Positions 1 to 49,550 of a stretch of 49,550 nt of DNA are shown here, piece by piece. The stretch is from contig JALWMA010000062.1 of assembly GCA_027081015.1 (NCBI GenBank), positions 1-49,550 of the forward strand, read 5' to 3'. The stretch is from Campylobacterales bacterium. GTDB lineage: Bacteria; Campylobacterota; Campylobacteria; Campylobacterales; Hydrogenimonadaceae. The position numbers and the translations under genes are program-made. The notes under the pieces were generated by a model, which was not told the origin of the DNA, did not search any database, and saw only the letters and a program-made list of their open reading frames with translations. Position 1 is the first letter of the stretch. Each line of letters starts with the position of its first letter.

Positions 1-1
1 T

Positions 2-271
2 CAGGTGCAGCTGCACCAGAACTACTGGGGCGGTAAGAGAAAGGCCGATGTTTTCAGGCTGCATGACGACAATATCAACAGAAGCGGCCGGATAGATAGG
101 TCGGGAGCCATCTATTCGGGCTCCATTTCCGTCGGTGTCAACAAGTGGGTCATAGCGGAAGTGGCGGTCAGGGCTCGCGTAGAGACCGAAGGAAGCGGTT
201 CTACGGCGAGACTCGACTTCAGGAACCCGGACTTCGTACGTATTCCCTGGGTCCGTTTCGACTTCTCGTAA
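2..271 (+). CDS. C-terminal end of an unidentified protein (5' partial)
   Basis: An open frame enters from the left edge and ends with TAA at 269-271, so only about the last 89 residues are visible. The composition looks like real coding sequence: the frame is rich in Gly, Ser, Arg and aromatic residues and ends in Arg-Phe-Asp-Phe-Ser. A terminal aromatic residue and alternating polar/hydrophobic residues could fit the last strands of an outer-membrane barrel or secreted beta-rich protein, but this is only a guess and no family is recognised. The true start lies outside the window. A GTG at 5-7 is in frame but has no reason to be the start. A dispersed repeat follows 43 bases after the stop. 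Confidence 0.45.
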   Translation, partial: QVQLHQNYWGGKRKADVFRLHDDNINRSGRIDRSGAIYSGSISVGVNKWVIAEVAVRARVETEGSGSTARLDFRNPDFVRIPWVRFDFS

Positions 272-313
272 ATAGTGTTCGGGAGAGGATTTCTCCCGAC
301 GCTACCATATTGA

Positions 314-438
314 AACTGATTTTACGCAAATGCGTAAAATCATCTCGAAATCCAAGATTTCGAAGCTTTAGGGGGTTGTAGGGCCGGTCAGGCCCTGCCA
401 AATTGCGGGCTTGGCCCGGAATTTGCGTAACATCAGTT
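314..438 (+). repeat. Dispersed four-hairpin repeat, copy 1 (complete)
   Basis: This 125-bp element is bounded by near-perfect 18-bp inverted repeats, AACTGATTTTACGCAAAT at 314-331 and ATTTGCGTAACATCAGTT at 421-438 (one mismatch). Inside are, in order, a TTACGC/GCGTAA palindrome, a CGAAAT/ATTTCG hairpin, the conserved block AGCTTTAGGGGGTTGTAGGG, an AGGGCC/GGCCCT hairpin and an AAATT-GCGGGC/GCCCGG-AATTT hairpin. Other copies lie at about 24317, 25362, 26557, 38223, 38342 and 43904. It ends 16 bases before the ATG of the next gene, so it could form part of that gene's leader. Confidence 0.85.
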
Positions 439-454
439 AAAAAGAGGAGGGTGA

Positions 455-739
455 ATGGTTCGTATATTTTGGATCCTTTGCCTCGGTTTTATGATTGCTG
501 CAGGAGCCGATATGAAACAGAGTATTGAAGATCTCGAAACAGTGAGGGCGGAGTATGAACCCAGGCTAATGCAGATAGATGGCATCGAAGGGGTCGGTTT
601 CGGTATTCGGGAGGATGGAAAAAAGTCTTTGAAGATCTATATCTCCAAACCCGAAGAGGAGATCTCTTCGAAGCTGCCGGAAGCTCTCAAACGAGACGAT
701 GTGGAGCTGGAATTCGTCGGTGAGATAGAGGCGGAGTAG
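455..739 (+). CDS. Small exported protein of unknown function
   Basis: A 94-residue protein whose ATG follows a strong GAGGAGG ribosome site. Residues 1-18 form a short hydrophobic signal-like segment, so it is probably exported. The body (about residues 36-94) has the pattern Ile-Asp-Gly-Ile-Glu-Gly-Val-Gly-Phe-Gly-Ile followed by a lysine-rich strand, Lys-Ile-Tyr-Ile-Ser, and a later Leu-Pro. This resembles the small alpha/beta domain often seen at the N-terminus of bacterial trypsin-like proteases and in stand-alone hypothetical proteins, where it has no known activity. No catalytic residues are present. The dispersed repeat lies directly upstream. The gene runs convergently into the EamA permease gene with only 14 bases between them. 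Confidence 0.7.
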   Translation: MVRIFWILCLGFMIAAGADMKQSIEDLETVRAEYEPRLMQIDGIEGVGFGIREDGKKSLKIYISKPEEEISSKLPEALKRDDVELEFVGEIEAE

Positions 740-753
740 AAGGTGCTTTTTTT

Positions 754-1665
754 TCAGCTCTTTTTGAGCAGAAGCCCGGCGGTAACGATCATACCTATTC
801 CAAGCCATACCCAAAAGTCGGGAAACGGGTCGCCGAGCATGATTCCGAAGCCTACGGCAAACGGAATATTGGCGTAGCTGATCGCACCCACTATACCTGC
901 GCGGCCGAGGGAGTAGGCTTTTGTAAGAAGCCACTGCGAGAGGGTCGAGATCAGGGCCATTAGCACGATCAGCATCCAGGTTTGCGTAGAAGAGGGGAGG
1001 CTGAAGGCGGGAAACAGAAATTTAAGCGCTTCGGGCGGATTTACAAAAGGTGCTGCCGCAAAAAGCGTAAGCGGCAGAACCGTTCCGAGCCCTACGAAAG
1101 AGAGTACGATGATGCGCGCATCATATATCTCTCTTATGCGTTTGATGGTCGCGTAAGCGCAGGCGGCGAAGAAGCCTCCCAAAAGTCCCAGAAAATGGTC
1201 GTAGCCCATCCCTATACCCGTAGGTTTGGCGATGAGCACTACACCGCCGAAACCTATGAGAAGGGCCGCTACGGCATATACGTTAAGCCTCTCTTTCATA
1301 AGGAAAAAGGCGAGAATGGCGACAAAAAGGGGCGAGGTTTTGTTCAGGGTGATAGCTTCACCGAGCGGAATCGCGGTTATGGTGTAGAAAAAGAGTATCA
1401 TCGCACTGAAGCCGAAGAGTCCGCGAAGCAGAAGCAGATGGAGTTTTCCGCCCGGCAGCGATACGGGAGTGTGGCGAAGTGCGGCCAGTATGATGAGTAC
1501 TCCTATCGCGTTGCGGAAAAAGACTATCTCCATGGCGCTCAGATCTTCTCCCAAGATCTTTGCGACGGCTCCGTTGAGTGCCGATATGATGGCACTTGCA
1601 AGCATAAAGAGTATGCCCTGATCTATACTGTGTACTCTTTTGAGCGTCCTGTACATCGATCTCAC
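754..1665 (-). CDS. EamA/DMT-family permease
   Basis: A 303-residue integral membrane protein with about ten hydrophobic helices and the two-fold internal repeat of EamA (drug/metabolite transporter) proteins. The first repeat carries a typical start, Gly-Ala-Val-Ala-Lys, and the motif Glu-Ile-Val-Phe-Phe-Arg-Asn. The end of each repeat has the usual Pro-rich helix, for example Ala-Asn-Ile-Pro-Phe-Ala near residue 268. Family length is about 290-310, so it is complete. Members move small metabolites such as amino acids, SAM or metallophores across the inner membrane; substrate cannot be read from sequence. The ATG at 1665 lacks a strong ribosome site. It is transcribed alone, in the same direction as the GGDEF-EAL gene whose 3' end lies 55 bases upstream. 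Confidence 0.88.
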   Translation of the reverse strand: MRSMYRTLKRVHSIDQGILFMLASAIISALNGAVAKILGEDLSAMEIVFFRNAIGVLIILAALRHTPVSLPGGKLHLLLLRGLFGFSAMILFFYTITAIPLGEAITLNKTSPLFVAILAFFLMKERLNVYAVAALLIGFGGVVLIAKPTGIGMGYDHFLGLLGGFFAACAYATIKRIREIYDARIIVLSFVGLGTVLPLTLFAAAPFVNPPEALKFLFPAFSLPSSTQTWMLIVLMALISTLSQWLLTKAYSLGRAGIVGAISYANIPFAVGFGIMLGDPFPDFWVWLGIGMIVTAGLLLKKS

Positions 1666-1720
1666 TTTACTATCGGGATTTATGCGTGATTGCAGTCGGG
1701 CGGAATTATAGCAGAACTAT

Positions 1721-4024
1721 CTACACTCGGCAGCCGGTCGCCATGTTCTGCGAGTCTATAAAGCGGTCGAGTTCGTCGAGGGAGAGGGGCCTCGAGAAGA
1801 AGTACCCCTGGTAGAGGTCGCAGCCCAGTTCGTTCAACCTTCTAAACTGCTCCTCCTCTTCCACCCCTTCGGCGAGTATGGCGAATCCAAGCGTCTTGCC
1901 CAGTGTTATTATCGCCTTGACCATCGCTTCCGATTCGTTGTCTACAAGGAGAGTTTCGATGAAGCTCTTATCGATCTTCAACTCGTCGATAGGAAGCTTT
2001 TTCAGCATTCCCAAAGAGGAGTATCCTGTTCCGAAGTCGTCGAGGGAGATATTCAGACCGTACTCTTTCAGCCTCTGCAGTGTGGCGAGGATGAACTCAA
2101 GCTCCTCTATGAAGAGTGACTCGGTAATCTCCACCACTATATGCGAGGGGTCCATCGCACCCCTCTCTATTGTCTCTATGAAGGTCTCCACAAACCCCTT
2201 TTCGTTGAACTGCCTTATGGAGATATTGATCGCGAGACAGAATTCGATACCTCTCTTTTTCTGAAGAGAACCGATCTCCTCTATCGCATGTTTGGTAATG
2301 TATCTGCCGATTTTCGTCATAAGGCCGCTCTCTTCGGCTATCTTTATGAACTCATCGGGGTGTATCTGGCCGAGCCTGCCGTTCTCCCACCTGACCAGGG
2401 TTTCGACACCGTGAAGTGTACCGTCTTTGCGCATTTGTGGCTGGTATACCAGCGTCAGTTCGTCTCTCTCTATCGCATTTCTGAGCTCATGCTCCATTAT
2501 GGAGTACCTGTTTCTCATCGCCTTCAGTTCGCTTGTGAAGAAGGCGAAGCTGTTTTTGGAGCGTTTTGCATGGTACATCGCGATGTCCGCGGCACTGAGC
2601 AGCTCGAAAAGCTTGGTGCCGTCGAGCGGGTAGCGGCTTATACCTATGCTGACGCCTACGGTAAACTCCATCCCCTCCACCTCGTAGGGCCGGGAGATCG
2701 CTTCGATAAGCAGGCGCGCGTTTTCACTAAGCCTGTCGATGTCGTATTCGTGGCAGAGCATGATGAATTCGTCGCCTCCGTGGCGGATCACCATGGTACC
2801 TTTGGGCATCGAGGCCTTTAGCCGTTTTGCCACCTCTACGAGTATCAGGTCTCCGTAGTGATGGCCTATGCTGTCGTTTATATTTTTGAAGTTGTCGAGA
2901 TCTATGAAGCCTACGCTAAAGGGCGGCGCTCCGTCGTAAATCCACGAGTCTATCTTCTTTTGCAGGTACATCCGGTTCGGAAGTTTAGTGAGGTTGTCGT
3001 GCATCGCCTGGTAGAGAAGCTCTTTCGATTTTCTCTTCTCTATCGCGTTGATGGTATAGAAGAGATAGTAGACCACTATAAAGATGAAGAGGAACGAGAC
3101 GATATTTATGATCCAGTAGTTGGAGACTTTGTCGAAGATCTTTTCGGTGGACATATGGTAGTGGACCCAGAGCTTGTAGTCGGGTACGTACTGCCAGCTT
3201 ATGATGTAGGACTCCCCGTTTGGAGAGTCGAATAGAACGACGGCCGGTTTTTTACTCTTTTTGAGCTCTTCGAATGTCGTTTTGGCCTCGGTTTCGAGGG
3301 CTCTGCCCCCCTCTTCGGAGTAGCGCTGGCTCTCTGTTACGGGCTTGGTGTAGAGTTCCGGATATTTTAACGGAGATTTGTCGCTGTGGTAAATTCGGTA
3401 CCAGGAGTCGTCCAGAAATATCTCGAGCTCCGTACCGATGTCCGTGTAGGCTTTCCAGATCGAGCGCGCGCTGCTTAGATGCAGGCCGAGCGAAAGCACC
3501 GCTACAACCTCTCCGTCATCGTCTCTGACAGCTTTATGCAGAGGTAGAATCCACTCGTTCAGGGCTTTGTCGTAGAAGGCCCTTCCTATCACCATGCCCC
3601 TCTCTTCCAGAGCCTTTTCGAATGCATGGCAGCTCTCTTTGGAGTGTTTCAGGTTTTGCAGCTCTTCGGGGCTGCATGTTTTGCTGAGCAGAACGATATT
3701 GCCTTCGGGATCACTTATCGAGATGCCTGCGAGGGCCGGATTCATCTGAAGGAGGTTTTTAAAGAGCCTTCTTACATGGTCTCCGTCATTGATCTCCTCA
3801 TCTTCGAAAAGGTGTCTGTCCAGAATGTTGAGCAATATCTCCTGCTGAATGAAGTAGTGGTTCGTAGCTTCGCTCGTCGACTTGCTCAGATACGCAAGTT
3901 CCGACCGCAGATCCCTTTCGACGTTTTTATACTGCATATACGAAATGAGCACCAGAAGTGCAAGACCCATCCCCAGAAGTATGTAAAAGAGTGTCCAGAG
4001 ATTCTTTTTGAGCAGATGCTTCAT
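1721..4024 (-). CDS. Membrane-anchored GGDEF-EAL c-di-GMP enzyme with periplasmic sensor
   Basis: A 767-residue protein. A transmembrane helix at about residues 12-30 is followed by a periplasmic sensor to about residue 300 that looks like a double-Cache (PDC) fold, then a second helix at about 305-325. The GGDEF domain has an intact GGDEF at 416-420, preceded by Arg-His. The EAL domain carries Glu541-Thr-Leu instead of EAL, which keeps the metal-binding Glu, and an intact Asp-Asp-Phe-Gly-Thr-Gly loop near 660. Both activities are therefore possible: diguanylate cyclase and c-di-GMP phosphodiesterase, gated by an extracellular ligand. The start ATG at 4024 has only a weak GGGTCGA ribosome site. 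It is divergent from the DUF1538 module. The ligand cannot be told from sequence. Confidence 0.9.
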   Translation of the reverse strand: MKHLLKKNLWTLFYILLGMGLALLVLISYMQYKNVERDLRSELAYLSKSTSEATNHYFIQQEILLNILDRHLFEDEEINDGDHVRRLFKNLLQMNPALAGISISDPEGNIVLLSKTCSPEELQNLKHSKESCHAFEKALEERGMVIGRAFYDKALNEWILPLHKAVRDDDGEVVAVLSLGLHLSSARSIWKAYTDIGTELEIFLDDSWYRIYHSDKSPLKYPELYTKPVTESQRYSEEGGRALETEAKTTFEELKKSKKPAVVLFDSPNGESYIISWQYVPDYKLWVHYHMSTEKIFDKVSNYWIINIVSFLFIFIVVYYLFYTINAIEKRKSKELLYQAMHDNLTKLPNRMYLQKKIDSWIYDGAPPFSVGFIDLDNFKNINDSIGHHYGDLILVEVAKRLKASMPKGTMVIRHGGDEFIMLCHEYDIDRLSENARLLIEAISRPYEVEGMEFTVGVSIGISRYPLDGTKLFELLSAADIAMYHAKRSKNSFAFFTSELKAMRNRYSIMEHELRNAIERDELTLVYQPQMRKDGTLHGVETLVRWENGRLGQIHPDEFIKIAEESGLMTKIGRYITKHAIEEIGSLQKKRGIEFCLAINISIRQFNEKGFVETFIETIERGAMDPSHIVVEITESLFIEELEFILATLQRLKEYGLNISLDDFGTGYSSLGMLKKLPIDELKIDKSFIETLLVDNESEAMVKAIITLGKTLGFAILAEGVEEEEQFRRLNELGCDLYQGYFFSRPLSLDELDRFIDSQNMATGCRV

Positions 4025-4266
4025 TCGACCCTTTCGAAAAAGCTGCGATTACCGGAATATAATCGACAATTTTTCAGTATAGATGATACTCTACGGTCGA
4101 TTGAATTATATCGAATAAAATATATTATTTAAACCGATAATACTTTTCCGGTGACTGATACTTTTTTGCCACACTCGATACCTTTTGCCCCAGTTTGAGT
4201 CGATAGCGGTGCCCATTACAGATAAAATCTGTTACAATCATTGAAAAAATGATCGAATAGGGTGCC
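4025..4266. other. Divergent intergenic region with repeated ATACTTTT-like boxes
   Basis: This 242-base AT-rich gap separates two divergent genes. It holds ATACTTTT at 4140-4147 and 4158-4165 and a variant ATACCTTT at 4178-4185, spaced 18-20 bases apart and so on roughly the same helix face. They sit 45-90 bases upstream of the putative -10 of the DUF1538 operon, where an activator could bind. This is a visual pattern only. Confidence 0.3.
4230..4238 (+). promoter_or_regulatory. Extended -10 promoter of the DUF1538 operon
   Basis: TGTTACAAT matches an extended -10 (TGn plus TACAAT at 4233-4238), 28 bases before the ATG at 4267. No good -35 is visible, as is common in Campylobacterota. Confidence 0.5.
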
Positions 4267-5790
4267 ATGTTCATAGAATCGGTGAGACTCTTTTTGGATG
4301 ATTTGAAGAGCTCTTTCAGGGATCTTGCCCCGATAGTCGCGGTAGTCGTATTCTTTCAGGCTGCAGTAGTGCAGAGTATGCCCCAGAATCCGGCATCCAT
4401 CGTGACGGGCCTGCTGATAGTAGCGGTGGGGCTGGCGCTCTTCATTCGCGGGCTGGAGCTCGGGATATTCCCGATCGGCGAGAATCTCGCGGTAGAATTT
4501 GCCAAAAAGGGGTCGCTCTTCTGGCTGCTTCTTTTCGCCTTTACCATAGGCTTCTCCACGACGGTTGCGGAACCCGCGCTTATCGCCATAGCCGATAAGG
4601 CGGCCGCGATAAGCGCAGGAAAGATCGACGCCTTTGCTCTTCGTATGACGGTTGCCGTTTCGGTCGGCTTCGCCATAGCGCTCGGGGTGTTTCGTATCTT
4701 GACGGGCCACCCCATCCACTACTATATCATCACCGGTTACGTACTGGTGGTGGCTATAACCTTTTTCGCACCCAAAGAGATCGTGGGGCTCGCTTACGAC
4801 AGCGGCGGCGTTACCACCTCTACGGTGACGGTGCCTCTCGTAGCCGCATTGGGTATAGGCCTGGCCTCTTCCATAAAGGGCAGAAACCCTGCTATCGACG
4901 GTTTCGGGCTCATAGCCTTCGCCTCGTTGACGCCGATGATATTCGTGCAGCTGTACGGCATCGCCGTATATGCCGTGTCGCCGCAGGAGGCTGCAGCCTC
5001 GTTTGCCGTTATGGAGGAGGCGGTACGCGAGACGGTCGAGTCGAAAGAGCGTTTCGACACCGGCGAAATTCTTTGGGACCTGGTGGCCGTAATAAGGGAT
5101 GTGGCCCCGATTCTGCTGGTGATCTTTTTCTTTCAATATTTCGTTATAAAAAAGGCGGTTGCCCATCTCAAAAAGATTTCGGTCGGAATCGTTATGGTCA
5201 TCCTGGGTCTCTACGCCTTTATCGTAGGACTCGAGATGGGTCTTTTTCCGATAGGCGAGACCATCGCGTTTCAGCTTACATCGATGAAAAACGACCTTCT
5301 CATATACCTTTTCGGATTTATGATCGGTTTCTCCACCACGATGGCGGAGCCGGCTCTTCTTGCCATAGCCATAAAGGCGCAGGAAGTTAGCGAAGGGAGC
5401 ATAAACCAGGGTGTGCTTCGCGTGGCGGTGGCTGTGGGGGTGGCTATCGGAATCGCCCTCGGAGCCTATCGCATAGTTGCGGGAGATCCGATCCACTACT
5501 ACATCATAGCGGGCTATATTCTCGTAATCGTTATGACATATTTCGCCCCTCGATACATCATTCCGATCGCCTACGACAGCGGCGGGGTCACTACATCTAC
5601 GGTCACCGTTCCCCTTGTGGCGGCTCTGGGGCTGGGGCTTGCCGAAAATATAGAGGGCCGAAACCCTCTCGTGGACGGGTTCGGCCTGATCGCCTTCGCA
5701 TCGCTGTTTCCGATGATAACCGTGATGGGTTACGGCACATATGCCCATTTCGCGGCGGGCAAAACAATCCAGAAAAAGGAGAGTGCATGA
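4267..5790 (+). CDS. Duplicated DUF1538 membrane protein, putative transporter
   Basis: A 507-residue, very hydrophobic protein made of two homologous halves (about residues 8-245 and 265-500). Each half contains Leu-Phe-Pro-Ile-Gly-Glu, then Ile-Gly-Phe-Ser-Thr-Thr-x-Ala-Glu-Pro-Ala-Leu, then the near-identical block [20 protein letters not shown] (residues about 178-197 and 437-456), then Gly-Arg-Asn-Pro and Asp-Gly-Phe-Gly-Leu-Ile-Ala. This is the DUF1538 family, known to me only as an uncharacterised membrane family. Two inverted or parallel repeats with polar, Gly/Ser/Thr-rich breaks in helices are typical of secondary transporters, so transport of a small ion or solute is a reasonable inference. 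Its stop overlaps the start of the PII-like gene (ATGA), which argues for coupled translation and a shared function. Confidence 0.88.
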
Positions 5791-6137
5791 AGTTTGTCGC
5801 ACTTGTGGCGATAGTGGCCGAAGAGAGGGAAGAGGAGGCGATAAAGATCGCCAAGGAGTCCGGCGCAGGCGCCGTTACCGTTCTGCGCGGCCGCAACATC
5901 GGTCTGAAAGAGAAGAAGATATTTTTCGGTCTCACGCTTGAGGAGAACGTCTCCATGCTGCTGTTCATACTGCCGCGGAAAATCTCGATGCGTGTTATGA
6001 AAGCGCTCAAAGAGGAGATGGATATGCAGAACGACGAAAACAGCTCGATAGCCTTTACCGTCCCTCTGTCGCATGTGGCCGGCCTGAATATAGAAGAGCT
6101 CCATAAATTCGAAAACGAGATAAAACAGATTCTGTAA
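5787..6137 (+). CDS. PII-like signalling protein
   Basis: A 116-residue protein with the length and beta-alpha-beta pattern of PII (GlnB-like) trimers: strand [11 protein letters not shown], helix to about residue 26, strand AVTVLRG, then a loop at about 33-50 that is shorter than the classical T-loop and has no uridylylation Tyr motif, followed by a strand, a helix and a Ser-Ile-Ala-Phe-Thr-Val-Pro strand. Such proteins bind adenine nucleotides or small effectors and gate transporters or enzymes. The ATG lies inside the stop of the DUF1538 gene (4-base overlap), which suggests that the membrane protein is its partner. A CBS-pair gene follows 12 bases later. Assignment to the PII superfamily is by pattern and context; the ligand is unknown. 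Confidence 0.8.
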
Positions 6138-6149
6138 AAGGAGGAAGGT

Positions 6150-6545
6150 ATGCTGGTAGAAGATGTAATGACTCCGAAAGAGAGGCTGGTGATCGTCTCG
6201 CAGATGGCGCCCGTGCGGGAGGCGCTTATGCTTATGAAGAGGCACAGGGTAAAAGCGGTCATAGTGCAAAAGAGTTCGGAAAACGGGGCTTACGGGCTGG
6301 TGACGTTCAAAAACATCCTTCAGTCTATCGTGGCCGAAGACGGCGATATAGACCTGCTCAACGTCTACGATATCGCCTCCATGCCCTCCATTTCGGTCTC
6401 GAGAAAGCTCGATATGAAGTATGCGGCGCAGATGATGGTCAAGAACAGCATAAAGAGGCTGCTCGTCATAGACGACAACGAGATTTACGGAATTTTGACG
6501 ATGAGCGATATCATAGGTGTACTGCTCAACGACGTGGAGGCGTAG
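6150..6545 (+). CDS. CBS-domain-pair protein
   Basis: A 131-residue soluble protein consisting of two CBS motifs (about residues 1-60 and 68-131). The first begins Val-Glu-Asp-Val-Met-Thr-Pro and ends Tyr-Gly-Leu-Val-Thr; the second has the usual Lys-Arg-Leu-Leu-Val-Ile-Asp-Asp followed by Ile-Tyr-Gly-Ile-Leu-Thr-Met-Ser-Asp-Ile. CBS pairs bind adenosine compounds (AMP, ATP, SAM) and regulate partners. A strong AAAGGAGG site precedes the ATG. Only 12 bases separate it from the PII-like gene, so the module encodes two putative adenine-nucleotide sensors next to one membrane protein. Its stop is 9 bases from the convergent gene at 6555-7004. Confidence 0.9.
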   Translation: MLVEDVMTPKERLVIVSQMAPVREALMLMKRHRVKAVIVQKSSENGAYGLVTFKNILQSIVAEDGDIDLLNVYDIASMPSISVSRKLDMKYAAQMMVKNSIKRLLVIDDNEIYGILTMSDIIGVLLNDVEA

Positions 6546-6554
6546 GTTATATGG

Positions 6555-7004
6555 TCAAAGTCTGATTTTCGCGGCATGAAAGAGGGTAGGGTTCTCCTCC
6601 TTTTTCGACTCGTGTAGAGCGATTATCAGGCGTGCTATGATCTCCTCCGGCGAGATCTTCTCTTCTCCGATCTCCATGATTGCCGCGGCCACGTTTCCTT
6701 CGTCGACCTCTTTGGCAAAAAGGCGCAGAATCTTTTTGAAGGCTATCTCACCCTTCGAAATGGGGGTGTTGTGGTATATGACGAAGAAGAGATCCTGGTC
6801 GAGCGCCATAACCATATCGGTTTTGCGGACATTTTTCTCGAGCGTGAGCAGCATTCGCAGCGGGGCCTGGACCAAAATGGCGCTCGAGTGGAGTCCGTAT
6901 CTTCCGAAATCATACTGCGCCATATCGATATAGTTTCTTATCAGTGGCTCGACATGTCTCAACATTATCTTGAGACGCGGATTTTTGCGTATGATATCAT
7001 TCAT
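6555..7004 (-). CDS. Unknown protein with a degenerate GGDEF-like segment
   Basis: A 149-residue soluble protein that I do not recognise as a named family. Residues about 40-95 read like the core of a GGDEF domain: a strand, then Lys-Asn-Val-Arg-Lys-Thr-Asp-Met-Val-Met-Ala, then Leu-Asp-Gln-Asp-Leu-Phe where an active enzyme has GGDEF, then a hydrophobic strand and Ile-Tyr-His-Asn-Thr. If this reading is right, it is a catalytically dead remnant that might bind a nucleotide or partner. The final 40 residues are helical. The start at 7004 has no Shine-Dalgarno sequence, but a TACAAT hexamer lies six bases upstream, suggesting a leaderless message. It is convergent with the CBS gene. Confidence 0.65.
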   Translation of the reverse strand: MNDIIRKNPRLKIMLRHVEPLIRNYIDMAQYDFGRYGLHSSAILVQAPLRMLLTLEKNVRKTDMVMALDQDLFFVIYHNTPISKGEIAFKKILRLFAKEVDEGNVAAAIMEIGEEKISPEEIIARLIIALHESKKEENPTLFHAAKIRL

Positions 7005-7010
7005 GACGTT

Positions 7011-7016
7011 ATTGTA
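7011..7016 (-). promoter_or_regulatory. -10 element six bases before the start codon (leaderless candidate)
   Basis: On the minus strand TACAAT is followed by six bases and the ATG of the 149-residue gene. Transcription would begin at or next to the start codon. Confidence 0.45.
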
Positions 7017-7132
7017 CCATTCATTTTAACCGTTTATCCACAATATTGACCAATCCCCGGGCGCCGGCACTTGTGCGGTTCGGTTTTCGCTATACCTGAT
7101 AGAATATATCGTCATTTGGCGCCTATCTGTTA

Positions 7133-7141
7133 TGCTATAAT
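7133..7141 (+). promoter_or_regulatory. Extended -10 promoter of the HAD phosphatase gene
   Basis: TGCTATAAT is a perfect extended -10 (TG at 7133-7134, TATAAT at 7136-7141). It predicts a short leader holding the GGAGG site used by the ATG at 7171. Confidence 0.65.
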
Positions 7142-7170
7142 ATTTTATTATGGCTAACCGGAGGTGCACA

Positions 7171-7947
7171 ATGCGGGACTTTAGGGAGATAGAGGCCGTT
7201 CTTCTGGATATAGACGGTGTGTTGTACGAAGGTGACAGGCCGGTAGAGGGGGCGCAGAAGGTGATAGGGGAGCTTCAAAAAAAGTACCCGATCAGGTTCA
7301 TAACCAATACGACGAGAAAAACCCGCGCTGCGGTTTACGACAAGCTTAGGGGGATGGGGTTCGCGGTCGGGCCCGACTCGATCTTCACCGCCCTCGACGC
7401 CGCGGCGGCCTTTTTGAAGCAAAACCGTGCGAGCGGCTATTTTCTTCTCTACGAGAAGGTGGCCGACCAATTTGCCGCCTTCGAGAGCGAAAAACCCGAT
7501 TATGTCGTCGTGGCCGACGCATATACCGACTTTACCTACGAGAGGCTGAACAGGGCGTTTAGACACCTGATGGATGGGGCGGATCTTCTTGCGATAGCCA
7601 AAAACCGCTACTTCAAAGACAGGGACGGCATGTTGAGCCTCGATGCCGGCGGATTCGTGGCGCTGCTGGAGTTCGCCGCGCAGAAGGAGGCGAAGATACT
7701 CGGAAAGCCGAGCCGCGACTTTTTCAGGCTGGCGTGCGAATCGATGGGTGTGGAGCCAGAGAGGGTGCTGATGGTCGGTGACGATATAGAGAGCGATATC
7801 CTCGGGGCGCAGAAGGCTGGGATGAGAGCCTGCCAGGTAAAGACGGGTAAATTCCGCCCCGAAGACCTGGAAAGCGGCATAGAGCCCGACTGCCTGATAG
7901 ACTCCGTAGCCGACCTTCCGAAACTGCTCGACGGCAATGAGGTATAA
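7171..7947 (+). CDS. HAD-IIA family hydrolase (LHPP-like phosphatase)
   Basis: A 258-residue HAD-superfamily phosphatase of subclass IIA. Motif I is Asp13-Ile-Asp15-Gly near the N-terminus, giving the nucleophile and general acid. Motif II is Phe-Ile-Thr-Asn-Thr-Thr, with the IIA-type Asn-Thr-Thr-Arg. The Lys of motif III is in Leu-Gly-Lys-Pro-Ser, and motif IV is Gly-Asp-Asp-Ile-Glu-Ser-Asp. The closest known group is LHPP-like or NagD-like phosphatases that act on small phosphorylated compounds; the substrate is not deducible. I place the start at 7171 because GGAGGT precedes it by five bases. An upstream in-frame ATG at 7150 lies only eight bases after the -10 and would add seven residues. 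Confidence 0.9.
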   Translation: MRDFREIEAVLLDIDGVLYEGDRPVEGAQKVIGELQKKYPIRFITNTTRKTRAAVYDKLRGMGFAVGPDSIFTALDAAAAFLKQNRASGYFLLYEKVADQFAAFESEKPDYVVVADAYTDFTYERLNRAFRHLMDGADLLAIAKNRYFKDRDGMLSLDAGGFVALLEFAAQKEAKILGKPSRDFFRLACESMGVEPERVLMVGDDIESDILGAQKAGMRACQVKTGKFRPEDLESGIEPDCLIDSVADLPKLLDGNEV

Positions 7948-7948
7948 T
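7943..7948 (+). promoter_or_regulatory. Possible -10 promoter for the asparaginase-like/addB pair
   Basis: TATAAT overlaps the stop codon of the HAD gene and lies 43 bases before the TTG start of the next gene. It would allow independent transcription of the downstream pair. Confidence 0.4.
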
Positions 7949-7991
7949 TTGCGTAGTATCGGTTAGATATTTTTTTAGGGAGTCGCAAAAG

Positions 7992-8492
7992 TTGTACAAG
8001 ATCATCAATACCGGCGGGACATTCAACAAGATATACGATCCGATAAAGGGTGAACTGGTCGTAGCGTCCGACAACAGTGCGGTTCTTGCGGCTGTCGAGC
8101 CTCTTAAAAGAGCGCTCGGGCTGTCGGTTTCAGGGATGCTTTACAAAGACAGCCTCGATATGGACGAGAGGGACCGTGAGCTTCTTGGCGAAGAGGTTTG
8201 CCGTTCGAAAGAGACGAAAATAGTGGTGGTCCACGGTACAGATACGATCGACAGGAGTGCCGAAGCAATAGAGTCGGCCCTTGGAGAGGAGAGCGAAAAG
8301 AGGGTCGTTCTTACAGGGGCTATGGTGCCGTTTTCGATTGACCCTGTCGAAGCGGTTTCGAACCTGACCCTGGCGGTGAGCTCCGCCGGCTTCCTCGAGC
8401 CCGGTGTATACATATCGATGCACGGCCTCGTCCTTCCGCACAGGGAGATAGTGAAAAATCGAAAACTCGGAATCTTCGAGCGGGTAGGCTGA
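7992..8492 (+). CDS. One-domain asparaginase-like protein
   Basis: A 166-residue protein equal to only the N-terminal catalytic domain of type I/II L-asparaginases, which are normally about 330 residues. Both catalytic signatures are present: Thr7-Gly-Gly-Thr10 with the nucleophilic Thr, and His81-Gly-Thr-Asp-Thr85, followed by Leu-Thr-Gly-Ala-Met-Val-Pro. The C-terminal domain that completes the active site and tetramer is missing, so hydrolysis of asparagine is uncertain. The start is TTG at 7992, with AGGGAG nine bases upstream. The stop overlaps the ATG of addB (TGATG), so the two are translationally coupled. Similar short proteins occur in Campylobacterota as far as I recall. No frame damage is visible, so this appears to be a stable short form. 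Confidence 0.82.
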   Translation: MYKIINTGGTFNKIYDPIKGELVVASDNSAVLAAVEPLKRALGLSVSGMLYKDSLDMDERDRELLGEEVCRSKETKIVVVHGTDTIDRSAEAIESALGEESEKRVVLTGAMVPFSIDPVEAVSNLTLAVSSAGFLEPGVYISMHGLVLPHREIVKNRKLGIFERVG

Positions 8493-10771
8493 TGGAGTGC
8501 ATTGTCTTTTCCACATCGCGCCGCATTCGAGACTATATCGCCTCGAAAGAGAGCGCGCTTCTCCCCAAGCTCTATACGATGGAGGAGTTCATAAAGCGCT
8601 CCATAGTCGTTCCCGGGAGGGCTTTCGTGGACGAGGCGGGCAGGGTGCTCTACCTCTACCGGGCGGTGAAAGATCTCGATATCGGTGCGCTTGGCTTCGA
8701 AAAGGAGTTTCTGGGCTTTTTGAAAAACAGCAGCTTTCTGTTCCGCTTCTTCGAGGAGATCTTTGCGGAGCAGGTGGGCATAGAGGCTCTAAGAGGGGCC
8801 GACACCTATGCCGACTTCGAAGACCATCTGGCCCTTTTGCAAAAGATTCACGAAAGGTATGCGCGGGAGCTCGAAAAGGATGGTCTCGTAGATTTCGTTA
8901 CGATGGGAGACTACAGGCTCAACAGGAAGTTTCTGGAGAGCTTCGAGCGTATAGATATTCATGTCGACGGCTACCTGAGCCGTTTCGAAACCTCACTGCT
9001 TGAGCAGGTAGATACACCGCTGTATCTGCACTTTACCGCCACTCCGTTCAATACGAAACTGATCGAGAGGATCGGGATGAAGGATCGTCTCGAGCCGGGC
9101 AACCGCTATACTCTGGAGTGGAGCGGCAGGAGGGTTCTTTTTGAGGAGCCGGTAGGCTCTTTGGATCCGGAAAGCATCGAGGTCGCCGCCTTCAACGAGA
9201 GGATAGACCAGGTCGCCTTCGTGCTCGAGTCGGTTCAGAGATTCGTCGAGGATGGGGCTGACCCAGACAGGGTGGCTGTGATTCTTCCGGACGAGTCGTT
9301 TGCCGAATACCTGAAGCTCTTCGACGATATGGGCAACTTCAACTACGCCATGGGCACACCCTTTACGCAGAGCCGCTACTACAGGAGCCTGGCCGATCTC
9401 TACGACGCACTGACCGGTAGAAGCGAAAGCGCGAAGGAGAAGGCGGCCGCGAGCGGGGTGACCGAGAGGTTCCGAAAAGTCACCGATTTCGACTCTTTTA
9501 TCGAATTTATCGAGGATGTGGAGATCTCTCCGAAAGAGCATGAAGCCATAGACGAGGCGAAATTCATCTTCAAAAGGTTCGCCCCCCTTCTTCGGAACGA
9601 ACCCCCTCTCAACCTCCTTCAGAGCTGGCTGCAGAGGCTTCAGGGTCTAAGCATCGACGATGTCGGCGGCGGGAAGATCACCGTAATGGGGGTGCTCGAG
9701 AGCAGGGGTAAGAGTTTCGACGGTGTGGTCATTGTCGATTTCAACGAAGATGTCGTTCCGAAGGTTGGCGAAAAAGATCTTTTTCTGAACTCCGCCATAA
9801 GGCGCCATGCCGATATGCCGACGCGCGGCGACAAAGAGAACCTGCAGAAAAACTACTACTACCTTCTTATGCTCCGCAGCGAAAGAGCGGCCCTATGTTA
9901 CGTAAAGAACGAAGAGGCTTCCGCAAGCCGTTTCCTGAAAGAGCTGAAGCTCGCCGACCCCGACGTTTCCGACGCCGTATACAGACCGGTGATCGCCCCA
10001 GTTTCAAAGAGACCGACCCTTTATGGGAAGGAGATAGAAACTGCCAACCCGTTCATAAAGAGCCGCAGGCTCACACCTACAAGACTCAAAGATTTTCTGA
10101 CCTGCCGCAGGCGGTTTTACTACAGGTATCTCCTGGAGATAAGAAAGCCGGAGCGGGAGGAGGAGCCGAACATGGGCTCGTTGATCCATGCCGCCCTCGA
10201 GGCCGCCGCCGTGTCGAAAGAGCGGTTCGCTTCGCACGGGGAGTACTTCTCGTTCGTTATGGACAGACTCTACAAGAGCGTATCGAAAGCTATGATGCGC
10301 CTCGAAATATCTATAGAGTGGGAGGAACGCCTAAAGAGGTTTTGCGAACTCGACTTCGAGAACCTGACCTCTATGGCCCACCCCGTTGTGGAGGATTGGT
10401 GCGAAGCAGGGTTCGGGGGCTTCACTCTGAGTGCGAAGATAGACAGGGTGGACCTTTCGCAAGGCGTCGTGCGCGCTATAGACTACAAAACATCGAAAAA
10501 AGTGGAGAAGACGGTAGAAGACGAGAACGATTTTCAGCTCCTCTTCTACCGCCTCTGGGCGGAGTCGGTATATCCGGACAAGAGGGTGGAGACGCTCTAC
10601 TGGGACCTCTATAAAGGTGTCGAAATCCATGTAGATACGTCTGAACGCATTGAAAGACTCAAAGAGGTGCTGAACGATCTTGCGACCGCGCAGAAGATCT
10701 GCTTCGAAAAGACAGACGACGAATCCGCCTGCGGCTACTGCGACTTCAAGACCGCCTGCGGCAGGGAATAG
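8492..10771 (+). CDS. addB: AddB-type nuclease subunit of AddAB recombination complex
   Basis: A 759-residue protein with the layout of Campylobacter/Helicobacter AddB: an inactive helicase-like N-terminal part and a C-terminal PD-(D/E)xK nuclease. The nuclease region contains the Gly-Ser-Leu-Ile-His motif and Ala-Ile-Asp-Tyr-Lys-Thr. Four cysteines that would hold the AddB [4Fe-4S] cluster are visible: Cys538 (Thr-Cys-Arg-Arg-Arg) and the C-terminal trio Cys747, Cys750 and Cys756. With AddA it processes double-strand breaks to a recombinogenic 3' end. The ATG overlaps the stop of the asparaginase-like gene by one base. In Campylobacter jejuni addA and addB are adjacent; here addA lies 3.8 kb downstream with two unrelated genes between them. 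Confidence 0.88.
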   Translation: MECIVFSTSRRIRDYIASKESALLPKLYTMEEFIKRSIVVPGRAFVDEAGRVLYLYRAVKDLDIGALGFEKEFLGFLKNSSFLFRFFEEIFAEQVGIEALRGADTYADFEDHLALLQKIHERYARELEKDGLVDFVTMGDYRLNRKFLESFERIDIHVDGYLSRFETSLLEQVDTPLYLHFTATPFNTKLIERIGMKDRLEPGNRYTLEWSGRRVLFEEPVGSLDPESIEVAAFNERIDQVAFVLESVQRFVEDGADPDRVAVILPDESFAEYLKLFDDMGNFNYAMGTPFTQSRYYRSLADLYDALTGRSESAKEKAAASGVTERFRKVTDFDSFIEFIEDVEISPKEHEAIDEAKFIFKRFAPLLRNEPPLNLLQSWLQRLQGLSIDDVGGGKITVMGVLESRGKSFDGVVIVDFNEDVVPKVGEKDLFLNSAIRRHADMPTRGDKENLQKNYYYLLMLRSERAALCYVKNEEASASRFLKELKLADPDVSDAVYRPVIAPVSKRPTLYGKEIETANPFIKSRRLTPTRLKDFLTCRRRFYYRYLLEIRKPEREEEPNMGSLIHAALEAAAVSKERFASHGEYFSFVMDRLYKSVSKAMMRLEISIEWEERLKRFCELDFENLTSMAHPVVEDWCEAGFGGFTLSAKIDRVDLSQGVVRAIDYKTSKKVEKTVEDENDFQLLFYRLWAESVYPDKRVETLYWDLYKGVEIHVDTSERIERLKEVLNDLATAQKICFEKTDDESACGYCDFKTACGRE

Positions 10772-10828
10772 AGGGTTTTAAGCTCCGGGCGCTTGCAGGG
10801 GCGCCATCTCATGCCGGATCGCCGGTTT

Positions 10829-10855
10829 TTCCCGGAGTTTGCGCAACATTCGGTT
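10829..10855 (+). repeat. Possible decayed end of the dispersed repeat
   Basis: CCCGGAGTTTGCGCAACATT followed by CGGTT resembles the right end of the dispersed element (CCCGGAATTTGCGTAACATC then AGTT), but the rest of the element is not recognisable. It could be chance or an old relic. Confidence 0.25.
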
Positions 10856-10860
10856 ATAAT
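10855..10860 (+). promoter_or_regulatory. -10 promoter of the PilZ-domain gene
   Basis: TATAAT lies 84 bases before the chosen ATG at 10944, leaving an untranslated leader of about 75 bases. The leader contains a run of short G/C-rich repeats but no clear terminator. Confidence 0.5.
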
Positions 10861-10943
10861 ATTGAAAAACATTTTTGTACCTGCGCTGCGGGTCTGTCTG
10901 CCTGTACGGCTCTGCCGTTTGCAGGTGCGTGAAAGAAGTATCG

Positions 10944-12809
10944 ATGAACAATGAGCTGTTTTTAAAACGTTTCGGACTGTTTCGAACGCTTGCGGTGGGC
11001 ACCGCGGCAGATCTGCAGGAGTTGTGCTCTTCATACGGAAACGTATGTACGGTTTCGGAGTGCGAAGATCTCGAGTCGCTCGATTTGAGGCAGCCTCCGC
11101 AACTTCTCCTCCTTTTTGCAGGCGACGATTCGAAGCGTGCCGAAGCGTGCATGAAGCGGCTGGGTGACATTCCGTTTTGGCAGAGAGTGCTTTTTTGTGA
11201 CGATCCCGAAGATCCGTCGATGATGAAGCTCGCGATAAGGCGGAGGTTTTTCAGTCTGAACAGAACTCCCGCCGGCAGGGAGGAGCTGACCGGGGTGCTG
11301 GCGGCTGTTTTGCCGTCGCTGATAGAGAAGTTTCAGGAGAGCGGCAGGGCCGCGCAGCTGCATAAAATGGTCGAAATGGGTCCGGCGAAGATCCTCTTTG
11401 GAGGGAGCGGCCAGGCCCTATACATCAATGCGCGCGCGAAAAAGCTCTTCGGCATCGAGAAGGTAAAAGAGGCCGCCCCCAAGCTGGCGGAACTCTTTGC
11501 GCCGCTGAACGGAAGCGGCGGATCGGAGCGTGTAGTCGGGAAGATCGACTACGAGGGGCGGCAGCTCGTGGTATGCAAAGATGAGGAGCCCTTTTCGAAA
11601 GAGACCCTCTTTACCGTTTTGGAGCCCGACCCTTCGCAAAGCGACGAAACCCCTGCGCACGTTACACGCCTGGAGTTCATAGATCGGATGAAAGACAAAA
11701 TGGCGCAGCGGATCGATATGTCGGTGCCGCTGGTCCTCCTTACGGTCAGGATGAAGAACTACGCCCAGATTGTCGAAGATTTCGACTGGATCGCGGTCCA
11801 TACGATCCAGAAAGAGCTCAACGAGCTGCTTCTGAAAATCTTCGACACTTTCGAAGCCTACGGCCTCTGGCAGCCCGATATGGCGCTGGTGCTCTTTGAA
11901 GAGATATCTCTCGAGGAGTTGAAAAAGAGGGTCTCGTTTTTCATTACACAGGTCAACTCCAGGGAGTTCCACAACGATATCGTACCCTCTCTCGATTTTA
12001 CGCTCATAGAGATAGGAAGTACCGATCTAAATGCCATGATAAACCTGATCGAAAAGGAGTATTCAGGCTCCATCACCGTTTCGGACACGAAAGAGTTCGA
12101 TATTTACAAAACTTCGAGCAGTGAAGATAGCCGGGAAGATGCGGATGTGATATGGCAGTTTCTGGCGAACATCATGGCGGGCCGGCTCCCTTTGAAGCTC
12201 ATGAACATATACAAGGGGCTGCCGATAAGCACCCCTACCAAAATATTGAAGATGGAAGAGGATAAAATCATCGTCACCGCCGAAAAGATCCAGAAGTTCG
12301 TGATGGAGAGCGAGAAGGAGACGGTTTTGCAGTCACCACACCTTCCTTCCGACCTGCATGCCGATGTGCACTTCGTCGACGCATCGAGACCTCTTGCAAT
12401 ACTGAAGAATCTCAAAACCATGAAGACATCCGTGAACAACCGCAAACATACGCGGGTTACCGTCACCTCCAGGCTCCCGATTACACTGAAACTCGGAAAG
12501 AGCCACTACACAGGGTATGTGTACGACATTTCGATAAACTCGATCGCGATACTCTTAAACCTTGACAAGTTCGAAGAGAACGAGCTAAAAGGGCGGCAAG
12601 CGGATGTATCTTTCAAACTGCCGTGGGAGAACGAAGAGGGGTTCGTAAACATAACGGTCAGAGCGGATATCCTCTTCAACCGCAACGAGAAAGAGTTCCA
12701 CAAGGTTGTCGTACTTCTGGAGCCGGACGATATATGTGAGAGCTATATCTTCGACTACATATACAAGCGCCAGAAAGAGCTGATAAAAGAGTTGAAGTCG
12801 CGCCTATGA
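10944..12809 (+). CDS. Multidomain c-di-GMP effector with C-terminal PilZ domain
   Basis: A 621-residue soluble protein. Residues about 1-115 have an alternating strand/helix receiver-like pattern without a clear phosphorylation site. Residues about 130-215 look PAS-like, and about 230-395 look like a GGDEF-type fold with no GGDEF motif. A YcgR-N-like beta segment follows (about 415-490), and then a PilZ domain. PilZ residues Arg500-x3-Arg504 are intact, but the second motif reads Asp528-Ile-Ser-Ile-Asn-Ser, with Ser where Gly is usual, so c-di-GMP binding is likely but unproven. I chose ATG 10944, preceded by a GAAAGAAG site, because the upstream extension has poor coding character. It overlaps the convergent oleate hydratase gene by six bases at its stop. 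Confidence 0.75.
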   Translation: MNNELFLKRFGLFRTLAVGTAADLQELCSSYGNVCTVSECEDLESLDLRQPPQLLLLFAGDDSKRAEACMKRLGDIPFWQRVLFCDDPEDPSMMKLAIRRRFFSLNRTPAGREELTGVLAAVLPSLIEKFQESGRAAQLHKMVEMGPAKILFGGSGQALYINARAKKLFGIEKVKEAAPKLAELFAPLNGSGGSERVVGKIDYEGRQLVVCKDEEPFSKETLFTVLEPDPSQSDETPAHVTRLEFIDRMKDKMAQRIDMSVPLVLLTVRMKNYAQIVEDFDWIAVHTIQKELNELLLKIFDTFEAYGLWQPDMALVLFEEISLEELKKRVSFFITQVNSREFHNDIVPSLDFTLIEIGSTDLNAMINLIEKEYSGSITVSDTKEFDIYKTSSSEDSREDADVIWQFLANIMAGRLPLKLMNIYKGLPISTPTKILKMEEDKIIVTAEKIQKFVMESEKETVLQSPHLPSDLHADVHFVDASRPLAILKNLKTMKTSVNNRKHTRVTVTSRLPITLKLGKSHYTGYVYDISINSIAILLNLDKFEENELKGRQADVSFKLPWENEEGFVNITVRADILFNRNEKEFHKVVVLLEPDDICESYIFDYIYKRQKELIKELKSRL

Positions 12810-14399
12810 ACTGATTGCCGCCGCGGCCTTGATAATGTTTAACGGATTGTGCGCTCCTATATAGACTTCGAACGGCTCTTTGCCACAGTCGAAGAGCCCG
12901 TATACCGCTTCCTGTGCACTTCTGACAGAGTATTCGACGGTAAAGACGCAGTCATCCTCAATCTCTGTGAACTGTCCCAAAAATGCGAAGTTGGTTGAAC
13001 CCTCCGGAATCACTTTAGGACGATCTTTGGGCTTTCTGGGCATAAATAGACTGTCTATAAAAGGCATAGATACCGGAATAGCGTTTATCACTCCGCCTCT
13101 TTGCATGACAGGTTCCATAAGGTCCGTTATTTTAAGGTGGTACCACAGCTCCTCCAGAATCTCCTCTCCGCTACATTCGCTCATCGGCTTTTTTACATGG
13201 TTGCCTATACGGTCGGGATAGAGAGCGTAACCCCAGAATATCTTTATATCTTTCGGCTGGTCGGGAAAGTGCGGCTGGCGCGCTATAACTATCGACATCA
13301 GCCAGTTGGAGTCGATCATTGTCACCAGTCCACCGGTGCCGTCCACGTTACCGGTGAAATCCTCCATATAGTCGTGGAATGTACTCTCCTTCAGCGTAAC
13401 GGTAAACGAGTACCATTTCTGCAGGTCTATGTTGTCGCAGAAGACTCCCGGGTTACCGAACGACGGATCTTTTTGGGCCACTCTTTTCCACAGTTTCCAC
13501 GCGCCGGATGAATCGACACCTTTTAAAACCGGTGCTCTGTGCAGATCGCCGGCATCGGTGCTTTCGGTGATCGAGCCGTTTGTAAAAAAGAGAAAATCGC
13601 CGTTTTCAAGGATGATGGTATCCTCCTTCCCCATTCTATCTATCTCTATCGCGGTGGCGGTTTTGCGCTCTTTTGAGAGATCGAAATCTATGTCGGTAAC
13701 GGTGGTTTCGAGCTCGAACTTCACCCCTTTGTCGCGTAGGTAATTTTCGAGGGGAAGTACGACCGAGTGGTACTGATTGTACTTTGTGCGCAGGATTCCG
13801 CCTATATATTTGAGTCCGGGCATCAGGTGCATGAAGCGCCTCATATATCGTCTCATCTCGGCAAGCGAGCTCCACTTCTGGAATGCGAACATCGATGTGA
13901 AGATCATCCAGAAGTTGGTGGAGAAGAAGCTCAGTGTAAACCACTCCTCTATGCGTTTGCCGGCCAGTGCCGACTCAGGTGTAAAGAGAAGCTTCATCAT
14001 CAGAAGCTGATCCTTCTCCCCGATGCCGTATGATGAGAGGTCTACCTTTTTGCCCTCTTTTAGGAGTCTGGCTTGAGCGTGCGAGACGAAACGGCTGTTG
14101 AACTCCATGCTCTCTTCGGTTACGCTGATATTCGGATCGTCGTATGATGGAATATTGGAAAGAAGGTCCCAGTAGCAGCGATACTCCTTTTCATGCATCC
14201 TGCCTCCCCGTATCAGATAGCCCTCTTCAGGATTCCCCGAGCCGTCGAGTGCCCCTCCCGTTACGGGAGACTGTTCGAATATCGTTATATGTTCGGGATT
14301 TATCCCGGCATCTCTTATCAGATAGAATGCGGTCGCAAGAGATGCAATGCCGCTGCCTATCAGGTACGCTCTGGTATTTTCGTCCGCTTTCGTTTTCAT
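12804..14399 (-). CDS. ohyA: Oleate hydratase (FAD-dependent fatty-acid hydratase)
   Basis: A 531-residue flavoprotein of the oleate hydratase (MCRA) family, which adds water to cis-9 double bonds of unsaturated fatty acids to give 10-hydroxy acids. The N-terminus has the FAD-binding Gly-Ser-Gly-Ile-Ala-Ser-Leu-Ala (about residues 14-21), followed by Phe-Glu-Gln-Ser and Gly-Gly-Ala-Leu-Asp-Gly-Ser-Gly. The family signature Arg-Gly-Gly-Arg-Met-x-Glu-Lys-Glu-Tyr-x-Cys-Tyr-Trp-Asp-Leu-Leu is present near residue 65. Length is slightly below the usual 550-640. The ATG follows a strong GGAGGAG site. It lies between addB and addA on the opposite strand and looks like an insertion into that locus. 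In this setting it may remodel or detoxify fatty acids; that is inference. Confidence 0.88.
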   Translation of the reverse strand: MKTKADENTRAYLIGSGIASLATAFYLIRDAGINPEHITIFEQSPVTGGALDGSGNPEEGYLIRGGRMHEKEYRCYWDLLSNIPSYDDPNISVTEESMEFNSRFVSHAQARLLKEGKKVDLSSYGIGEKDQLLMMKLLFTPESALAGKRIEEWFTLSFFSTNFWMIFTSMFAFQKWSSLAEMRRYMRRFMHLMPGLKYIGGILRTKYNQYHSVVLPLENYLRDKGVKFELETTVTDIDFDLSKERKTATAIEIDRMGKEDTIILENGDFLFFTNGSITESTDAGDLHRAPVLKGVDSSGAWKLWKRVAQKDPSFGNPGVFCDNIDLQKWYSFTVTLKESTFHDYMEDFTGNVDGTGGLVTMIDSNWLMSIVIARQPHFPDQPKDIKIFWGYALYPDRIGNHVKKPMSECSGEEILEELWYHLKITDLMEPVMQRGGVINAIPVSMPFIDSLFMPRKPKDRPKVIPEGSTNFAFLGQFTEIEDDCVFTVEYSVRSAQEAVYGLFDCGKEPFEVYIGAHNPLNIIKAAAAISS

Positions 14400-14493
14400 C
14401 CACTCCTCCTTCTTTATACGGCGTTTCTTAATGGCTTTCGTGATTAAAAATCTATTATAGCAGAAGAGTGTTGCGTATGCTTTGAAAAAAATT

Positions 14494-14502
14494 TGATATG
14501 AT
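14494..14502 (+). promoter_or_regulatory. Extended -10 promoter of addA
   Basis: TGATATGAT matches an extended -10 (TG at 14494-14495, TATGAT at 14497-14502), 44 bases before the addA start. It would give addA its own promoter now that it is separated from addB. Confidence 0.45.
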
Positions 14503-14546
14503 AGTATTAGATTTTTGTCCTCTGCGGCGATGAGAAAAGGAGAGTC

Positions 14547-17189
14547 ATGGAGCGGTTGCTGGCACTGAGTGCAAGTGCGGGAAGCGGCAAGACCTTCGCT
14601 TTGGTGGCACGCTACCTTTCGCTCCTTTTCGGCGGTGCCAACCCCTCCGAAATTCTGGCCATAACATTTACCAACAAAGCGGCCGGGGAGATGAGAGAGA
14701 GGCTGGTTTCCTCCCTCGAGTCGATTCCGCCGGAGATGGCGGACGAAGTCTCAAAAATGAGCGGAATATCTTTGCGGGAGATCGAGGCGGTCAGGCCCAA
14801 AGTCCTTTCGCGTTTTTTGGCATCGGACCTGAATGTCATGACGATCGACAGGTTCTTGAACCGGGTACTTCGCAAGTTCTGCTGGTACGCCGGGGTACAG
14901 AGCGACTTCGAGATAGCGGCCGTGCCGAAAGAGGAGTTTTTCGAGCGTTTTCTAAAGGAGCTCGACGACAGAGAGTATGCCCGGCTTGTAGATTTTGCCC
15001 GTTTCGAGAGCCAAAAGAGCGGAAATTTCATAGAGTTTTTCGAGACGCTCTACGAGAAGGACAAAGAGCTTCCCGATCTCACTTTTTCTGTAGAGCCGTC
15101 GGATGAGAGCGAGGCGATGGAGGCGGCCCGCAGGATAGGGGAGTTCCTGCTCGAGAAGCCGATAAGCGAACGGGCGAAAAAGACGATGAGGTTCGACTCT
15201 CTCGCCGATGTGGTTTCGAAAAAGTGGTTCGAGAAAGAGAGTCTGAACTACTGGGAGTACAAAAAGGGGTACGATCCTATCCTGGATCTCTGGCTGAACG
15301 AGCTGAAAGAGGCGGTGCGCAGATACTACCGAAAGAAGGAGAAGTTCTTTCTCTCGGGAATATTCGGGCTCTACAACCGCTACAAAAGCGTGAGGTCGGC
15401 ATACATGAAGAGTACCGGAGAGCTCTACTTCAAAGATATAGAGCACCTGGTCTACGAGCTGCTGCGCCGCAGAGACTTTACCGACTTCCTGTACTTCAGG
15501 CTCGATGCGCGCATAGGGCATATTCTCTTCGACGAGTTTCAGGATACCTCGGTAACGCAATACAGGATTTTCGAGCCCATAATCGCAGAGATAGCGGCGG
15601 GGTCGGAGCGGCGCACCTTCTTCTATGTGGGCGATACGAAGCAGTCGATCTACCGGTTCAGGGGAGGGCAGAAGGAGCTCTTCGGCCATGTAGCGAGAAA
15701 GTTCGGAGTCAGGGTGGAGCATCTTCAGACGAACTACCGCTCGAGGTCGGAGATAGTGGAGTTTGTAAACAGAACCTTCGACTATGTCAAACCGCCGCAA
15801 AAGGCCCATAAAGAGGGTGGATACGTAGAGGTGGCCGAAGGCGGCGAGCCGCTGGAGATGATGGGTGAGGCGCTGCAGAGACTCTTCGACCGCGGGGCGG
15901 CGGATGAAGATATAGCGGTTTTGGTGCATGACAACAAAGAGATACTGAAGGTCTCGGAGTATGTCAAGGAGCGGTTCGAAAAGCCCGTTGCGACGCACAA
16001 GCGCGCCATGGTCAAAGAGCAGCCGACGGCGCGCGCCATGATAGAGTTGATGAGGCTCATCTACTGCAACGTAAAGGGCTGGGACGGCTCTTTGCACAGG
16101 CTCAACTTCCTCTCTTTGACGAACTGCCCGTACGATCCGCAATTTTACCCCGATATCGAGCCGCAACGTCCTGCCGCCATGCTGAAAAAGATCATGAATA
16201 GGTACGGCTTTTTCGACGAGGCGGCGATGAAGCTCCTGGAGTTTTCGATACCGCTTAACGATCTTGTCGAGTTCATTCACGAGATAGAGAGCTACGAAGA
16301 TGAGCTTCCCGCCTCCGAGGTCGAGGGTGTCAACGTTTTGACGATACACAAATCGAAGGGGCTGGAGTTTGAACACGTGATACTCCTCGACAGGCTCGGC
16401 CGTGGAAAAAGCGACAACTCTTCCTTTATCTTCGACTACAGCGGGATCGATCTGAAAGAGGTGTGGGTGAAGTTCAAAAAGAGGGAAGCGGTGGATACGG
16501 AGTATGCCCAAGCGCTCGAGCGTGAAAAGCGCCTGAGGCGCCAAGACGCCATGAACCGAAGCTACGTAGCCTTCACGCGTGCGAGGGAGTCTCTCTTCGT
16601 CCTGAAAAAGAGCAGATCGTCCGCATTCGACTTTTTGGATCTCGAAGAGATGAGCTCCGGAGAGCTCAAATGCGAAAAGAGGACCGCAAAGAGGGCGACT
16701 GCCCTACCGGTTTTGAACTACACTCCGAAAAGCTACGGCCGGCAGGAGAGTGCGGCGGAGATTCAGAGGTATGAAGCAAACGACTTCGAGGCAATATATC
16801 TGGGGCTCGGTGTGCACTACCTTTTCGAGATGGAGGACGAAGAGGCTTTTATAAACCGGTACGGTACGCTTTGCGACGTGGAGAAGGCGAAGAGGATCGT
16901 CGAGATATCGAAAGCGAATATGGAGTATTCGTTTCTCACCGATGGCAGGGTGTTCCACGAACTGCCTTTTGTATACAGGTCAAAAGCGGGTGTAATCGAT
17001 CTGTTTGTCGATAAGGGAGACAGTGGAGTCATAATAGACTACAAAACCGCCACCCCTCACGACATGAGCGGTTACGAAGAGCAGCTAAAAAGGTACAGAG
17101 AGGCCGTCTTGCACCTGATGCCGGAGAAAAAAAGTATCGACGCCTACCTCTTTTTCCTCGATACCCAAAAGCTCGTCAAGATAGAGTAA
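14547..17189 (+). CDS. addA: AddA/RecB-like helicase-nuclease
   Basis: An 880-residue UvrD-type superfamily 1 helicase with a C-terminal RecB-family nuclease. Walker A is Ala-Gly-Ser-Gly-Lys15-Thr16 right at the N-terminus. Motif Ia carries Thr-Phe-Thr-Asn-Lys-Ala-Ala. Motif II is Asp329-Glu-Phe-Gln-Asp333, and motif V is Thr-Ile-His-Lys-Ser-Lys-Gly-Leu-Glu-Phe. The nuclease site is Asp818 with Asp831-Tyr-Lys833. Length fits the Campylobacterota AddA group, which pairs with AddB to resect double-strand breaks and load RecA. An AAAGGAGAG site precedes the ATG. The gene is intact, and its own promoter is plausible. The downstream 300 bases are non-coding. Confidence 0.92.
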   Translation: MERLLALSASAGSGKTFALVARYLSLLFGGANPSEILAITFTNKAAGEMRERLVSSLESIPPEMADEVSKMSGISLREIEAVRPKVLSRFLASDLNVMTIDRFLNRVLRKFCWYAGVQSDFEIAAVPKEEFFERFLKELDDREYARLVDFARFESQKSGNFIEFFETLYEKDKELPDLTFSVEPSDESEAMEAARRIGEFLLEKPISERAKKTMRFDSLADVVSKKWFEKESLNYWEYKKGYDPILDLWLNELKEAVRRYYRKKEKFFLSGIFGLYNRYKSVRSAYMKSTGELYFKDIEHLVYELLRRRDFTDFLYFRLDARIGHILFDEFQDTSVTQYRIFEPIIAEIAAGSERRTFFYVGDTKQSIYRFRGGQKELFGHVARKFGVRVEHLQTNYRSRSEIVEFVNRTFDYVKPPQKAHKEGGYVEVAEGGEPLEMMGEALQRLFDRGAADEDIAVLVHDNKEILKVSEYVKERFEKPVATHKRAMVKEQPTARAMIELMRLIYCNVKGWDGSLHRLNFLSLTNCPYDPQFYPDIEPQRPAAMLKKIMNRYGFFDEAAMKLLEFSIPLNDLVEFIHEIESYEDELPASEVEGVNVLTIHKSKGLEFEHVILLDRLGRGKSDNSSFIFDYSGIDLKEVWVKFKKREAVDTEYAQALEREKRLRRQDAMNRSYVAFTRARESLFVLKKSRSSAFDFLDLEEMSSGELKCEKRTAKRATALPVLNYTPKSYGRQESAAEIQRYEANDFEAIYLGLGVHYLFEMEDEEAFINRYGTLCDVEKAKRIVEISKANMEYSFLTDGRVFHELPFVYRSKAGVIDLFVDKGDSGVIIDYKTATPHDMSGYEEQLKRYREAVLHLMPEKKSIDAYLFFLDTQKLVKIE

Positions 17190-17493
17190 AAAACATAAAT
17201 TCTTGAAAACCGCCGCCGAGAATACCTTTTTAAACCCAATAAAATATACTTCAAACAGCAACCGTTCGTCGGATCTAAATATTTTTCATAACTTGCCGAA
17301 ATACTCTTTTACATAGATAAAACTGGAAGAGTTTTTGCTTATATAAAGTTGATCCGCAGGCTGAAGCCGTATGCCTTTATAAAGAGAGTTTGGAACCTTT
17401 TACGGCAACGGCAAATTTTAAAATTCCACTCTCGGACAAGGCGGCGGTTTCGGCTAAGTATAGATAACAATGAAGTAGTTTTAAAGGGCGGTT
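17190..17493 (+). other. Non-coding gap after addA
   Basis: About 304 bases, AT-rich, with no open frame that looks coding and no recognisable repeat, RNA gene or strong terminator. The last 60 bases, including AAAGGGCGG, must hold the promoter and ribosome site of the HD-GYP gene, but I see no convincing -10. Confidence 0.5.
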
Positions 17494-19293
17494 TTGGAGC
17501 TTGAGAATCCTCTTGAGAGTTGTACTCTTTTGTATGTCGAAGACGACAAAGAGATACGTAGGAGAGTGATACCTTTTCTGGCCCCGCGTGTAAAGACCCT
17601 ATGGGTTGCTGAAAACGGGGAGAAGGGGCTGGAGCTTTTCGAAAAGTGCGCCCCCGATATTGTCGTCACAGATCTGGATATGCCGAAAAAGGACGGCATA
17701 GAGATGGCCAGGGCCATACGTACGACAAACAAGAAGATACCGATTATCCTGACCGCATCGTTTGGCGAGAATTACCGCCTCTCCGCCGCCATAGACGCGC
17801 AGATAAGCTCCTTTTTGCCCAAGCCGGTAAAGATAACCGATCTTCTGAAAAAGGTCGAGAAGAGTGCAGAGAAGCTTTTCGGGCAGCGCGCCAGGTCCAG
17901 AACCCAGTCTACGCTTGCGCAGCACTACCTGGCCATAGAGGAGAGTGCACTTTTGATCTATCTCGATGAGAGGGGCAGGATCAAGAGGGTCAACGAGGGG
18001 GTGAGCACCCTGCTCGGGTATTCCGAAGTTGCCCTTCTTGGGGAGCCGTTCGAAAACTTTCTCTACAGAGACCACACCTTCAACCGCTATGGCTCGCTCT
18101 TCGAGGCGTTTAAAAACGGGGAGAGCTGGTATGGAGAGGTCAACCTGCTCTCGCACACCGATCGTGAGCTGATATTCAAAGCGACAATGATCCCCATTTT
18201 CGATACGATGAATCCATCATACCAGTTCATGATACTTCTGGACGACATTACGGAGCTTGTAAACTATCGGAAACTCTTAAAGAACGAGCTCGACCAGACG
18301 CAGGATACCCTGCACGAAAAGATACACTTCCTGAAGCAGTACCAAAACGCCATCAATGAAGGCACCGCCATATGCCGTTTTCTCGAAGACGGAACTATAC
18401 TCAAAACCGACAGCAGATTTGACAGGATTTTCGGGTTCGAAAAAGATGAGCTGGTAAGACGCTCTTTCTACCAGCTCTGCCCCAATCTGGAGACCGACCT
18501 GCGGGCGAAGGTGGCAGAGGCGATCAGCAACCGCACCGTTTTGAGAAGGCGCATCAAGTGCATGGACAGAAACGGCAGGATGTACGTTTCAGACTCGGTA
18601 TTCATACCCATATACCGCCTCAACGGCGAGATAGAGGAGATCATAAGCATCCATAACGATATCACCGATATCATAAAGCTCAACGAAGAGATACGAAATA
18701 CGCAGAAAGAGCTGCTCTACATACTCGGTGAAGTGGTAGAGAGCCGCTCCCAGGAGACCGGCTACCATGTCAAAAGGGTCGCTGAGTACAGCCGCATTCT
18801 CGGTCGGCTTGCCGGTTTGAGCGAAGAGGAGGTGGAGCTGCTGGGCATAGTGGCCCCTATGCACGATGTGGGCAAGATCGCGATACCCGACAAGATACTG
18901 CTCAAGCCGGGCAGACTGGAGCCCGAAGAGGAGAAGATAATAAGAGAGCACACCGTAATAGGCGGAGAGCTATTCGGCAACTCGGAGAGATCTTTCATGA
19001 GAGCCGCGCGCATTGTGGCGCTGGAGCACCATGAGAGTTACGACGGCAGCGGCTACCCCTACGGGAAGGAGGGTGAAGAGATTCATATATTCGGCCGGAT
19101 AGTCGCAATCGCGGACGTTTTCGACGCCCTGAGCGTCGAGCGGTCATATAAAAGATCGTGGCCGGTGGAGGAGATTATAGAGTTCATGAAGAGGGAGCGG
19201 GGCAGGAAGTTCGATCCGCACCTGATAGACCTCTTTTTGGAGAATATCGATCTTTTCCTGGAGGTCAGAAAACGGGAAAATATGGTATCTTGA
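17494..19293 (+). CDS. Response regulator with PAS domains and HD-GYP phosphodiesterase
   Basis: A 599-residue cytoplasmic protein. The receiver domain (about 8-128) has the acidic pocket Glu16/Asp17/Asp18, phospho-acceptor Asp60 (Thr-Asp-Leu-Asp-Met-Pro) and the Lys-Pro pair near 110. Two PAS-like domains follow (about 145-265 and 280-400), then a coiled linker and the HD-GYP domain. Catalytic residues are intact: His457-Asp458 in Met-His-Asp-Val-Gly-Lys and Gly520-Tyr-Pro522. It should hydrolyse c-di-GMP when phosphorylated or when PAS ligands bind. The start is TTG at 17494 after AAAGGG. No histidine kinase gene is adjacent. It is convergent with a GGDEF response regulator whose receiver domain is clearly similar. 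Confidence 0.92.
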   Translation: MELENPLESCTLLYVEDDKEIRRRVIPFLAPRVKTLWVAENGEKGLELFEKCAPDIVVTDLDMPKKDGIEMARAIRTTNKKIPIILTASFGENYRLSAAIDAQISSFLPKPVKITDLLKKVEKSAEKLFGQRARSRTQSTLAQHYLAIEESALLIYLDERGRIKRVNEGVSTLLGYSEVALLGEPFENFLYRDHTFNRYGSLFEAFKNGESWYGEVNLLSHTDRELIFKATMIPIFDTMNPSYQFMILLDDITELVNYRKLLKNELDQTQDTLHEKIHFLKQYQNAINEGTAICRFLEDGTILKTDSRFDRIFGFEKDELVRRSFYQLCPNLETDLRAKVAEAISNRTVLRRRIKCMDRNGRMYVSDSVFIPIYRLNGEIEEIISIHNDITDIIKLNEEIRNTQKELLYILGEVVESRSQETGYHVKRVAEYSRILGRLAGLSEEEVELLGIVAPMHDVGKIAIPDKILLKPGRLEPEEEKIIREHTVIGGELFGNSERSFMRAARIVALEHHESYDGSGYPYGKEGEEIHIFGRIVAIADVFDALSVERSYKRSWPVEEIIEFMKRERGRKFDPHLIDLFLENIDLFLEVRKRENMVS

Positions 19294-19300
19294 CTTTGTT

Positions 19301-19491
19301 GGTGAATATTGAATATTGAATGGTGAATGGTTCCGGATGCGACTTTGCCGCTTCCATCAGTTGGATTTTTCGGGGTCTTTATACTGCTGTGATACACAAT
19401 ACAAACGACATATCCATTTCAAAATTAGATAAAGATGGGAGCAAAGCGACCTTTCCGCAACTTTTCGTTTTTCACTATTCACCATTCACCT
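19301..19491. repeat. Palindromic element with xxTGAAT heptad repeats at both ends
   Basis: The left end carries four 7-base units of the form xxTGAAT (GGTGAAT, ATTGAAT, ATTGAAT, GGTGAAT) from 19301, and the right end carries the inverted units (TTCACTA, TTCACCA, TTCACC) to 19490. Beyond the heptads the arms stay similar: TTCCGGATGCGACTTTGCCG on the left, and on the right the reverse complement TTGCGGAAAGGTCGCTTTGC. The arms are about 54 bases each, around a unique core of about 80 bases. This looks like a small non-autonomous mobile element or a large hairpin, and it sits between two convergent genes. Confidence 0.7.
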
Positions 19492-19567
19492 CCCGGGCGC
19501 TCTTGAGGAGCATAGCTCTATCGCCTCCGAAGATACGAAGGAGAGACTTTCGGGCGATCTTTTGCTA

Positions 19568-21346
19568 TCAGTAGGCTATACGGTTTCGTCCCAGTTTTTT
19601 CGCTTCGTACATTTTCGAGTCTGCACGGTGTATGAGGGTGTCGAGGGTCTGCTCCTCATCCCATGCGGCCACACCGAAGCTTGCCGTTATCGGGACCGGA
19701 ATGTCGGTAGAGCGTCTCTCTATCTGTTCACGCAGCTTCTGCGCTATGTGTACTGCGTCTTCGAGGCCGGTTTCCGGCAGAAGAATAAGAAACTCCTCCC
19801 CTCCCCACCTTATCAGCGAGTCTGTGGCGCGCAGGTTTTTCCTGATCGTTTCGGTGGCCTTTACAAGCACGGCATCCCCGGTCGCATGGCCGTATGTGTC
19901 GTTGATCTTCTTGAAGTGGTCTATGTCGAAGTAGATGAGGGAGAAGGGGTGCCTGTATCGACGGGCCCTCTCTATCTCGTGTTCGAGCAGTTCCACCCCC
20001 CTGTGGCGGTTCACGGCGCCTGTAAGCTTGTCGGTGTGCGCCATCATGTCCAGCTTCAAAATCAGCGCATCCCGCTCCAGTTTCGCCTTGATAGACTCTA
20101 TGCCGAAGGCCGCCGTATTGGCGACGTTCTGCCATAGGTTCAGCTCCTCCTTGTCGAAAGTATGGTTCTCCTGGAAAAGAAGCGTAAGTACGCCTGCGGG
20201 CCTGTTCTGCACCCTTATCTTCATCGGAATCGATATCATCGTGACTATGCAGTTTTTCCGCAGTACATCCTTCAATTCGGTATCGGGCAGGCTGGAGATG
20301 TCGTCTACGAATACCATCTGGTTGTGTCTTGCCGCCAGAAAGCAGGGCAGGTAGCGCTCCTCGTTCTTCGGATCGTTCAGGTCTACAGGCTCCGTCACCA
20401 GCGAATCCAGGCAGAGTCCGGGGTATGAGGGGTGTATGATCTCTTTTAGGGTGGAGCCTTCCGCCAGCATAATGAAGCCGAGTGTGCTTATGTTTATCAT
20501 CGGCAGCTTCTCTATAAGCCCCTGCAGAAACTCCTCTACGGTAAAAGATGTGATAATATCCTGGCTTATCTCTGCATGAAACTTCATGAGAGACTTGAGA
20601 TAACCCTCTTTCGCAAGCCTCTCTTTTATCTCTTCGTTGCTCTTGACGATCGACTCTATAGGGTGCCACTTCGTGACGTAACTCTTTTCATTCTTGGAGG
20701 GCAAAAAATTTGCGGAGCCGCTTAGAACGAGGTCGCTGCCGTCTCTTCTTCTGAATATACAGTGGGCGTACTCTATATCTCTCTGCTCTTCGAGTCTTTT
20801 GAGGAAGTGCCGGTTGTGGATATGCGGCAGCGGCTCTATGAGTCGTTCGACAGGTTCGTCCTCCAGCTCTTTCGGGTCGTAGCCGAGAAAGTATGCGAAC
20901 TTCTCCCCTATAGAGAGAATCTTGCCGTCATGCGAGAGCTTGAGGTTGAACAGAAACCTCTCGTTGCTCTTGAAGTAGTCGTATATCGACTCTACAAGCC
21001 TGCTCGGTTTCGACCTTTTGGAGATATACTGCGTTATGCCGTACTCTATGGCGCGAGTCAGGTGGAGGGTGTCGTTTTCGAACGAGGTGGTTACGAAAAT
21101 TGGTGTGTCGGGGTGGCGCCGTTTGATCTCTTTGATCATGTCGAGGCCGTCCATTACCGGCATTACGAAGTCGGTTATGACGGCATCGGGCTTGGTGCTG
21201 AGAAAGAGTTCCAGCCCCTCTTTTCCGTTTGTAGCGGTATAGAGCTCCTGTACATGCTTTTGCAAAAAGTCGGCCGTCTCTTTCAGAATGGTTTCGTCAT
21301 CCTCTACATATACCACTTTTATGGGAAGTTTCTGAAGCTGCTGCAA
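19568..21346 (-). CDS. Response regulator with PAS and GAF domains and GGDEF diguanylate cyclase
   Basis: A 592-residue cytoplasmic protein. The receiver (about 9-130) has Glu-Asp-Asp at 16-18 and the phospho-acceptor in Ile-Thr-Asp-Phe-Val-Met-Pro; a PAS-like domain spans about 135-235, a GAF-like domain about 265-415, and GGDEF about 430-592. The active site is Gly515-Gly-Glu-Glu-Phe519 and an intact product-inhibition site, Arg-Ala-Thr-Asp, lies five residues before it. It should therefore make c-di-GMP with feedback control. The start is TTG at 21346, with AAGGA nine bases upstream on the minus strand. The protein is the synthetic counterpart of the convergent HD-GYP regulator, with a related receiver domain, so one phospho-signal could tune both. 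Confidence 0.92.
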   Translation of the reverse strand: MQQLQKLPIKVVYVEDDETILKETADFLQKHVQELYTATNGKEGLELFLSTKPDAVITDFVMPVMDGLDMIKEIKRRHPDTPIFVTTSFENDTLHLTRAIEYGITQYISKRSKPSRLVESIYDYFKSNERFLFNLKLSHDGKILSIGEKFAYFLGYDPKELEDEPVERLIEPLPHIHNRHFLKRLEEQRDIEYAHCIFRRRDGSDLVLSGSANFLPSKNEKSYVTKWHPIESIVKSNEEIKERLAKEGYLKSLMKFHAEISQDIITSFTVEEFLQGLIEKLPMINISTLGFIMLAEGSTLKEIIHPSYPGLCLDSLVTEPVDLNDPKNEERYLPCFLAARHNQMVFVDDISSLPDTELKDVLRKNCIVTMISIPMKIRVQNRPAGVLTLLFQENHTFDKEELNLWQNVANTAAFGIESIKAKLERDALILKLDMMAHTDKLTGAVNRHRGVELLEHEIERARRYRHPFSLIYFDIDHFKKINDTYGHATGDAVLVKATETIRKNLRATDSLIRWGGEEFLILLPETGLEDAVHIAQKLREQIERRSTDIPVPITASFGVAAWDEEQTLDTLIHRADSKMYEAKKLGRNRIAY

Positions 21347-21597
21347 GGTGGACTATCCTTTTAACAAAACCCGAAATAATTTCAGTTAATAATAACACAT
21401 AACTGTTTCTTGAAGCTTAAATTTAATCTTTTTTCTAAGCTTAATGGAATAAATCAGCCGTTATTTATGAAAACGTAAATCTCGTTTAATTGACCAGCAG
21501 CATGTTTCGATGATGTTTTCGAAATTGATTGAAGGTTCTTTGGTCAAATGGCACATCACCTTTTCATTTCTATAGTCCACGTTTCACGGTGTGAAAA
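21347..21597. other. AT-rich gap upstream of the GGDEF regulator
   Basis: About 250 bases of AT-rich DNA with a pair of AAGCTTAA words (near 21413 and 21437) and no coding signal. It probably carries the promoter of the minus-strand GGDEF gene. Its right edge borders the transposase relic, so part may be leftover mobile-element DNA. Confidence 0.4.
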
Positions 21598-22084
21598 AGA
21601 AGGCAAGAGTCTCTCCCGACTCGTTGACTACCGGATGCAGTTTGAAGCCGTAAAACCATCCGGTAGAGCTTTTGCCATGTTGGCCCAAGTCCTTGAAGGC
21701 TTTGCGTGTTGATCTATTCTTCGGCTATGGCATACAGAAATTGTCATGGAGTTGACAAAGGATATCCCGCTACATCTACCTCTGCGCCTTATTTGCATGA
21801 ACTTCGTCAAATGCAGGAGGAAGAGTCGTTGGTAGAAGGGGAGTTAGAGAAAGGCTGTCTTAAGGCCTCTTGAGATTGAGACATAGTTGAGGTATGTAGT
21901 ATTTGAAATCGCGATAGCCTGAAATCCGGAAAAATACGATAATGGTCATGATTTCACTCAGGGCAAGCCGGCTCTTACTATCTCTTTGGATCGTACTCTC
22001 GGTAACAAGATGCCGTTTGATATCTGCTTCAAACTCCTTCATGAAATCATCGATCTCTACGAGCGGTTGTGTTGAAATCATCAT
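21598..22084 (-). pseudogene. IS982-family transposase remnant
   Basis: Reading the minus strand from ATG 22084, about 75 residues match the N-terminus I know from IS982 transposases, including Leu-Val-Glu-Ile-Asp-Asp-Phe and Ile-Met-Thr-Ile-Ile-Val-Phe-Phe, and then the frame closes. After a gap in the protein (internal deletion), homology resumes at about 21810 with Gly-Ile-Ser-Phe-Val-Asn-Ser. There the first catalytic Asp of the DDE triad has become Asn. A frameshift follows, after which Gly-Trp-Phe-Tyr-Gly-Phe-Lys-Leu-His can be read, and the frame ends after Phe-Phe-Phe-Thr-Pro. The C-terminal half is absent. The element is dead; terminal inverted repeats are not recognisable. Confidence 0.8.
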
Positions 22085-22280
22085 TGTGCCATCTTTTTCG
22101 GTCTGCAAACTTGGTTGGATGGCACGCAAGCATTTTCCGGCCCGATTTGACTGGTACACTCCTCTCCGCGATGAGCGTGTAGTTGTAGTTAATGCTTGTG
22201 TCGGTAACTTTGTAGATGCGCATGAAGGCGGTCGCGGCAAAGAGCGCCAAAACAGGCACGACTATCTTTTTAAGCTGCAT
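22085..22280 (-). pseudogene. 5' fragment of a small membrane or exported protein cut by the transposase relic
   Basis: From ATG 22280 on the minus strand an open frame gives a hydrophobic start (Met-Gln-Leu-Lys-Lys-Ile-Val-Val-Pro-Val-Leu-Ala-Leu-Phe) followed by a polar stretch of about 30 residues. It then runs into sequence that continues out of frame across the IS982 start. A TACAAT hexamer lies six bases before the ATG, as for several other genes in this window, which supports a true gene start. I infer that the insertion truncated it. The family is not recognised. Confidence 0.35.
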
Positions 22281-22340
22281 GGGTATATTGTAGAGGGTTG
22301 CCGCTTTGGCCGCGGTAAAACTCTGCCGTACGGGTGCGGA

Positions 22341-22349
22341 TGGTATAAT
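22341..22349 (+). promoter_or_regulatory. Extended -10 promoter of recQ
   Basis: TGGTATAAT (TG at 22341-22342, TATAAT at 22344-22349) precedes the recQ start by 71 bases, leaving a leader of about 65 bases. Confidence 0.6.
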
Positions 22350-22420
22350 GCAGCATTCACAAAAGGGTATCGCAAAGATGGGAAATTCCGGTTTGTGAAG
22401 CCGGTTCAAGGAGCGAAATA

Positions 22421-24238
22421 TTGCAAAAACAGGATACTCTCGAGGTGCTGAAACATGTTTTCGGTCACAGCGGTTTCAGGCCCCTTCAAAAAGATGCCGT
22501 CGAAGCGACCCTTTCGGGCAGAGACCTGCTCATGGTGCTTCCTACCGGCGGCGGAAAGTCTCTGTGCTACCAGCTTCCGGCTCTGCTTAAAGAGGGTGTT
22601 ACCGTCGTCGTCTCCCCCCTTTTGGCGCTTATGAATGACCAGGTAAGAGCCCTGAAACTTCAGGGGGTCGAGGCCGAGATGATAGGCTCCATGCAGAGCG
22701 GCGCGGAGATCGCCGGGGTCATGGGGAGGCTTCGCAATGGAGAGATCAAACTGCTCTATGTCGCTCCTGAGCGCTTCAGCTCACCCGGCTTCGTGGAGCT
22801 TCTGAAGGGGATCCCCTTGGCGTCGTTCGTCATAGACGAGGCGCACTGCGTAAGCGAGTGGGGGCACGAGTTCAGGGAGGATTACAGGCGCCTGCACCTT
22901 CTCAAAGAGCTTTTTCCAAAGACCCCGGTTTCAGCATTTACGGCGACTGCTACGCCGCAGGTGGAGGAGGATATCGCAAGACAGCTCGGGCTCGATTCGC
23001 CCGTGAGGCTTCGCGGTTCGGTCTACAGAGAGAATCTGCTTGTAAGAGCCGAGCCCAGGAGCGGCGACGGAAAGAGGCAGCTTCTCGAGTTTCTCTCGCG
23101 CTTTGAAGGGGAGAGCGGCATCGTCTACACCTTTACGCGCAAGAGCGCCGAGACGCTTGCCGCCTTTTTGAAAGGTGAAGGGGTGAGGGCCATGGCCTAC
23201 CATGCGGGTCTGGGCGCGGATGAGCGAAGCGCCGCCTACCACGCCTTCGTGCACGACGAGACCGATGTGATAGTGGCTACCGTGGCGTTTGGAATGGGGA
23301 TAGACAAATCGAACATACGTTTTGTCGTGCATATGAGTATGCCCAAGACGCTCGAGAGCTACTACCAGGAGATCGGCCGGGCGGGCCGCGACGGGCTGCC
23401 GAGCGAGACACTTCTTCTTTACAGTGCCGCGGATGCGGCGCAGCGCGCTTCGCTTATAGAGGCCCTTGATGAGGGCGGCTACAAGCAGAACGCTTTCAGA
23501 AAACTGGAGAAGATGGTCAACTTCAGCCAGAGCGAATCGTGCCGCCACATGCAGCTTGCCGAATATTTCGGTGAGAAGATGGAGCCTTGCGGAAGCAACT
23601 GCGACAACTGCACGGCTCCGGCCGGCAGCAGGCTCGATATCACGACGGAGGCGAGGCAGCTGCTTTCCGCCGTCTACCGCACTTCGCAGAGTTTCGGCAA
23701 AAACCATATAATAGACATTCTGCGCGGAAGCGAAAACAGAAAGATCAAACAGTTCGGCCATGAGAGGCTCACCGTTTACGGCATAGGCACCGATCTGCGC
23801 AAAGAGCAGTGGTATGCGGTGGTGCAGCGGCTCATGGAGATCGGGGCCCTGATGCGCGGAGAGCACGCAAACCTGCTTATAACGCATGAGGGTGCCGAGA
23901 TTCTCAAAGGTAAAAAGAGTGTCGATATAAAGCCCTCGAGAATGGAGACAAAGAGGCGCACCGGAGCCAAAAAGCGCAAAGAGATCCTGCCGGCCGGATG
24001 CGACATGGAGATATTTGATGAACTCAGAAAGCTAAGAAGAGAGATAGCCGACGAAAAGGGTGTGCCGGCCTATATGGTCTTTAGCGACAAAACCCTTATG
24101 CAGATGGCTGAAGTGCTGCCGCAAAACGAAGAGCAGATGCTCGGGATAAACGGAATTGCAGAGGTGAAGATGGAGCGCTTTGCAGAGCCGTTTCTGAAGC
24201 TCTGCCGCAAGCTCGCCGAGAGGGCCGGAGTGGGTTGA
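22421..24238 (+). CDS. recQ: ATP-dependent DNA helicase RecQ
   Basis: A 605-residue superfamily 2 helicase that unwinds recombination and stalled-fork intermediates in the 3'-5' direction. Walker A is Pro-Thr-Gly-Gly-Gly-Lys46-Ser47, motif II is Asp139-Glu-Ala-His142, and the aromatic-rich loop follows (Cys-Val-Ser-Glu-Trp-Gly-His). The RQC zinc site is complete: Cys374, Cys390, Cys394 and Cys397. A C-terminal HRDC domain covers about residues 525-600. Length is typical. The start is TTG at 22421 with AAGGAG seven bases upstream. It is monocistronic as far as can be seen; a dispersed repeat follows the stop. Confidence 0.95.
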   Translation: MQKQDTLEVLKHVFGHSGFRPLQKDAVEATLSGRDLLMVLPTGGGKSLCYQLPALLKEGVTVVVSPLLALMNDQVRALKLQGVEAEMIGSMQSGAEIAGVMGRLRNGEIKLLYVAPERFSSPGFVELLKGIPLASFVIDEAHCVSEWGHEFREDYRRLHLLKELFPKTPVSAFTATATPQVEEDIARQLGLDSPVRLRGSVYRENLLVRAEPRSGDGKRQLLEFLSRFEGESGIVYTFTRKSAETLAAFLKGEGVRAMAYHAGLGADERSAAYHAFVHDETDVIVATVAFGMGIDKSNIRFVVHMSMPKTLESYYQEIGRAGRDGLPSETLLLYSAADAAQRASLIEALDEGGYKQNAFRKLEKMVNFSQSESCRHMQLAEYFGEKMEPCGSNCDNCTAPAGSRLDITTEARQLLSAVYRTSQSFGKNHIIDILRGSENRKIKQFGHERLTVYGIGTDLRKEQWYAVVQRLMEIGALMRGEHANLLITHEGAEILKGKKSVDIKPSRMETKRRTGAKKRKEILPAGCDMEIFDELRKLRREIADEKGVPAYMVFSDKTLMQMAEVLPQNEEQMLGINGIAEVKMERFAEPFLKLCRKLAERAGVG

Positions 24239-24316
24239 GCGAAGCGGCGGAGATGCTTTTTATGGTATAGTTTTGCAGGAGCCGGCTTCAAGCTCAAACC
24301 GAGGTTGCAGAGAAAG

Positions 24317-24420
24317 CGTAATACTCTCTTGAAATCTGCGATTTCAAAGCTTTAGGGGGTTGTAGGGACTTCAGTCCCTGCCCTTTTGCGGGCTTTGCCC
24401 GCAAAAGGAGTAACATAAAT
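24317..24420 (+). repeat. Dispersed four-hairpin repeat, copy 2 (left end degraded)
   Basis: It shares with copy 1 the TTGAAATC/GATTTCAA hairpin, AAAGCTTTAGGGGGTTGTAG, an AGGGACT/AGTCCCT hairpin and a very strong CTTTTGCGGGC/GCCCGCAAAAG hairpin. These differ in sequence from copy 1 but keep pairing, that is, the changes are compensatory. The right terminal repeat is eroded to GAGTAACATAAAT. It ends 17 bases before the next gene. Confidence 0.8.
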
Positions 24421-24437
24421 GGCATAAAGGATGAATC

Positions 24438-24713
24438 ATGGCGGGATGTGAAGACCTTAAAGAGCTGCTCGAGATCGAAGTGATTCCCGATGTGGAAGAG
24501 ATGATCGACGAGCTCTTCGAAGAGATTGCCGACGCCAAAGAGGCAAACGAGGAGTCGAAAGCCGAATACGCCGAGCTGCAGGAGCTGAGAAGCTCCTTTT
24601 TGGCGCTTTTGAGCGATATAGAAGATAACGAGGTGAGCGAAGAGGAGTGCTCCGAGATATACAAAGAGCTTGTCGAGATGATCGAATCTGAAGAGGGAAG
24701 CGAAGGTGTGTGA
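24438..24713 (+). CDS. Small acidic protein of unknown function, member 1 of a tandem pair
   Basis: A 91-residue, strongly acidic, almost wholly helical protein with no signal peptide or membrane segment. The ATG follows AAAGG by seven bases. The C-terminal third (Leu-Ser-Asp-Ile-Glu-Asp-Asn-Glu-Val-Ser-Glu-Glu-Glu-Cys-Ser-Glu-Ile-Tyr-Lys-Glu) aligns with the same part of the next gene (Val-Glu-Asp-Ile-Arg-Asn...Glu-Cys-Gly-Glu-Leu-Tyr-Glu-Glu). The two are therefore probably diverged duplicates. A coiled or helical-bundle fold is likely. No family is recognised and the function is unknown. The gene overlaps the next by eight bases, so they are co-translated. Confidence 0.72.
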   Translation: MAGCEDLKELLEIEVIPDVEEMIDELFEEIADAKEANEESKAEYAELQELRSSFLALLSDIEDNEVSEEECSEIYKELVEMIESEEGSEGV

Positions 24714-24951
24714 AAAGCTCGAAAAGTATATAAACGGCGATCTTCTCCCTTTTTTGGAGAGTGCCCGCAGCGCTTACGAACGTGAAGGCGATGAAGATAG
24801 AGTTTTTCAGATCGACGATCTTGGCCGGTCGCTTGTCGAAATGGTCGAAGATATCAGAAACGGTGTCATGGAGAGCTGGGAGTGCGGTGAGCTCTACGAA
24901 GAGTTCAGGCGCTACCGTGAAAGCGGGGATTTTTTGGATAAAATATGCTGA
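24706..24951 (+). CDS. Small acidic protein of unknown function, member 2 of a tandem pair
   Basis: An 81-residue acidic helical protein starting with GTG at 24706 inside the end of the preceding gene; the eight-base overlap and the GCGAAGG just upstream support this start. It shares the Asp-Ile...Val...Glu-Cys-x-Glu-x-Tyr-x-Glu pattern with member 1 and ends in Ile-Cys. No signal peptide or catalytic motif is visible. The pair lies between recQ and a chorismate mutase, with no obvious functional link to either. Confidence 0.65.
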   Translation: MCEKLEKYINGDLLPFLESARSAYEREGDEDRVFQIDDLGRSLVEMVEDIRNGVMESWECGELYEEFRRYRESGDFLDKIC

Positions 24952-24997
24952 TTGTAACGGGTCGTTAAGCGGATTTTTGGTCGAGTAGGGAGTCGGT

Positions 24998-25015
24998 GGG
25001 GCGAAAAAGCGCCCC
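24998..25015 (+). other. GC-rich hairpin upstream of chorismate mutase
   Basis: GGGGCG and CGCCCC form a perfect 6-bp stem around an AAAAAG loop, extendable with mismatches outwards. No T-run follows, so it is not a standard terminator. It lies about 45 bases before the chorismate mutase start. Confidence 0.4.
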
Positions 25016-25060
25016 TGCGGCTCCACAGCCCGGTAATAATATCGAGAGAGGTTTGAAGAT

Positions 25061-25360
25061 ATGGAAGTGAAAGAGTGTAAAACCCTTGAAGAGCTGCGCA
25101 AAGAGGTGGACAAGGTCGACGAGAAGATAGTCGAGCTGATAGCGGTTCGCAACGACTACATAAAGCAGGCTGCAAATTTCAAACATACGGTAGATGAGAT
25201 AAAGGCGGACGAGCGGATAGACGATGTTTTGAACCATGTCCGCCACAAGGCGCTCACTCTCGGTGTATCTCCCAACATGGTGGCCGACATCTACAAGCAG
25301 ATGATAGACGCGATGGTCGAGACCGAGATCGCCGAGTTCAGAAACAGGGGATCTTTTTAG
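25061..25360 (+). CDS. aroQ: Chorismate mutase, AroQ class
   Basis: A 99-residue all-helical protein of the AroQ chorismate mutase type, which converts chorismate to prephenate for Phe/Tyr synthesis. Visible features are Leu-Arg-Lys-Glu-Val-Asp-Lys-Val-Asp-Glu-Lys-Ile-Val-Glu-Leu-Ile near the N-terminus (with the catalytic Arg of helix 1), then Val-Arg-Asn and Ile-Lys-Gln-Ala-Ala-Asn-Phe-Lys, then an Arg-x-x-x-Val-Leu helix, and a final helix with Ile-Tyr-Lys-Gln-Met-Ile-Asp-Ala-Met-Val-Glu. Length is typical for a free-standing enzyme; the related isochorismate-pyruvate lyase (PchB) cannot be excluded. GAGAGG precedes the ATG. A reverse copy of the dispersed repeat begins directly after the stop. 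Confidence 0.85.
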   Translation: MEVKECKTLEELRKEVDKVDEKIVELIAVRNDYIKQAANFKHTVDEIKADERIDDVLNHVRHKALTLGVSPNMVADIYKQMIDAMVETEIAEFRNRGSF

Positions 25361-25361
25361 A

Positions 25362-25460
25362 AGCAAACTCCGGGTCGAGCCCGTAATTTGGCAGTGCCGA
25401 GCGGCCCTACAACCCCAAAAACTACGAAATCAAAGATTTCGAGACGATTTTACGCATAAC
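25362..25460 (-). repeat. Dispersed four-hairpin repeat, copy 3 (inverted)
   Basis: Read on the minus strand it shows the GATTTTACGC-like left part near 25445-25455, the CGAAATC/GATTTCG hairpin, a shortened central block GGGGTTGTAGGGCC, and the ATTACGGGC/GACCCGG hairpin. The right terminal repeat is cut off just after the aroQ stop codon, so aroQ and the element abut. Confidence 0.78.
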
Positions 25461-25493
25461 CGGTCCCGGTTTTGAGTTCGGTGCGTTGAGTAG

Positions 25494-25499
25494 TATAAT
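25494..25499 (+). promoter_or_regulatory. -10 promoter of the PhnA-type gene
   Basis: TATAAT 30 bases before the GTG start at 25530, just after repeat copy 3. Confidence 0.5.
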
Positions 25500-25529
25500 A
25501 CGCCGAAAATTAATGTTGAAAGGTTGAAA

Positions 25530-26099
25530 GTGGGCGTTAAAGAGAGCCTTTTGGAGCGAAGCGGCGGGGAGTGTGAACTCTGCGGAAGCAGTGAAGATCT
25601 CGCTGTTCTTGCCGTAGAGCCTTCCGACGGAAGCGCTGAAAAGTCGATACTGGTATGCAGAGTCTGCAAAGAGCAGATCGAAACTCCCGACAAGATCGAT
25701 CCCAACCACTGGCACTGTCTGAACGAGAGTATGTGGAGTACGGAGCCTGCCGTTCAGGTTACGGCATACCGCATTTTGAAGCGTATAGCCTCCGAAGGGT
25801 GGCCGCAGGATCTTCTGGATATGCTCTATCTCGAACCGGAGGTGCAGGCATGGGCGGATGCCGAAGCCGAGGAGAATGAGAGCGGGCGTGAACCCACAAG
25901 AGACAGCAACGGCACCCCGCTCGAAGAGGGTGACAGTGTGACGATTATCAAGGATCTCGATGTAAAAGGGGCCGGTTTTACGGCAAAACGGGGAACGGTC
26001 GTCAAAAATATCCACCTCACCGACAACCCCGAGCAGATAGAGGGGCGTGTGAACGGTGTGAAGATCGTTCTTTTGAGCAGATTCTTGAAAAAGGTGTAG
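25530..26099 (+). CDS. PhnA-domain protein (zinc ribbon plus SH3-like domain)
   Basis: A 189-residue protein of the PhnA/YjdM type. The N-terminal part has two zinc-ribbon knuckles, Cys-Glu-Leu-Cys and Cys-Arg-Val-Cys, and a later Trp-His-Cys-Leu-Asn. The middle is acidic. The C-terminal 70 residues carry the PhnA domain hallmark Thr-Arg-Asp-Ser-Asn-Gly...Gly-Asp-Ser-Val-Thr-Ile-Ile-Lys-Asp-Leu-Asp-Val-Lys-Gly-Ala and Lys-Arg-Gly-Thr-Val-Val-Lys. Despite the name, the family is not needed for phosphonate breakdown; the role is unknown. I favour the GTG at 25530 over the TTG at 25524 because GAAAGG then sits six bases upstream. It is monocistronic. Confidence 0.87.
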   Translation: MGVKESLLERSGGECELCGSSEDLAVLAVEPSDGSAEKSILVCRVCKEQIETPDKIDPNHWHCLNESMWSTEPAVQVTAYRILKRIASEGWPQDLLDMLYLEPEVQAWADAEAEENESGREPTRDSNGTPLEEGDSVTIIKDLDVKGAGFTAKRGTVVKNIHLTDNPEQIEGRVNGVKIVLLSRFLKKV

Positions 26100-26173
26100 G
26101 TTCTCCTACCGCTTAAAGATTTTTTAAAAATAATCTGTAACGGCTTTTTTGACCACTGTAGAAAACGTTTTTC

Positions 26174-26182
26174 TGTTATACT
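26174..26182 (+). promoter_or_regulatory. Extended -10 promoter of RND operon 1, near-leaderless
   Basis: TGTTATACT ends seven bases before the ATG at 26190, and no Shine-Dalgarno lies between them. A perfect palindrome AAAACGTTTT at 26162-26171 sits just upstream and might be an operator. Confidence 0.5.
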
Positions 26183-26189
26183 CGCCATT

Positions 26190-26495
26190 ATGAAAAGAGT
26201 AAGGCATCTTGTAAGCAAAATCATGCTGCTGTTCATGGTCGGTTTCGTTATGCACGACTATATAACGGGACAGCGTGACGCTCTACCGGCAGATACATCA
26301 GTACACCTTTATGCCCAGCATATAAATACGAATGTAGTGACGGTAGAGCACCAGGCTTTTCATATGCTTGCACTCAATGAGCAGATAGAGAGTCCGTTCA
26401 TTCCGGAGTCGGGCTCCAAACTACACTTCTCTTACCTCCTCAATTTCAAAGAGAGGCCTTTAAACCCGCCTTTCACACCTCCAAAAACAGTTTAA
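26190..26495 (+). CDS. Small exported leader protein of RND operon 1
   Basis: A 101-residue protein with a basic start and one hydrophobic helix (about residues 9-24), followed by a polar domain predicted to be periplasmic. It is His- and Met-containing (several His, for example His-Gln-Ala-Phe-His-Met) and ends in a proline-rich tail, Pro-Leu-Asn-Pro-Pro-Phe-Thr-Pro-Pro. The small protein at the head of the second RND operon (44052-44357) has the same plan: a hydrophobic start, Phe-His-Leu-x-Ala, and Pro-Leu-Asp-Lys-Pro-Ala-Tyr-Arg-Pro-Pro at the end. A role in metal capture or delivery to the pump is a guess. The start codon is directly downstream of a -10 element, so translation may be leaderless. 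Confidence 0.6.
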   Translation: MKRVRHLVSKIMLLFMVGFVMHDYITGQRDALPADTSVHLYAQHINTNVVTVEHQAFHMLALNEQIESPFIPESGSKLHFSYLLNFKERPLNPPFTPPKTV

Positions 26496-26556
26496 CCTCT
26501 ACTGTACAGATCCCCCGGCTCTATCACTGAAAGTCTCAATGTTCAGCATGCTTGTG

Positions 26557-26678
26557 ACTGATTTTACGCGTAAAGCATAAGATTGTCTAGAAACTTGGAT
26601 TTCGAAGCTTCAGGGGTTATAGGGTCGGCCAGGTCCTGAAAAATTGCAGGATTGCCCGGAATTTGCGTAACATTTGTT
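26557..26678 (+). repeat. Dispersed four-hairpin repeat, copy 4
   Basis: It starts ACTGATTTTACGCG, and then come GGATTTCGAAGCTTCAGGGG, a degraded AGGGTC/GGTCCT hairpin, AATTGCAGGATTGCCCGGAA and the right end ATTTGCGTAACATTTGTT. It lies between the first and second genes of RND operon 1. Confidence 0.8.
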
Positions 26679-26779
26679 AGTTGAAAACTTTGTGTTGTAG
26701 TCGTAGATCTGTCTTTCGGACCGTTTGTTACGGATCTTGATGACAAAGATAAACTTATAGTATTTTGAAGGAGACAAAT

Positions 26780-27118
26780 ATGTTCAGACTCTCTGTTCTG
26801 TTAACGGCCGTGCTTATGCAGCTGCCGGCAAGTCAGGCACTTCTGACGGACCTTCAGTATGCGGCACTGCTTCGATACGAGTATATTGCAAAACCTTTTA
26901 AGATCAGTTCTCATAAACTGCATTCGTTCGCGAAGATCTCACCGTCGGAAGCGGAAAAGATAGCGAAAGAGTCATGTTTTAAAAGTGAAAGGATAGTATC
27001 GATAAGTTTGAGAAGAGAGCAGAAGCTGCTCTATTATAGACTTGGATCGAAAAAGAGGGTAGTGAAAATAAATGCACTCGACGCTACGCTGATCGAGTGC
27101 AGAAGGAGAGAAAATTGA
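26780..27118 (+). CDS. Small periplasmic protein in RND operon 1, possibly PepSY-like
   Basis: A 112-residue protein with a signal peptide of about 20 residues (Met-Phe-Arg-Leu-Ser...Ser-Gln-Ala). The mature part contains Ile-Ser-Pro-Ser-Glu-Ala-Glu-Lys-Ile-Ala-Lys and then Val-Ser-Ile-Ser-Leu-Arg-Arg-Glu-Gln-Lys-Leu-Leu-Tyr-Tyr-Arg-Leu, and near the end Val-Lys-Ile-Asn-Ala-Leu-Asp-Ala-Thr. This resembles the helix-plus-hairpin of PepSY domains, often found near periplasmic metal systems; the call is tentative. GAAGGAG lies seven bases before ATG 26780. Its 3' end overlaps the TTG start of the TolC-type gene. Confidence 0.65.
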   Translation: MFRLSVLLTAVLMQLPASQALLTDLQYAALLRYEYIAKPFKISSHKLHSFAKISPSEAEKIAKESCFKSERIVSISLRREQKLLYYRLGSKKRVVKINALDATLIECRRREN

Positions 27119-28293
27119 GAAAAATAATTATCGGGCTGACGGCGGCTCTGTCCATGCTGTCGGCCCAGAGCCTGACAGACCTGTATGATGAAGCGGAGAA
27201 TTCGCCGCAATACATAAGCAGGGCCGAAATGATAGATTCGCAGAGTGCGGCTGCACAGGCCGAACGTTACAGTGATGGATGGAGTGCAGGTGCCGATCTT
27301 GCGGGGGCGTATCCGAAAGACGGATCCTCTTCGGGCGGCGAATTTGCACTTAGCGTAGGAAAAGAGTTCAATCTCGAACGCTCGGCACTCGGAAGTTTTA
27401 TGCGCTTCAACAAAGAGTATGCCGAACTTCGTAAAAAGGTGGAACTAAACCGTATAAAAGCGCGCATATTCAGGCTTTACGGAGAGTACTGCATAGAGAG
27501 GGAGGCTCTTGCCGCCCAAAAAGAGCTTGCCGCAATCTATTCCGTGATGCTTAAACAGATAGACACAGGTGTCCGTTTCGGGGAGTTCGACACCTCAAAA
27601 GCGCTTATGGCACATATGGCCCTGGAGAATCTCAACCTCAAAATCGTAGAGACCCAAAGCCGCACCAGGAAGATAGAGGGCGAGATTTCCTCTATCGTCT
27701 TTTTCGACAGGAATGCGGCGGTGTGCAGTGTATGGAGTTACGACCTCAACTATCTGCTCAATCCTGAAAATTCGGCTTTCTACCCGATGCTGGGGCTAAA
27801 AGAGAAGCGCTCCAAAGAGGAGCTCGCACTGAGCCGATCAAGGGTACCGAAGATAGGTGTGAGCGCTTCATACAGCGACGAAATAGATACGAGGCGCGCC
27901 ACTCTCGGAATTTCGATTCCCCTCTCTTTCGGTAAAAAGAGCGAAGCGGAGCGAATGGCGGCGATGCACGCCTACTCCGCTGCAAAGAGCGAAGCCGAAG
28001 CGATGCGAAGAGCCTACAAAAGCTCATCGGATGCTTTGAGAGAGCGGCTCGATCTCTACAATACGAGAGTGCGTGAGTTCGAGTCGTCGATAAAGCTTAC
28101 AGCAGACACGCTGATAGAGCAGAGCCGAATGCGTTTCAAGGCCGGCGAGGAGAGCCTCCTTTCGATGCTAAAAGCCGCAGAGACCAAACTTCAGATGATC
28201 GAGACGCTTATAGCCCTGAAGACAAAGCGCCATGACGCCGTGGCGGAATTTATAGAAAACTATGCCGTAGACCCCAAAGGAGTAACCAGATGA
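27115..28293 (+). CDS. TolC-family outer membrane channel of RND efflux system 1
   Basis: A 392-residue outer-membrane efflux protein with a signal peptide (about residues 1-17, ending Leu-Ser-Ala-Gln-Ser). It contains two long coiled-coil hairpins typical of TolC/CusC, rich in Ala/Glu/Lys/Arg, with the characteristic late helix Arg-Phe-Lys-Ala-Gly-Glu-Glu-Ser-Leu-Leu. It would form the exit duct for the adaptor and pump encoded downstream. I place the start at TTG 27115 because GAAGGAG lies five bases upstream and the next codons form the signal peptide. The start overlaps the preceding stop (TTGA), and its own stop overlaps the adaptor start (ATGA), so the operon is tightly coupled. Confidence 0.85.
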   Translation: MRKIIIGLTAALSMLSAQSLTDLYDEAENSPQYISRAEMIDSQSAAAQAERYSDGWSAGADLAGAYPKDGSSSGGEFALSVGKEFNLERSALGSFMRFNKEYAELRKKVELNRIKARIFRLYGEYCIEREALAAQKELAAIYSVMLKQIDTGVRFGEFDTSKALMAHMALENLNLKIVETQSRTRKIEGEISSIVFFDRNAAVCSVWSYDLNYLLNPENSAFYPMLGLKEKRSKEELALSRSRVPKIGVSASYSDEIDTRRATLGISIPLSFGKKSEAERMAAMHAYSAAKSEAEAMRRAYKSSSDALRERLDLYNTRVREFESSIKLTADTLIEQSRMRFKAGEESLLSMLKAAETKLQMIETLIALKTKRHDAVAEFIENYAVDPKGVTR

Positions 28294-29354
28294 GAAAGAT
28301 AGTCGTACCGTTTTTGATAGCGCTGATATTCGGAAGCGCCGATGCGAAAGAGCTTGCCGTCACAGCCGGCACGATAGCCGTAAAGACCCAAAAGCCGGTA
28401 GAGACAAGCCGCGTCTACCTTGGCAGTTTCCTTGCGCGCGGGCAGCTTCCGGCGAGTGCGGTGTACAGAATAGATGCGCCCGTGGAGGGGATTGTTCAAA
28501 ACCTTTCAGTACATATCTACGAGAGTGTAAAAAAGGGGCGGAAGCTGCTGCTCATAAAGAGCCCTGAACTGCTCGAACTGGAGGCCAAGTTCATAGATAC
28601 TTTGATAGAGCTGGAGTACTACAGGGCCGAAGTGGAGCGCCTCAAGCCGCTTTACGAAGCCGCGGTCGTCGCCAGGAAGAGGTACCTGGAGGCGCAGAAT
28701 ATGTTGAGCAAATTCGAGACGCAGAGCTCGTTCTACCGTCACCTGCTTCTTGAGTGGGGGTTGAGCCGAAGTCAGGTCGACGAGATGACGAAGAGCAAGA
28801 AGCCGCTGGCCACTATCGCGATTTCGGCACCGATCGGCGGAGTCATAAACGATATGGCGGTTTATCCGAAAATGTATGTTTCACGCGGTGAGCATATGAT
28901 GACTATAATTGATCCTAAGGGTGTTCATCTGGTTCTGGCGCTGCCCGGCAAGATAGCCAAACGCCTCAAAAAAGGCGACAGGCTCTTTATAGAAGAGAAT
29001 CCGGTCGTAGTCGAGTCGGTCTCGGCCACGGTCGATGCCAGAACACAGACGGTAGCCGTACATCTTCTGCCGCCCAAGGGAAGCTCTCTTATGGCGGGCG
29101 AGAAGAGAAACGTCAAACTCTACTGGCCCAAAAAAGCCTACAGACTTCCGTCGTCAGCCGTCATAGAGTATGGCGGCGGTGAGGCGCTCTTTGTAAAGAG
29201 CGGTTCCAAGTTCAGGCTGCTTCGTGTAACTGTACTGGGCAGAAGCGGCAGAGAGGTATACCTGCTTGCCCCCGGACTTAAAAATGACACAGAAGTGGCC
29301 GTCAGCGGCGTCATAGCGCTTAAAGGGGCGCTTGAAGGAGCCGAAGGTGATTGA
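28290..29354 (+). CDS. Periplasmic adaptor (membrane fusion) subunit of RND efflux system 1
   Basis: A 354-residue RND adaptor of the CusB/CzcB type. A signal peptide (about 1-19) leads into a beta-barrel/lipoyl region (Tyr-Arg-Ile-Asp-Ala-Pro-Val-Glu-Gly-Ile-Val-Gln). A helical hairpin (about 95-155) follows, then the second lipoyl half (Ile-Ala-Ile-Ser-Ala-Pro-Ile-Gly-Gly-Val-Ile) and a C-terminal beta domain. It links the inner-membrane pump to the TolC-type channel. It starts within the stop of the channel gene and its end overlaps the pump gene by eight bases. No His-rich insert is present, unlike the adaptor of system 2. Confidence 0.87.
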   Translation: MRKIVVPFLIALIFGSADAKELAVTAGTIAVKTQKPVETSRVYLGSFLARGQLPASAVYRIDAPVEGIVQNLSVHIYESVKKGRKLLLIKSPELLELEAKFIDTLIELEYYRAEVERLKPLYEAAVVARKRYLEAQNMLSKFETQSSFYRHLLLEWGLSRSQVDEMTKSKKPLATIAISAPIGGVINDMAVYPKMYVSRGEHMMTIIDPKGVHLVLALPGKIAKRLKKGDRLFIEENPVVVESVSATVDARTQTVAVHLLPPKGSSLMAGEKRNVKLYWPKKAYRLPSSAVIEYGGGEALFVKSGSKFRLLRVTVLGRSGREVYLLAPGLKNDTEVAVSGVIALKGALEGAEGD

Positions 29355-32300
29355 TAAACTGATAGCGTTTGCGCTTTCGCAGCGAATATTTGCCGTAATA
29401 ATCGCTCTTGCAGTCGCGGCCGGCGGGATAATATCGTACTCCAAACTTACTATCGACGCCTTCCCCGATGTCTCTACGACACAGGTGAAGATCATCATCA
29501 AAGCGCCAGGTATGACGCCCAAAGAGGTGGAGCAGCAGATCACGATTCCGATAGAGCTCGAGATGCAGGGGATCCCCAACCAGAAGATGGTAAGGTCGAT
29601 CTCCAAATACGCGCTTGCGGACGTTACCATAGACTTCGAAGAGGGGACTGACCTCTACTGGGCGCGCGACCGCGTATACCAGCGTTTCAACAATATAAAA
29701 AACGACCTTCCGCCGTCGATCAGCGGAGGGATAGCACCGATAACCACGCCGCTCGGCGAGATTTTGATGTTCACGATAGAGTCGCCGAATCTCAGCCTGA
29801 TGCAAAAACGTACACTTCTGGACTGGGTGATACGGCCGGCGCTAAGGAACATAGAGGGTGTGGCCGACGTAAACGCCCTCGGCGGCGAGGTGAAGACCTT
29901 CAGGATAAAGCCCGACTTCGCGAAGATGGCATCTTTGGGCATAACGCTCACCGAGATAGAGGAGAAGATCCAAAAGAACAACGCCAATTTCGGTGCTGGA
30001 CGCATCGAAAGAGGTGATGAAGCGCTTCTGGTACGGCTTCCGGGACGCATGAGCAGCAGCAGCGAGATTTCAAACCTCGTCATAAAGGTAGACGGCGGCG
30101 CGATTGTGCGCCTTTCGGACATCGCCGAGGTCTCCACGGCGGCCCTTACGCGCTACGGTTACGTCACCAAAGACGGAAAGGGCGAAGCGGTGCAGGGGCT
30201 GGTGCTCGGCCTCAAGGGGGCCGACGCGTCGAGAACCGTATCGCATGTAAAGGAGCGTCTGAAAGAGATAGAGAAGAACCTGCCGGAGGGGACGTCGATA
30301 AACATCTTCTACGACAGGAGCGACCTGATAGGCAAAGCGGTAAGTATGGTGCAAAAATCGCTCACGGAGGCCGTACTGCTGGTACTCGTGATACTCCTGC
30401 TCTTTTTGGGCAGCTTCATCTCGGCCGTAACGGTGGCCCTGATTCTGCCTCTGGCCATCCTGAGCTCTTTCATACTGATGTACCTCTTCGGCATAAGTGT
30501 CAACCTTATGAGTCTCGGCGGTATCGCCATAGCGATAGGTATGATAATAGACTCGGCCGTGGTCATGGTGGAGAACATAATCGCGAGGCTGGCACAGCCG
30601 GCCGGCCGCCATACTACGAGGCTGCACATAATCTATACGGCGGCAAAAGAGGTGAGCGTCCCCGTAATATCGGGGGTTATGATCATCATTATCGTATTTA
30701 CCCCTCTCTTGATGCTGCAGGGGCTCGGCGGAAAACTCTTTGCACCGGTGGCGCTCAGTATCGTATTTACCCTCGCTTCATCGATCTTTTTCGCGCTCTT
30801 CGTAATTCCGACGATAGCCTCATTTTTCATCAGGAAACCGAAACATGAAGATACATGGCTCATGCGCAGACTCCTCGCACTCTACGAGCCGGTGCTTAAA
30901 GCCTCTTTCAAAGCCGAAAAGATCATATACGCTCTTCTTCTGGTGCTTCTTGCCGGGACATTCTACGCCTTCGGCCATATAGGAAAGACTTTCATGCCGA
31001 CGATGGATGAAGGTAATATCGTTATCGGTATCGAATCTCCGCCTTCGATCAATATACCGGCGGGAATCGCCCTCAATACCGAGATCCAGAAAAAGCTGAT
31101 GAGAGAGGTTCCGGAGATCAAGTCTATAATCGCAAGGAGCGGTTCGGACGAGATAGGGCTCGATCCGATGGGTCTGAACGATACCGATACATTTTTGGTA
31201 TTCAAGCCAAAATCTGAGTGGCGAAAGCCCGATACGGAGTGGCTCAAAGAGCAGATGAGGAATGTTCTCGAAAAGATCCAGGGGATCGAATACAGCTTCA
31301 CCCAGCCGATAGAGATGAGAACGTCGGAGATGCTTACCGGCTCGCGCGGCGATGTGGTCATAAAGATATTCGGCGAAGATATTGACGAGCTCAACAGGCT
31401 CGGTACGCTTGTGAAGGGTATTACCGAGAAGACGGCCGGAAGCCAGGATGTCTACATGCGGCAAAACGAGGGGGTGGCTTACCAGGAGCTCCGTTTCAAC
31501 GACGAGAAGATGGGAAGCTACGGCCTCGACAAGGCCGATGTCGCGCATCTGCTCAAAGCGGCGGTGAGCGGAGTGGAGACCGGGACCGTATACGAGGGGA
31601 TGAAGCAGTTTCCCATCATAGTCCGCGGCGACTACCTTCGCAAGAATCTCGACGAGCTCTACCTCGTAGGCTCCACGGGAGAGCCTATTTCGCTTGGCGA
31701 AGTGGTCACCATAGTAAGAAGCAGCGGGCCGGTGGAGATAAAGCATGAGCACGCGAGGCGTTTCGTATCGATCCAGACAAACGTTACCGGTACGGACCTT
31801 GTAAGCTTCGTGGAGAACCTGAAAGCCAACATCGCGAAAGAGGTGAAACTGCCTACAGGCTACTCTATCAGTTACGGCGGGCAGTTCAAAAACCAGCAGG
31901 CTACCATGCAGCGCCTTATGATCGTCGTGCCGATAGCGCTTGTTCTGATATTTATGATTTTGTATATGACCTTCCGCTCGGTTGTGCAGAGTGCTATCAT
32001 CTTTACGACGATTCCGCTGGCGATGGTGGGGGGCATCTTCGGTCTCTACCTCACGAACAGCTACCTGTCGGTTCCGGCATCGGTCGGTTTCATCGCTCTC
32101 TTGGGAATAGCGGTACTCAACGGTGTGGTGATGATAAGCTACTTCAACGAGCTAGCCAAAAACCTCCCCATTTCCGAGGTTGTGGTGGAGGGAGCGAAGC
32201 GAAGGCTCAGGCCGGTAATGATGACCGCTTCGATAGCGGCGCTTTCACTGGTTCCGATGCTCTTTGCCACGGGCCCGGGTTCGGAGATTCAGAAGCCGCT

Positions 32301-32406
32301 CGCCATTGTCGTTATATGCGGACTGATAACATCTACCGCACTCACACTTGTGCTGTTGCCTATGCTATACAGGAGATTCGTCAAAGATCGCAGTGAAACA
32401 TTGTGA
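29347..32406 (+). CDS. Heavy-metal RND efflux pump (CusA/CzcA family), system 1
   Basis: A 1019-residue inner-membrane proton/metal antiporter with twelve transmembrane helices and two large periplasmic loops. The heavy-metal RND signature in helix 4 is present, Gly-Met-Ile-Ile-Asp402-Ser-Ala-Val-Val-Met-Val-Glu409-Asn, which gives the proton-relay acid residues. The loop motif Phe-Met-Pro-Thr-Met-Asp-Glu-Gly lies near residue 553-560. The N-terminal Asp-Ala-Phe-Pro-Asp-Val is typical. Cation choice (Cu/Ag or Zn/Co/Ni/Cd) cannot be fixed from what I see. The start is GTG 29347 with GAAGGAG six bases upstream, eight bases inside the adaptor gene. A c-heme sensor gene follows the stop by 24 bases. 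Confidence 0.92.
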   Translation: MIDKLIAFALSQRIFAVIIALAVAAGGIISYSKLTIDAFPDVSTTQVKIIIKAPGMTPKEVEQQITIPIELEMQGIPNQKMVRSISKYALADVTIDFEEGTDLYWARDRVYQRFNNIKNDLPPSISGGIAPITTPLGEILMFTIESPNLSLMQKRTLLDWVIRPALRNIEGVADVNALGGEVKTFRIKPDFAKMASLGITLTEIEEKIQKNNANFGAGRIERGDEALLVRLPGRMSSSSEISNLVIKVDGGAIVRLSDIAEVSTAALTRYGYVTKDGKGEAVQGLVLGLKGADASRTVSHVKERLKEIEKNLPEGTSINIFYDRSDLIGKAVSMVQKSLTEAVLLVLVILLLFLGSFISAVTVALILPLAILSSFILMYLFGISVNLMSLGGIAIAIGMIIDSAVVMVENIIARLAQPAGRHTTRLHIIYTAAKEVSVPVISGVMIIIIVFTPLLMLQGLGGKLFAPVALSIVFTLASSIFFALFVIPTIASFFIRKPKHEDTWLMRRLLALYEPVLKASFKAEKIIYALLLVLLAGTFYAFGHIGKTFMPTMDEGNIVIGIESPPSINIPAGIALNTEIQKKLMREVPEIKSIIARSGSDEIGLDPMGLNDTDTFLVFKPKSEWRKPDTEWLKEQMRNVLEKIQGIEYSFTQPIEMRTSEMLTGSRGDVVIKIFGEDIDELNRLGTLVKGITEKTAGSQDVYMRQNEGVAYQELRFNDEKMGSYGLDKADVAHLLKAAVSGVETGTVYEGMKQFPIIVRGDYLRKNLDELYLVGSTGEPISLGEVVTIVRSSGPVEIKHEHARRFVSIQTNVTGTDLVSFVENLKANIAKEVKLPTGYSISYGGQFKNQQATMQRLMIVVPIALVLIFMILYMTFRSVVQSAIIFTTIPLAMVGGIFGLYLTNSYLSVPASVGFIALLGIAVLNGVVMISYFNELAKNLPISEVVVEGAKRRLRPVMMTASIAALSLVPMLFATGPGSEIQKPLAIVVICGLITSTALTLVLLPMLYRRFVKDRSETL

Positions 32407-32418
32407 AAAGATTTTGGA

Positions 32419-32424
32419 TATAAT
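32419..32424 (+). promoter_or_regulatory. -10 element six bases before the heme-sensor start
   Basis: TATAAT at 32419-32424 is followed by CTTGCT and the ATG at 32431. There is no Shine-Dalgarno, which suggests a leaderless transcript in addition to read-through from the RND operon. Confidence 0.5.
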
Positions 32425-32430
32425 CTTGCT

Positions 32431-34422
32431 ATGCCAAAGGAGAAGCTCGTAACCATTCGCCGCCGTATGCTCAATACGATCGGCATCTTTCTGATTATAA
32501 GTCTCGCCATTGAGCTGGCGGTGGGCTTCTACCTGAAGCGCCAGGCGCTGACCGAGCTGGCGATAGAGGATGCCCGCCACAGCAGCGAACTGGTTTTCGA
32601 GAACCTCTATACGAAGATGCAGGAGGGGTGGAGCAAGGAGGATATAAAAAAGATCCTCGAGCGGCTCAATGCGATCCGTCCGGGGATGAAGATACAGACA
32701 TATAGAAGCGGTATCGTAGAGGAGCTCTACGGGCGTATCCCCGAAGATTACAAAAAGGTCGAATCCGATCCTCTGATCAGGGAGGCTCTCGGCGGGCGTG
32801 AGATAATCCGTATCGACAGAGAGAACGCTATCCGCTACCTCTACCCGATACGTGTGGAGCAGCGGTGTATCAAGTGTCACCAGAACGCGAAAGCTGGCGA
32901 TATAAACGGTGTCATAGATATAAAGATGCCCGCACAGCAGATAATCGTTTCGCTCGATCAGATGATCTTCTACTTCATTCTTACCCTGGCACTCTTCCTT
33001 CTTCTCTTTTTCGCACTCTTCTACTGGGTATTCGACAGGCGTCTCGTGGTGCCCCTGACCGAGCTCAGCGGCGAGATAGCGAAGATAAGGGAAGATACCG
33101 ACCTGAACAGAGAGATAGAGGTAGAGACCGACTGCAAAGAGCTTAAGATGCTCGAGAGGTCCTTCAACACCCTGATGTCGAGGATACGCTTCTATTACGA
33201 CAAACTGCTCGCTTCGTTCTTCATAGACCCTCTTACCAAACTCGGAAACATATACCGGCTCAAGAAGGACCTGGAGGGGAACAGGCCGGTTTCGATGCTT
33301 CTATTGAATATAGACCGCTTCAAAGAGCTAAACGACTACTACGGTTTCGAACTGGGCGACAAGGTTCTCAAAGATATAGCGAAGAGTCTCAAAAGGATCA
33401 TTCCGCCGGATACGAAGCTCTACAGGATCGGGGGGAGCGAATTCGCTATTGTTGGGTACGGTCGGTGCGATCCGCAAAAGATCGAGGAGATCATGAGCGA
33501 GATTCACCGCACCACCTTCGAGAGTAGTGAGCTCGATGGGCTACGCATAACGGTAACCGGCGGCGTTGTGGAGAATCAGACCGAAAGGCTTATTGAGAAG
33601 GCTTCCGTAGCGCTTAATGCGGCCAAAAAGAGAAAAAAGGCGTATGAGTACTACAGAAACGCTACCGGTCTGGAGGCCGATTACAAGCGTCATGTCCGGT
33701 GGATGAAAGAGATAGAGGATGCGATCGAAGAGAACAGGATAGTCCCCTATTTCCAGCCGATAGTCAAGGTTGGAGACCCCGAAGTGAGAAGGTACGAAGT
33801 GCTTGTTAGGCTCATAGATAGAAACGGAAACACACATGTGCCGGACGAGTTTCTGGAGGTTGCGCAAAACAGCAGGCTCTATGCCAGCATAACGAGAATC
33901 ATGATAAAAGAGGCGTTCGCATACTTCAAAAACTGCAGATGCAGTTTCTCTCTCAACCTCTCGATGAACGACATAAAAGATGCCCTCTGCCGGGACTATA
34001 TATACAAAGCGCTAAGAGACTACCCGAGCCCCGAACGCGTCACTTTCGAGATACTCGAATCCGAAGAGATTTCGGACTTTGAGTTGATCAACGAGTTTAT
34101 CGGTAACGTACACAGATCCGGGGCCAAGATAGCCATAGACGACTTTGGCAGCGGATACTCCAATTTCCATTACCTTCTGAAGATGAAGGTCGACTACTAC
34201 AAGATAGACGCCTCGCTCATCCGCTATCTCGTAACGGACGAAGATTCGAAGATGCTTGTAGAGAGTATCGTCCATTTCGCTAAAAAGCTCGGAATAGAGA
34301 CTATCGCCGAGTATGTCGAAAACGAAGAGATCGCCGATATGTGCAGGGAGCTCGGCATAGACTATCTCCAGGGCTACTACATAGGCAAACCTGAGCCTGT
34401 AATCAGGGAGTGCCATAAATAG
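32431..34422 (+). CDS. Periplasmic c-heme sensor with HAMP-like linker, degenerate GGDEF and EAL domains
   Basis: A 663-residue membrane protein. Helix 1 (about 15-33) and helix 2 (about 178-205) flank a periplasmic domain of about 145 residues. That domain carries a c-type heme motif, Cys146-Ile-Lys-Cys149-His150, in a Tll0287-like context (His-Gln-Asn-Ala...Gly-Asp-Ile-Asn-Gly-Val-Ile-Asp-Ile). A HAMP-like linker follows. The GGDEF site reads Gly334-Gly-Ser-Glu-Phe338, so cyclase activity is probably lost. The EAL site reads Glu456-Val-Leu with Asp-Asp-Phe-Gly-Ser-Gly retained, so c-di-GMP hydrolysis is plausible. A redox or small-ligand signal at the heme would thus control c-di-GMP breakdown. 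It starts 24 bases after the RND pump gene and faces the dead copper ATPase. Confidence 0.88.
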   Translation: MPKEKLVTIRRRMLNTIGIFLIISLAIELAVGFYLKRQALTELAIEDARHSSELVFENLYTKMQEGWSKEDIKKILERLNAIRPGMKIQTYRSGIVEELYGRIPEDYKKVESDPLIREALGGREIIRIDRENAIRYLYPIRVEQRCIKCHQNAKAGDINGVIDIKMPAQQIIVSLDQMIFYFILTLALFLLLFFALFYWVFDRRLVVPLTELSGEIAKIREDTDLNREIEVETDCKELKMLERSFNTLMSRIRFYYDKLLASFFIDPLTKLGNIYRLKKDLEGNRPVSMLLLNIDRFKELNDYYGFELGDKVLKDIAKSLKRIIPPDTKLYRIGGSEFAIVGYGRCDPQKIEEIMSEIHRTTFESSELDGLRITVTGGVVENQTERLIEKASVALNAAKKRKKAYEYYRNATGLEADYKRHVRWMKEIEDAIEENRIVPYFQPIVKVGDPEVRRYEVLVRLIDRNGNTHVPDEFLEVAQNSRLYASITRIMIKEAFAYFKNCRCSFSLNLSMNDIKDALCRDYIYKALRDYPSPERVTFEILESEEISDFELINEFIGNVHRSGAKIAIDDFGSGYSNFHYLLKMKVDYYKIDASLIRYLVTDEDSKMLVESIVHFAKKLGIETIAEYVENEEIADMCRELGIDYLQGYYIGKPEPVIRECHK

Positions 34423-34463
34423 AGCGTCTGATGAGTTTGGTTCAAAACCGAACTTCCCGCTCT

Positions 34464-35833
34464 TTATATCGTCTCTGCCCGCTTGAGAAGCTGGGCATTC
34501 AGTGCAACTACCACCGTACTTGCAGACATCAGTACGGCACCGATAGCCGGGTCGATAACGATGCCCCACGGAGCCATGACACCCGCCGCAAGCGGTATGG
34601 CGACAATATTGTAGCCGCTCGCCCACCAGAGATTCTGGACCATCTTCGAGTATGTGGCCCGACTCAGTTTTATTGCAGGCACGACGCTGTAGAGGTCGCT
34701 TTTTGTGAGTATGATATCTGCACTCTCTATGGCTATATCCGTTCCGGCGCCTATAGCTATGCCGATATCGGCCGTAAGGAGTGAAGGCGCGTCGTTGATC
34801 CCGTCTCCAACCATCGCTACGATTTTGCCGCCGTCATGGATCTTTTTGATGAGTTTGAGTTTCTGATCCGGCAGAAGATCGGCTTCGAAACGGTTTATGC
34901 CTGTCTTTTCCGCGACATCTTTTGCGGCCGCTTTGTTGTCGCCTGTGAGCATCCACGTCTCTATACCCAGCGACTTGAGCGTCTTTATCGCCTCTACCGA
35001 TGTTTCACGGATCGTATCTATGAGCAGTATGAGACCGACTACTCTATCGTCTACCGCGACCCAGACTTTTGTTGACTCACTCGTTTCTTGCTTTAACTCT
35101 ACTTTTTGAGCTCATCGGTAAGGGTCAGAGCCTCTTTCAGCAGAATCTGGGGCCTACCGACCGCCACTTTGGCGCCGATGCCGGGATATGCCGTAAAATC
35201 TGTTGCCTTCAGGGGCTCCACGCCTTTCGATTCGGCATGGTTCACGATGGCCTTGGCGATGATATGTTCCGAATTCAGCGCCGTTTTGGGCATCATCTTG
35301 ACCAGCTCTTCGAGAGCATCGGCGGCTCCAAGTACACTCTTGGCTTCGATATAGTGGCCTATGAGCATAATGTCTATAAGTGTGGCGAGTTCCCAGAAAA
35401 ACTCTTTTCCGCTCGGCATGACAAGCGTCATCACCGAATAGAAGTAGGCGACGCTTATGGCCATCGAGATTAGTGTCATCATGCCCGGTTTGCCGCCGTA
35501 GAGGTAGATAAATGTAGCGAGGACGAATATTATCGCTTCGCGGTACGAGATGTCGAGCGTAAATCCGAACCACTCATGAATCATCGGTTAAAGAGTCAGA
35601 ATCGGAACGGTTACGACCGCCGAGACGATGAAGCGCCGCTTCATATCCTCCATATGGTGCATATGCCCCATTGTCGAACGGTCGCGGCCTCCGCCGTGAC
35701 CGTCGCCGTAAGAATGGGCGTCATGAGTGCTATGCGCGTGTTGTGCCGTTTCCGCTTCGTGACGATGCTCTACTTCTGTTGTACGGGCGGCCTCTGCCGG
35801 CTCTTTTTTCTGTTTATGGCTTCTATGACTCAT
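34464..35833 (-). pseudogene. copB: Broken CopB-type copper P-type ATPase
   Basis: On the minus strand an ATG at 35833 starts a His/Glu-rich metal-binding N-terminus, then the first membrane segment. A TAA codon (35588-35590) then falls where the family has Ser in Leu-Ser-Pro-Met-Ile-His-Glu-Trp; the frame continues after it. Near 35277 the sequence jumps from Met-Met-Pro-Lys-Thr-Ala straight to Ser-Glu-His-Ile-Ile-Ala-Lys, which removes about 270 residues including the Thr-Gly-Glu actuator loop, the membrane Cys-Pro-His and the phosphorylated Asp-Lys-Thr-Gly. A one-base loss at about 35101 shifts the frame; the rest reads normally through Thr-Gly-Asp-Asn, Gly-Asp-Gly-Ile-Asn-Asp and the last membrane helices to 34464. 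It cannot be functional. Confidence 0.88.
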
Positions 35834-35854
35834 CTTCTTCCCTTTTATCGTAGA

Positions 35855-36046
35855 TCATCTTATGTAGAGAGGAACTCCCGCGACAACCCACTCCATCTCC
35901 ACCATTTTAAGAGCATAACGTGCAACGGATGTGTAAGAGTCGAACGGTATAAATGGTGTTAAACCTATATCCACTGCAGTGGTAAACGATCTAACAACAG
36001 GATTGGCGATGGAGATGATGTAGATTTTGAAGATAGGCGCGAAGCT
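35855..36046 (-). other. Open frame upstream of the broken ATPase, possible gene remnant
   Basis: On the minus strand a frame of about 60 codons without a start ends at 35855, 19 bases before the ATPase ATG. It reads in a protein-like way near its end (Ser-Tyr-Thr-Ser-Val-Ala-Arg-Tyr-Ala-Leu-Lys-Met-Val-Glu-Met-Glu-Trp). It may be the tail of a gene that once preceded the ATPase, or chance; it overlaps the 5' end of the YidB-like relic on the other strand. Confidence 0.2.
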
Positions 36047-36442
36047 TATTCAGAATAACAGCGACGATGCCACGTGCGGGCTCGATATAGGGGATATATC
36101 TGCAGCCCTTCAAAACGTTTTGGCGGAGGTGAAGGTTTCGATCTGAAATCTTTTGTTTCGCCATTTTCGCATGGGGGCTTCTGCGAAGCGGTCAGCTCAT
36201 GGATCTCTACCGGAGAGAATGCCCCGATCTCGGCCGATACGGTTCAGGAGGTACTGGGCAGCGATAAAATTTCGGCTTTCGCATCCCAGCTCGGGATAAG
36301 CCATAAGAGCGCGAAACAGGCGCTCAGCGACGCACTGCCCGGTATTGTCGACAAAGTGACCGACCGGGAGAGCTCTCTTGCGGAGGATCTTTTGAAAAAT
36401 ATGGGAGGAGTCGGCTCCATAATGAAAAACTTCGGTTTCTAA
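36018..36442 (+). pseudogene. Frameshifted YidB/DUF937-like protein
   Basis: The last about 105 residues, read from 36125, match the YidB-like family: Trp-Ile-Ser-Thr-Gly-Glu-Asn-Ala-Pro-Ile-Ser, then Val-Leu-Gly-Ser-Asp-Lys-Ile-Ser-Ala-Phe-Ala-Ser-Gln-Leu-Gly-Ile-Ser, then Ala-Leu-Pro-Gly-Ile-Val-Asp-Lys. The expected N-terminus (Lys-Ile-Gly-Ala-Lys-Leu-Ile-Gln-Asn-Asn...Leu-Asp-Ile-Gly-Asp-Ile) is present just upstream in another frame, with a TAG right after the likely ATG at 36018 and a one-base shift near 36121 in the Gly-Gly-Gly-Glu-Gly region. The gene is therefore broken, unless the shift is programmed or a sequencing error. Function of the family is unknown. Confidence 0.72.
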
Positions 36443-36449
36443 CCGGTAT

Positions 36450-38168
36450 CTACTTTTTCAATACCTTTTTCAGTTTTGTCAGGGGCAGGGTGTTTAGCAG
36501 GTCGCTCTTCTCTATCCAGCCCCGTCTGGCCTGATTTACGCCGTACTGCATGAAGTCGAGGCTCATGGTATCGTGTGCATCGGTGTTTATGCAGAGTCCT
36601 ACTTCCTCATTTTTTGCCGCTTTGGCATAGATGTCGTTAATATCCAGCCTCTCGGGCTGGGCGTTTATTTCCAGATATACCCCTTCATCTTTTGCGGCTT
36701 TGAAGATCTCCGAGATATCGAGTTCGTAGGCTTTTCTGTGGCCGATTATGCGCCCTGTGGGGTGTGCGAAAATTTTGAAGTAGCGGTTTTTCATCGCCCT
36801 GATTACGCGGCGCGTCTGCTCTCTTTTAGAGAGGTTGAACTTGTAGTGGACGGCTCCAAGAACCAGATCGAGCTCTTTCAGTACCGAGTCGGGAAGATCC
36901 ATGGTCCCATCTTCGAGTATGTCGCACTCTATCCCTTTCAAAACCGTTATACCCTCCAGCTCTTCGTTGAGCCTGTCGATAAGCTCCATCTGCTCTCTGA
37001 GCCGCTTCTCGTCCAGCCCTTTCGCGACCGTAAGGTGATGCGAGTGGTCGGTAACCGCGATATATTCGTAACCTCTCGCTTTTGCGGCCTGTGCCATCTG
37101 CTCTATGGAAGCGTGGCCGTCGGTCCATTTCGAGTGGGTATGAAGATCGCCCTTTATATCTTTCAGTTTTACCAGTTTGGGAAGGCGGTGGCGCATGGCC
37201 GCTTCCACCTCTCCCCTCTCTTCTCTGAGTTCGGGCTCTATGTAGTCGAGCCCCATCAGGCTGTAGAGCTGCTCTTCGCTCTCTCCGCCGAGACGCTTTT
37301 TGCCCTCGTATATCCCGTACTCGTTTATCTTCCATCCGCGCTCGACGGCCATCTTCCTTATCTTGATATTGTGTGCTTTGGAGCCTGTGAAGTAGTGAAG
37401 AGCCGAGCCGTAGCTCTCTTTCGCGACGCTTCTAAGGTCTACCTGCAGGTCGTTTCGCAAAATCACAGTCGAGCGGGTAGGGCCTTTGGAGACCACCTCT
37501 TTTACCTTTTCGTATTTTACGAACCACTCCGTTACCGCTTCCCAGTTTTTCGCCACTACCAGGATGTCCAGATCTCCGACAGTCTCTTTTCTTCGCCGGT
37601 AGCTGCCCGCCACCTCCACCTTTATGGCACCTTCGAAGCTCTGCAGATAGTTTTTCAGCTCTTCCGCAAACGGTTTGGCGATGTCGAAGCGGAAACGGCG
37701 GCCGGCTTTTTTGGCCAGCCGGACACCCTTTAGAATCTTCTCTACAAGCTTGGGTCCGAACCCTTTGAGGTTGTAGATCTCTCCGCTTTGAGCGACTTTT
37801 GCAAGCTCGTCGAGCGAGGTTATGCCGAAGGAGTCGTATAGCTGCCGAATCCGTTTCGGTCCGAGCCCTTCGATGGAGAGCAGCTTGTCCAGACCCTGGG
37901 GAAGCTCCATTTTCAGAGCTTCGAGTTTGGAAAATTTTCCGGTTTTGAGTATCTCCGTTATGGCCTCGGACAGATCGGCTCCGATTCCCGGCAGTTTCGT
38001 AAGGTCCATTCCGCTCTCTACAAGATCTTCGAGGCTCTTTCCGAGGTTCTGTACGGTTCTGGCCGCGTTGCGGTAGGCACGCACTTTGAAGGGGTTTTCT
38101 CCTTTGATCTCCAGCATATCGGCCATCCGGTTGAATATGTCGGCGATTTCACTGTTGGAGAGGGCCAT
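36450..38168 (-). CDS. polX: DNA polymerase/3'-5' exonuclease PolX
   Basis: A 572-residue bacterial family X polymerase fused to a PHP phosphoesterase. The N-terminal 8-kDa-like domain and helix-hairpin-helix repeats (Leu-Pro-Gly-Ile-Gly, Ile-Glu-Gly-Leu-Gly-Pro, Leu-Lys-Gly-Phe-Gly-Pro) precede the palm motif Gly-Asp199-Leu-Asp201-Ile-Leu-Val. The PHP domain begins Gly-Asp341-Leu-His343-Thr-His345 and ends with Asn-Thr-Asp-Ala-His. It fills gaps and trims 3' ends in base-excision repair. Length is typical (about 570). AGGAG lies seven bases before the ATG. Its stop is seven bases from the YidB-like relic, and a tandem pair of dispersed repeats lies upstream. Confidence 0.95.
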   Translation of the reverse strand: MALSNSEIADIFNRMADMLEIKGENPFKVRAYRNAARTVQNLGKSLEDLVESGMDLTKLPGIGADLSEAITEILKTGKFSKLEALKMELPQGLDKLLSIEGLGPKRIRQLYDSFGITSLDELAKVAQSGEIYNLKGFGPKLVEKILKGVRLAKKAGRRFRFDIAKPFAEELKNYLQSFEGAIKVEVAGSYRRRKETVGDLDILVVAKNWEAVTEWFVKYEKVKEVVSKGPTRSTVILRNDLQVDLRSVAKESYGSALHYFTGSKAHNIKIRKMAVERGWKINEYGIYEGKKRLGGESEEQLYSLMGLDYIEPELREERGEVEAAMRHRLPKLVKLKDIKGDLHTHSKWTDGHASIEQMAQAAKARGYEYIAVTDHSHHLTVAKGLDEKRLREQMELIDRLNEELEGITVLKGIECDILEDGTMDLPDSVLKELDLVLGAVHYKFNLSKREQTRRVIRAMKNRYFKIFAHPTGRIIGHRKAYELDISEIFKAAKDEGVYLEINAQPERLDINDIYAKAAKNEEVGLCINTDAHDTMSLDFMQYGVNQARRGWIEKSDLLNTLPLTKLKKVLKK

Positions 38169-38222
38169 TTTGTGCTCCTGCGGCGGTTTTTACAATTATA
38201 CCACCACAGAGGGGACTCGTTA

Positions 38223-38341
38223 TCTGATGTTACGCAAATTCCGGGCAGAGCCCGTAATTTGGCAGGGCCTGTGCGGCCCTACAACCCCCTAAAGCTTCGA
38301 AATCAGAGATTTCGAGATGATTTTACGCTTACAGCGTAAAA
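38223..38341 (-). repeat. Dispersed four-hairpin repeat, copy 5a (complete, inverted)
   Basis: The best-preserved copy. On the minus strand: TTTTACGC/GCGTAAAA hairpin, CGAAATC/GATTTCG hairpin, GAAGCTTTAGGGGGTTGTAG, AGGGCC/GGCCCT hairpin, ATTACGGGC/GCCCGGAAT hairpin, and the right end TTTGCGTAACATCAGA. It starts 55 bases upstream of polX. Confidence 0.88.
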
Positions 38342-38410
38342 CTCACGTTACGCAAATTCCGGGCAGAGCCCGTAATTTGGCAGGAGGTGAGCAGCCCTGC
38401 AGCCCCCGCT
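38342..38410 (-). repeat. Dispersed four-hairpin repeat, copy 5b (partial, tandem to 5a)
   Basis: A second copy follows 5a head to tail with an identical ACGTTACGCAAATTCCGGGC-type end (one base different) and GCCCGTAATTTGGCAGG. It stops three bases before the stop codon of the system 2 pump gene, so the left half of the element is missing. Confidence 0.85.
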
Positions 38411-38413
38411 GCT

Positions 38414-41400
38414 CTATTTGTGCTCCTTTTTGTAAAAGAGCAGGTAGAGTGCCGGAAGCACCAGCAGCGTAAGGAGCGTAGAGCTGATTATACCGCCCGT
38501 CACTACCACCGCCAGCGGGTACTGGATTTCGCTTCCCACCCCCGTTACATAAAGAAGCGGCAGAATGCCGAAAAGCGTTGTGAAGGCGGTCATGAGTACG
38601 GGGCGAAGACGCAGCGAAGCGGCATCTTTGAGCAGTGTCTCGAGCTCGACGTCCGGGAATCTCTCCCTAAGCTCGTCTATGAAGCTGACCAAAACGATTC
38701 CGTTTAGAATAGCTATGGCGAATATGGCTATGAAGCCGACGATCGCCGAAACGCTCAGATACTCTCCGCTCATGACGAGCGCTATGATCCCGCCGATGAG
38801 CCCCATAGGAACCCCCAGCAGTATAAGAAGAGATTTCTTGATCGAGTTGAAAGCGGTATAGAGCAGCAGGATGACTATGACGATGGTGATCGGTACGATT
38901 ACCATCAGCTTCTTTGTCGCCTCCTGCATATTTTTGAAATCTCCCGCCCATCTCGTGTAGTACCCTTTCGGAATATCTACCTCTTTGTCGATCTTTAGCT
39001 GCGCCTCTTTGACAAACGACGCGATATCGCGACCCTCCACATCCATAGAGATGACCATGTAGCGGCTGAGGTCTTCGCGTTTTATGAAAGATGGCCCCTG
39101 AACGACCTTGACGTCGCACACTTCGTCCAGACGTACCATTTTGCCGCTCGCGCTTCTGAGCATAACCGCTCCCAGACTCTCTATGTCGTTTTTGGCACCA
39201 TCGATTTTGGGTACGATCCCGAAACGCCTGATACCTTCTATCTTTTCGGTCACAGGCTCTTCGCCTATGCCGTGACGGATAACTCGCATAACCTCGTCCG
39301 CACCGATGCCGTAGCGCGAAAGCGCAAGGAAGTCGGGACGTATCGTCACCTGCGCCTGCCCCAGCTGGGTCTCCACCTCCGTGCGTTCGAGACCCTCCAC
39401 GGTGCCGAGCACCTTTTGAATCTGTGAAGCGATGGAGTCCATCACCTTCTGGTCATCTCCGAATATCTTGACGGCCAGCTCCGCCTTGACCCCTTCGAGC
39501 AGCTCCTCTATACGCATGGCTATAGGCTGTGTAGGTACGAACTGCACATACTCGAAGCGCTCCTGAAGATCTTGTGTCATCCTTTTCGCCAGAGCCGGAA
39601 GGTCTTCGATTCCCGGCTTCAGAGTCAGCAGCACCTCCATATAGTTGGCCTGTGCCGTCTCGCCCTTTTCGCTCCGGCCTATCATGCTGAGCACGCTCGA
39701 AACCTCCGTGCCGTACTCTTTGAGGATGTAGCGTTCCATCTCTTTTGCCGTTTCGATATTCTGCGTCAGTGCTGTACCCGGTATGCCTATGACCCGGTAC
39801 ATTATCGACTCTTCGTTGAGTTCGGGCATGAATTCGCGCCCCTGCTGACTCAGAAGCCACGCCGTCGCGCCGAAGAGGAGTGCGGCAAGCAGGGTTATCG
39901 TTTTTGCATGGTGCAGGGTGAATTTGAGAGCGGGCAGATAGAGCGCTTTTATTCCGCGCATCAGCGGGCTGACGCCGTGCTTTGCCGGTTTGAGCAGCAG
40001 GTAGCTGAGCACCGGAACCAGCAGCATCGCCACGGCCAGAGAGCCGAGCATCACAAAAACGATATCTATGGCCATCGGCGTGTAGAGTTTGCCGGCCAGA
40101 CCACCGAGGCTCAGCAGCGGAATGAAGATCGCCGCTATAATGAGCAGCGCGAAGATGACCGGCTTGGCCACCCCCGCCGTCGCTTCGGCGATAATGTCGA
40201 TCTTCGAAGCTTCGGGTTTGTCGTGCAGAAGCCTGAAGGCGTTCTCGACTACGACGATCGTGCCGTCGACGATCATACCTATCGCTATCGCCAGACCGCT
40301 GAGACTCATCAGGTTGGCGCTTATGCCGTACTCTTTCATGAGCAAAAATGCGATCAGCAGCGAAAGCGGCAGCGAGAGTATGACGATGAAGGCGCTTCTG
40401 AGCTCGAAGAGAAAGAGAAATAGAATGACAGCCACGAGAAGAGCCCCGCTTAAAAGCGCACTCGTCATCGTATTGACCGCCTTGTGCGTTATTTCGGTAC
40501 GGTCGTAGACCGTCTCTATCTCCACCCCGGCCGGAAGCGCGGCGTTTACGAGCGGGATCTTCTCTTTGATCCGTTCGACCACCTTTGCGGCATTGGTTCC
40601 GCTGCGCTGCAGGACCATACCGAACATCGCCTCTTCGCCGTCGATCGATACGGCGCCGAAACGCGGCGCCCTGCCGGCTCTCACATCGGCGATGTCGCCT
40701 ATCGTGACCGCTTTCGCCTCCTTGGCCCGCACAACCGTATTTTTTATATCTTCGAGAGTTCGGTAGAAGCCGCTCCCGCGTATCAGATACTGTTCACGGT
40801 TCATCTCCAGATACTGCCCGCCCGCGCTTCGGTTGGCCTTTTGGAGCGCTTCGATTATCTCGTCGTAGGTTACATCCACTGCCTGAAGCCTTTTGGGGTC
40901 TATCAGCACCTCGTACTGCTTGTCGAAGCCGCCCCATCCGATCACCTCTTCGACACCGTCTACCGATTTGAGCATCGGTGCCACCACATACTCCTGAAGC
41001 TCCCTGAGCCGCGTTAGGCTCTGTTTGCCGGAGTTGTCCTTTATCCGGTACCAGAAGACCTGTCCGAGACCGGTCGTGTTCGGCCCCATGACAGGCTTGC
41101 CCCACCCCTGCGGTATATCTACGCTGTTTAGCCGTTCGGTGACGAGCTGGCGCAGGAAGTAGGTGTCGTATCTCTCTTCGAAGAAGATAGAGACGTACGA
41201 GAGGCCGAAAATGGAGTTCGAGAGTATCATCTTGACGCCCGGAAGCCCCGCCATCGCCGACTCAATCGGGTATGTAATCAGCTTTTCGATATCCTGTGCC
41301 GAGTTACCGGGGCTCTCCGTATATATCACGACCTGTTTTGGTGTGATGTCGGGAAAAGCGTCTACCGGTATCTCCTTGTACGCCTTGTAGCCGAACCCGG

Positions 41401-41467
41401 CTACGGCGACGAAGAGTGCCAGCACCAGGAGCTTGTAACGTATAAGGAGCTTGAAAAATTTTTCCAT
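38414..41467 (-). CDS. Heavy-metal RND efflux pump (CusA/CzcA family), system 2
   Basis: A 1017-residue RND proton/cation antiporter. It begins Glu-Ile-Pro-Val-Asp-Ala-Phe-Pro-Asp-Ile and has the heavy-metal signature Gly-Met-Ile-Val-Asp-Gly-Thr-Ile-Val-Val-Val-Glu-Asn in helix 4. The periplasmic Phe-Met-Pro-Glu-Leu-Asn-Glu-Glu replaces the Met-Asp-Glu-Gly of system 1, and the N-terminal periplasmic loop also differs, so the two pumps are from different subgroups and probably differ in substrate. It is the last gene of a four-gene minus-strand operon (small protein, TolC-type, adaptor, pump). A partial dispersed repeat abuts the stop. Confidence 0.92.
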   Translation of the reverse strand: MEKFFKLLIRYKLLVLALFVAVAGFGYKAYKEIPVDAFPDITPKQVVIYTESPGNSAQDIEKLITYPIESAMAGLPGVKMILSNSIFGLSYVSIFFEERYDTYFLRQLVTERLNSVDIPQGWGKPVMGPNTTGLGQVFWYRIKDNSGKQSLTRLRELQEYVVAPMLKSVDGVEEVIGWGGFDKQYEVLIDPKRLQAVDVTYDEIIEALQKANRSAGGQYLEMNREQYLIRGSGFYRTLEDIKNTVVRAKEAKAVTIGDIADVRAGRAPRFGAVSIDGEEAMFGMVLQRSGTNAAKVVERIKEKIPLVNAALPAGVEIETVYDRTEITHKAVNTMTSALLSGALLVAVILFLFLFELRSAFIVILSLPLSLLIAFLLMKEYGISANLMSLSGLAIAIGMIVDGTIVVVENAFRLLHDKPEASKIDIIAEATAGVAKPVIFALLIIAAIFIPLLSLGGLAGKLYTPMAIDIVFVMLGSLAVAMLLVPVLSYLLLKPAKHGVSPLMRGIKALYLPALKFTLHHAKTITLLAALLFGATAWLLSQQGREFMPELNEESIMYRVIGIPGTALTQNIETAKEMERYILKEYGTEVSSVLSMIGRSEKGETAQANYMEVLLTLKPGIEDLPALAKRMTQDLQERFEYVQFVPTQPIAMRIEELLEGVKAELAVKIFGDDQKVMDSIASQIQKVLGTVEGLERTEVETQLGQAQVTIRPDFLALSRYGIGADEVMRVIRHGIGEEPVTEKIEGIRRFGIVPKIDGAKNDIESLGAVMLRSASGKMVRLDEVCDVKVVQGPSFIKREDLSRYMVISMDVEGRDIASFVKEAQLKIDKEVDIPKGYYTRWAGDFKNMQEATKKLMVIVPITIVIVILLLYTAFNSIKKSLLILLGVPMGLIGGIIALVMSGEYLSVSAIVGFIAIFAIAILNGIVLVSFIDELRERFPDVELETLLKDAASLRLRPVLMTAFTTLFGILPLLYVTGVGSEIQYPLAVVVTGGIISSTLLTLLVLPALYLLFYKKEHK

Positions 41468-41477
41468 TTTACGCCCC

Positions 41478-42659
41478 TTAATGACCGTGTCCGCCGAGCT
41501 CCGACTTGAGTATCAGAGATTTGACGAAATAGACCCCGTCGGCGACATACTCTTCGCCCGGCTCCACACCTTTTACGGCAATGTATCCGCCGAATCTGCC
41601 CACAGGTTCCACCACTCTGACCTCATACGGCTTTTTTTCCGTGTGCTCCGCATGCTCATCATGGCCGGAATTCTCATCGTGCCCGCCATGTTCACCATGT
41701 TCATCGTGTTCATCGTGTTCATCGTGTTCATCGTGCCCGCCATGTTCATCATGTTCGGCATACTCCTCATGCCCCCCTTCGGAAGGGACGAAAACGACCC
41801 ACTCGCCTTCGAACATCGTAAGAGCGGTGCGTTTTACGGCGACATGCTTTTTAAAAGGGGGCATGTTTATCTCCATCTCGGCGAATGCGTTCAGTAGAAG
41901 AGGCCTGCTGTCGCTCTCTATCCAAAATAGCATCTGGGCTCTCTGGGTCTCTTCATCGACCTTCGGCAGCAGGTATAGGTAGCGGCATCTGAAGCTTTTA
42001 CCGTCTATATGCAGCTCCCCCTCCACCTTTTTGGGCATGTTGAGCGCCTCGGCGACGCCTATGTATGCGATGGCGTAGTATCCGCTCGAGCGAACCAGCG
42101 ACACTATCGGTGTCTCGGCCGAGAGGTTGGTGTGAAGCGGAACCAGAAGGCGGCTCACAAGACCGTCGGAGTGGGCCCTTATGATGAGGGTGTCGGTCGG
42201 TTTTTTGAGTGACGACGGGGTCACTCCCAAAGAGGCGAGCTGTGAAGCCAATGCGTTCCTGTCGGCCTCTATCGATGCGAATGCGATCTGTTCACGGTTG
42301 AGATCCTGCTTCGATGCGAGCCCTTTTTCGTAGAGACTCTCGGTAGAAGCGAGCCGCGCCTTTGCGGCTTCGAGCTTTTTGCCCAGGGCGATATAGTCGG
42401 CACTCATTCTCGAGAGTTCGAGCGACTTGACCTCCGCGATCTTGTCACCATCTTTCACCTTTTTACCGGGCTCCACAAAGTAGCGCTCCAGGTGCCCTCC
42501 AAGTCGCGAGACTATCTGCTGGCGCTGATTGCTCAGCTGCACTATTTTGGCGTTTACATGAATCTGTTTGCCGAAAGACTTAAGTTCGGCTTTCTCTATG
42601 ACTACGTCGGAGGCGTGCAGCGACAGGGCCGCAAATAGAGTTATAAAAAGTCTTTTCAT
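41478..42659 (-). CDS. Periplasmic adaptor of RND system 2 with a His/Asp/Glu-rich insert
   Basis: A 393-residue RND adaptor with a signal peptide (about 1-16), lipoyl halves, a helical hairpin (about 95-140) and C-terminal beta domains. Between the beta-barrel and the last domain (about residues 295-341) is a low-complexity stretch of Gly-His-Asp-Glu-His repeats holding 13 histidines, a likely metal-binding loop on the periplasmic side. Four perfect 9-bp DNA repeats encode its core. The gene ends His-Gly-His. Its start overlaps the TolC-type stop by four bases. The adaptor of system 1 lacks such a loop, which suggests that system 2 handles a His-liganded ion such as zinc, copper or nickel; that is inference. 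Confidence 0.87.
   Translation of the reverse strand: MKRLFITLFAALSLHASDVVIEKAELKSFGKQIHVNAKIVQLSNQRQQIVSRLGGHLERYFVEPGKKVKDGDKIAEVKSLELSRMSADYIALGKKLEAAKARLASTESLYEKGLASKQDLNREQIAFASIEADRNALASQLASLGVTPSSLKKPTDTLIIRAHSDGLVSRLLVPLHTNLSAETPIVSLVRSSGYYAIAYIGVAEALNMPKKVEGELHIDGKSFRCRYLYLLPKVDEETQRAQMLFWIESDSRPLLLNAFAEMEINMPPFKKHVAVKRTALTMFEGEWVVFVPSEGGHEEYAEHDEHGGHDEHDEHDEHDEHGEHGGHDENSGHDEHAEHTEKKPYEVRVVEPVGRFGGYIAVKGVEPGEEYVADGVYFVKSLILKSELGGHGH
41700..41735 (-). repeat. Four perfect 9-bp tandem repeats inside the adaptor gene
   Basis: TTCATCGTG is repeated four times without change; on the coding strand this is CACGATGAA, encoding His-Asp-Glu each time. Copy-number change would keep the reading frame and alter the number of His-Asp-Glu units. 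Confidence 0.9.
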
Positions 42660-43828
42660 CTCTTGTTCCCTTTCAGATATTCGATTTCTATTTTGTATAG
42701 ATTGACAAGGTAGCGGGTCTGGAGTATGCTCCTGTTCGTCTCGATAAGAGCGTTTTTGGTGCGTATAAGATCGAGCAGCGAGCTCTGGGCCATTCTGTAA
42801 CCCTCTTCGAAGAGTGCCAGCAGCTCCCGCTCTCTGCTCCGCTGCTCTTTTAACGCGGCATACTTTTTCTCCAGAATATCGAGCTCTCTCAAAAGAGACT
42901 TGAGTCTGAAACGCTGGCTCGTTTCTACCCTTTTTACAAAGAGTGCCGCCTGCTTCGCCCTTATTTCGGCAAGCCTGTACTCCTGGTTGGAGCGGTTGAA
43001 GAGCGGTATATCGAGTGCTATGCCGACCCTGCCGATCGACTGGTCGGGTTCGTTCTCTATCTCTGTGAAGAGAGTGTAGCTCTTCAGCCTGCGGCTCTTC
43101 GTTTCGGCTTCGGCGGATAGGAGGCGCTGCCTGCTTTCGGCGAGCGCCAGATCGGGACTCTTTATACCGCCGTCGACCTTTTCCGGTTCCCGGACACCAT
43201 AGATAAACTCGGCATCGAGCCGGGGTGTCCGGTCAAGCCCCGCAAACGACAGCAGCGTATAGTAGCGTGAGGTTATCTCTCTCTCGGCCTCTATCAGCCT
43301 GTTTCTGGCACCGATCAGCTCCAGTGAGGCCTGCAGCAGCGCGGCTTTCGTGCCGCCCCCGCTTGTGAAGCGCTCTTTGGCTATCGACTCGAGACGCTTT
43401 GAGAGGGTTATCTCCTCTTTTAGAAGCCTTTTGGTCTGTACGGCCATAACATAGTCGGTATATCTGCGCCTGAGTGCGGCCCTGAACCATTCGAGACTCT
43501 TTTCATACTCCGCTTTTGCAAGAAGATTCAGGCTGTCGGCATAACTTTTCAGATCATCCTGAAGGCCTAAAACCCTAAAAGGCTGGGATAGACCGAAACG
43601 CCATCCCTCCTCTCTGTTCCCGCTGTCCGGAGAGAAACCGCTTATTTCGGCTTCTATCTCCGGGTTCAAATATCTTAGGGCTATTTCACCCCTGATTTCG
43701 GCCGCATCGCTCTGCAGTTTCGCCGAAGCTATATCCGGTGAGTTTTGTATAGCTTTATCTTCAAACTTCATGTAGTCGACTCCATATAGCGATACGGCCG
43801 TGAGTATTACTATGAACACTCTACTCAT
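42656..43828 (-). CDS. TolC-family outer membrane channel of RND system 2
   Basis: A 390-residue TolC/CusC-type protein with a signal peptide of about 16 residues. Two long helical hairpins are rich in Ala, Glu, Arg and Leu; the family-typical Arg-Phe-Thr-Ser-Gly-Gly-Gly-Thr-Lys-Ala and the late Gly-Tyr-Arg-Met-Ala-Gln-Ser-Ser-Leu-Leu-Asp-Leu-Ile are visible. It would be the outer-membrane exit for the system 2 adaptor and pump. Its stop overlaps the adaptor ATG (ATGA). A strong AAGGAG-like site lies upstream of the ATG at 43828. A dispersed repeat lies in the 220-base gap to the first gene of the operon. Confidence 0.88.
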   Translation of the reverse strand: MSRVFIVILTAVSLYGVDYMKFEDKAIQNSPDIASAKLQSDAAEIRGEIALRYLNPEIEAEISGFSPDSGNREEGWRFGLSQPFRVLGLQDDLKSYADSLNLLAKAEYEKSLEWFRAALRRRYTDYVMAVQTKRLLKEEITLSKRLESIAKERFTSGGGTKAALLQASLELIGARNRLIEAEREITSRYYTLLSFAGLDRTPRLDAEFIYGVREPEKVDGGIKSPDLALAESRQRLLSAEAETKSRRLKSYTLFTEIENEPDQSIGRVGIALDIPLFNRSNQEYRLAEIRAKQAALFVKRVETSQRFRLKSLLRELDILEKKYAALKEQRSRERELLALFEEGYRMAQSSLLDLIRTKNALIETNRSILQTRYLVNLYKIEIEYLKGNKR

Positions 43829-43903
43829 AAATTCTCCTTTTTATGCCGCTGCCGTTCGTTGCGAGAGATAGATCGCAGCCGATACGGCACACAGCCGTTT
43901 TTT

Positions 43904-44010
43904 CACTGATGTCACGCAAATTCCTGGCCGAGCCAGTAGTCCGTCAGACGGTGAGCGGCCCTGCAGCCTGCTAAAGGTTCGATATCACAGATCTCGAGAG
44001 CTTTTCACTC
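43904..44010 (-). repeat. Dispersed four-hairpin repeat, copy 6 (inverted, diverged)
   Basis: CACTGATGTCACGCAAATTC at the high-identity end, then CTGGCCGAGCCAG (a changed but still paired hairpin), a CCGTC/GACGG hairpin, GGCCCTGCAGCCTGCTAAAG, and GATATCACAGATCTCGAGA. It sits inside RND operon 2, between its first and second genes. Confidence 0.72.
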
Positions 44011-44051
44011 TCTGCTGCGTGTGGTTGTCGGTGTGGTGATAGAAGAAGATT

Positions 44052-44357
44052 CTATGATATGGGAGGGCGGTATGCCGGCTTGTCGAGCGGAGGAATGTAC
44101 TCTCTGTTGAGGTGCTCTATGACATCTTTTTTCGCCAGAGAGGGTATTAAGAGTGTGCAAGAAGCCGGTATCGCGTTTAGATGGAACATATGGTGCTTTT
44201 CGCAAAGCTCCCCGCAGTCGCTTCCAACCTCTATCTCTACTACATATTCACACACCGTTACGTGTTCGCAGGAGTCGATAGTGTAGATAAGCGCCGCATG
44301 TGCGATGTTCGTAAAGAGCGAAAAAAGTAGAAGTAGGGAGATCGCCCTGTTACGCAT
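44052..44357 (-). CDS. Small Cys-rich exported leader protein of RND operon 2
   Basis: A 101-residue protein with a clear signal peptide (about 1-21, Leu-Leu-Leu-Leu-Phe...Ala-His-Ala-Ala). The mature part has five cysteines and several histidines (Glu-Leu-Cys-Glu-Lys-His-His-Met-Phe-His-Leu) and a proline-rich tail. Its plan matches the leader protein of RND operon 1, although identity is low. AAAGGA lies six bases before ATG 44357. It is separated from the TolC-type gene by the dispersed repeat. The residues are good metal ligands, so a periplasmic metal-binding or sensing role is plausible but unproven. No named family is recognised. Confidence 0.68.
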   Translation of the reverse strand: MRNRAISLLLLFSLFTNIAHAALIYTIDSCEHVTVCEYVVEIEVGSDCGELCEKHHMFHLNAIPASCTLLIPSLAKKDVIEHLNREYIPPLDKPAYRPPIS

Positions 44358-44392
44358 CGTTATCCTTTCCATCGTTTTAGCGGTATGGGGCT

Positions 44393-44422
44393 ATTGTATC
44401 TTAACTTGATAATCGTTGTCAA
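44393..44422 (-). promoter_or_regulatory. Promoter of RND operon 2 with overlapping inverted repeat
   Basis: On the minus strand a consensus -35 TTGACA (44417-44422) and -10 TACAAT (44393-44398) are separated by 18 bases. TTGACAA-CGA-TTATCAA (44406-44422) is an imperfect palindrome covering the -35, the usual place for a repressor site. It is probably the metal-responsive operator; the regulator gene is not in the window. Confidence 0.6.
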
Positions 44423-44487
44423 ATTCAAGCTGTGCATGGAGAAGTGTGAGAATGTACGCCTTTTTTCCTATTTCGCTTAGATTGTAC

Positions 44488-44493
44488 TATAAT
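44488..44493 (+). promoter_or_regulatory. -10 promoter of the FIST-GGDEF-EAL gene
   Basis: TATAAT 29 bases before ATG 44523 and 11 bases before an alternative TTG at 44505. Confidence 0.5.
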
Positions 44494-44522
44494 GAAACAA
44501 AATATTGGAGTGTGAAAATAAG

Positions 44523-47000
44523 ATGAAGAGCAGGACCCTCGTGTTTACCGACGACAGAGTGCCTGAAGAGGGTCACTTCGATATGGAAGCCGGCAGCGGT
44601 CTGCTCTTTATAGTCATAGCGGCTACCGAATGCAGGGAACATGTCCAAAACGTTCTGAATGCACTCAAGAGGCTCCATCCCAAAGCGAAGACGGTTGGTG
44701 CTTCCAGTGACGAGGCGATCGTGCCGGAAGGGATTTTGAAAAACGGGGCCGTAGCCGTAACGGCGCTGGCTTTCGAAAACACCTCGGTCGATACAGTCCG
44801 CGTTTCGTCCTGTTTGGAAGTCTCCAAAACGCTCAAGCGGTTCATAAGTGACGATACGAGGTTGATGATCTCTTTCAGCGAGGCCGCTACTGTAAACGGT
44901 GAACTCTTTCTGGACGAACTGAGCAAAATCTCCGGCTTCACTCCCATAACAGGTGGTGTAGCCGCGTCACCGACGTTTGAAAACACATTCGTCATAGAGG
45001 ACGGAGAGATACTCGACAGCGGTGCGGTTATAGCCTTTTTGAATTCCAAAAGCCTCAGTATCTTTGTGGACTACTCTTTCGGCTGGCAGGCGGTGGGGCG
45101 TTCGTTCAGGATTACTGAAGCGGAAGGAAACAGGGTGGTCTCCGTTTCGGGTATCTCTCCGGCGGAGCTTTTCAGGCGCTACCTCGGAGAGGAGGTGGTT
45201 GCGGCGATGCCGGGAATAGGCTCGGCATTTCCATTTATAGTTCGAAGAGACAATATGCTCATAGCGCGAGGGATCATAGGCGTGGAGGGCGAGAGTTTCA
45301 TTGTCTCCGGCAATATCCGGGTAGGAGACGAAGTCTACATAGGATACGGCAATCCCTACTCGGTGCTTCAGCAAAACGGGCTTCACAAGAGGCTCGTGCG
45401 CAGAATACCCGACCCCGATGCGATCCTTGGCTTCTACTGCGAAGGTAGAAAGCTTTTTCTTCCCAGAAGCGTAGTCGAGTACGAGGAGAGGGTTCTAAAC
45501 TCCATTGCCCCTACCTGCGGTATGTTCACCCTGGGAGAGTTTTATGGTAAAGGGCGTATGGATTTTCTGAATTTCAGCTCCACGGTAGTGGCGCTGAAAG
45601 AGGGCGAACCGGGCGGTGCGAAAGAGTTTGACTTTCCCGGGCCGCCGAAACTCAGGGATCTCGAGCTTGTATCGGAAGGGTTGTTCCACTTTATAGATGT
45701 ACGAGTAAAGGAGCTTGAAAATCTGGCCTACTACGATGAACTGACAGGAGTCCCGAACAGAAACCTGTTTAGCGCTATTTTGCAAAAGAGCATTGCGAAC
45801 GTGTCGAAAAAAGATGGGTGCGGTGCACTCTTTTTCATAGATTTGGACAACTTCAAAAACATCAACGAAACAGCCGGTCACAGTGAGGGTGATGAAGTTT
45901 TGAGAGAGGTGGCGAAACGGTTGAAAGAGGGGCTTGGCAAAAAGCGTACACTCTGCCGTTTCGGCGGAGACGAGTTTGTGATAGTGGCCGAAGATATGTC
46001 GGATAGATCCGATACGGCCGATTTTGCGCAAGAGCTTCTTCATAGACTCAAAGAGAGAATCGAGGTAGGAGCGTACGGCTACCATCTAACTGCGAGTGTG
46101 GGTATCACGTTTTTTTCCAAAGAGAACAGTGATGTGGAGAAGATACTGAAGCAGGCCGACATAGCGATGTACAGGTCGAAAAGAGGCGGGAAAAACAGGT
46201 GGAGCATCTATCTCGAAAGTATGGGGCAAGATGTTATGGATCGCTATCGGATAGAGAGGGAGCTTCGGGTGGCAATAAGGAATCGGGAACTTGTCCTGCA
46301 CTACCAGCCGCAGTACGATATCCAGACCGGGCGTATCGTTTCGGTAGAGGCCCTGGTGAGGTGGAATCACCCCGAGCGTGGCCTGCTATTTCCGGATAGT
46401 TTCATAGAGGTCGCCGAGTCCTCCGGCCTGATAGTGCCGCTTGGTGAACTGGTGCTGGATATGGCTCTGGAGTTTCTTTCGGGTTGCGGCTGTGTAGATA
46501 GAGTCGCCGTCAATATCTCCTCCAAGCAGTTTAACGACTCCGACTTTTTCTCTACCGTTATGCGCCTTTTGAAAAAACATGCGGTCGATCCGCAAAATTT
46601 GGAGCTGGAGATGACGGAGTCGGTCGTTATGGACGACGACAGTGAGACGACCGACCTTCTCTTCGCATTGGCCGCGGAGGGCATAAAGCTGAGCATAGAC
46701 GACTTCGGTACCGGGTACTCCTCTTTGAGCTATCTGAAACGGATGCCCATAAGCACTCTGAAAATCGATCGTTCATTCGTTGTGGATATACCGAAAGACG
46801 AGAGCGATGTGGCGATAGTCAGAAGTATAGTCGCCATGGCGAGGGCCCTCGGACTGAATCTGGTAGCCGAGGGCATAGAGACGAAAGAGCAGGTTGAGTT
46901 TTTCAAAAGAGAGGGAGATGTAGTGGCGCAGGGCTACTACTACTCCAGGCCTGTCGAGGCACAAAAGGTAATGGCACTGATCGAAGGATCGAAAAAATAG
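44523..47000 (+). CDS. FIST sensor with GGDEF and EAL domains
   Basis: An 825-residue cytoplasmic protein. FIST N (about 20-215) and FIST C (about 220-360) domains, thought to bind small ligands such as amino acids, show Gly-Ala-Ser-Ser-Asp-Glu and Gly-Gly-Val-Ala-Ala-Ser-Pro. A linker leads to GGDEF with intact Gly481-Gly-Asp-Glu-Phe485, and then EAL with intact Glu609-Ala-Leu and Asp-Asp-Phe-Gly-Thr-Gly. Both synthesis and hydrolysis of c-di-GMP are possible. There are no membrane helices, so the signal is cytoplasmic. I chose ATG 44523; the in-frame TTG at 44505 would add six residues, but it would put the GGAG motif inside the coding region. It is divergent from RND operon 2. Confidence 0.92.
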   Translation: MKSRTLVFTDDRVPEEGHFDMEAGSGLLFIVIAATECREHVQNVLNALKRLHPKAKTVGASSDEAIVPEGILKNGAVAVTALAFENTSVDTVRVSSCLEVSKTLKRFISDDTRLMISFSEAATVNGELFLDELSKISGFTPITGGVAASPTFENTFVIEDGEILDSGAVIAFLNSKSLSIFVDYSFGWQAVGRSFRITEAEGNRVVSVSGISPAELFRRYLGEEVVAAMPGIGSAFPFIVRRDNMLIARGIIGVEGESFIVSGNIRVGDEVYIGYGNPYSVLQQNGLHKRLVRRIPDPDAILGFYCEGRKLFLPRSVVEYEERVLNSIAPTCGMFTLGEFYGKGRMDFLNFSSTVVALKEGEPGGAKEFDFPGPPKLRDLELVSEGLFHFIDVRVKELENLAYYDELTGVPNRNLFSAILQKSIANVSKKDGCGALFFIDLDNFKNINETAGHSEGDEVLREVAKRLKEGLGKKRTLCRFGGDEFVIVAEDMSDRSDTADFAQELLHRLKERIEVGAYGYHLTASVGITFFSKENSDVEKILKQADIAMYRSKRGGKNRWSIYLESMGQDVMDRYRIERELRVAIRNRELVLHYQPQYDIQTGRIVSVEALVRWNHPERGLLFPDSFIEVAESSGLIVPLGELVLDMALEFLSGCGCVDRVAVNISSKQFNDSDFFSTVMRLLKKHAVDPQNLELEMTESVVMDDDSETTDLLFALAAEGIKLSIDDFGTGYSSLSYLKRMPISTLKIDRSFVVDIPKDESDVAIVRSIVAMARALGLNLVAEGIETKEQVEFFKREGDVVAQGYYYSRPVEAQKVMALIEGSKK

Positions 47001-47036
47001 CGTCTAATAATACAACTGGTCGCAAAGCATTCCCTC

Positions 47037-48470
47037 CTATATATACTGAAGATATATATCGTAGAGAGAGTACTTTTCGGTATTGTAGATGGTATGATCT
47101 ATATTTGTATTCATAATACGGTACTTGACAGCATAACCGCTGTCTATAACTATCTTTTTCGCTTTATCAGCTGTCATTTTGGAGAAGATAGCACTCTTTT
47201 TCATCTTGTCGGAGAAGAGATCGTATCTGCTGTTCTTTGCGAGCGTGGTAGTTTCCGGTGCGATTTCCCTGTTCAGGCCCGATAGCGTATTTGCGCCGCT
47301 ACCGTAGTATGCAGTGATGGAGCTTATGGTCAGAAACGACTTGGTTTTGTTGGTGCCTATGGCCGTGATAACCATGTTGCTGTCGGGGAGGAACTCCATT
47401 TTTAGATTTTTGTTGTCTTCGAGCAGGAATTTCGAAGGAATCATACCTTTGAGATCGGCATACTCCACGGTTGCGCCGATGGTGAGATTTTTTGCGGTAT
47501 CAGGCCTGTACTCTACCGATTTCGGAATATCTGTTTTGAGATGGTAGGTCACTCTGTCGTTTTGCCTGTAGTCATACTCGCTCGGACCTCGAAGCGCATA
47601 GTGGTCGAATCCCTCTTTTATATATTTTTCATACTCCTCGTAATCCTTTTTGAAGCGGTTTTCTATCTTCTCTCCCGTTTCGGCCAAAACTTTTTCGATA
47701 TCTGCAGCCGATGCTTCGAAGTTTATCTCTTTTTTGTAATCGAAGCTCTTCCTTTCGGGAGCGTCGGGTACGATCTCTACCGGAAGCGTTATCTCTTTGA
47801 GCGTTGACGGTGGGACCATCCCGCTGCGGTCAACTATGTTGTACGAAATTCGTATATTGCCTGCCCCTTTTCTATAGTTGTTGTAGGCTTCGCTGTAGAG
47901 TCCGTTTATGCTTCTCTCTTTCGATTCCGCACTTTTGTAGAGCTCCAGCAGCGCTTTGCGATATTTCGGCAGGTCATTCTCTTTTACAATCTCCAAAAAC
48001 TGCTCACGCTGAAAGAATTTCGGGTCCGATATGGCTCCGCTCGCTACATTCAGACCCACGGTCGTTACCGTAGCGGCCGCATTTACGATGGACGCGATTC
48101 CTGTATAGAGAGCCTGCCGTCCGGTGTAGCGGCTTTCGCAGAACTTTTTGTTTTTATCGTTGTCGTCCATCTTTACGAAACAGCCTGGGCTCTTTTCTCC
48201 CTTTTCCACCTCTCGGCTCATACCGTAATCGGGATAGAAACCGCCGTAGGTAATGCGTATGATCTCGATGTCGTCGTCTACCTTTCCATCACGTTTGGTA
48301 GAGATTTTCACCACTTTTTCGCCATCTTTCATATATGCGTAAGCGAGGGTGGTGCCGCTGGAGAGTCTTGCCTCGTTCGCGCCTCTTTGCGTTACGGCCG
48401 AATCGGTCGCGCATCCAGAAAAGAGAAGAAGTCCGGTAGTCACCAAAGCCATAGAGATCTTTTTTGTCAT
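47037..48470 (-). CDS. Lipoprotein of unknown function
   Basis: A 477-residue protein with a lipoprotein signal peptide: basic start, hydrophobic stretch and lipobox Leu-Phe-Ser-Gly-Cys20. The mature part is polar and mixed alpha/beta, with a run of hydrophobic residues at about 120-140 (Ile-Ala-Ser-Ile-Val-Asn-Ala-Ala). The C-terminal half is beta-rich and could be an Ig-like or similar fold. No known domain is recognised. It would be anchored to the outer or inner membrane on the periplasmic side. AAGGAACAG precedes the ATG, and a good promoter with an upstream palindrome is visible. It is monocistronic. Confidence 0.78.
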   Translation of the reverse strand: MTKKISMALVTTGLLLFSGCATDSAVTQRGANEARLSSGTTLAYAYMKDGEKVVKISTKRDGKVDDDIEIIRITYGGFYPDYGMSREVEKGEKSPGCFVKMDDNDKNKKFCESRYTGRQALYTGIASIVNAAATVTTVGLNVASGAISDPKFFQREQFLEIVKENDLPKYRKALLELYKSAESKERSINGLYSEAYNNYRKGAGNIRISYNIVDRSGMVPPSTLKEITLPVEIVPDAPERKSFDYKKEINFEASAADIEKVLAETGEKIENRFKKDYEEYEKYIKEGFDHYALRGPSEYDYRQNDRVTYHLKTDIPKSVEYRPDTAKNLTIGATVEYADLKGMIPSKFLLEDNKNLKMEFLPDSNMVITAIGTNKTKSFLTISSITAYYGSGANTLSGLNREIAPETTTLAKNSRYDLFSDKMKKSAIFSKMTADKAKKIVIDSGYAVKYRIMNTNIDHTIYNTEKYSLYDIYLQYI

Positions 48471-48504
48471 TCTGTTCCTTTTTTTATGATTTATTATGTT
48501 TTGA

Positions 48505-48556
48505 ATTATACCTTGTTATTTGCCTGTGTCACGCTTAAAATGGTGCAATTTTAAGC
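48505..48556 (-). promoter_or_regulatory. Lipoprotein promoter with an upstream palindrome
   Basis: On the minus strand -35 GTGACA (48527-48532) and -10 TATAAT (48505-48510) are 16 bases apart. Immediately upstream of the -35 is a perfect inverted repeat, GCTTAAAAT at 48533-48541 and ATTTTAAGC at 48548-48556, with a six-base spacer. This is the position of an activator site. Confidence 0.55.
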
Positions 48557-48669
48557 ATAATTTGCCTAATTTTTGCAATTATTTCCGCAGTAAAGATCGA
48601 CACGATCAGAAGTTTGTTTAAGAAGCAAAAAAAGTCGTTGCGGATGATTCCGACTATGCGTTTCTCCGG

Positions 48670-48675
48670 TATACT
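48670..48675 (+). promoter_or_regulatory. -10 element six bases before the apbE start
   Basis: TATACT is followed by GACGAT and the ATG at 48682, with no Shine-Dalgarno. The transcript would be leaderless or almost so. Confidence 0.45.
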
Positions 48676-48681
48676 GACGAT

Positions 48682-49550
48682 ATGAAAATTTTAGTATCAG
48701 TCGCCCTTTGGATATACATTGTGCCCGCTCTATTCGCTCGGGAGCCTGTCATACGCGAGCAGGTCGTCATGGGCACCTTCGCACACCTGCGTCTGCCTGT
48801 CTCCCGTGCCGAAGATGCCGGGAAAATTTTCGGCGCTATGCGCTCTGCGGAGAGATCGCTCTCCTCTTTTCGCGACGACGGCGGGACGGCGCGCCTGAAC
48901 AGGCTGCGCCGCATCGAGGCGGACGAGACGCTTCTGCGTGCCGTTTCGTACTGCCGCATGCTTTTTAAGTTGAGCGGCGGCTATTTCGACTGCACCATAG
49001 GATCGCTTACACGCTCTTTGTACAGATTTGGCGAGAGGGGCGCCGCCGTCCCTTCCGAAAAGGAGCGAAGGCTTGCGAGGGTCGGTATGAGCGGCGTCAG
49101 GGTGCAGGGCGGCGTCGTGGAGCTGGAAGAGGGGATAGTGCTCGATCTCGGGGGGCTCGGAAAAGGTCTGGGCGTGGATATGGCGGCCGAAGAGGCGAAG
49201 AGGCTCGGCATAAAGAGCGCCGTAATAGGCCTGAGCGGAGATATCCGCTGTCTCGGCCCGTGTGAAGTGGCCGTAGAGAACCCTTTCGGCGGCGGCGTAG
49301 CGGGAACTGTAGTAAACGAAGGGGGCGAACTCGGCATCTCCACCAGCGGCATATACAGGCGTTACATAGGCACTGTCCGAAACAACCACCTGATCGATCC
49401 GTACAAAAAAGAGAGTGCCCGGCGTCTCGTTTCGGTAACTCTTGCCTCAGGGGCGTCGAACGCGCTGCTCGACGGTTTGGCCACTGCCGTTGCTCTCATG
49501 CCGGTCGGCTCGGCCATAGAGCTTTTGCGCGACAAAAGGATAGACGCGCT
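48682..49550 (+). CDS. apbE: FAD:protein FMN transferase ApbE (3' partial)
   Basis: The first 289 codons of an ApbE-family flavin transferase; the gene runs off the right edge. ApbE uses FAD to attach FMN covalently to Thr/Ser of periplasmic partner proteins such as Rnf/Nqr subunits, with Mg. A signal peptide (about 1-18) is visible, followed by Val-Val-Met-Gly-Thr-Phe-Ala, Ala-Glu-Arg-Ser-Leu-Ser-Ser-Phe, the family motif Leu-Asp-Leu-Gly-Gly-Leu-Gly-Lys-Gly, Ile-Ser-Thr-Ser-Gly-Ile-Tyr and the C-terminal Asp-Gly-Leu-Ala-Thr-Ala. So most of the protein is present; perhaps 20-40 residues are missing. Its target protein is not in this window. Confidence 0.9.
   Translation, partial: MKILVSVALWIYIVPALFAREPVIREQVVMGTFAHLRLPVSRAEDAGKIFGAMRSAERSLSSFRDDGGTARLNRLRRIEADETLLRAVSYCRMLFKLSGGYFDCTIGSLTRSLYRFGERGAAVPSEKERRLARVGMSGVRVQGGVVELEEGIVLDLGGLGKGLGVDMAAEEAKRLGIKSAVIGLSGDIRCLGPCEVAVENPFGGGVAGTVVNEGGELGISTSGIYRRYIGTVRNNHLIDPYKKESARRLVSVTLASGASNALLDGLATAVALMPVGSAIELLRDKRIDA

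Follow-up and report, generated by a model that had tools for sequence, protein, structure and literature searches.

Transposons of the ISAba11 group, which belong to the IS701 family, are already known, and share with the element considered here the terminal sequence CTGAYNTTACGCA, 7-bp target duplications and A+T-rich targets. Such insertion sequences (ISs), however, span ~1.1 kb and carry a transposase, whereas the present element is gene-less, with an unrelated, hairpin-rich interior. Likeness is also seen to the ERIC/IRU sequences of Enterobacteriaceae, which are ~127 bp long, palindromic, intergenic and found family-wide, yet differ in sequence, hosts and target. The Correia/NEMIS elements of Neisseria are likewise small MITEs with a structured interior that can form RNA hairpins in transcripts, although they generate a TA duplication and have other ends; to our knowledge, no sequence relation links them to the present element. 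Another IS-derived, non-autonomous bacterial element, MITEAba12 of Moraxellaceae, is set apart by its description, being named for ISAba12 rather than ISAba11 and found in other hosts (PMC6382973). Finally, GTAG-tagged REP sequences, which measure 20-40 bp, are tied to RAYT genes and have been reported in Sulfurovum, are similarly intergenic, with GTAG preceding a hairpin (PMC3733652). By contrast, the ends, size and target duplications of the present element are those of a DDE-type transposon.

The element was recognized in a window of 49,550 nucleotides, i.e., the whole stretch of DNA analysed, by a sequence-only reading that described seven copies, lying in both orientations and always between genes. 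Element copies were present at all seven places:

316-436, + strand: copy E1, full-length, 121 bp, CTGAT...ATCAG (covariance model 123 bits, E 1.4e-25)
24299-24419, + strand: copy E2, covariance-model match, older and divergent, downstream of recQ
~25353-25460, - strand: copy E3, decayed (covariance model 48 bits)
26558-26676, + strand: copy E4 (covariance model 79.8 bits)
38224-38341, - strand: copy E5, head-to-tail with E6 (covariance model 102 bits)
38342-38410, - strand: copy E6, truncated tandem unit, recognizable only in its stem 3, stem 4 and right-end half
~43904-44010, - strand: copy E7, strongly decayed, seen only as a 74% repeat

The covariance model recovered six of these seven copies, with scores of 46.5 to 123 bits, E7 falling below the cut-off. 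The left end of E2 lies 18 bases before position 24317, where it had earlier been placed. Both orientations are represented, with E1, E2 and E4 on the + strand and the remaining four on the - strand, and all seven lie clear of confident genes, with E3 alone overlapping a possible ORF (25422-26015), at one of its ends. No exact target duplication was found at any of the seven copies, and a search of the window at Rfam gathering scores matched no curated RNA family. Elsewhere in the window, an imperfect 9-base tandem repeat of the TGTTCATCG type (41644-41787), probably corresponding to a His/Asp-rich stretch, lies within an ORF on the - strand (41478-42659) that adjoins an RND efflux gene of the AcrB family (38414-41467).

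With copy E1 serving as reference, the following architecture was delineated:

316-331, + strand: left terminal inverted repeat CTGATTTTACGCAAAT, doubling as the 5' arm of hairpin 1
317-342, + strand: hairpin 1, TGATTTTACGC/GCGTAAAATCA, from the predicted fold
345-363, + strand: hairpin 2, TCGAAATC/GATTTCGA, from the fold; in other genera, wholly different letters with pairing kept
364-383, + strand: conserved block AGCTTTAGGGGGTTGTAGGG, from invariant alignment columns and pattern matches
378-398, + strand: hairpin 3, GTAGGGCC/GGCCCTGC, from alignment, covariation and fold
399-425, + strand: hairpin 4, CAAATT.CGGGC/GCCCG.AATTTG, from the fold and the strongest covariation
421-436, + strand: right terminal inverted repeat ATTTGCGTAACATCAG, from re-reading of the sequence

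Both ends of the element correspond to CTGAYNTTACGCA. The 18-bp inverted repeat proposed earlier was confirmed, with the ends AACTGATTTTACGCAAAT and ATTTGCGTAACATCAGTT agreeing at 17 of 18 positions, as were the four hairpins, since the fold of E1 comprises four strong hairpins and, within the conserved block, a weak one. That block is mostly unpaired until GTAGGG, where hairpin 3 begins; in other lineages, hairpin 3 reads GGGAC/GTCCC or GGGGAC/GTCCCC. In the window's genus, the element is mostly 121-123 bp long, other lengths being 114-118 or ~142 bp. Overall, lengths range from 114 to 163 bp, into which a transposase would not fit; no coding capacity had been seen in the sequence-only reading, either.

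When the whole 2.14-Mb genome from which the window derives was searched with the covariance model, 95 copies were detected, while a BLAST search at the DNA level returned 62 matches. Together with the strong covariation described below, these numbers exclude a chance origin. As such, neither of the two outcomes that would have spoken against the sequence-only reading, namely, a lack of paired changes and the confinement of copies to the window, was found. Among 259 genomes of the same order, covariance-model matches were obtained in 49, corresponding to 18 of 73 genera, and in a second sample of 160 genomes from the phylum, 11 yielded matches, every one in Campylobacterales. When one genome from each of 84,980 species was scanned with a 20-base pattern taken from the conserved block, at least 116 stretches matched; among the 80 records listed, 79 were named as Campylobacterota and the remaining one was titled only 'bacterium'. 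The listed matches include Sulfurimonas, Sulfuricurvum, Sulfurovum, Sulfurospirillum, Hydrogenimonas and Helicobacteraceae, and the Hydrogenimonas MAG S141_77 contains the same element subtype as the window (L098, L126), such that the window probably belongs to the genus Hydrogenimonas. No copies were found in a search for the element on plasmids or phages, and a search of the open-licence literature revealed no MITE family described from either Campylobacterota or the ISAba11 group.

Target duplications were sought by comparing the 7 bases to the left with the 7 bases to the right of 53 copies, selected solely for well-formed ends. Exact 7-bp duplications were found in 19 of the 53, as compared to 0.19 expected from swapped flanks. 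As this set includes some tandem or decayed copies, the true rate of duplication in fresh insertions is higher. Other lengths were seen in at most one copy (5, 6, 9 and 10 bp) or in three (8 bp). The consensus of the duplicated target leans to TTANTAA, and copies with exact duplications in the window's own genome include L003 (ATAGTAA) and L021 (TTGCTTA). The site of the L021 insertion is occupied in the own genome (G000) and in its nearest sister (G005), while in five sister species (G001, G010, G013, G016 and G017), the empty site aligns contiguously.

An autonomous partner with identical ends, as had been proposed to be sought, was found in a relative:

G192:C377:1362-2463 (L256:1169-2221): intact partner IS, 1,102 bp, with paired ends, in a Campylobacterales genome

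In the search for partners, the end CTGAYSTTACGCAC was detected in 35 of 259 genomes, as compared to two genomes containing a single instance each of a reversed control pattern. Those CTGAYSTTACGCAC matches that were opened proved to be mostly MITEs, belonging either to the present family or to a second, ~265-bp kind that shares its ends. Members of this second kind (~260-325 bp) combine CTGAYSTTACGCAC ends with an unrelated hairpin-rich interior bearing the motifs CAAGGCGGA and GACTTCGTT and occur in several families of the order (L207, L208, L210, L211, L212, L215 and L216, in G002, G049, G012 and G043). The partner IS contains just one long ORF, whose 350-aa product matches the IS701 family (NCBIfam NF049921; 330 bits, cut-off 250), as well as Pfam DDE_5 and DDE_Tnp_1. 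Inspection of the G192 flanks revealed no clean target duplication, and no resemblance was visible between the interiors of the MITE and the partner IS.

The best plasmid relatives of the partner transposase are 46-55% identical, with one being annotated as 'group ISAba11 transposase'. ISAba11-group plasmid elements from Acinetobacter, Polaromonas and others carry these ends, reading as CTGATGTTACGCAG, CTGACCTTACGCAG or CTGAAGTTACGCA. All six plasmid elements that were opened are bounded on both sides by CTGATGTTACGCA, CTGACCTTACGCA or CTGAAGTTACGCA, and three of the six show exact 7-bp duplications (TATTTAA, TTACTAA and TTATTTA). On an Acinetobacter schindleri plasmid (NZ_CP044464.1; L311), an ISAba11-group element flanked by a perfect 7-bp duplication adjoins an aph(3')-VI resistance gene. 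Rieck et al. (2012), as cited in PMC7326120, place ISAba11 in the IS701 family. Because members of that family are listed with 4-bp duplications (PMC2266710), the 7 bp seen here imply that the ISAba11 group departs from the family norm. Decayed pieces of the transposase were also found immediately internal to unpaired copies of the end in G028, G035, G104, G220, G233 and G001, the last of which belongs to the window's own genus.

Other candidate partners were rejected. An IS4/ISPepr1 partner had been suggested by its 7-8-bp duplications and A+T-rich targets, yet no matching end pairs were found at the PF01609 transposase loci retrieved from 120 genomes. The ends lying 1.86 kb apart at G050:C70 enclose an apparent glycosyltransferase and glycosyl hydrolase and no transposase, while lone ends in G021, G050 and G049 have no adjoining transposase. 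No relatives of the partner transposase were confirmed in viral contigs. In the window's own genome, searches detected neither a partner-type transposase nor PF01609 proteins, such that the element is non-autonomous there and may no longer be mobile. A helper transposase in the same genome is usual for a MITE, yet not strictly required.

The interior of the element was considered by assessing covariation in a MAFFT alignment of 54 copies, using a structure obtained with RNAalifold. In agreement with the earlier claim that stems change in sequence but stay paired, 97.8% of cells were paired, a share favored by the structure having been derived from the same alignment, as compared to 34.8-46.3% in slid-partner controls, which retain the kinship of the copies. 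The 135 double-sided changes observed compare with 48 in shuffles and were reached in none of 500 shuffles, figures inflated by that same kinship. Stem 4 presented double changes at all five outer pairs, with 111 double-changed cells and a single unpaired cell over four of these, while stem 2 reads CGAAATC/GATTTCG, CCCATATC/GATATGGG or CCCGCATC/GATGCGGG, depending on lineage, and is paired in each case. RNA fold energies gave a mean z of -6.3 relative to dinucleotide shuffles, and the AGCTTTAGGGGG strand folded more stably in 64 of 70 copies. Stem 4 also contains 53 cells of the G-U type as opposed to 7 of the A-C type. When mostly-G-U pairs were excluded, G-U cells still outnumbered A-C cells, by 122 to 52 in a model-fitted, and hence structure-leaning, alignment and by 23 to 8 in a manual count from the pair table. 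This strand-asymmetric excess, seen in copies that are related, suggests that selection acts on a folded single-stranded form, the simplest candidate being RNA. Given the compensatory changes, the strand-biased G-U pairs and the strand bias in stability, it is plausible that the element doubles as an mRNA structure, as had been proposed, and the folded interior may have a cellular function.

The paired changes could instead be mutational in origin, with template switching in hairpins (quasi-palindrome correction) copying one arm onto the other. Such templated correction would also give the replacement of whole stems seen between genera. However, conservation also extends to the mostly unpaired block AGCTTTAGGGGGTTGTAGGG, and a strand-blind process predicts neither the excess of G-U over A-C on one strand nor the better folding of that strand in most copies, rendering this explanation somewhat unlikely.

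A role fixed by position is less probable still. Here, the element would be a domesticated RNA with a cis-regulatory or transcription-terminating role, selected by the host at its sites, its mobility being a thing of the past. Such a role would be in keeping with the location of the sites in other Campylobacterota genera, 101 of 105 of which fall outside predicted ORFs (background, 10%), and with E2 being retained at the orthologous position in a relative (G010; L051). Nonetheless, neighboring genes are convergent, tandem or divergent alike and the orientation of the element is mixed. Relative to tandem neighbors, the ratio of same to opposite sense was 16 to 5 when the own genome was counted with its relatives and 21 to 34 elsewhere, an inconsistency that makes one fixed cis-regulatory role unlikely. 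Moreover, clean target duplications and the empty site indicate movement, and on the conserved-block strand of the window copy, nothing resembling a terminator hairpin followed by a T run is seen. Such domestication is thus improbable.

Least likely by far, and abandoned here along with the REP-like part of the sequence-only reading, is a REP/BIME-type element moved by a RAYT (a Y1 tyrosine enzyme) with the GTAG before hairpin 3 as recognition tag, since although most aligned lineages present GTAG, and some a GTGCAG/GCAG-type sequence, followed by a hairpin, and many relatives encode Y1 proteins of ~260 aa, a survey of 60 relatives with the Y1_Tnp profile detected no Y1 protein in the own genome despite its 95 copies, the Y1 genes inspected have no copy within ~2 kb, and 7-bp target duplications with terminal inverted repeats are not products of Y1 enzymes, pointing instead to a DDE enzyme. 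The Y1 protein noted in this survey (L185-L205) is conserved, of ~260 aa, mostly single-copy and found in many Campylobacterales, with a Y1 transposase domain, a C-terminal helix-turn-helix-like tail and no element repeats nearby.

The window's own genome also holds head-to-tail arrays with a unit of ~120 bp, in which a junction of the AACATGRATGGNTTACGC type replaces the outer ends:

G000:C40:5281-5651, C41:19359-19718 and C125:2614-2858, also C30, C7 and C20: arrays of 2-3 units

In two cases, paired contigs whose flanks match carry different numbers of units, namely, one versus three and one versus two (L007 versus L025, L016 versus L019), indicating that units multiply in place. These contigs could represent paralogous loci or variants from different strains in the metagenome assembly.

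Taken together, the repeat is very probably a non-autonomous MITE that relies for its movement on a trans-acting DDE transposase from the ISAba11 group (IS701 family), with an interior that would be kept as a single-stranded structure. Its MITE-like character, already surmised from the window, is borne out by the terminal inverted repeats, target duplications and empty sites that were observed directly, as were the ends shared with an intact, autonomous IS in the order and the decayed remnants of such ISs. The ISAba11-group transposase would thus have mobilized the element, recognizing CTGAYNTTACGCA at both ends and inserting it into A+T-rich intergenic TTANTAA sequences, with 7 bp being duplicated; head-to-tail multiplication in place would then have generated the tandem arrays. 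The interior would be kept in a folded, single-stranded form, most likely as RNA from the AGCTTTAGGGGG strand, staying foldable because transcripts read through it, and could render intergenic insertions tolerable or useful through 3'-end protection, processing or attenuation. More tentatively, the interior could be a selected structured RNA riding on ISAba11-type ends, conserved across Campylobacterota genera as a portable intergenic module for mRNA processing or stability.

While ISAba11-group/IS701 transposons are already known, what is new is an abundant MITE, with 95 matches in one genome and a presence in at least 18 genera of the order, for which the likely enzyme, ends and target duplication are provided, and what is distinctive is its unusually long-conserved structured interior, the shape of which persists despite altered letters in many genera of bacteria from vents and sediments. 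Should the interior be a selected structured RNA, then a transposon family and an RNA family would be one and the same. With ends owned by the transposase and an interior that covaries, the element offers a clean natural experiment on why RNA-like hairpins are so common in small bacterial transposons.
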